Under the pieces are notes generated by a model. The model saw only the letters and a list, made by a program, of their open reading frames with translations. It was not told where the DNA came from and did not search any database. A DNA stretch of 30,493 nt from a virus: positions 1 through 30,493 of IMG/VR virus record IMGVR_UViG_3300028394_000232. One strand, given 5' to 3'. Below, one piece after another: positions 1 through 30,493 of this stretch (positions within the stretch are counted from its first letter, which is position 1; the number at the start of each line of letters is the position of its first letter). Position numbers and translations under genes: made by a program.

Positions 1-123
1 CAATCAGAGTACCCAACCATTGGTGACCAACTAGACGCACTATGGAAAGGTGGAGATGCCCAAACAGAAATGCTGGCTAAAGTAATGGCAGTGAAAGCCA
101 AGTATCCCAAGGTGACAACATGA
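1..123 (+). CDS. Tail-associated protein, C-terminal fragment (5' end outside window)
   Basis: The frame is open from the first base and ends at TGA 121-123, giving the last 40 residues of a protein whose start is outside the window. The visible part contains YPTIGDQLDALWKGGD followed by a lysine-rich helix. This kind of ending is common in small phage tail-fibre accessory or assembly proteins, so a tail role is likely but rests on recall of that motif. The stop overlaps the start of the next fibre gene as ATGA, indicating translational coupling. AAGGTG just before the stop serves as ribosome binding site for that next gene. The specific function cannot be stated from 40 residues. Confidence 0.7.
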   Translation, partial: QSEYPTIGDQLDALWKGGDAQTEMLAKVMAVKAKYPKVTT

Positions 124-1202
124 CCCTAGCAGTAAACATCGCACAGAGCGGCTCAAACAACGTAACCTTCCGCAACCGTTTAATAAACGGAAACATGACA
201 ATCGCACAAAGAACAACGGGGCCTTTGACTGGTTCAAATGGTGCATACAACTATGTAGTTGACCGCTTTCCGTTTTACACCCAAACGGGTTCTTATATGA
301 CTGGGCAGCAATCTTCTTCTGCCCCTGCTGGATTTAACTATTCTCTTTTACTGACCTCTACAGGCGCGAACACACCCGGCGCTAACGATGAGTATGAGCT
401 TTACCACAAGATAGAAGGATACAACGCAGCAGACTTAGGCTGGGGTACTTCTAGCGCCAAATCCATTACGCTTTCTTTTTGGGTTAACTGTAGTTTGACT
501 GGAACATTCTCTGTTGCGTTTAGTAACAATTCAACTAATAGGTCTTATGTAGCAACGTACACAATTAGTTCAGCAAACACTTGGACATACGTAACACTAA
601 CAGTTCCCGGCTGTACAGACGGCACATGGCTAACAACAAATGGTATTGGTATCTACGTTATTTGGAATCTTGCCGATGGGTCTAGTTACGATACAACAAC
701 GCCAAATACTTGGTTAACGTCTTTTAAAACAAAAACATCTAGCACCGTAAACTTTATCGGCACAACCAATGCAACTTTTTATCTGACTGGCGCGCAGTTT
801 GAAGCAGGGACAACCGCATCCCCATTTGAGTATCGTCAGTATGGTACGGAGTTGGCTTTGTGTCAGAGGTACTACTACTCTATTTTTTACAATGCCGCTT
901 CTAGTTCAACAAATTCAATAACAAACGCCGCCGCTTATACCTCTTTACTTGCATTTGGAATTGTTCCATTTCCTGTAAGCATGAGAGCAAACCCTACTTT
1001 GTATCAAACATCAGGTTCAAGTTATTTTAGGGTTACATCAAATAACAACAATTCTAATTTCAACAGTCTTCTTCTAAATGATTCAACACTTAATGCCGCT
1101 AATATTTACAACGCAGAAAACGTATCTATTACACAAGGACATGCTTGTTGGATAAGAGTAAATTCAGCATCTGCTCAAGTTGCTTTTGGCGCGGAGTTAT
1201 AA
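120..1202 (+). CDS. Tail fibre / receptor-binding protein, copy 1
   Basis: A 360-residue protein, almost free of charged residues and rich in Thr, Ser, Asn, Gly and aromatic residues, as expected for a beta-sandwich fibre head. It has a short N-terminal anchor with [10 protein letters not shown] (about residues 18-27), a central beta-rich domain with GWGT, LSFWV and [12 protein letters not shown] (about 105-185), then [11 protein letters not shown] and a variable C-terminal tip ending FGAEL. This layout is typical of phage proteins that bind host surface glycans; the binding target is unknown. The start at 120 has an AAGGTG ribosome site and overlaps the upstream stop. The gene at 1365-2426 is a clear paralogue: the central domain is conserved and the tip after the shared LCQRYY motif is divergent, consistent with a changing receptor specificity. 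Confidence 0.8.
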
Positions 1203-1203
1203 A

Positions 1204-1365
1204 ATGTACAAATTAGTTAAAAACATTGATAATGAAATAAAAGTTGTTTGTCGTTTATCAGACAACGCTTGCATCCCATTTGACCCCGCTAACACCGACT
1301 ACCAAGCCTATCTTCGCTGGCTTGAGGCTGGCAACACACCAGAACCCGCAGAGGAGAACCAATAA
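1204..1365 (+). CDS. Small fibre-associated protein, copy 1 (53 aa)
   Basis: A 53-residue protein with [20 protein letters not shown] followed by [11 protein letters not shown]. The [12 protein letters not shown]...GNTP motif recurs in small tail-fibre accessory or assembly proteins of many phages, so it may help fold or attach the fibre encoded just upstream. The start at 1204 is chosen because GGAG lies 7 bases before it, inside the end of the fibre gene; a longer in-frame start at 1180 lacks a good site. Its stop TAA overlaps the next ATG (TAATG at 1363-1367). A paralogue of the same length lies at 2427-2588. No enzymatic motif is visible. Confidence 0.75.
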
Positions 1366-2426
1366 TGGCTTTAACGCAAGTTGACCAAGGTCTGCTGGGT
1401 ACATACGCCCAGTACACAGGGTTTAAAAACCGCATCATCAATGGTGCGATGGTGATTGACCAGCGTAATGCGGGGGCGAGTGTGGCAATTACACAGGCGA
1501 CAGGAACATACACTCTAGACAGATACCGCATTTATGAAGAAACAAGTGGCTCTATAACTGTCCAGCAGTCATCAACAGCACCCGCTGGGTTTATAAATTC
1601 ATTGCTGGTCACAGTAACATCGGCTGACGCTACGCTTGGCGCAACAGAACAGACAGTTATACAGCAACCCATTGAAGGGCTTAATGTTGCTGACTTTGGA
1701 TGGGGCACTGCCAACGCAGCCACTGTTACGCTTTCTTTTTGGGTGCGGTCTAGTGTTACTGGAACATTTGGTGGCTCTTTTTCAAATGATGGTGTTTCTC
1801 GCAGCTACCCGTTTACATACACAATCAATGCGGCAAACACTTTTGAACAAAAAACAATAACTGTTGCTGGCGACACAAGCGGCACATGGCTCACAACCAA
1901 TGGTGTTGGCATCCGTTTGTATTTTAGTCTAGGCGCTGGCACAACATACAGCGGTACTGCTAACGCTTGGGCGGCTACTCAATATGTTAGCGCTACCAGC
2001 GCAACAAATCTTATTGGCACAAATGGCGCAACCTTCTACATCACTGGCGTACAACTAGAAAAAGGCAGTACCGCAACATCTTTTGATTACAGACCTTATG
2101 GTACTGAGTTGTTTCTTTGCCAGCGATACTATTGGAAAACCCCATATTATGTTATTGCTTACAGAGGCATTGGAACAACTTCAATACAAGGTAATGCTGC
2201 CGCGCCTGCGGCTATGAGAACTGCACCAACAGTTACTGTTACTAATAATGGTGAGATACATATTTATTCTGGTGCTTCACCATCAATTTCATCTTTATCA
2301 CCTTCTGTAAATGCTGGAAATAGTTCTGATACCCAGTTATATTTAGTTTTAGGTGGTCTAACTGGCGTGTCTGATAACTCAACCTATTGGGCAAGTACTG
2401 GTTATGCTTTTTCTGCGGAGTTATAA
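1365..2426 (+). CDS. Tail fibre / receptor-binding protein, copy 2
   Basis: A 353-residue paralogue of the 120-1202 fibre. Shared landmarks, in order, are F-x-NRxINGxM-x-I-x-QR near residue 20, a GWGT turn, LSFWV, TGTF, [11 protein letters not shown], IGT-NATFYxTGxQxE, then YGTEL-LCQRYY. The C-terminal roughly 110 residues are different in sequence although both copies end in (G/S)AEL. The DNA keeps identical runs such as the 19-mer at 1726-1744, which also occurs at 466-484, pointing to a fairly recent duplication or gene conversion. The ribosome site GAGGAG precedes the ATG, and the start overlaps the stop of the previous gene. It probably forms part of the host-recognition apparatus; whether the copies form mixed or separate fibres is unknown. 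Confidence 0.8.
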   Translation: MALTQVDQGLLGTYAQYTGFKNRIINGAMVIDQRNAGASVAITQATGTYTLDRYRIYEETSGSITVQQSSTAPAGFINSLLVTVTSADATLGATEQTVIQQPIEGLNVADFGWGTANAATVTLSFWVRSSVTGTFGGSFSNDGVSRSYPFTYTINAANTFEQKTITVAGDTSGTWLTTNGVGIRLYFSLGAGTTYSGTANAWAATQYVSATSATNLIGTNGATFYITGVQLEKGSTATSFDYRPYGTELFLCQRYYWKTPYYVIAYRGIGTTSIQGNAAAPAAMRTAPTVTVTNNGEIHIYSGASPSISSLSPSVNAGNSSDTQLYLVLGGLTGVSDNSTYWASTGYAFSAEL

Positions 2427-2588
2427 ATGTATCAAGAAATAAAAATTAAAGGCGAATTAAGCGCAATCAAAAGGTTATCTGATAACGCTGGTATACCTCT
2501 TGACCCCGCTAACACAGACTACCAAGCCTATTTAAAGTGGGTGGCTGAAGGCAACACGCCTTTACCTGCTGATGAACCAACGGCATAA
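2427..2588 (+). CDS. Small fibre-associated protein, copy 2 (53 aa)
   Basis: A 53-residue protein starting at ATG 2427 immediately after the fibre stop, with GGAG 6 bases upstream. It contains [20 protein letters not shown] and GNTPLP, closely matching the small gene at 1204-1365, with an almost identical DNA stretch over the [10 protein letters not shown] codons (around 2502-2530 against 1282-1310). The N-terminal 15 residues differ. It is the second half of the duplicated fibre-plus-partner module. Its role is unknown; fibre assembly or attachment is the natural guess from position and motif. Confidence 0.72.
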
Positions 2589-2609
2589 TCCATCTAAAGG
2601 AAAACACCT

Positions 2610-3680
2610 ATGTCAAGTACCTATTCCACCAACCTAGCCCTTGAACTTATCGGCGCTGGCGACCAAGCGGGTAACTGGGGGTCTACAACCAACACCAACC
2701 TCGGAACGCTGATTGAGCAGGCTATATCTGGGGTGGTAACGCAGCCTATGGCTGATGCAGACCAGACCATCACCATTCCCAACGGTGCGACTGGCGTTGC
2801 ACGTAATATGTTCATTGAGTGCACTGGCGCTTTAACAGCGGCGCGTAACTTAATTGTTCCAACCAATAAAAAACTTTATTTCATATCCAACGCCACCACA
2901 GGTGGGTTTGCAATAACAGTCAAAGTGTCTGGGCAGACTGGTGTTTCTGTGCCTATGAATGCCAAAGTTATTTTGGTGATGAACAGCGCTGGCACAGATA
3001 TTGTGACGGCTACTAACTATATGACGGGCGCTACGTTTCCAAGCCCAACGCTGACAGGAGTACCCGTTGCGCCGACTGCATCTGTTGGTACGAGCACGAC
3101 TCAAATTGCTACAACTGCCTTTGTTCAAGCAGCGGGCTTGACGGGCGAAGTCAAGATGTGGGCAACGGGAACTGCCCCTAGCGGATACCTATTCTGTAAT
3201 GGTCAGTCAGTTTCTACAACTACGTATGCTGCTTTGTTTGCGGTTATTGCATATACCTACGGCGGTTCTGGTGGCTCATTCAATGTGCCAGATTTTTCTG
3301 GTCGTATGCCTATTGGTGTAAACGGAACATACACCCTTGCGTCTACTGGCGGTGCGGCAACAACTACCATTTCGTCTTCTAACTTACCAAGCCATACCCA
3401 CTCATTTAGCGCTACAACGGGGACAATGAATTCAAATACAAGCCACAACCATAATTTGTTGGGGTCAAGCTACCATTATGTTGCCGATGGCGGACAAAAC
3501 AATGGCGGGGCTTCTGCTAACCCATTCACGCCCGGTTCTACTACATATGGCGATGTAACTGCTACGACCAATATTGACCACACGCACAGCGTGTCTGGTA
3601 CAACAGGTAGCGCAGGTTCGGGTACAGCAGCAACCACAATATCCCCATACCTCGGCATCTACTACATCATCAAGACCTAA
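2610..3680 (+). CDS. Tail fibre with phage tail-collar domain
   Basis: A 356-residue structural protein. The N-terminus (residues 1-42, with GAGDQAGNWGSTTNTNLG) matches a widespread tail-fibre N-terminal anchor style. About residues 180-245 form a phage tail-collar domain: APSGYLFCNGQ and NVPDFSGRMPIG are hallmark motifs. Three HxH pairs follow (H262/H264, H279/H281, H324/H326) in a Gly/Thr/Ser-rich C-terminal region. HxH motifs bind metal in T4 gp12-type short tail fibres, so metal-stabilised trimer formation is plausible. AAAGGAAAA upstream is a good ribosome site. It probably contacts the host cell during adsorption. The collar assignment is firm; the receptor is unknown. Confidence 0.85.
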   Translation: MSSTYSTNLALELIGAGDQAGNWGSTTNTNLGTLIEQAISGVVTQPMADADQTITIPNGATGVARNMFIECTGALTAARNLIVPTNKKLYFISNATTGGFAITVKVSGQTGVSVPMNAKVILVMNSAGTDIVTATNYMTGATFPSPTLTGVPVAPTASVGTSTTQIATTAFVQAAGLTGEVKMWATGTAPSGYLFCNGQSVSTTTYAALFAVIAYTYGGSGGSFNVPDFSGRMPIGVNGTYTLASTGGAATTTISSSNLPSHTHSFSATTGTMNSNTSHNHNLLGSSYHYVADGGQNNGGASANPFTPGSTTYGDVTATTNIDHTHSVSGTTGSAGSGTAATTISPYLGIYYIIKT

Positions 3681-3683
3681 GAT

Positions 3684-4400
3684 GTGGACCCGTTCTCTGC
3701 CCTCCTCATTGCCCAAACTGCGGTTGGTTTTATTAAGCAGGGGTGCGCTTTCCTGCATGAAGGCCGCATGGAGCTTGAGGGCGCAAAGAAGACGGCAGAG
3801 CAGGTCATCGGAGATGTCAAGGCAATCAAAGGAATTTTTGATTGGTTCATTGGTCTATTTGTTAGTAAACCAGCCGCCGAAGCGCCCAAGCCTGTGGCGC
3901 AAAAGAAAGCCAAGCCAGCAACCAAACAGCAACAGTCCTACGAGGAACTTGAACTCAAACTCATCAGCGAGATTGGGGCAAACCTCGGCGTCCTTTTTGA
4001 CACACAACAAGAGATAAGCAACTACTACGCAGAACTTGAAGAAACAAGCAAGACCAACTACGACCCAGCCCAGAACACTAGTAAAAAAGCTATTGAGCGT
4101 GCTTTGATTGAATTGCAGATGGAGAAGTTGATGGAGCAGACCAGAGAGGCGATGGTCTATGCACCGCCAGAGTTGAAGGACTTGTATAGCAGATTCTTGG
4201 TGATGCACGGCAAGATTGAACGTGAACAGGAATGGGCTAGGGCAGAGATGATTCGTAGAGCAAGGTTGGCAAGGTGGAAAAAAGAGCAAGACGAGATTTG
4301 GGTCATTGAATTAACAAGTGGGGTGATTGCCGTGACGTTTATATCTCTATTTTTTGGATGGCTCATGTGGGAAATACGAAACTTGTCTGGTGGATTTTGA
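3684..4400 (+). CDS. Tail-anchored coiled-coil membrane protein, lysis region
   Basis: A 238-residue protein, probably starting at GTG 3684, three bases after the collar fibre stop; the ATG at 3682 is in another frame. The N-terminus (DPFSALLIAQTAVGFIKQG) is hydrophobic or amphipathic. The middle is Lys/Glu/Gln-rich and predicted helical to coiled-coil, with an Ala/Pro/Lys linker around residues 63-83. The C-terminus carries one convincing membrane segment (about residues 210-228, SGVIAVTFISLFFGWLMW). The next gene starts inside its last 43 bases. Its position directly before holin-like and lysozyme genes suggests a role in lysis or an envelope-associated function, such as a spanin-like or holin-accessory protein. 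No family is recognised and no lipobox is present. Confidence 0.7.
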   Translation: MDPFSALLIAQTAVGFIKQGCAFLHEGRMELEGAKKTAEQVIGDVKAIKGIFDWFIGLFVSKPAAEAPKPVAQKKAKPATKQQQSYEELELKLISEIGANLGVLFDTQQEISNYYAELEETSKTNYDPAQNTSKKAIERALIELQMEKLMEQTREAMVYAPPELKDLYSRFLVMHGKIEREQEWARAEMIRRARLARWKKEQDEIWVIELTSGVIAVTFISLFFGWLMWEIRNLSGGF

Positions 4401-4534
4401 TAGGAGTGGCGATATGTATTGTTGTGGGCGTTACTTCAATGGCGTACGTAGAAACCCTATACATGCGAGCACAACTCAAGCAAGAGATGAAAGAGCTGCG
4501 CAAACTTAAACGTGAACTAAAGGAATCAAAATGA
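4358..4534 (+). CDS. 58-aa single-pass membrane protein, lysis region
   Basis: A short gene starting at ATG 4358 inside the end of the preceding gene in another frame, and ending TGA 4532-4534, overlapping the ATGATG of the next gene. The product has a short N-terminus, a strong membrane segment (residues 9-29, VWWILIGVAICIVVGVTSMA), then a charged helix with alternating Lys, Glu, Arg and Leu (residues 34-58). One N-terminal membrane helix followed by a charged coiled coil is the shape of an inner-membrane spanin subunit or a small holin/antiholin, though 58 residues is short for a spanin. Its tight overlaps on both sides and its position before the holin-like gene support it being real and part of lysis. 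Function is inferred only from shape and context. Confidence 0.65.
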   Translation: MAHVGNTKLVWWILIGVAICIVVGVTSMAYVETLYMRAQLKQEMKELRKLKRELKESK

Positions 4535-5037
4535 TGACACTATTCTCAACCCTACTGTCTTTCCTGATGGGCGGGCTACCAAAACTGATGGACTTCTTCC
4601 AAGACCGTGCAGACAAGAAGCATGAACTAGCCTTGGCGCAAATGCAGACCGAGCGTGAGTTGACCTTGAAGAAGGCTGGCTTAGAAGCCCAAGAGCGCAT
4701 TGAACATATCCAGACAGAGCAGGTGCAAATCAACGCTGAAGTCACCAATAACCAAACTGCTATGCAAGAGCGTCAAGCCCTGTATGCCCACGACATTGCT
4801 ATTGGTCAAGGTGCCAGCCTGTGGGTAATCAACGCCCGCGCTATGGTTCGTCCTGCCATAACTTATGGCATGTTTATCTTGTTTGCTTTTGTAGAAATCT
4901 TTGGTTTTTGGTTCGCATACCACAAGGAAGTGCCGTTTGATGTGGCGCTAGACCTTCTGTGGGATAACGAGACTCAAATCATTTGGGCAAGCGTGGTGTC
5001 GTTCTGGTTTGGTACACAAGCATTTGGTAAGAAATGA
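4531..5037 (+). CDS. Holin-like 3-TM protein
   Basis: A 168-residue protein. It has an N-terminal hydrophobic segment (residues 1-20), a long Glu/Gln/Lys-rich coiled coil (about 24-85), then two strong membrane segments: about 106-130 (RPAITYGMFILFAFVEIFGF) and about 148-163 (IIWASVVSFWFG). This arrangement and the ending W-x-x-V-x-F-(W/Y)-FG-x-x-x-F resemble the holin family of three TMs known from gene-transfer agents (PF11351-like); the match is by recall, not a search. It would form or control holes in the inner membrane to release the lysozyme encoded next. The ribosome site AAGGAA precedes ATG 4531; translation could also begin at the adjacent ATG 4534. The stop overlaps the lysozyme start as ATGA. 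Confidence 0.72.
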   Translation: MMTLFSTLLSFLMGGLPKLMDFFQDRADKKHELALAQMQTERELTLKKAGLEAQERIEHIQTEQVQINAEVTNNQTAMQERQALYAHDIAIGQGASLWVINARAMVRPAITYGMFILFAFVEIFGFWFAYHKEVPFDVALDLLWDNETQIIWASVVSFWFGTQAFGKK

Positions 5038-5510
5038 AGATAAGCGCCCTTTGTATTGAGGATATAAAGCACCATGAGGGGGTGAGGCAGAAGCCTTATC
5101 GGGACTCGGTCTACCTATGGACGGTGGGTGTTGGGCATTTGATGTATGACTCACAGGCCAAGTTACCTGTAGACCAAAGGGCGGCAGTACAGTTGCTACC
5201 AGAAGATAATCGTGTGTACCCGATGGAGGAAGTTGATGCAATTCTTAGAGCAGATTTGGCTAGGTTTGAGCGGGGTGTATCAACTCTATGCCCAGTTCAA
5301 CTTACCCAAGGTAACTTCGATGGTCTTGTATCTTTTAGCTTTAATGTTGGTCTGGGAACATTACAACGCTCAACCCTCCGTCAAAAGGTTCTTCGCGGCG
5401 ATATTGAAGGTGCGGCAGACGAGTTCTTGAAATACACTAAGGCAGGTGGGAAAGTGTTAAAAGGGTTAGTGACGCGACGCAATGATGAGCGTGCCCTTTT
5501 CTTGTCATAG
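5034..5510 (+). CDS. Endolysin, T4-type lysozyme (GH24 muramidase)
   Basis: A 158-residue peptidoglycan hydrolase cleaving the N-acetylmuramic acid to N-acetylglucosamine linkage. The GH24 catalytic residues have the same spacing as in T4 lysozyme: E15 in HHEGVRQKPYRD, D24, and T30 in WTVGVGH. Further family landmarks are the central LTQGNFDGLVSFSFNVG region (about residues 89-107) and a C-terminal RRNDERALFLS (about 148-158) matching the usual R(R)xxExxL(F/Y) ending. Full length for the family, with no signal peptide, so it needs the holin. The start is coupled to the holin-like gene (ATGA) with only a weak GGTAAG ribosome site. Confidence 0.92.
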   Translation: MKISALCIEDIKHHEGVRQKPYRDSVYLWTVGVGHLMYDSQAKLPVDQRAAVQLLPEDNRVYPMEEVDAILRADLARFERGVSTLCPVQLTQGNFDGLVSFSFNVGLGTLQRSTLRQKVLRGDIEGAADEFLKYTKAGGKVLKGLVTRRNDERALFLS

Positions 5511-5518
5511 GAACAGAA

Positions 5519-8059
5519 ATGCCATTACAAAAACTACAGTTTAGACCCGGTGTTAACCGCGAAGGCACGACCCTTTCTAACGAGGGTGGCTATTTTGACT
5601 GCGACAAAATTCGTTTCCGTTCTGGCTTTCCTGAAAAGATTGGAGGCTGGAAAAAGGACGCTGGGATTGCATCCACAACTTGCCCGACAGGTACGTTTAC
5701 TTCTGGGGGAACGTCTACGCAAGCTACCGTTACTAACGGGGTGTTTTGGGGTGTAACCAAGGGTTTGTGGAACTGGATTAACTTAACAGGCTACAACTTA
5801 CTTGCCGTTGGCACTAACCTTAAATACTACATACAGAACTCTTCTGGCGGTGCGTACAACGATGTGACTCCTATCCGTGTAACCACATTGGCAACTGAGA
5901 TAACTTTCACTGCGACATCAGGCTCTACAACTATTAAAGTAAACGATGACGCGCATGGCGCACAGGCGGGAGATTTTGTTTGCTTTAGCAGCGCTGTTTC
6001 TTTGGGAGGTGCAATTACTGCAACCGTGCTAAATAGAGAGTATCAGGTTCAAACCGTTACAAGTAACAACACATACACAATTACTTCTAGTGCAAGTGCA
6101 GGCGGATTTGTAATTGGGGTAACTTATGTAATAGAAACGGTTGGAACAACTAACTTTGTCTCAATTGGCGCAGCTTCTAGCACAATTGGCGTAGTTTTTG
6201 TTGCTACAGGTATAGGCTCTGGAACAGGTACAGCCTCCCCCCGTGCTAACGGTAGCGATACTGGTACTGGTGGTGCGGCAACGATTGGCAACTATCAATT
6301 AACCACTGGCTTTACAACATTTACGCAAGGTGTAGGCTGGGGCGCTGGTGGCTGGGGTGGCTCGGTTGGGCCAAGTGCTACAACTGCGCTTACTTCTGCC
6401 ATTATTGATGCCACTACTACAGCAAATATTATTGTTGCTTCTACAACAGGTTTTACTGTTGGAACAATTTACATTGGTACAGAAGGTATAAGTTTCACGG
6501 GTATAACACCTACCACTACATTTACTGGTATAACTCGCGCTGCTGGCGGAACAGGACCTGTACCAAACAGTACAGCGGCAGCACATGCAATTAGCGATGC
6601 TGTCTATCAATACCCTGCTACGGCTACTGGTTGGGGTTCTCCTGCGCCAGCGGGTTTGGGTATTAACGTGCAGTTGCGTTTGTGGAGCCAATCTAACTAC
6701 GGAGAAGATTTAGTTATTAACCCCCGTGGTGGAGCAATGTATTACTGGGCTAATAACTTAAGCCCCAACATATATGACAGAGCGCAGATAATTAGGGCAA
6801 ACCCCGTTGTAACGCCAACTTTATACGGCGTCACTGTGAAGTCAGGCTCTACAACAACTACTTTTTACCCAGACTCCACTTGCCCTTCGCTTGTTAATTT
6901 TGTGTTGATTTCAGACTCGTCACGCTTTACTTTTGCGTTTGGAACTAACGACCCAACCGGTGTGTACGCATCAACCGCGCAAGACCCAATGCAAGTGCGT
7001 TGGTCTGACCAAAACAGCGTAGCCACATGGAAACCAGAAATTACTAACCAAGCGGGCGGTATAAAGTTAAGCCACGGCTCACAGATTATTACTGCCATAC
7101 AGACACGCCAAGAAATCTTGGTCTTTACCGATGCCGCGCTTTATTCATTCCAGTACCTCGGTGCGCCGTATGTTTGGGGTAATCAACTTCTTGGCGACAA
7201 CATCTCTATTGCAGGGCCTAACACGGTTGCCGTGGTAAACAACGTCACTTACTGGATGGGCGCAGATAAGTTCTACGTCTACTCTGGACGGATTGAAACC
7301 CTCCCCTGTTCGTTGCGTCAATTTGTATTTGACAACATTAATTTAACTGAGTCGTATCAGTTCTGTGCTGGTACAAACGAAGGTTACAGCGAAGTGTGGT
7401 GGTTCTACTGTTCTATGACAGGTACCACATCTACTGGGGGAAATAGCACAGGCACACCAGCATCACCTAACCGTATGCTTGACCGCTACGTTATCTATAA
7501 CCATTTAGAGAAAATCTGGTATTACGGTACTTGGAACTGCACTGACGCTCGCCCACGTACTGCTTGGCTAGACAGCCCGCTACGCGCTCAACCGATTGCT
7601 GGCATTGCGTATAACTCTAGTAATGTGTATCAAAACGCAGATGTGGTCTACCACGAAACAACTGTGGACAACAACGAGACTAGCACACCCACTGCTATTG
7701 ATGCCTATGTTCAATCGTCGGATTTTGATATTGGTGACGGTCATAATTTTGGTTTTGTTTGGAGACTTATTCCAGACATTACGTTCAACGGCTCAACATC
7801 AGCCGCCCCAGCCGCAAATTTCTCGGTACGCCCACGTACTTTCCCCGGTGCCAACTATGGTTCGGCTGACGATAGAGCAGTAACTAGCGCTCAAAACTAC
7901 ACCAGTACAACTGTCTATAACGTCCAACTGTTTACTGAACAAGTTTATGTACGCATTCGCGGCAGACAGATGGCTTTTAAGATTGAGTCAACCGACCTTG
8001 GTACAAGCTGGCAGTTGGGTGTCCCACGTATAGACGTTAGACCTGACGGTAGGAGATAA
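5519..8059 (+). CDS. Tail nozzle / stabilisation-like structural protein
   Basis: An 846-residue, beta-rich virion protein. The N-terminus (LQFRPGVNREGTTLSNEGG, then FDCDKIRFRSGFPEKIGGW) and the central region with MQVRWSDQNSVATWKP, RQEILVFTDAALYSFQYLG and ADKFYVYSGRIETLPC are typical of the nozzle or head-tail stabilisation proteins of podoviruses, analogous to P22 gp10 or T7 gp12. It would seal the end of the short tail and hold DNA in. Residues about 190-240 and 290-365 look like inserted accessory beta-modules (IxVASTTGFTVGTIYIGTEG, then TGITRAAGG and AAHAISDAV), a type more often seen in fibres. AGGAAC precedes the ATG. The family name is inference; the structural nature is firm. Confidence 0.72.
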   Translation: MPLQKLQFRPGVNREGTTLSNEGGYFDCDKIRFRSGFPEKIGGWKKDAGIASTTCPTGTFTSGGTSTQATVTNGVFWGVTKGLWNWINLTGYNLLAVGTNLKYYIQNSSGGAYNDVTPIRVTTLATEITFTATSGSTTIKVNDDAHGAQAGDFVCFSSAVSLGGAITATVLNREYQVQTVTSNNTYTITSSASAGGFVIGVTYVIETVGTTNFVSIGAASSTIGVVFVATGIGSGTGTASPRANGSDTGTGGAATIGNYQLTTGFTTFTQGVGWGAGGWGGSVGPSATTALTSAIIDATTTANIIVASTTGFTVGTIYIGTEGISFTGITPTTTFTGITRAAGGTGPVPNSTAAAHAISDAVYQYPATATGWGSPAPAGLGINVQLRLWSQSNYGEDLVINPRGGAMYYWANNLSPNIYDRAQIIRANPVVTPTLYGVTVKSGSTTTTFYPDSTCPSLVNFVLISDSSRFTFAFGTNDPTGVYASTAQDPMQVRWSDQNSVATWKPEITNQAGGIKLSHGSQIITAIQTRQEILVFTDAALYSFQYLGAPYVWGNQLLGDNISIAGPNTVAVVNNVTYWMGADKFYVYSGRIETLPCSLRQFVFDNINLTESYQFCAGTNEGYSEVWWFYCSMTGTTSTGGNSTGTPASPNRMLDRYVIYNHLEKIWYYGTWNCTDARPRTAWLDSPLRAQPIAGIAYNSSNVYQNADVVYHETTVDNNETSTPTAIDAYVQSSDFDIGDGHNFGFVWRLIPDITFNGSTSAAPAANFSVRPRTFPGANYGSADDRAVTSAQNYTSTTVYNVQLFTEQVYVRIRGRQMAFKIESTDLGTSWQLGVPRIDVRPDGRR

Positions 8060-8061
8060 GC

Positions 8062-8385
8062 ATGGCAACAAAAGGCGTAGTAGCCCCACGACTACCACTT
8101 GCTCCAGTTGAGTATGACCAAAGGTTTATGGATGCGTTGCTTGGCATTTTGCGTCAGTACTTTAATGCGCTAGACAACCCCGGACCCGTTCTCGCGGCAA
8201 CAGAGAGAACAACAAACCCCACAGAAGTTATCTCTGCTTTAAGTTGTGCTAAACCCAGCACTACAGGCGCTCCCACTATTAGCCTTCCTACACAGGCTGA
8301 TTTTGCTAATTTGCGTTCTGGCGATATTTACTACGATACGTCTGGTGGGTCTGCAACAAGTTACCCATTAAGGATTAAGGCGTGA
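8062..8385 (+). CDS. Hypothetical virion-region protein, 107 aa
   Basis: A 107-residue protein with a perfect ribosome site (AGGAG, 6 bases from the ATG), two bases after the nozzle-like gene. Residues 12-40 (LPLAPVEYDQRFMDALLGIL, then RQYFNALDNPGP) form an amphipathic helix motif I associate with small proteins in the same position in environmental podoviruses. The remainder is Ser/Thr/Pro-rich and ends with a beta-like segment (GDIYYDTSGG). No enzymatic motif. Probably a minor virion or tail-assembly component by position. Confidence 0.6.
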   Translation: MATKGVVAPRLPLAPVEYDQRFMDALLGILRQYFNALDNPGPVLAATERTTNPTEVISALSCAKPSTTGAPTISLPTQADFANLRSGDIYYDTSGGSATSYPLRIKA

Positions 8386-8419
8386 TAAACTCAATTAACC
8401 CCCTTTTTGTGAGGCATAT

Positions 8420-10318
8420 ATGAGCCTTGAAGTTGCTGCAAAACACCTAGCCGCGCATGGTCGTGGTAAAGACACCGAACTTATCCACATGGATAAAGGC
8501 GAGATTGCGAGCCTCCAACAAATTGCAAAGGCAAACGGCGGGTCTTTAACTATTAACCCACAAACTGGATTGCCCGAAGCAGGGTTTCTTAGCGCCTTGT
8601 TACCTATGATAGCTGGTGCAGGTCTTATGATGATTCCCGGTATGCAAGCAGGCGCTGCGGGTCTTATTGTTGGTGGTCTCCAAACAGCGCGTACCGGTAG
8701 TCTCAGCAAAGGCATTATGGCTGGCCTTGGTGCTTATGGCGGCGCTGGTTTAGCTGGTTCGGCTGGCGCTGCAGGTGCGTCATCAGTAACTCCTACTGTC
8801 TCAACCCCAATCGCTCCTCCTCCTGCGCCAGTAATACCATCGGGCGTAGAGAATTTCGGGCCTTCTGCCTCAGCGGATGCGTTTAGCGCAATGCCTACTA
8901 CACCAGCCATAACCCCTAGCGCAGGATTACCCACAGCGTATCAAGATTACGGTCCTGTAGGGCAATATACAGGCAGTTCAGCGCCATTACCCACCAGCAC
9001 TGGCGGTATGGACGTAGCGGGGGCTCAGCCACCAGCACAAGGAATATCAAATGCAGCCCCTGTGTCTGAGCAAGCATCCGTGCGGGCTATTGATAACGCT
9101 ACGATACCAAAAGACTTTAACGCCATGAACGCTTCCGAGCGGGCTCAGGCTATTAGAAGTGGCGCATCGTTTAGTAATGCAGCGGACTGGGCGGGGGCAA
9201 ATAAGTATTCGGCCTTAGGCGCAGCTACTAGTGTTGCTGCTGGTATGCAAAAAGACCCACTAAAACCCGCCGAGCCAGACAAAGATATGGGTCAACGGTA
9301 TCAGTTTACTGGCGGAAAATACGAGCCAGCACCTGCACCAGACGTACCAACCTACGATGAGATGCTATATGGGGGCGGCAATTTTGGTCGTCAGCAAAAA
9401 TACTTTAAACAACCTACATATTCGCCGATTTCAGCGGATGAGGCCAAAAGTATGTATCACTTTGCGGCTGGTGGTCCAGTTGAGCAAATGTCTAATAATT
9501 CCATGATGGGGGTAAACACTATGTACCCTATGGCAAATATCTCGACAGCTTCTTACGGTACGCCCGACCAAATGGCTGAGGGCGGTATTTCTGGTAGCGG
9601 CAACCTTGACTTAAGCATCCCGCTTGACTTTGGTGGTGCTAATGGTGGCGGCGGGTTTGGTGGCGCTGGTGCTAACGGTTATAGCGCCGTAGGCTCTGGC
9701 GGTGGAAGTCAAACTGGGTTCACTGGGCAGAACAATACTGCTATTGGCGCAAAAGGTGGAGCCGGGTTATTGCCACTTTTTAATACCGGTCAAACTCCTT
9801 TTAGTGACCCTGTAAATACATTCCCAGCGCCAAATAATCAACCCCAAGGCACAGGTGCATTTGGTGGCGCAACAGACAGTCTTAAAGGATTGGCTGCTAT
9901 ATATGCCGGGCAACAAACAGGTAATACGTCCGTCCAGCAATCAAAGTACTTGAACGGAGCATACATAGGTAATCCCGCAAATCTGATGGCTTCTGGCGGT
10001 ATGGCGACAGGAGGACTCTCCGATGCGCAATATAACTTGGGTGGTTATTCTGATGGTGGTCGCTTACTTCGCGGGCCGGGCGATGGCGTATCTGATTCGA
10101 TACCTGCTGTAATCGGTAAGAAACAACCCGCTCGTTTAGCCGACGGTGAATTTGTGGTGCCTGCACGTATTGTCTCTGAGTTGGGTAATGGCTCAACTGA
10201 GGCTGGCGCACGCAAACTATACGCTATGCTAGACAGAGTTCAGGCGTCACGGAAGCGTACAGTCGGTAAGGGCAAGGTTGCAAAGAACAACCGTGCTGAT
10301 AAATACTTACCTGCATGA
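8420..10318 (+). CDS. Internal virion / ejection-type protein, 632 aa
   Basis: A large Gly/Ala/Pro/Ser-rich protein. Residues 1-60 include MDKGEIASLQQIAKANGGSL and INPQTGLPEAGF, followed by a hydrophobic Gly/Ala region (about residues 54-115) that may be membrane-active. The middle is low-complexity, with several Gly-Gly turns (AAGGPVEQM, MAEGGISGSG). The C-terminal 90 residues contain GPGDGVSDSIPAVIGKKQPA and RLADGEFVVPARIV, a motif (GPGxGxSDSIPA...DGEFVV) common in large phage virion proteins of tape-measure or ejection type. The gene order (nozzle, this, then two more large proteins) matches the ejection-protein cluster of podoviruses. It starts at ATG 8420 with GAGG upstream after a 34-base gap. 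Exact function unknown. Confidence 0.65.
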   Translation: MSLEVAAKHLAAHGRGKDTELIHMDKGEIASLQQIAKANGGSLTINPQTGLPEAGFLSALLPMIAGAGLMMIPGMQAGAAGLIVGGLQTARTGSLSKGIMAGLGAYGGAGLAGSAGAAGASSVTPTVSTPIAPPPAPVIPSGVENFGPSASADAFSAMPTTPAITPSAGLPTAYQDYGPVGQYTGSSAPLPTSTGGMDVAGAQPPAQGISNAAPVSEQASVRAIDNATIPKDFNAMNASERAQAIRSGASFSNAADWAGANKYSALGAATSVAAGMQKDPLKPAEPDKDMGQRYQFTGGKYEPAPAPDVPTYDEMLYGGGNFGRQQKYFKQPTYSPISADEAKSMYHFAAGGPVEQMSNNSMMGVNTMYPMANISTASYGTPDQMAEGGISGSGNLDLSIPLDFGGANGGGGFGGAGANGYSAVGSGGGSQTGFTGQNNTAIGAKGGAGLLPLFNTGQTPFSDPVNTFPAPNNQPQGTGAFGGATDSLKGLAAIYAGQQTGNTSVQQSKYLNGAYIGNPANLMASGGMATGGLSDAQYNLGGYSDGGRLLRGPGDGVSDSIPAVIGKKQPARLADGEFVVPARIVSELGNGSTEAGARKLYAMLDRVQASRKRTVGKGKVAKNNRADKYLPA

Positions 10319-10797
10319 GCGACAACCGCCTAACCCCAGAATGGATAGAGAAACGAGACGAGCTACGTGAAAGGGCTTGTTGCGGGGATAGCAACGCTTT
10401 GATATTTTTAAGCACCGTGATGGATGCTGTTGAGATTTGGGACGATCTTGTAGACAAAGACAAGGAAGTTAAGGGCGACGACATAAATCGGGTGTTCCTA
10501 AACCTAATGTTCTTTATGCCTCAGAATCCGTTCTTTGAACGTAACAAAGGGTACTTGTTGCCCATAATGATGACTTGTATAAACGCTTGGTTAGACTCGA
10601 ACGACTTGCAGAAATCTCCTGTCAAACGTGATCTTCAAGCTGCGTGGTGGTTAAAACAAATGGGCGTTGAGCTATATGGCTCAGTCGCATTCTTAATGGG
10701 TGGCTTTAGCCACATGCGTGAAATCTCACTAGAAGCCCGTACTGTACTGGCGCACGAAGATTTTGCGGATTTCTTACAGGAGAATAGTCATGCCTGA
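10315..10797 (+). CDS. Conserved-type small protein with DDLVD motif, 160 aa
   Basis: A 160-residue, mainly alpha-helical acidic protein whose start overlaps the preceding stop (ATGA at 10315-10318). Residues about 30-50 contain SNALIFLSTVMDAVEIWDDL followed by VDKDKEV. The W-DD-(L/I)-x-D motif, followed by a DDIN segment and an NPFFERN segment, recurs in small proteins that sit among the internal virion genes of environmental phages. DDxxD is also the metal-binding signature of isoprenoid synthase folds, but the length is much too short for a complete enzyme and no second NSE/DDxxD site is clear. No function is assigned; a structural or assembly factor is most likely from context. Confidence 0.6.
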   Translation: MSDNRLTPEWIEKRDELRERACCGDSNALIFLSTVMDAVEIWDDLVDKDKEVKGDDINRVFLNLMFFMPQNPFFERNKGYLLPIMMTCINAWLDSNDLQKSPVKRDLQAAWWLKQMGVELYGSVAFLMGGFSHMREISLEARTVLAHEDFADFLQENSHA

Positions 10798-13126
10798 TAT
10801 GGGTAACAGCCAACAACCAGCGGCAGAACAAAAAGCTAGTACAGAACTGCCCGAATGGGCAAAACCGTATGCTAAAGACATACTGGCTAAGGGTCAGGCG
10901 TTAACCGACGTCAATCAGAACCCATACCAGACTTACAACCAAGACCGCATTGCAGGGTTTTCCCCAATGCAACAACAGGCTATGCAAAACGCCCAAGGTA
11001 TGTCTGTAACCCCGCAAACGGGTGAGGCAACTGCTGGTGCGACTATGGCTGGACTTGGCGGCATGGGTGTAGCGGGTCAGGCTAATCCTTATGGGTTCCA
11101 ACAACAAGTTGGCGGGTACATGAACCCCTACTTGCAAATGTCTTTGGCTCCTCAGTTAGCGGAGGCTAATCGTCAATATGATATTGGTGCTACTAAACAA
11201 CAGAGCGCAGCAACGCAAGCCGGTGCGTTTGGCGGTTCCCGTGAAGCGATTATGGCTGCGGAGAATGAACGTAACCGTAATACGGGTCTAAATAGCATTA
11301 TTGGTCAAGGATATAACCAAGCCTTTGGTCAAGCACAGAACCAATACAACCAAGGGCTACAGAACCAACTTGCTGGCTACGGCTTGATGAATCAATCTGC
11401 CGCTAACTTGGGCCAACTCGGTCAAAACCAGTATGGTCAGCAAATGGGCATCAATCAGTTGCAAGCTGGATACGGCGCTCAACAACAAGCTCAGATGCAA
11501 AAAGGTTTGGATACTTCGTACCAAGACTTCCTCAACCAGCAAAACTATCCATACAAGCAGTTGGGCTTTATGTCCGACATGATCCGTGGTTTGCCACTGG
11601 GTCAGCAATCTACTACGCAGATGTATCAGGCCCCTCCTACTTCACTGCAAACTGCCAGTGCTTTGGGCCTAGGTGCTTATGGTATCAATCAGCTAAGCAG
11701 AGCAGGCGGTGGCGAAGTCCACGGATACGACGAGGGTGGTTCTGTAACTAGCGAAGACAACGTCAGAAGCATCTCCAAATTCCTACCCGCAAAGCAACTA
11801 CCTGCTTCCTACCAGATGGCGGCGGCTCGCGGTGATTTAGATGCTGAGATTGCCCTACAGAAGCAAATGGCGGAAAACAAACGCCTATCAGAGAATGCTA
11901 CTATTGACCGTGGTCTAGGCAGTGCGTTTAATAGCCTACCACCTCAGACTCAAGATGGTGTAGTCCGTGCCGCTGGTGGCGGCATTTTAGCGTTTCAGGA
12001 TAGAGGATTAGTTCCCTCAGCCAACGCTGAGGATGATGATGAAAGATTAGAGGCTGACGAACGGGAAACTTCGATTGGTTACACAGGCACGCCTACACAA
12101 CAGGCTATGGCGCAAGGTTTGCTATCTTCGCAGGCAAGGTTAATGAACAGCCCACAGTATGATCCTCTAACCCGCAAAGGTAGGTTGTCTGCGCAAAAGC
12201 GATCTTTTGAAGAGTTAAAAGAAATGGCTGGCCCTGATCCATACGGCGCGCTAGAAAAGACATTGGCTGAAGATAAAGAGACCAGTGCTAGGGTCCTAGA
12301 ACAAAATAAAGGTTTTGCTGCTTTGCAAGCAATTCCCGCTGTTCTTCAAGGCGGAAACGCACTTCGTGGACTAGGTGCAGCAGCAGGTGCCCTTGGTACT
12401 GGATTTGCAGAAGCCGCTAAAGCCGACCGCGCCGAGAAGAGATACCTTGGTCAGATGCAATTCCACTTGGCTGATGCCAAGCGTAAGGAAAACATGGGTC
12501 TATACGGCGAAGCCCGCAAGGATGTACAAGACGCCGAGGTTGCAAGACTCAATGCAGTTAAAGAAGGTCGCGCTCGTGAGGCCGCAGTGGGTACTAACTA
12601 CGCTAAAGGTATACAAGCAATGCGTGCTCCTGCTGGTGCTGGCGGTGCTGGAAAAGGGCCTAAACCCGACGACATCATTGTTCAGAAAGAATTGCAACTA
12701 TCTACTATGGATCCTAACGATCCAAAATATTCTTCGCTTAAGAAAGAAGTTGACGCTCTTCGTGCGTACCAAGGTCGCAAGGCTCCCGGCCTGCCCGGTG
12801 TTGAAACACGCGTTGATGCTACTTCGCTCGATAAAGCACAGGAACGCACTAAGAGCAGGATCCTTGCAGACTTTAAATACAACGAGGCACAGCGTAAGAA
12901 AGACACGGGAGGGATGGAAGCACGCCGCGCAGAAATCTTGCAAGAAGAACTATCTAAACCACCTACGGCTCCATCGGCTAGCCCAGTAACTCCATCGCCT
13001 GCACAAAGCGGTGCTCCAAAAGGAGGCGGGCCAATTACACCTGATGCGTTTGCCAAACAATGGGCGACACTTAAACAAGGACAAACATTAGTCGGACCTG
13101 ATGGCTTAACCTATACTAAGCAGTAA
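10790..13126 (+). CDS. Gln/Ala/Gly-rich internal virion protein, 778 aa
   Basis: The chosen start is ATG 10790, with AGGAG 8 bases upstream; the in-frame start at 10763 adds nine residues without a site. It overlaps the previous gene by 8 bases. The N-terminus has LPEWAKPYAKDILAKGQAL and the NPY(Q/..)xYNQDRIAGFSPMQQQA style. Residues about 100-270 are very Gln/Asn/Gly/Tyr-rich with AFGGSREAIMAAENERNRN, a motif often seen in phage proteins of this position. Two Gly-rich boxes (AGGGEVHGYDEGGSV, AAGGGILAFQDRG) separate the N-terminal from the helical, Lys/Glu/Ala-rich C-terminal half, which ends in a Pro/Ser linker and a short globular tip. It is likely packaged in the capsid or ejected; no catalytic motif is recognised. 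Confidence 0.65.
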   Translation: MPDMGNSQQPAAEQKASTELPEWAKPYAKDILAKGQALTDVNQNPYQTYNQDRIAGFSPMQQQAMQNAQGMSVTPQTGEATAGATMAGLGGMGVAGQANPYGFQQQVGGYMNPYLQMSLAPQLAEANRQYDIGATKQQSAATQAGAFGGSREAIMAAENERNRNTGLNSIIGQGYNQAFGQAQNQYNQGLQNQLAGYGLMNQSAANLGQLGQNQYGQQMGINQLQAGYGAQQQAQMQKGLDTSYQDFLNQQNYPYKQLGFMSDMIRGLPLGQQSTTQMYQAPPTSLQTASALGLGAYGINQLSRAGGGEVHGYDEGGSVTSEDNVRSISKFLPAKQLPASYQMAAARGDLDAEIALQKQMAENKRLSENATIDRGLGSAFNSLPPQTQDGVVRAAGGGILAFQDRGLVPSANAEDDDERLEADERETSIGYTGTPTQQAMAQGLLSSQARLMNSPQYDPLTRKGRLSAQKRSFEELKEMAGPDPYGALEKTLAEDKETSARVLEQNKGFAALQAIPAVLQGGNALRGLGAAAGALGTGFAEAAKADRAEKRYLGQMQFHLADAKRKENMGLYGEARKDVQDAEVARLNAVKEGRAREAAVGTNYAKGIQAMRAPAGAGGAGKGPKPDDIIVQKELQLSTMDPNDPKYSSLKKEVDALRAYQGRKAPGLPGVETRVDATSLDKAQERTKSRILADFKYNEAQRKKDTGGMEARRAEILQEELSKPPTAPSASPVTPSPAQSGAPKGGGPITPDAFAKQWATLKQGQTLVGPDGLTYTKQ

Positions 13127-13128
13127 TC

Positions 13129-16100
13129 ATGGCTTGGACACCACCTTCTGATGCTGTAGTAGTGCAGCCACCCGCCGACGCGCCTAGTGGGGGGTGGAAA
13201 CCGCCTAGTGATGCCGTAGCAGTTAAGGCTGAAAAGTGGGCACCGCCTACCGATGCCGTAGTAGCTGAAACGCCTTCTTCTGGCTCTCCTATGGGGGAGG
13301 ATTTAGGCGCGGCAATCATGGGCGAGGCGGCGTCTCGCAAGCCTAAGACTTTCACTGGCAGTGTCTTTGACACTGAAGAATTTAACCCTGCGCTATCTCC
13401 AGAAGAAGCCATGCGGTTATCTCGCCGTGCTTACGCCGAGCAAACTACAAAACCAGCCCGTCGTTTGCCACCAGAAATGACGCCGTCGCCAGAATATGTG
13501 GGGCGTGATCGCACAGCAGATGAGGTTGCTCTTGATCTTACGGCAGCGTTGTCTAAAGGTCCCGCTGGTTTCTTTAAAGGTATCCTTAACAACCTTCCGG
13601 GAGACCCCGGTACAGATTTGTTTGGGGGCATAGAACAAAGGGCTGAGCGCGCTGTATCTCCAATAACAAAAGGATCAGAAATAGCGCGTCAAGGAGCTAT
13701 CTCTCGTGCTCAACAGCTAGAAGGCGAAGTAGGCGCGGCTAGGGCAACATACCAAACTATGTTTACTCCTGCTGGTATGCAAGTCATAATGCAGGGAGCT
13801 GGCTCGCTAATTCCATCAATTGGTATGAGCCTAGCAGGATTAAGTGCCAGAGCGGTAACTGCCGCTAATATGCTATCTAACGCTGGCGATGCAGCGGTTC
13901 AGTCGGCTGAACAACTTAAACAAATTTCACCACAAGAGTGGAGTAAGAACGAGGTATACCGTAGTCTGCGTGATTCGGGACTATCGCACCGCGATACTGT
14001 AAACATGCTTGCCCCGATATATGCGGTTCCTTCGCAGGCGTTTGGTGCGGCTACTGGCGCACTGTCTGGCGCAACTGGTCTTGAGAGAGCTCTTATTGGT
14101 GGGACTAAAAAAGGTTTGCTATCTGCTGCTGGACGTGCTGGTGCCGAATTGCTTGGTGAAGAAATTGAAAGTGTCGTACCTCAGTTTGTTGGTAACTTAG
14201 TTGCTAGTACTATTGACCCCAAGATTACTGCTACACAAGGGCTTGGGCAGACTGCAGTTGAGACTGCGTTTGGCACATTACCCGGTGCATCTCTAGCTGC
14301 GCTACCTTCTAAGAGAACAAATGCTTTAAATTCGTACGCGCAAAGTAAAGGCTATGCTGACGTACAAGACATGATCCGCAAGGTTGTCCCTAGCGCTGGT
14401 CGTCAAGCAGTTGAAGAAGAACTTATTGATGCGTTAGATAGAGAAGCGGACGAGCGTGAAATAGCTGACCAAGAAGCTGCCGCCGAGCGCGAAGCAATCC
14501 AAGCACCGCCAGTTGAAATAACTCCACTAGAAGGCCCAGAGCCTCCTGATATTTTTACGCCCCCAACAGATGCGGTTGCAACACCTACTGAAATTATTGA
14601 GCCTACTGAAGCTGTAGAAAAAGTGGAAACACCACTTACTACTGAAATTTCTGAAAAGGTAGCAGAGGCACGCGATGTAACTAATCCACAATATACCCCA
14701 ATGTTTAAATACATTACGGGGATCAATAAGACGCTGGATGCTTTCTATAACCAGTTATATACCAACAACCACGACCAATTACCTGACGATCTTAGACAAA
14801 CGCGGTTTATTCTAGACGGCATCAATGATGCTATGAGGCTTATCCAAACGCGTTTGTCTAGCTGGGACCATCCCGCTGTCATGTATAAAACCCCAAGCCA
14901 GCGTGCAGAAGCTAAATCAAAAGCAACTGCAGAAGAACGTGAACTTCTTAGTGCTGCTAGTAATTTAAGTGCAATCGGTACTAGGCTTGCTAATCAATCA
15001 ATGGCGCTCTACAAGGGTTACAAAGGTAAGAAAGCCGGTAGCCAAGAAAAAATTAACGCTGCGGAAAAAGAAGCCGAAAAAGAATTTATGCGTGCGTTTG
15101 AACTTATGCACGCGCGCGGTCTTTTGAGTGAAGAAGAGGCTGAATTCTGGGAAGCAATGCAAGCGGCTAAGCCAAAGCAAGAAGCGCCTCCAGAGCCGAA
15201 AGAAAGAATTGATGAGTTATTAGACGAGCGCTATCCATTTTTAGCTGAAGAGCCGCCACAGCAGGTGCCGGTTGATAAGCCTGCGCCGATTACAGATTTA
15301 TTTACACCTGAGACACCAGAAGATTCAACAACACCTAAGCCTGTAGAAGACAAGCCTTATTTTGGTAGCGAAGAAATCAACGCTCTTGGCGACAAAATTA
15401 AAGATGCCATCAATACTATTACAAACGACTTCATGGTCGGTGACTTAGTACGCTATGGAAACACAAGTGGCACGGTTATTGGGGTTGAAGACACGCATGT
15501 GAAATTGCATCCTGATGGGGCTAAGTCTCCAAAGGCGTTTTACCGCGTACCTAAAGCCCGTGTTGAACTTGTTGCTCGACCCGACACTACTTCTAAGAGC
15601 GCTGCTATGGCTATCGGAGAAGATAAGAAGTTTGGGTCTGAGCAAGGGAAGCTCAACGCTGACATGGGCGGCTTGATTCAGTTGCTTGGTGCAAACATGT
15701 ATGCGGCAAGCATTGCTGAGGTGTCTGTAAAAGAACTATTGCAAAACGCTTTTGACGCAGTAAAAGGTGCTGTATCTAGTAAGAAAGCTCCGTCGCTTTA
15801 TAAACAGGGTGAAATTACCATTACCTTTGACGATAACGAGCGCACTATTACCATACAAGATAACGCACGGGGCATGACACCTGAGATTGTGCGTGATGCG
15901 TTTTTTACAGTTGCAGGTTCAGATAAGTCTGACTTAGCCCCAGAAGACAGAAGCGGTGGTCTTGGTCTTGCAAAGATGGGCTTCATGCTTGGTGCTGAGC
16001 GCTTAATTTTAAGTACCGTACGTGATGGCGTACGTGTAACTGTAGATACTACATCCAAAGATATCGCTAATAGCAAGTTTCAAATTGTTAAAAAGCCTGC

Positions 16101-19100
16101 GCCCAAAGGTGAGCACGGCACGACTGTTACTGTTAAGATTCCTGAGTACTACGTTGACCCAAAGACTGGCGAAAAGAAAGACATTTATTTCTCAGCTAAC
16201 CCAGAATACTACGACGTCTTAGAAAAGCCTTTAATTGGCCCCGTTATTGTAAAGACGGTACGGAAGAGCACGTTTAAGAATGAAGAAAAAACACTCCCTA
16301 TCGGATTAGATTTCCCTGCGGATAAGTACCTACCATTTAAGGTTAACTTTGGTTGGGGGAGCGCTGACATCTATTTCAGTAAAGAACGAAACTCGGGCTC
16401 CTCCTATTCAATAAAGCATCAAGTGTTGTCTTCGGGCGTGTACCAATTCAATACCGAGTTTAAATTAAACCCACAAGAAAAGATTCCCTACGACATTATT
16501 GTCAACATAAAACCTAATGTAGAGGCTAAGCATCCAGACTACCCATTTGAAAACAGCCGCGAACGCTTTAAAAAGCGTTTAGACGAAGACATTGCTTCAA
16601 TGGGCGCATACCTTGCGCAAATAGCCCGTGGCAATGAAGCTGCTGATCTACAAGAGAACTTTAAAAACATCGTATCAATGCCTCGTGTTGATGTTGGGCA
16701 AGACATTGCCGACACTACTAATAAACTGCAAAAGTCTTTTGATCGCAGAGGTAAAGTGGAGCGACGTGAATTGCCGCCCATGCCATCAGAGGTGCGGGTC
16801 GAAGGCACACGGGTTATTGCAGTTGATACCGGAAAAACAGTTGCTGATACTGCCAAACAAAAAGAAAAACAAACTAAGGGCACGTTCCAAGCCGAGCAAG
16901 CTGCGCCTGAGATGAAGGATTTCTTGCTGAATATGGCACAGAATCCAAATCAGCCAATCTTCCACAACAATACCAACGTAGATTTCTTAGAGGTCGGTCG
17001 TCAATACGGTACCCCCGAAGTGTTCTTTGCCGAACTCGGCACGGTTATGGTTGAGATGAAGGAAGCACTTGCCAATAGCGGCATGTATGGTTACGACGTG
17101 CTTAAGCCAGAGAACTTATTCTTTGGCGGTGTCTCTATAGACAAAGGGTACGGCGGTGTGCATATCAAAGTACCGTACAAGGCGGTGCTGATTAACCCGT
17201 TCTACGACTTTGGGGCTAAGACTTTGTTCGGTGCCCGCGAGTATTTGTGGGAAACTATGACGCACGAGATGGCTCACACAGGTGACATGGGTCACGGCGT
17301 AGGTCACAACACGCACATGCTGAAAGTGCGTCAATATCTTGCAGATGAAGGTTTAGCAGATTACTTCCGTGATGCGCTCATGGAGGTTTTGACTAAACAC
17401 GAATCCGCTTTTACAGCAATGAGGGAAGCATATGGACGATCAACAACTAAAAACACTGCAAAGTCTCTTGAGGACTACGGAAAAGGTTCCGCCTCAGCAT
17501 CGGATGGAAGCGCTGCAAGTAGGAGCGAGGACTCAATTCGGCCTGTACCAGCAGGAAGGGGATCAGGAGGGTATGGCGATATACGAGCCGCTAGTTCTGC
17601 TAACCCAACAAGCGGAATCCCCAGAGCAACTGGAAGCACTAGTCCGGACAGCGTAAAGGGTCTACATCAAGATGTAGTCGATGCGATCAACCGCAACGAC
17701 GTCAATGCAACACTGCGTGCAATTTCACGCAATACATCAGGACTCTACGCGGAACTTGCGCGTCGGTTGGCTGAACTTAATTTGCCGACAAGCATTGTTT
17801 TTAACAATGAACGCGCACTGGTGCGCCAATTAATTGATGACGGTTCCGCACAACAACAGATTCGGTTGTTTGCATACTTGAGCCGCGTTGCGCCTGAAAC
17901 ATACGAGAAGTACTTTAAAGACTACGACAAGTCCGAGAACCTTGAGCGCGTCAATGAAGGGCTGACCAAACTTGGTGGCATCGACACAAGCCCAGTAAAT
18001 ACAGAGTTGGCTGCAGTCAAGGAAGCCTATCGTAAAAACATAACGGGCTTAACAGCACCGGGGTTCTTCGCGCCGACTATGGATGCGATCAACATCCGCC
18101 CCAATCCTACCCTTGGTTCAGACAACCGCGTTGTGTTGCACGAGATTGTGCATGCGGCTACTGAGTTCATGCTGTACGGGCAACTTGGCAATTTGACTAC
18201 TGAGCAACTCCAAGCAGTTGCAGACATCTATGAGATGTACGACTATGCTCAGTCCAAGCTACCTCCGGGGGACTATGGGTTTACCAGCATCTCTGAGTTT
18301 GTTGCCGAGATAATGACCAACCAAGGTTTTCAAAACAAACTTAAGGCTATCCCATACCCTGCTAGGAAAACATCAGTACTAAATTCGTTTGTTCGTTTTG
18401 TTGCTAACTTGTTTGGGTTTAAGAACTTGACTGGTGCGGCAATGTCGGCAGTCAACGATATCTTGTCTCCACACCGTCCTAGTATTGTGAAAGCAGGCCC
18501 CCTGCGTTTTGCTACAAACCCACCCAAGAAACGTGTGCGTGGGCCAATCAGTAAACCAGACACATGGCGAACTGCAGAAAAGGTGCAGACTACTATTAAA
18601 GAAGAGCTGTCCGCTGCAGCTAAAGGTCGCGTACCACTAGGTACGGCTTTGAAAGATTTGACTGGCGCGCTATGGAGCGCTAGTGGTTCCGGTGTTCGTT
18701 TCCTGATACTGCCAGTACTCAATTTACGGCAGCTTAAAGATTTGACTCGTACAAAGTTTCCACAGCTTACAGGCGCGGTAGATATTGTTGAGAAGATGGT
18801 GGCGTATCGTGGGCAACAGATTAGAGTCGCTGAAAAGATTGTGCAGACATGGGGCCCGTTGCAAAGTAAGTATCCAAAGCAGTCATCTCTGATGTCGCGC
18901 ATCATGTTGGAATCTACTATCCGTGCACGCGACCCTGATGCTGGAGTCCCTGCAGGTGGCGTACCCGACGCTCTTGACAATGCGTATGCTGCTTTGCGTC
19001 CTGAGTTTAAACAACTCTATCGTGAAGTACGAGATTTCTTTGGTGCTCAAGTAACTGAGATGGTTCGCACCATGAAGCAGCGTGCATTGGGCCTACCTAA

Positions 19101-21615
19101 AGCACAGCGTCAAGAAATGATACGTAAGATCAACGATCAGTTTGGCCCCGGCAAGCTAGTATTCCCGTACTTCCCGCTACGTCGTTTTGGAGATAACTGG
19201 TTCCAAATTGGTAAAGGACCTAATAAAGAGTTCTATACCTTTCCAAATTCGTTCAGCCGCAACCTTTCGTTTAACAAACGTCGTCGGCAGTTGATGGCTG
19301 GCAATGCTCAACAAAAAGCAGCCGCAGATACTATGCGTATGGGTAATGGCATATCTGAGTTGTATTCTCAAAACATTGCTACGACCCAAGTGCTACGTGA
19401 TCTTGAGGACACAATTAACAGCCTGACCGCTACAGATGTAGCAGGTATCAAGTCTGAGATAAAAGACAGTCTTAACCAACTCGTCTATATGCTATTGCCA
19501 CAGCAGAGTATGCGTAAGATGTTTATCAACCGTCGGGCTGTCCAAGGTGCTAGCAGTGATATGTTGCGTGTGTTTGCCCAGACTGCCGTGCGTAGCGCAT
19601 ACCAAATGGCTAGGTTTAAATACGCCGAGCCTTTTGTCAACAACATAAACAACGCCCGTGACCATATCGACAATATGGAATCGGCACACGCCATAACTCC
19701 TCAACAGGGCGCGGTATACCGTGACTACGTATTGGAGTTGGAGAAACGCACCAAAGTTATCCTCGGCGTTGAAGACAAGAGCTTAGTAGCTAAAGCCGTT
19801 GGTGCTATTACAGGCACTACGTTTTTCTTCATGTTGTCGGCTCCTGCTAGCGCGCTGCTTAACATTCTTGGTATGGCGCAACTCACAATGCCATATATCG
19901 GCGGGCGCTATGGCTACGCTAAGACTAATGTAAAAATGCTTAAGTACTTGGCGCTTTATGGGTTGTCTATGCCTGAGCGTTCGCTAGCGCCTTTGGTACG
20001 TGGCAATTTTGCACAGGTATCATTTCCATCTATCGTGGAAAGCAGCATTCTGGCTAGGATGGACCCCATTATTCAGCGTGCGGCTAAACGATTTGTGGAC
20101 GATGGAGACATTAACATCTCCATGACTAACGATATTTTTGATCTCAGTGAAAACCCATCGGCGCTGTACACTGGATATGCAAACACTATCAAGAAACTTT
20201 TGGCTGGCATGTTCCATCAAGCTGAACGACTTAATCGTGAGATTGCACTACTTACTGTATTTGAACTAGCGTACGACAAGTTCACCAAAGAACCTAAGCG
20301 CAACATCCGTGGTGTGATCGAGCGCGACAACGCTGGTAAGCCTGTAATAAATAAGCCAAGCGAAGCGTTTGAGCTTGCGTTGCAAGAGGCTCGCGATATT
20401 GGAGGGCTAACCCTTGGTGACTACACCCGTCAAACAAAAGGACGCATCTTTGCGGAAATCCCTTCGCTAAATGTAGCCGCTCAGTTTAAGCAGTACGCTA
20501 TCGGTGCCACATACAACATACTACGCAATACTTACTTGTCTGTCGGTGCTCCATTCCGTAAGGCTGAGATTGAGCAGTTTCGCCAAGAGATGATTAAAGA
20601 TGGTTTGACGCCAGCGGTTATTGACCAACGTCTGGATGAGGCCGAGCAGATTCGCAAAGAAACATATCGCGAAGGTATGAAGCGTCTTGCGGGTATCCTC
20701 GGTATGTCGTTCTTGTTCGGTGGTATAGCTGCTCAGCCATTCTTCTCCATGCTCGGTCAGCTCGTTCAAATGTTTGCGCCAGACGATGATGACGAGTTCT
20801 TTGATTGGGAGAACTGGTTCTACAACTACATGGAAAATGAAGTTGGTGGTTCTGCCGCAGCAATCTTTAAGAAGATGGGTATGGACGCCGAGAAGTCAGA
20901 GAAGGCTGGCGTTGCCCTTGGCGAAGCACTTGCACGCGGACCTCTTGCTACTGCGACTGGAACATCGCTTGCTGATCGTGTTAGCTTGGATTTAAAAAAC
21001 CTCTGGTGGCGTGAAGGACGATATTCTCCTGATGTACGCCAATCGTTACAGCAAGACATTATTGCTAACATCGGCCCAACTGTTGGGTTAGGACTTAACT
21101 GGGCAGATGCTTGGCAGTTAGCAGGTGAGGGTCAGTGGGGTCGTGCGTTTGAAAAAGCCGCCCCTGCTATGTTTAGCAAAGCTGCTACTGCGTATCGTCT
21201 TGGAACTGAAGGTGCTACATCTAGTGGCGGTGAGGTTATTGGCGGGCTCTACCCAGAGCAATTCACTACATGGGAATTGGGAATGCAGGCTATTGGTCTA
21301 CAGCCAGAGAAACTTGCACAGGCGCAGAAGGCTGCTATCCAAGCCAAAACCTATGAGCAAAAAATCATAGACCGACGCAACTCGTTACTTGACCGTCTGT
21401 GGATGGAGCGTGGCAAACCTAGTTATGCAGATGCGTTACAGAAATCGAATGAGTTTTCTTTGAAGTACCCAGAGGTTGCTATCGACGGCGACGCTATCTC
21501 CAACTCGTTTGACGCTCGTGCAGAAGCTAAAGCACAAGCCGAAGCGGTTGGTGCTAAGTTAAATTCTAAGATGCTAGGACGTACCGCCCCTATGCTGCGT
21601 TACGGCATGCAGTAA
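13129..21615 (+). CDS. Giant virion protein with GHKL ATPase and two HExxH peptidase motifs
   Basis: A 2828-residue protein ending the late operon. In order: three W-x-PP(S/T)DAV repeats (residues 3-44) and a fourth at 476-483; Ala/Glu-rich helical linkers; a GHKL-type ATPase module (about 850-1005) with N box ELLQNAFDA (E869, N873), DNARGM (D911), SGGLGLAKMG (942-951) and HGTTVTV (996-1002); a zincin motif HEMAH (1379-1383) with nearby GHGVGH; a Ser/Gly linker (about 1435-1510); a second zincin HEIVH (1671-1675) with SEFVAE (E1727 as likely third ligand); then a long helical half with hydrophobic stretches near 2221-2260 and 2519-2545. Its size, position and membrane-seeking end suit an ejected protein that acts in the host during or after DNA entry; this is inference. 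It resembles the polyvalent multi-domain phage proteins. No clear ribosome site precedes the ATG, two bases after the previous stop, so it may rely on coupling. Confidence 0.82.
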   Translation: MAWTPPSDAVVVQPPADAPSGGWKPPSDAVAVKAEKWAPPTDAVVAETPSSGSPMGEDLGAAIMGEAASRKPKTFTGSVFDTEEFNPALSPEEAMRLSRRAYAEQTTKPARRLPPEMTPSPEYVGRDRTADEVALDLTAALSKGPAGFFKGILNNLPGDPGTDLFGGIEQRAERAVSPITKGSEIARQGAISRAQQLEGEVGAARATYQTMFTPAGMQVIMQGAGSLIPSIGMSLAGLSARAVTAANMLSNAGDAAVQSAEQLKQISPQEWSKNEVYRSLRDSGLSHRDTVNMLAPIYAVPSQAFGAATGALSGATGLERALIGGTKKGLLSAAGRAGAELLGEEIESVVPQFVGNLVASTIDPKITATQGLGQTAVETAFGTLPGASLAALPSKRTNALNSYAQSKGYADVQDMIRKVVPSAGRQAVEEELIDALDREADEREIADQEAAAEREAIQAPPVEITPLEGPEPPDIFTPPTDAVATPTEIIEPTEAVEKVETPLTTEISEKVAEARDVTNPQYTPMFKYITGINKTLDAFYNQLYTNNHDQLPDDLRQTRFILDGINDAMRLIQTRLSSWDHPAVMYKTPSQRAEAKSKATAEERELLSAASNLSAIGTRLANQSMALYKGYKGKKAGSQEKINAAEKEAEKEFMRAFELMHARGLLSEEEAEFWEAMQAAKPKQEAPPEPKERIDELLDERYPFLAEEPPQQVPVDKPAPITDLFTPETPEDSTTPKPVEDKPYFGSEEINALGDKIKDAINTITNDFMVGDLVRYGNTSGTVIGVEDTHVKLHPDGAKSPKAFYRVPKARVELVARPDTTSKSAAMAIGEDKKFGSEQGKLNADMGGLIQLLGANMYAASIAEVSVKELLQNAFDAVKGAVSSKKAPSLYKQGEITITFDDNERTITIQDNARGMTPEIVRDAFFTVAGSDKSDLAPEDRSGGLGLAKMGFMLGAERLILSTVRDGVRVTVDTTSKDIANSKFQIVKKPAPKGEHGTTVTVKIPEYYVDPKTGEKKDIYFSANPEYYDVLEKPLIGPVIVKTVRKSTFKNEEKTLPIGLDFPADKYLPFKVNFGWGSADIYFSKERNSGSSYSIKHQVLSSGVYQFNTEFKLNPQEKIPYDIIVNIKPNVEAKHPDYPFENSRERFKKRLDEDIASMGAYLAQIARGNEAADLQENFKNIVSMPRVDVGQDIADTTNKLQKSFDRRGKVERRELPPMPSEVRVEGTRVIAVDTGKTVADTAKQKEKQTKGTFQAEQAAPEMKDFLLNMAQNPNQPIFHNNTNVDFLEVGRQYGTPEVFFAELGTVMVEMKEALANSGMYGYDVLKPENLFFGGVSIDKGYGGVHIKVPYKAVLINPFYDFGAKTLFGAREYLWETMTHEMAHTGDMGHGVGHNTHMLKVRQYLADEGLADYFRDALMEVLTKHESAFTAMREAYGRSTTKNTAKSLEDYGKGSASASDGSAASRSEDSIRPVPAGRGSGGYGDIRAASSANPTSGIPRATGSTSPDSVKGLHQDVVDAINRNDVNATLRAISRNTSGLYAELARRLAELNLPTSIVFNNERALVRQLIDDGSAQQQIRLFAYLSRVAPETYEKYFKDYDKSENLERVNEGLTKLGGIDTSPVNTELAAVKEAYRKNITGLTAPGFFAPTMDAINIRPNPTLGSDNRVVLHEIVHAATEFMLYGQLGNLTTEQLQAVADIYEMYDYAQSKLPPGDYGFTSISEFVAEIMTNQGFQNKLKAIPYPARKTSVLNSFVRFVANLFGFKNLTGAAMSAVNDILSPHRPSIVKAGPLRFATNPPKKRVRGPISKPDTWRTAEKVQTTIKEELSAAAKGRVPLGTALKDLTGALWSASGSGVRFLILPVLNLRQLKDLTRTKFPQLTGAVDIVEKMVAYRGQQIRVAEKIVQTWGPLQSKYPKQSSLMSRIMLESTIRARDPDAGVPAGGVPDALDNAYAALRPEFKQLYREVRDFFGAQVTEMVRTMKQRALGLPKAQRQEMIRKINDQFGPGKLVFPYFPLRRFGDNWFQIGKGPNKEFYTFPNSFSRNLSFNKRRRQLMAGNAQQKAAADTMRMGNGISELYSQNIATTQVLRDLEDTINSLTATDVAGIKSEIKDSLNQLVYMLLPQQSMRKMFINRRAVQGASSDMLRVFAQTAVRSAYQMARFKYAEPFVNNINNARDHIDNMESAHAITPQQGAVYRDYVLELEKRTKVILGVEDKSLVAKAVGAITGTTFFFMLSAPASALLNILGMAQLTMPYIGGRYGYAKTNVKMLKYLALYGLSMPERSLAPLVRGNFAQVSFPSIVESSILARMDPIIQRAAKRFVDDGDINISMTNDIFDLSENPSALYTGYANTIKKLLAGMFHQAERLNREIALLTVFELAYDKFTKEPKRNIRGVIERDNAGKPVINKPSEAFELALQEARDIGGLTLGDYTRQTKGRIFAEIPSLNVAAQFKQYAIGATYNILRNTYLSVGAPFRKAEIEQFRQEMIKDGLTPAVIDQRLDEAEQIRKETYREGMKRLAGILGMSFLFGGIAAQPFFSMLGQLVQMFAPDDDDEFFDWENWFYNYMENEVGGSAAAIFKKMGMDAEKSEKAGVALGEALARGPLATATGTSLADRVSLDLKNLWWREGRYSPDVRQSLQQDIIANIGPTVGLGLNWADAWQLAGEGQWGRAFEKAAPAMFSKAATAYRLGTEGATSSGGEVIGGLYPEQFTTWELGMQAIGLQPEKLAQAQKAAIQAKTYEQKIIDRRNSLLDRLWMERGKPSYADALQKSNEFSLKYPEVAIDGDAISNSFDARAEAKAQAEAVGAKLNSKMLGRTAPMLRYGMQ
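17432..17656 (+). CDS. Overprinted 74-aa gene inside the giant gene
   Basis: An open frame of 74 codons, one base out of register with the giant gene, running from ATG 17432 to TAA 17656. GAGGGA lies 5 bases before the ATG. The product is a balanced, soluble, helix-prone protein rich in Gln, Glu and Leu (MDDQQLKTLQSLLRTTEKV at the start, QQEGDQEGMAIYEPLVLLTQ in the second half). In the same stretch the giant frame encodes an unstructured Ser/Gly/Ala linker between its two peptidase domains. This composition contrast is the reverse of an ordinary shadow frame and suggests the small frame is the constrained one here. No family is recognised. It could be an independent gene, or a relic of a separate gene before a fusion. 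Expression is not proven by sequence. Confidence 0.55.
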   Translation: MDDQQLKTLQSLLRTTEKVPPQHRMEALQVGARTQFGLYQQEGDQEGMAIYEPLVLLTQQAESPEQLEALVRTA

Positions 21616-21810
21616 TTACTTACGCCAAACCCGCAGACCTTTGATGCCGTCTTCGATAACGGCCTTTATTGCTACCTTGAAACCAAGACGCTTGGTCACA
21701 GCCAACACCGTTGTTTTACTTTCCTCTAGTTTTAGGCAGGGCACGAAGAACGACGTGCCCCTTTTGAACTTGCGCCAGTTAATCTGATAGTCAAGGTCAT
21801 TTATCCTCAT
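21616..21810 (-). CDS. Small basic protein, 64 aa, end of the early operon
   Basis: A small Lys/Arg-rich protein, unrecognised, with an alternating beta-helix look: RINDLDYQINWRKFKRGTSF, then FVPCLKLEE, a helix VTKRLGFKVAIKAVIEDG and an IKGLRVWRK ending. The basic, compact composition would suit a nucleic-acid binding or regulatory protein, but that is only a guess. The start at 21810 is preceded by GAGG; an alternative ATG at 21825 adds five residues. Either way it overlaps the end of the primase-helicase gene, so it is translationally coupled to it. Its stop abuts the stop of the giant plus-strand gene with no intervening base. Confidence 0.65.
   Translation of the reverse strand: MRINDLDYQINWRKFKRGTSFFVPCLKLEESKTTVLAVTKRLGFKVAIKAVIEDGIKGLRVWRK
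21739..21765 (+). terminator. Possible intrinsic terminator of the late operon
   Basis: GGGCACG (21739-21745) and CGTGCCC (21754-21760) form a perfect 7-bp GC-rich stem with an 8-base loop, followed by CTTTT in the plus direction only. It lies about 125 bases past the giant gene stop, inside the oppositely oriented small gene 21616-21810. The T run is short, so termination may be partial. No other good stem plus T-tract is visible between the convergent operons. A weaker stem GCCGT/ACGGC at 21646-21663 precedes CTTTATT. Confidence 0.4.
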
Positions 21811-24610
21811 CGGCTTGCGCCTCATCCGTATCTGTAGTACCTATGAAAGCATCAGGGTCAAGGAAGTCGCCCTTAGAACAATCAAATACAAATGCATCAA
21901 CTGGCGGGATGCCGCTAATCTTTGTGCCTTTAGCCATGCGTTTCTTCACGGTGCCAACATAGATACCGTCTTTGGTAAGCGAGGTCAGCACATCCTTAAT
22001 CGTGATCTGATGCTCGGCACACCAAGCCCGTAACTTCTTACTGATGATGAACAACTTGCGGGTATCAGGCTCCATCCGAATGATGAGTTCGCCCTGTGGT
22101 TCTAAGATAGGGAGCATCTCTACCCCCGTTCGTTTGTCCGCTTGGTCGTTAATCACCAAGGTATTGCGACGGTGCTCACTCCAGTACTCGCCGATCACAC
22201 TGCTGTGGGTTGTGGCTGGTGGCTTAATCTCTGTACGCATCTGACCGAACTCGGCGACTGCCCATTTGAGTACGCGACCTACGTCGATATCATGGATCCC
22301 TAGACGCTTGGCAAACAAAGCACCAGCTATGTTGCATGCCGCCACACCTGACCAGAACCGCTCACGGCCTGTAAATCCAATCTGCTTGTCGATGATGCGC
22401 TGTAGTTCCTTAACTTCTAAGATACGTTCTTCCAAGTTTTCTACCAAGTCACGGATGTAGATAGACCCTGCATGCCCGTAGTTTGTGTAGAGCTTGGGAT
22501 ACAGATCGTCGGCTTCTTCCTTAGTGATTAGCTTAGTCTCAGGGATTTGATACTCAATTACCCGCATCAATTCACCGTCGGGTGTGGACTTCAAGGACTT
22601 AAGCTTGTCTACGATCGATGCGTTTGACGAACAAAGAAGCATAGTCTGCCACTTAGCAAAGTTCTTGCGCTCAGAGTTCGAGTTGGAGTTCATCCGTCCA
22701 CGGCCTCGGCCTTGGGAAACTGCATAGGCAAAGTCAGAACAGTCTTCTGGCTTCATCTTGGTAATCTCGTCACAGCCCAATCCAATGTTGTTCATCACAC
22801 CGAGTCGGTGTAGCCGCACAGCCATAGTGTCCCGCTCAATCAGCATCAGTTCTTCGGGGTGCCCATACACGCTGTGCATAGCCTTGATTGCTGTTGTCTT
22901 GCCTGTGCCAGACTCATTGTTAATCATGTTAATGATTGCGCCTTTAAGATGCAGATGCTTCATTAGCGGTGCGCCAAACGCAGTAAAGAATCCAAATGCA
23001 TGAGGCTCAAACCCCGGAATGTCGTACTTGTTTATTACATTTTTCCATTCTTCAAAGTCACCGACTGGGTTGAACCAATCTGAAAGGTCTGCTGTGTAAC
23101 TAGATGGTGGACTGTACTTGTCACCCTGTGCGGTAATCTCCCGCTCACCCAAGATAAACGATTTATCCTTCTCGGTCCAACCGAACTGCGTCCTCATAAT
23201 CTCTGCTCCTTGTTTGTATTGCATCTCCTTCACCGAACGAACGATATAGGCCATGATGTTTTCCATTTGCTTCTTCAACGCTACGACACCAAACCAAGCC
23301 AGCTTCTCGCGTAACTTATCTGTTGTCAGCAAATCCACCACAGGCAACGCAAACTCTTTTACGCCGTCACGAGGGGTGTGCAGACGCATCCAAATGGTTT
23401 CACCCGCTTGCGGGTCTTTCAATCGCTTGACCACATACAGGTCATGTTCGTAAATCAAATCGGCTTCGGGGTCATCATCATCTGACTTGCGATAGACGCC
23501 GCCGTTCTTACCTCTGAAGTATGGAAAAGGGTATTCGGGGATATCGTAGATAACCGTCTTCTCTTCCGTCACGTACTCAACCGTGTTGTCCTCTGCTGTA
23601 GCGGCGGCAATCTCTGCGCCAAGAACAATAGGGCTTTTAATCTTGCCTTTATGGATGCAACCTGCGCAACCTGATGGGTTGATAGCCTCCCACGAATCGC
23701 ATGTGTAAGGCCCCTTGATTAGTTGTACCTTGGCGACTGTCTCGTCAGGGTGGTAGTCGGGGTGATCTCTAGATACATCGTGTATGGCGGTGTCGGCATC
23801 CGTGCAAAACTTAGCAATAGATAACGTGGCACGCCAACGTGGTTCGTCTAAGATCTTTTGGTCAGTGATTGCTCTAGCTAGCTGCAGGCAGCCTGTTCCA
23901 CTTACGTTCTTGTCTAATATGATTTGGAATCGGTGTTGACGATTGCCCATCAACGCCTTGGTCATGTCATCTGCAAATGTAGGCAGATAGTCTGGCGTCT
24001 CATCCATCACGCCAAGTTTGTCTTTGAACTCACCGAACGATATCTCGTCGCCCATCACCATAACTGTTACTGGTAGTGGTGGCTCAGTCTTATGGTTGAA
24101 TGTGTCGGGCATCCGTAGGATAGATGCGGCATCGGCAGTTCTAGCGGGATCGTCCTCCAAGCCTTCCTGATTGCACACGACTTTTAAACGCTTAGCGGTG
24201 TTAACCCACTCTTTGCGGGAGATTGGTTCAGTCAAAGGCCAGTAGACATGCAGTCCACGACCAGAGTTCACAATCGTCGGCCTCGGTAAGCCAACAGTTT
24301 TACAGAATGTTTTAAGCGCGGCTAGTCCGTCACCTTGATCGGCATACGGCTTACCTATCCCACAGTCAATATCAAGCCAAAACGACTTAATGTTTTTCAC
24401 GTTATCGTTAGTACGTGAACCTGATTCTTCGTACTTTGCACACGCAAAGTAAACGTCAAATCCTTCGTCCAGCAAAGTCTGAACGGCATCTTCTACTCCC
24501 TGCATGTCCTCAACAAATATTTGTCGAGGGTGGCCTGTCTTCTTTAGACCCACCACGCAGTACCACCCGTCAGACGATAACACCGTCGACAGTAAATCTG
24601 CTCTTGTCAT
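21797..24610 (-). CDS. Primase-helicase: AEP primase fused to DUF927-type ATPase
   Basis: A 937-residue replication protein. The N-terminal part is an archaeo-eukaryotic type primase: metal site LDID (D80, D82), nucleotide-binding SGRGLHVYW (116-124, H121), and ADAASILRMPDTFNHK (159-174) as the third conserved region. A CxxC element (GCAGCIHKG) sits in the linker. The C-terminal half is an SF3/AAA-like helicase of the DUF927 type with Walker A SGTGKT (K571) and Walker B GLGCDE (D614, E615), then arginine-rich GRGRGRMNSNSNSERK, where DUF927 ATPases place substrate-sensing residues. It would unwind DNA and make primers at the fork for the family A polymerase at the right edge of the window. The start has AGAGGCGG upstream, 51 bases after the HTH gene. 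The domain calls are strong; DUF927 naming is by recall. Confidence 0.88.
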   Translation of the reverse strand: MTRADLLSTVLSSDGWYCVVGLKKTGHPRQIFVEDMQGVEDAVQTLLDEGFDVYFACAKYEESGSRTNDNVKNIKSFWLDIDCGIGKPYADQGDGLAALKTFCKTVGLPRPTIVNSGRGLHVYWPLTEPISRKEWVNTAKRLKVVCNQEGLEDDPARTADAASILRMPDTFNHKTEPPLPVTVMVMGDEISFGEFKDKLGVMDETPDYLPTFADDMTKALMGNRQHRFQIILDKNVSGTGCLQLARAITDQKILDEPRWRATLSIAKFCTDADTAIHDVSRDHPDYHPDETVAKVQLIKGPYTCDSWEAINPSGCAGCIHKGKIKSPIVLGAEIAAATAEDNTVEYVTEEKTVIYDIPEYPFPYFRGKNGGVYRKSDDDDPEADLIYEHDLYVVKRLKDPQAGETIWMRLHTPRDGVKEFALPVVDLLTTDKLREKLAWFGVVALKKQMENIMAYIVRSVKEMQYKQGAEIMRTQFGWTEKDKSFILGEREITAQGDKYSPPSSYTADLSDWFNPVGDFEEWKNVINKYDIPGFEPHAFGFFTAFGAPLMKHLHLKGAIINMINNESGTGKTTAIKAMHSVYGHPEELMLIERDTMAVRLHRLGVMNNIGLGCDEITKMKPEDCSDFAYAVSQGRGRGRMNSNSNSERKNFAKWQTMLLCSSNASIVDKLKSLKSTPDGELMRVIEYQIPETKLITKEEADDLYPKLYTNYGHAGSIYIRDLVENLEERILEVKELQRIIDKQIGFTGRERFWSGVAACNIAGALFAKRLGIHDIDVGRVLKWAVAEFGQMRTEIKPPATTHSSVIGEYWSEHRRNTLVINDQADKRTGVEMLPILEPQGELIIRMEPDTRKLFIISKKLRAWCAEHQITIKDVLTSLTKDGIYVGTVKKRMAKGTKISGIPPVDAFVFDCSKGDFLDPDAFIGTTDTDEAQADEDK

Positions 24611-24630
24611 AGCCGCCTCTAGGAAATGCG

Positions 24631-24658
24631 TCGGAAGGGCGCGGCGAGCCCCATCCGA
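24631..24658. other. GC-rich hairpin before the primase-helicase gene
   Basis: In the 51-base gap between the HTH gene and the primase-helicase gene, TCGGA (24631-24635) and TCCGA (24654-24658) pair, the stem continuing with GGG/CCC after one mismatch; it encloses a GC-rich loop. There is no T run after it in either direction, so it is not a standard terminator. It may be an mRNA processing or stability element or an operator for the adjacent HTH protein. It stops 20 bases upstream of the ATG, leaving the ribosome site exposed. Confidence 0.35.
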
Positions 24659-24661
24659 ACG

Positions 24662-24904
24662 CTACTGAACAAACCCAACCTTTGAAAGCATCTCGTTAAT
24701 TTTGGTCTCGTGTACCTTGCGTGGAATCCACTCACCTGTAAACCACTTGTAGATGGTCATGCGGCTAACTCCAAAGTACTCGGAAACTTCACGAACGGAA
24801 TAGTCTTTCTTGATGCAGAAGCGCCCCAGCTTTACGCCGGGACTTTTAATATCTGCTTCTTGGTTGGCGCGGACGATTCGAGTTGCGTAACCTCTGTTAT
24901 CCAT
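24662..24904 (-). CDS. Helix-turn-helix DNA-binding protein, 80 aa
   Basis: An 80-residue protein with a clear helix-turn-helix at about residues 35-57: YSVREVSEYFGVSRMTIYKW followed by FTGEWIPRK. This is the plan of small Xre/Cro-like or MerR-like phage regulators: a first helix, the turn at G45, and a recognition helix SRMTIYKWF. A basic N-terminus (about 1-33) and an amphipathic C-terminal helix complete it. It starts with TAATG overlap with the gene upstream, so it is co-transcribed with replication genes and may provide feedback on this operon. Candidate targets are the palindrome at 26505-26517 and the stem at 24631-24658; neither link is shown. Confidence 0.78.
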   Translation of the reverse strand: MDNRGYATRIVRANQEADIKSPGVKLGRFCIKKDYSVREVSEYFGVSRMTIYKWFTGEWIPRKVHETKINEMLSKVGFVQ

Positions 24905-25770
24905 TACTCGTCATCAGTCCATTGCTTCAGTACATCATTGAACTCCTTTTTAGGGGCGGGTTCAGCGTTTTTCTTAGCAGTGCGCTTAGTTGGCTCAGGC
25001 AGTATGTCTTCTACCTCAGCTTTAGGTGCAGGGGCGGCAATCGATTTGCGCTTAACACCGTCGGTCTGTGAAGGTGTCTGCACGACAGCGGATTTTGCGG
25101 CAGGGCTATCACCTTTGTCTTTAGCAACTAACCACTCTTCTTTGGTCAAGAAACGTGCGGGCTTGAAGGTCAACTTGGGGGTATCGCTATCGCTGTCCAT
25201 ACGCATCTCTGTTACCAAAGTGCCGAGGCTCTTGCCTTGTGCGCCAACATACTTAGCGTATTGCTGAAACGGCATCTTGTCCACATCACCGCGACCAAAG
25301 ATTGACTTGGCGGGTAACACCAACTGGAACACATCGCCCCCAACGTCGTCGGCTAACAAGACAGCCAAGCGTTGCTGATAGCGACAGGCGCGTGAATCGC
25401 CTTGACCAGAACCTTTGATGTTTTGTGAACAGCCTTCGCAAGAAGAGTGTTGTGGGTACTCGATGCTTGCATCGGGCTTTTCGCCATCGTTAGACCAGCA
25501 GTCAGGGTGCGAAGTCTCACCAGCAACATACTTACCAGCGTAGAAAGAACGCGACACTTTAGTTGCGCCGTTCACAATGACAATGTTCATTGCGCGGTTT
25601 TCATTCTTTGCAATTTCCTCACCGCTGACCATCATGCGGAACACACCACCACGGATGGAGATGCGCTTCATGCCAGTGTTACCGGCAAGTGCTTTGGTCA
25701 TGTCATCGAGGCCGACTTCCTTTAGGTAGTCAGGTAGATTGGTGCTGAAAAGTGCGAGGTCGTTACTCAT
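24904..25770 (-). CDS. Candidate ssDNA-binding protein with Cys cluster, 288 aa
   Basis: The chosen start is ATG 25770, with AAAGGA 7 bases upstream; the open frame extends further to 25836, but only inside the neighbouring gene. Residues 36-160 appear to be a beta-rich globular domain containing H88, C91, C111xxC114 and C129, a likely zinc site (HPDCWS, SSCEGCSQN, RACRYQQRL). After about residue 205 comes a Pro/Ala/Lys/Ser-rich flexible tail, ending in the acidic tip KQWTDDE. A globular beta domain, disordered tail and acidic end are the layout of phage single-stranded DNA-binding proteins, and the replication operon supports it. The family is not recognised with certainty, so this is an informed candidate only. 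Confidence 0.6.
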   Translation of the reverse strand: MSNDLALFSTNLPDYLKEVGLDDMTKALAGNTGMKRISIRGGVFRMMVSGEEIAKNENRAMNIVIVNGATKVSRSFYAGKYVAGETSHPDCWSNDGEKPDASIEYPQHSSCEGCSQNIKGSGQGDSRACRYQQRLAVLLADDVGGDVFQLVLPAKSIFGRGDVDKMPFQQYAKYVGAQGKSLGTLVTEMRMDSDSDTPKLTFKPARFLTKEEWLVAKDKGDSPAAKSAVVQTPSQTDGVKRKSIAAPAPKAEVEDILPEPTKRTAKKNAEPAPKKEFNDVLKQWTDDE

Positions 25771-25960
25771 TTGATTTTCCTTTAATAAAGTTGTATATAG
25801 CATTTGCGTTAAAGAGCAGCTCTTCAACTGACCCATCGGAGTACTTGTTCTGTTTCATCAAAACAAGTGCCTGATCTACCGCACGCTCTCGGTAGAACAT
25901 TTCATCGCGTTCCTTGCGGAACTGCATTTCCATTGTGGTTATCTCGGTGTTGTCGTCCAT
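25763..25960 (-). CDS. Small acidic helical protein, 65 aa
   Basis: A 65-residue protein with GGAGG six bases before its ATG, inside the end of the upstream gene. The sequence is helical and charged: MQFRKERDEMFYRERAVDQA, then LVLMKQNKYSDGSVEELLFN. It overlaps the genes on both sides (start at 25960 shared with the previous stop, end over the first 8 bases of the SSB candidate), which supports it as real. Its function is not recognised; small proteins between recombination and replication genes in phages are often accessory or host-takeover factors. Confidence 0.6.
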   Translation of the reverse strand: MDDNTEITTMEMQFRKERDEMFYRERAVDQALVLMKQNKYSDGSVEELLFNANAIYNFIKGKSNE

Positions 25961-26355
25961 TACTTCCTCCGAATGGTGATTTCATATTCCCGATCAATGT
26001 TCAAACCCATAGGTTCAACATCGGGGTTGTTCTCTAAGAACTCTTTCATATTCGTTTGATGAATACGTTTCTCCAATAGCCCCATTGCTTCATGCTCTTG
26101 CATAAATTTATAGAAGCTTTCCCAGTCATTAGTCCAGAAGCGGTCTTTGACGGTTCGATACGCAGTGCCCTGCGGTGTTGAAAAGCTAGTCACGCCAGTC
26201 TCTTTCGAGACCTCAAGTAACTTGTGCTTTAGGATAGTCATCTGCTCCTCTAACTGGGCAGACTCGGCTTTGTACTTTGCGTACATTGCTTCTTTGGTGT
26301 CGCGAATCTTAATGTAAGCCTCGACGACTTTCTCAATAGAAAATTCTGATTCCAT
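25960..26355 (-). CDS. Coiled-coil protein, 131 aa, first gene behind the strong promoter
   Basis: The chosen start is ATG 26355 with GGAG 7 bases upstream; a longer frame reaching 26439 begins with TTG inside the structured leader and is rejected. Residues about 5-55 form a helical, Lys/Glu-rich region (VVEAYIKIRDTKEAMYAKY, then QLEEQMTILKHKLLEV). The C-terminal half has TSFSTPQGTAYRTVKDRFWT, then WESFYKFMQEHEA, LLEKRIHQTNMKEFLENNP and a beta ending YEITIRRK. This coiled-coil plus small domain plan occurs in phage early proteins found beside recombination or SSB genes. The biochemical role is unknown. As the first gene downstream of the promoter and leader at 26356-26517, it is probably strongly expressed and leader-controlled. 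Confidence 0.68.
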   Translation of the reverse strand: MESEFSIEKVVEAYIKIRDTKEAMYAKYKAESAQLEEQMTILKHKLLEVSKETGVTSFSTPQGTAYRTVKDRFWTNDWESFYKFMQEHEAMGLLEKRIHQTNMKEFLENNPDVEPMGLNIDREYEITIRRK

Positions 26356-26482
26356 ACTCACTCCAATTTGTTTTTTATAGGTGTTGATGATGTGTTCACA
26401 TAAAGCAGTGGAGTCCGTCCTTCCTATGTATTTGCACAAAACTAGGAAGATGCGGCGCTAACCCGCATTACACATCATCAAC
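26356..26482 (-). promoter_or_regulatory. Structured 5' leader: candidate cis-regulatory RNA
   Basis: Read on the minus strand, the transcript predicted from the promoter begins at or next to 26482. Its first 13 bases, GTTGATGATGTGT (26482-26470), pair perfectly with ACACATCATCAAC (26395-26383), closing a domain of 100 bases. Inside lie two directly adjacent hairpins: ATGCGG/CCGCAT (26468-26463 with 26455-26450, 7-base loop) and CTTCCTA/TAGGAAG (26449-26443 with 26426-26420), which can extend inward to a UUU/AAA pair with a GUGC loop. A 24-base joining strand follows and contains ACTCCA (26414-26409), complementary to TGGAGT (26365-26360), the ribosome site of the next gene. The result is a three-way junction with a possible switch. 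No T run follows, so it is not a terminator. The class is not one I recognise. Confidence 0.6.
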
Positions 26483-26489
26483 GAAAATC

Positions 26490-26517
26490 ATTATACTCTT
26501 TTTGTTGACAATGTCAA
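26490..26517 (-). promoter_or_regulatory. Strong sigma70-type promoter for the replication operon
   Basis: On the minus strand TTGACA (26517-26512) and TATAAT (26495-26490) are both perfect consensus hexamers with a 16-base spacer. The -35 box overlaps the stop codon of the helicase gene 26514-28055. Transcription should start near 26483-26482, about 127 bases before the ATG at 26355. It is the only full consensus promoter I could find in the window, and it lies in one of the few real intergenic gaps. Confidence 0.8.
26505..26517. promoter_or_regulatory. Palindrome over the -35 box, candidate operator
   Basis: TTGACA-A-TGTCAA on the plus strand is a perfect 6-1-6 inverted repeat that contains the whole -35 hexamer. 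A dimeric repressor bound here would block RNA polymerase. Half-sites of this size occur by chance a few times in 30 kb, so its weight comes from exact placement on the promoter. The HTH protein encoded at 24662-24904 is an obvious candidate binder; a host regulator is equally possible. Confidence 0.45.
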
Positions 26518-28055
26518 GAGTTAATTTCACTTTTATACAGATCAATAATCTTGTTGTGGAAGTCCAATTTGTTTTGCAACATTCCGTAGAGTTTTGTTTC
26601 TACTGGACTACCTTCAAGATGTACGATCGTCATAGGGTTACGCTGACCCGGCCTATCGATACGTGCGTTTGCTTGCAAGTATGTTTCAATCGACGTGACA
26701 GGAGCGTACCATACGATTACGTTTGCCGCAGTAAGGGTTACCCCATGTGCCGCCGCTTGTGGTTGAATCAAAAGTACTCGTGGCTCCTCTTGCTCTTGAA
26801 ATCTTTTAAAGATGTCGGTACGCTTTGACACGCTTACAGAGCCATTGATAATCTCTGACGTTACTTTATTCTTAGTTAGGAAATCCTGTATTAAAGCTAA
26901 CGTGTGCGTGAACGGCACAAACACTAGAACTTTATGGCTTGCCTCCTCAATAACTTCTAACAAAATGTTTAATCGGTTCGATGCGTCAAACTCTATGACA
27001 TTCTTGGTATCTGTATACACAGCCCCGCAGGAGATTTGTAATAGTTTGTTTAGTTGAGCCGCCGCATTCACGGCAGAGACTTCATCGCCAACTGCTTCAA
27101 TCAGCATCTCTTTCTTGAGGTCTTTGTAGTACTTAGACTGCTGTGGTGTTAGCGGAGTGAACCGCGAAGTGTGCGTCACATCAGGTAAGTCAATGCAGTC
27201 TTTCTTCTCAAAGCGAATTGCAGGTTGCAAGAGGTTGTGCACTATGCCTTGGGCTTGCGGTTTTGGAATCCATTTGAATCGTGAGAACTGATACATCACA
27301 ACATCGCGGAACGCTGTGTACAAGTGTGGGGTTCTTGCGGGTACGCATAGTTTGGCAAGGCCGTAGGCATCTAATGGTGATTGAGCTGCGGGTGTACCAG
27401 TCATCATCCATATCCAAGTATCAGGAGTGGTTACTCTTCTTAACGTTTTAAAACGCTCAGTCCTAGAGTTCTTGTAGGCATTGGCTTCGTCAATGATGAT
27501 GAGGTCAAACCCACCAGCCTTGAGTTCTTCTTCAACAATGCTCACACCGTCGTAGTTAATGATGACGTACTCGGCGATGCCTTCAACAATAGCCTTACGT
27601 TTCTTGCGATCTCCGTGTGCCACATCTACGTGGCGATGGACAGCAAATTTAAACAAGTCGGCTTGCCATGCGGCTTGCATGATGGACACAGGACAGATAA
27701 CCAATACCCGTCGTATGTATTCCTGCTCAAGCAGGTAATCCGATGCCCAGATAGCTGATGCAGTCTTACCAGTACCTTGTTCGTTAAAACAAAAAGCGCG
27801 TGGGTGTAGAGTCAGAAAGGATGCGGTATCCTTTTGGTGGTTCATTGGCCTATAGAGTCCGGGCCAGTCATAGTCTCGCTCAATCGGGGAGGGTACGCCT
27901 TCCCAACCAAGCGTCTTTAGCATCTGTGCTTCTTTCAGTCCCCAATGAACAGCCACCGAATCCTCGGTGTACTCGGCACTCTTAGCGATAGTCGAGAGAA
28001 TCTTCTGTGGCTCTTCAGTCTGTATGACTAAGTATTTGTTTTCAACTACTTGCAT
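26514..28055 (-). CDS. SNF2/DEAD-like helicase (SF2 ATPase), 513 aa
   Basis: A 513-residue SNF2-family helicase or translocase. RPMNHQK (69-75) precedes Walker A NEQGTGKT (91-98). Other motifs are CPVSIMQAAW (121-130), Walker B as LIIIDEAN (185-192, DEAN instead of DEAH), MTGTP (218-222), and in the second RecA-like domain VLVFVPFTHTLA, then TAANVIVWY and motif VI QANARIDRPGQ. These are all expected ATPase elements. Compact, single-chain SNF2 proteins are common in phage early regions and probably remodel or translocate on DNA during replication or recombination. The start overlaps the previous gene by 14 bases without a strong ribosome site, suggesting coupling. Confidence in the family is high; the exact biological role is not known. 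Confidence 0.9.
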   Translation of the reverse strand: MQVVENKYLVIQTEEPQKILSTIAKSAEYTEDSVAVHWGLKEAQMLKTLGWEGVPSPIERDYDWPGLYRPMNHQKDTASFLTLHPRAFCFNEQGTGKTASAIWASDYLLEQEYIRRVLVICPVSIMQAAWQADLFKFAVHRHVDVAHGDRKKRKAIVEGIAEYVIINYDGVSIVEEELKAGGFDLIIIDEANAYKNSRTERFKTLRRVTTPDTWIWMMTGTPAAQSPLDAYGLAKLCVPARTPHLYTAFRDVVMYQFSRFKWIPKPQAQGIVHNLLQPAIRFEKKDCIDLPDVTHTSRFTPLTPQQSKYYKDLKKEMLIEAVGDEVSAVNAAAQLNKLLQISCGAVYTDTKNVIEFDASNRLNILLEVIEEASHKVLVFVPFTHTLALIQDFLTKNKVTSEIINGSVSVSKRTDIFKRFQEQEEPRVLLIQPQAAAHGVTLTAANVIVWYAPVTSIETYLQANARIDRPGQRNPMTIVHLEGSPVETKLYGMLQNKLDFHNKIIDLYKSEINS

Positions 28056-28485
28056 CTTGCATTTTTATTCTGCCCATAGGCGTGTACTGGTCGATTACGT
28101 TATGGGTTTCTACCTCGCCAAAAGCAAGCAGACGATGCGCCACAACATTTAGATAGTCGTCGTCCATCGGCTTTTCCATAGATACCCAACGTGTTCCATA
28201 CGCCAACATCCAAGCGGCACGTAGTTGTTCCACGGTTAACTCAAATGCAGGGTGTTCTTCCAAGTCAGTACTCTTTAAACGAACTATTGGTGGGTAACTT
28301 TGTTTTGTGGCAACAGGATGCGGTACTCTAAGTTTCTTTAACTCTTCGATCGTATCCTGCGTTTTTTTACTTAATAGTGTGGTCTGATTTGCGGGCAAAA
28401 CTTCTATTCGCGGTTGCAGACTTAACCCGGAGATTTGATCTTGTAGTTTTTCCGCCTTTTGAAAGGGGTTGTTTGTGGTCGACAT
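28042..28485 (-). CDS. Hypothetical protein, 147 aa, overlaps the HNH gene
   Basis: The start is placed at ATG 28485, 9 bases after AAAGGAG; the ATG at 28494 sits directly on that site and is less likely. The N-terminal 60 residues look flexible (NNPFQKAEKLQDQISGLSL), followed by VPHPVATKQSYPPIVRLKS and a globular end with FELTVEQLRAAWMLAYGTRW and DDDYLNVVAHRLL. The first 119 bases overlap the end of the HNH gene in another frame, and its end overlaps the SNF2 gene by 14 bases. The unusually long overlap is supported by a clear ribosome site inside the HNH gene. No family or function is recognised. Confidence 0.62.
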   Translation of the reverse strand: MSTTNNPFQKAEKLQDQISGLSLQPRIEVLPANQTTLLSKKTQDTIEELKKLRVPHPVATKQSYPPIVRLKSTDLEEHPAFELTVEQLRAAWMLAYGTRWVSMEKPMDDDYLNVVAHRLLAFGEVETHNVIDQYTPMGRIKMQDASS

Positions 28486-28633
28486 CTTTTCCATCTCCTT
28501 TGTGTACTAGCCCTGCTTTTTTCATAATTGCCCGTGCTTTGTTTCGCTCGGCTCTTTTCTTTTTAACGGCGGGTGTACCGTCATATGTTTCGTACTCGTG
28601 TTTGTACGGTCTTGGTTTATTTACGTATGGCAT
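28367..28633 (-). CDS. HNH endonuclease, 88 aa
   Basis: A small, very basic protein with a typical minimal HNH nuclease core: DVDHKQPLSKGGKTTRSNLR (about residues 50-69), followed by VKSATANRSF. H53 of the DH pair, N66 of SNLR and N75 of the ANRSF segment fit the catalytic and metal-binding positions of beta-beta-alpha-metal nucleases. The N-terminal half is Lys/Arg-rich and may bind DNA. AAGGAG lies 6 bases before the ATG. Free-standing HNH proteins in phages act in homing, DNA processing or packaging; being in the early region, homing or recombination is more likely than packaging. Its 3' 119 bases are shared with the next gene. Confidence 0.75.
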   Translation of the reverse strand: MPYVNKPRPYKHEYETYDGTPAVKKKRAERNKARAIMKKAGLVHKGDGKDVDHKQPLSKGGKTTRSNLRVKSATANRSFARKSDHTIK

Positions 28634-28642
28634 GGTGGCTCC

Positions 28643-28981
28643 TTATGCTTTATCACCAAATAATTCAAATCCATCGGCTTGAGCTTCCATCTTTAGTGCC
28701 AACTCTTTAAGCGCATTGGCATGACGGCGTAGGTTTTTTGCGCGGGCATCTGGTGTTTTGAACTGGAAGTAGTAGGACAAAGCATTGTCTAGGTTGTCTA
28801 CTTTAGATATGTCTTGTGCTATCGACATGGTCATTTGGGTGGCGCAGTCAATACAAAACATAAAGTCGTCTCTACTCTTGGATGGTCGGTAAACAACTCC
28901 AACATCATTGACATACATAGGCTTATCACAGCATGTGCACACGTTCTCGCCGTTATAAAAAGGGGTAGGTGTAAGACTCAT
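28643..28981 (-). CDS. Small zinc-ribbon-like protein, 112 aa
   Basis: A 112-residue protein with two CxxC knuckles, C15xxC18 and C43xxC46, in an N-terminal ribbon (ENVCTCCDKPMYVND, DDFMFCIDCATQM), very probably binding one zinc. The rest is helical: MSIAQDISKVDNLDNALSYY, then KNLRRHANALKELALKME. The ribosome site AAAGGAG has ideal spacing. It lies between the nuclease and HNH genes with gaps of 11 and 9 bases. It may bind nucleic acid or protein partners; no specific family is recognised. Confidence 0.68.
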   Translation of the reverse strand: MSLTPTPFYNGENVCTCCDKPMYVNDVGVVYRPSKSRDDFMFCIDCATQMTMSIAQDISKVDNLDNALSYYFQFKTPDARAKNLRRHANALKELALKMEAQADGFELFGDKA

Positions 28982-28992
28982 GGTTTTCTCCT

Positions 28993-29658
28993 TTAAGATT
29001 TCTTACTGTTGTGTTCGCAGTCGGTGACAGGGCACCAACCACGGCATGTGAAGTTTGGTCTAGGGTTCCAAACATCTGTAATCATCGCACTCTCTAACTG
29101 ATTTGTCTCGGGTATCCACTTGCCCCAAGCCTCGGTCTGTTGATCTGCATTGAACTCGGCGGCAACTAGGTCTTTGACTACCAAGAACATCAAGCCAGCC
29201 TTGATTGTTTTAACTTGCGGGAAGTGCTTGAAGGTCAAAAGGGACAGTAATTCTAGTTGCTTCTTGTCCGCGTACCTACTGGATTTGCTAGTCTTGTAGT
29301 CAACGATCCGTGCCTTCTCGCCATCGATAACAAGCAGGTCGGCAATACCACGGAACCAAACATTCTTGTCTCTAAACGCGCACGGTTGCATGTCCTTGGT
29401 CAAGCCCATCTCATGCTCACATAACTTCTCACCCGACAAGGCTTTCAGTGGGTCAAGGAACGGCTGGATATAGGCGTACTTCTGTGGTATCGGAGTACCA
29501 TCACGGATGTATTCTTCAGCTGCCTTATGAACCGCACTGCCGTAGAGCAAGTGTTCCTGTGGTGGCTCGACGATATCTTTGACGATACGCATCCTGTGAT
29601 ACTTGCGTGGGCACTGCTGAAACAGCGAGATGCTTGAGTATGACCATGTGTAGTTCAT
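28993..29658 (-). CDS. RecB/Cas4-like PD-(D/E)XK nuclease with Fe-S-type cysteines
   Basis: A 221-residue exonuclease of the PD-(D/E)XK superfamily (PDDEXK_1 style). Family elements in order: SSISLFQQCPRKYH (8-21), LYGSAVHKAAEEY (38-50, H44), GIADLLVID (104-112, D107), ARIVDYKTSK (116-125, D120, K122) and QLELLSLL (134-141). Four cysteines, C16, C205, C209 and C214, form the separated 1+3 arrangement that holds a 4Fe-4S cluster in Cas4, AddB and related nucleases; here the spacing is C-x3-C-x4-C. It probably resects DNA ends for recombination or degrades host DNA. The start overlaps the previous stop (ATGA). There is no associated CRISPR array or cas gene, so it is not read as a CRISPR Cas4. 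Confidence 0.87.
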   Translation of the reverse strand: MNYTWSYSSISLFQQCPRKYHRMRIVKDIVEPPQEHLLYGSAVHKAAEEYIRDGTPIPQKYAYIQPFLDPLKALSGEKLCEHEMGLTKDMQPCAFRDKNVWFRGIADLLVIDGEKARIVDYKTSKSSRYADKKQLELLSLLTFKHFPQVKTIKAGLMFLVVKDLVAAEFNADQQTEAWGKWIPETNQLESAMITDVWNPRPNFTCRGWCPVTDCEHNSKKS

Positions 29659-29963
29659 TTGAGTGCGCTCGAAATTTTGTCTAACTTACCTTCTTTTTCC
29701 AACTCAGCAAGAGTCGACATTGCAGTTGCCGCACGCTCAAGTAAGTTGACGTAGCGTTCTAGGTTTGCAAAGTTTGCGGTCTTCTCAACCTTAGTTAGTC
29801 CTGCCGCCAAATCATCTGCCGCCTTACGCACATTACCTGAGACTTTCTTGATATTGGTTTGTAGTTCTTCTGTGGTGTTCATCAAAGCGCTTATGTTGCG
29901 CTTGAACATTTTGTCCGCAGTCTCTGTAATCTCTGTTGCTTTTTCGTAGTCTGTTGAAATCAT
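29655..29963 (-). CDS. Helical coiled-coil protein, 102 aa
   Basis: A 102-residue, wholly helical protein (YEKATEITETADKMFKRNIS, then VSGNVRKAADDLAAGLTKVE, and LERYVNLLERAATAMSTLAE), amphipathic through most of its length and probably an oligomer. The start is put at ATG 29963, with AAGGAA upstream. The same frame stays open up to 30125, with an ATG at 30113 overlapping the polymerase stop; a longer form of 152 or 156 residues is possible. Function is not recognised. Its place between polymerase and nuclease suggests a DNA metabolism accessory role. Confidence 0.65.
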   Translation of the reverse strand: MISTDYEKATEITETADKMFKRNISALMNTTEELQTNIKKVSGNVRKAADDLAAGLTKVEKTANFANLERYVNLLERAATAMSTLAELEKEGKLDKISSALK

Positions 29964-30112
29964 TTTTGCTTTCCTTGTTAAATATGTTCCATCTTCATTT
30001 GATAGCTCCGTTGCTATCGCAGTATTGATTCTCCCTACTGACCAACCGGGGCCATACCTATCTATCACATCTGGTTTACTTCCAAGAAAGTTTTGGCTAA
30101 CTCCTATCTGCA
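29964..30112 (-). promoter_or_regulatory. Leader or N-terminal extension region with a hairpin
   Basis: This 149-base stretch separates the polymerase stop from the likely start of the helical protein, and stays open in that protein's frame. It contains a perfect hairpin GATAGC-6-GCTATC (30001-30018). On the minus strand ACGGAG lies across its loop and right arm and precedes a mini reading frame of six codons (ATG at about 29994-29992) that ends before the 29963 start. No consensus promoter was found here. It could be a leader that controls 29655-29963 or simply an N-terminal extension of that protein. Confidence 0.3.
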
Positions 30113-30493
30113 TTACAGCCCCCATTTCTCAATAGACATTTTTTTACCGCAGTCGCCGTAGCTTTTTCCTACGCCAATTTCACACGCTAGTGGTAGCGTC
30201 TCAGCCCACTTGGGTCGCCAACGCATACATTCGTTTACATATTTAATGGCTTCATCGCGCTCTGATTCGGATACTACGCACGCCACGGCATCATGCACAG
30301 TCAGAACTGGTTTGTAGCGTTTTGCTATTCGTAGCATCTGCTCACCGATCACACAGCGTGCCAAGGCTTGACATAGATTCTCGACTACCTTACCGCCATA
30401 GATACGAACTTCACCTTTGCGGGTATCGTAGACGTACTGTGGTCGACCATGCAAGTCAATCTCAGGGGCACGCAAGTTCATATACTTGAGAGG
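30113..30493 (-). CDS. Family A DNA polymerase, C-terminal fragment (5' end outside window)
   Basis: The frame is open to the window edge and gives the last 126 residues of a PolI-type polymerase. Motif C is present as VLTVHDAVACV, where the His-Asp of VHD is the second metal-binding site of the palm. Upstream, YGGKVVENLCQALARCVIGE is the conserved helix before motif C; the ending (LPLACEIGVGKSYGDC) is the usual family A C-terminus. Motifs A and B and any exonuclease lie outside. It is the replicative polymerase of the phage, working with the primase-helicase of this operon. The stop overlaps a possible ATG of the next gene (TAATG at 30115-30111). Confidence 0.9.
   Translation of the reverse strand, partial: PLKYMNLRAPEIDLHGRPQYVYDTRKGEVRIYGGKVVENLCQALARCVIGEQMLRIAKRYKPVLTVHDAVACVVSESERDEAIKYVNECMRWRPKWAETLPLACEIGVGKSYGDCGKKMSIEKWGL

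Follow-up and report, generated by a model that had tools for sequence, protein, structure and literature searches.

The window analysed here, a 30,493-nt stretch of viral DNA, carries on its minus strand a SNF2-type helicase gene followed by a gene for a 131-aa protein, which matches DUF7307 below that family's cut-off. The leader between the two genes is preceded by a consensus promoter (26517-26490, minus strand; 12/12 matches, 16-nt spacer). The -10 box ends 7 nt before 26482, so the predicted +1 is the first base of an outer helix, P1, as the first-pass annotation had read it. P1 is formed by a 13-bp inverted repeat (26482-26470 with 26395-26383) that was reported there as perfect and is indeed 100% complementary, enclosing 74 nt. 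Folding of 26482-26340 gave -42.7 kcal/mol (z = -4.15), which none of 200 shuffles equalled. The MFE structure contains P1, the two inner hairpins that had been described, of 6 bp (P2) and 7 bp (P3), and a third small hairpin, P4 (Table 1). The 24-base joining strand of that description exists, but it is not wholly unpaired: it holds P4 (26410-26397), which is kept in relatives.

Table 1. Features of the leader in the window, followed by noncoding elements near module copies at other loci (locus handle before the position)
Feature	Position	Strand	Basis or remark
Upstream gene, SNF2-type helicase	26514..28055	-	family search
-35 TTGACA	26512..26517	-	overlaps 3' end and stop codon of helicase gene
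-10 TATAAT	26490..26495	-	promoter scan
P1 5' arm (13 nt), beginning at predicted +1	26470..26482	-	inverted repeat, covariation, per-copy P1 scoring
P2 hairpin ATGCGG/CCGCAT, loop GUUAGCG (26462-26456)	26450..26468	-	MFE, covariation
Kissing-loop strand AGC, loop L2	26457..26459	-	loop-pair scans, covariation
P3 hairpin CUUCCUA/UAGGAAG, in variable linker; optional, outside conserved core	26420..26449	-	MFE
ACTCCA, proposed anti-SD; overlaps P4, unconserved	26409..26414	-	4/17 relatives
P4 hairpin CAC-UGCUUUAU-GUG	26397..26410	-	MFE, support from relatives
Kissing-loop strand GCU, loop L4	26404..26406	-	loop-pair scans, covariation
P1 3' arm	26383..26395	-	inverted repeat, covariation, per-copy scoring
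Shine-Dalgarno (SD) TGGAGT, outside P1	26360..26365	-	sequence
First gene after leader, 131 aa, phrog_13900 (label: minor head protein)	25960..26355	-	family search
Second noncoding sequence	L178:8670-9060	+	sequence comparison
Second noncoding sequence	L181:3160-3525	-	sequence comparison
Second noncoding sequence	L253:5380-5600	+	sequence comparison
Second noncoding sequence	L078:6725-6980	+	sequence comparison
Alternating-stem array	L178:7560-8470	+	by eye
Alternating-stem array	L166:5080-5540	+	by eye
Alternating-stem array	L074:810-1130	-	by eye
Small RNA-like unit	L074:670-810	-	by eye
Small RNA-like unit	L178:8490-8660	+	by eye
Small RNA-like unit	L253:5230-5370	+	by eye

Sequence comparison places the leader in a family of structured RNAs from Burkholderiales phages, which lies outside Rfam and which we call new. 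Two short core patterns found many viral matches, and in most of those listed both cores are present, in the same order and enclosed by outer stems that vary. A model built from 70 copies (R1) was run on 86 + 81 = 167 sources and gave 91 and 80 matches, of which 7 and 4, respectively, were left out as weak or truncated (16-27 bits). In the first run the kept matches scored at least 35 bits and the others at most 24; in the second, one truncated, left-out match scored 27 bits and the others at most 17. The 160 retained matches lie in 143 of the 167 sources. Removal of 4 without a clean core and of 15 near an end or duplicated left at least 141 deduplicated copies of the unit, hereafter the module, nearly all on viral contigs and a few in Burkholderiales genomes. 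Collapsing near-identical copies gave 87 representatives, one of which has no flanks, so that 86 entered the P1 statistics. The module occurs in 35 of 45 whole viral records, once in 26 and twice in 9 (in one of these at both record ends).

Rfam 15 at gathering score matched the module neither in the window nor in 32 other module-bearing loci, where tRNAs were the only Rfam matches. A lax scan of the window returned four matches, all far below threshold; one of them was a PreQ1 riboswitch match on the other strand, at 10.9 bits far below its 39. Against isolated phages, blastn of the leader gave 13 short matches with E of 0.1 or worse, and nothing matched when the Achromobacter copies and one array served as queries. 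The longer array of L178 hit 231 phage records, and the matches listed fall in its tRNA stretch. The literature search, which covered few subscription journals, found no description of the motif, and the six papers listed as containing a core string were all, judged by title, on other subjects. The earlier description of a candidate structured RNA of no recognised class is supported by the compensatory changes, the many members and the absence of an Rfam match.

In the family fold, as the comparison of copies shows it, P1 encloses P2 and P4, the loops of which pair with each other, and a variable linker separates the two hairpins. The parts follow in the order P1, P2 (loop GUUAGCG), linker, P4 (3 bp, loop UGCUNNAU) and P1'. 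Aligning homologues, the check that the first-pass annotation had proposed, revealed compensatory changes in every core helix (P1, P2 and P4). Alignment A1 (70 of 84 usable representatives) has double-sided changes in 16 of 17 pairs, with 269 double-changed cells vs 105 in shuffles and a covariation score of 0.503 vs 0.152. Alignment A2, in which the loop contact is treated as a pseudoknot, holds 73 sequences: 58 from A1 and 15 new ones, including one (L284) whose P1 fails the filter of the kissing-loop scans. Here 17 of 20 pairs change on both sides, and the score is 0.464, against 0.142 for shuffles and 0.073-0.186 for slid registers. All five counted pairs of P2 vary on both sides, with 97.3% of cells paired; in P4, every cell is paired and 2 of 3 pairs vary on both sides.

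P1 itself ranges from 6 to 28 bp, and arms such as GTTGGTGG recur among copies. Scored copy by copy, its median complementarity is 25, as against 10 when partners are swapped and 8 when flanks are shuffled (86 copies); it exceeds 99% of shuffled flanks in 68 of the 86 and does not in 18. With the register picked on Watson-Crick pairs, P1 contains 41 G.U vs 2 A.C cells (86 copies), and in the fixed register of A2 it contains 37 G.U and 16 A.C cells and 134 other mismatches; P2 in A2 has 12 G.U vs 1 A.C. The excess of G.U over A.C in both helices points to RNA of this strand as the molecule. RNAalifold on A2 predicted P2 and P4 and missed P1, probably because the register of P1 shifts between copies. 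From the GCC core to P4, counting the last P2 bases, the 87 representatives span 15-63 nt with differing folds, and neither the length nor the sequence of the linker is conserved; loops L2 and L4 are nearly invariant. Of the two inner hairpins described first, P2 belongs to the conserved core and the 7-bp P3 is the least conserved element. The conserved core consists of P1, P2, P4 and the loop-loop contact, the last two of which had escaped the first-pass annotation.

Covariation and loop-pair scans show L2 and L4 to be kissing loops (AGC:GCU). The one varying pair of this contact is A-U in 63 and G-C in 10 of the A2 sequences and unpaired in none; the remaining two pairs are invariant. Because the G-C rows mostly came from a pattern that demanded the pair, the real control is the scans for mismatched combinations. 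In viral contigs, raw pattern scans found 28 stretches for GGC:GCC, 2 for AGC:GCC, 16 for GGC:GCT and none for AAC:GTT, all four scans being complete. After filtering for P4 and P1, 10 distinct GGC:GCC members remained (nine viral and L272), as against 0 for AGC:GCC and 1 for GGC:GCT; AGC:GCT, for which the figure is a lower bound, has at least 141. Four GGC:GCT stretches have a 3-bp P4, and one of them, the GC-rich L322, also passes the P1 filter. The model detected L272, which lies in a bacterial genome, without help from the GGC:GCC pattern, and the loops of this member (L2 UCGGC, L4 UGCCUCAU) carry the double change that a pairing of AGC with GCU predicts. This double change and the A2 covariation exclude a chance origin.

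In Burkholderiales phages the module is found ahead of unrelated genes, between genes, beside or within tRNA arrays and in noncoding stretches. Of the R1 matches, 29 are flanked by the helicase gene on one side and a gene homologous to that of the 131-aa protein on the other, and 10 precede a 108-120-aa gene. Other downstream genes, mostly named by eye, encode small HTH proteins (6), terminase-like (4) and glutaredoxin-like (4) proteins, with single cases of an acyl-carrier-like gene and a primase. A start codon with an SD-like box lies within 110 nt downstream in 68 of 160 copies, and more than half therefore have none. A tRNA-Met lies 11 nt downstream of the module in L204 and L212, in L183 the module stands between tRNA-Pro and tRNA-Thr of a five-tRNA array, and 10 of 90 loci scanned with ARAGORN have a tRNA within about 1 kb. 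Of the 141 copies, 42 have a promoter-like pair of boxes so placed that the -10 ends 3-9 nt, and mostly 6-7 nt, upstream of P1; 20 of these belong to the helicase site and 22 to other sites. Control offsets gave 0-7 copies at nine of ten and 13 at +120. Terminators lie within 150 nt upstream of 32 of the 141 copies vs 28 of 423 random 150-nt stretches, and a position 23-25 nt behind a terminator recurs. Within 250 nt downstream, terminators follow 10 of 141 copies, no clear enrichment over the same 28 of 423 random 150-nt stretches.

Bacterial genome contigs gave three matches: in a beta-proteobacterium, a Burkholderiales bacterium and Achromobacter dolens LMG 26840. The last, itself among the sources of R1, carries two tandem copies beside lysis-type genes and between convergent genes (both judged by eye). 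Around this isolate, matches were found in 7 of 268 genomes of its family (E 1e-5), in 4 of 399 of its order (E 0.001, two of them weak) and in 1 of 369 of its class, which is LMG 26840 itself; searches of more than 40 genomes use stricter filters that lose weak matches. By eye, several of the copies in bacterial genomes have phage-type genes nearby, RecT among them.

Other noncoding elements accompany some copies (Table 1). A second conserved noncoding sequence of a few hundred nt (CGTACTCCRYACGWTAGYAAG ... GCGCGGAAG ...) stands behind some module arrays and in L181 carries a tRNA-like insert. Its core pattern has at least 120 matches in viral contigs, with a clear module in 2 of 72 new loci. 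Rfam matched this core neither in 14 loci (the module-bearing L253 and 13 that were not chosen for the module) nor, besides the tRNA insert, in L181. By eye, we also noted arrays of alternating stems (GCATGGGGATTG/CAGTCCCCAGC and GTGTTGGTGG/CCACCAACAC) with variable contents, namely modules, tRNA-like parts and unknown RNA, and small RNA-like units that stand between the module array and the second RNA and combine a promoter-like box with a long terminator hairpin. At L260:1440-1620 (+) and L194:9230-9370 (-), a CCCGGAAAGACGGG hairpin precedes a module with an extended P1 (CCATCA/TGATGG), perhaps as part of a larger RNA (by eye).

The helicase site allows module-bearing and module-less relatives to be compared. 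The 131-aa gene is present in 31 loci, one of which (L012) is too short to show the leader; the remaining 30 comprise 17 with the module, 8 with a plain 5' hairpin in the same place and 5 with neither. The hairpin was assigned by sequence in these 8 of the 13 module-less loci, and six of the 8 were folded. Relatives show a compensated change in P1 (GTTGATGATGTGT/ACACATCATCAAC vs GTTGGTAGCGCGT/GCGCGTTACCAAC). On the gene tree, in which 4 of 21 inner branches are well supported, the module state changed at least five times (bootstrap 5-7), and three of these changes are forced by well-supported branches. An identical 393-nt gene follows the module in L019 and L022 and a plain hairpin in L021. 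Such near-identical phages with and without the module at one locus amount to a natural experiment. Among isolated phages that carry a gene homologous to the 131-aa one, R1 found no match in Xp15, Rollin or Effie, and a match in a Rhizobium phage (16 bits, E 0.006) was taken for chance. At the homologous helicase-gene junction of Xanthomonas phage Xp15 (L263:3812-3940, +), a different long hairpin leader was seen by eye.

Going beyond the fold, its predicted placement at +1 and its distribution, we infer with a probability of about 0.45 that the module forms an autonomous accessory RNA domain of phage transcripts, which a factor shared by Burkholderiales hosts recognises, and does not serve as the switch of a particular gene. 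In such a scheme, (i) the knotted core, whose loops hardly vary, would be recognised by the host factor, for example an RNA-binding protein, a nuclease or a ribosomal component, (ii) the module would be delivered as an mRNA 5' end or as a processed or free small RNA, and (iii) P1 at the extreme 5' end would also shield the transcript, a plain hairpin taking over upon loss of the module. The near invariance of the loops favours a specific partner, and the replacement by a plain hairpin suggests that the core is accessory and that a 5' helix is useful by itself. A point against autonomy is that the 68 copies close before an SD-bearing gene also fit a role in cis. We prefer the accessory domain to a clamp in cis, and the latter to antitermination.

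The module might also represent a new class of mobile knotted RNA that acts in trans on a conserved host factor of Burkholderiales, as its decoy or its inhibitor, and so serves counter-defence or the takeover of the host; it would pass from transcript to transcript by exchange at the outer helix. We consider this a tentative idea. The records of L007, L017, L018, L031, L023, L029 and L030, seven of the 13 loci that lack the module at the helicase site, contain no second copy elsewhere, so any trans role would be dispensable in these phages, with the reservation that the records may be incomplete.

A similarly doubtful possibility is a clamp in cis, in which the knot would protect or insulate its own transcript, shielding its 5' end from RppH and RNase E and the junctions between cistrons or tRNAs from exonucleases, and would keep the next ribosome binding site open. 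The promoters that set P1 at +1, the SD-like starts (13-31 nt behind the module in most examples shown), the plain 5' hairpin retained by module-less relatives and the known stabilising effect of 5' helices on mRNA (PMC3997798) all agree with such a role. However, a mere stabiliser would hardly require two nearly invariant loops, a plain hairpin can stand in for the module, and many copies have no close downstream gene.

Processive antitermination in the manner of HK022 put, in which the nascent RNA would bind RNA polymerase and carry it past terminators and untranslated arrays, is unlikely. In phage operons and noncoding arrays, the module forms an RNA of about 70-100 nt close to the promoter, and put is about 70 nt long, follows early promoters and works without a dedicated protein (PMC9378689). 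But the architectures differ, R1 finds no match in HK022, downstream terminators are not clearly enriched, plain hairpins substitute for the module and two Achromobacter copies lie between convergent genes.

We regard a riboswitch, thermosensor or SD-sequestering leader of the 131-aa gene, the regulation proposed originally, as highly improbable. ACTCCA (26414-26409) is indeed complementary to TGGAGT (26365-26360), and the pairing is possible in the window and four close relatives; P1-P2-P4 with kissing loops also resembles purine riboswitches. Yet ACTCCA occurs in only 4 of 17 module-bearing relatives at this site and overlaps P4, which the pairing would break, the SD lies outside P1, and more than half of the 160 copies have no SD-bearing start within 110 nt; SD sequestration was rejected on these grounds. 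Unrelated downstream genes, too diverse for a metabolite riboswitch, the conservation of the loops and not of the linker, the occurrence in tRNA arrays and the lack of an Rfam riboswitch match at gathering score likewise speak against a ligand switch. A DNA-level element (for recombination, replication or protein binding at a palindrome), or chance, can practically be dismissed: the module state does switch at a fixed site and P1 arms do recur, but the G.U to A.C ratio in P1, its predicted placement at +1 and the kissing-loop covariation argue for RNA.

The earlier interpretation as a whole is therefore partly supported, and the significance of the module exceeds what it had stated: this is a widespread RNA family, not a single leader. 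The accessory-domain reading aside, what the analysis yields is a well-supported RNA family whose loop-loop contact covaries; it is found in many phage contigs and some Burkholderiales genomes and is unmatched by Rfam. Because two copies lie in a named isolate, A. dolens LMG 26840, tests of binding partners and stability are feasible at once.

Among known RNAs, tRNAs have a 7-bp acceptor stem and a T-arm; a tRNA or a tRNA mimic with a fixed acceptor was rejected, since P1 varies in length and ARAGORN found no tRNA in the window. Purine riboswitches, which control purine genes, have an enclosing helix, two hairpins with kissing loops and a conserved three-way junction as ligand pocket. The module shares their topology only, that is, the outer helix, two hairpins and kissing terminal loops, and differs in having no conserved junction, a 3-bp P4, a long variable linker, no Rfam match and inconsistent downstream genes (named by eye) that are not purine genes. 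Proteo-phage-1 RNA (RF03044) is, by its Rfam name, likewise a small structured RNA of proteobacterial phages, but its consensus and structure are different and it matches none of the 32 module-bearing loci; it was found in L327, a locus without the module. The T4 tRNA cluster holds stable RNAs of unknown function, which resemble the module as non-tRNA RNAs within a phage tRNA operon. A stabilising stem-loop at the 5' terminus is also known from ompA. Helices at the 5' end stabilise mRNA, as with the papA-type 5'-terminal stem-loops (PMC3997798). The module is like the ompA and papA types in placing a helix at the extreme mRNA 5' end, its +1 being predicted (42 of 141 copies), and unlike them in its conserved knotted core and specific loops and in its occurrence in tRNA arrays and between genes. 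With HK022 put it shares the character of a phage RNA of about 70 nt after early promoters; the fold of put, as described in PMC9378689, is two stem-loops in a V shape and differs from that of the module.
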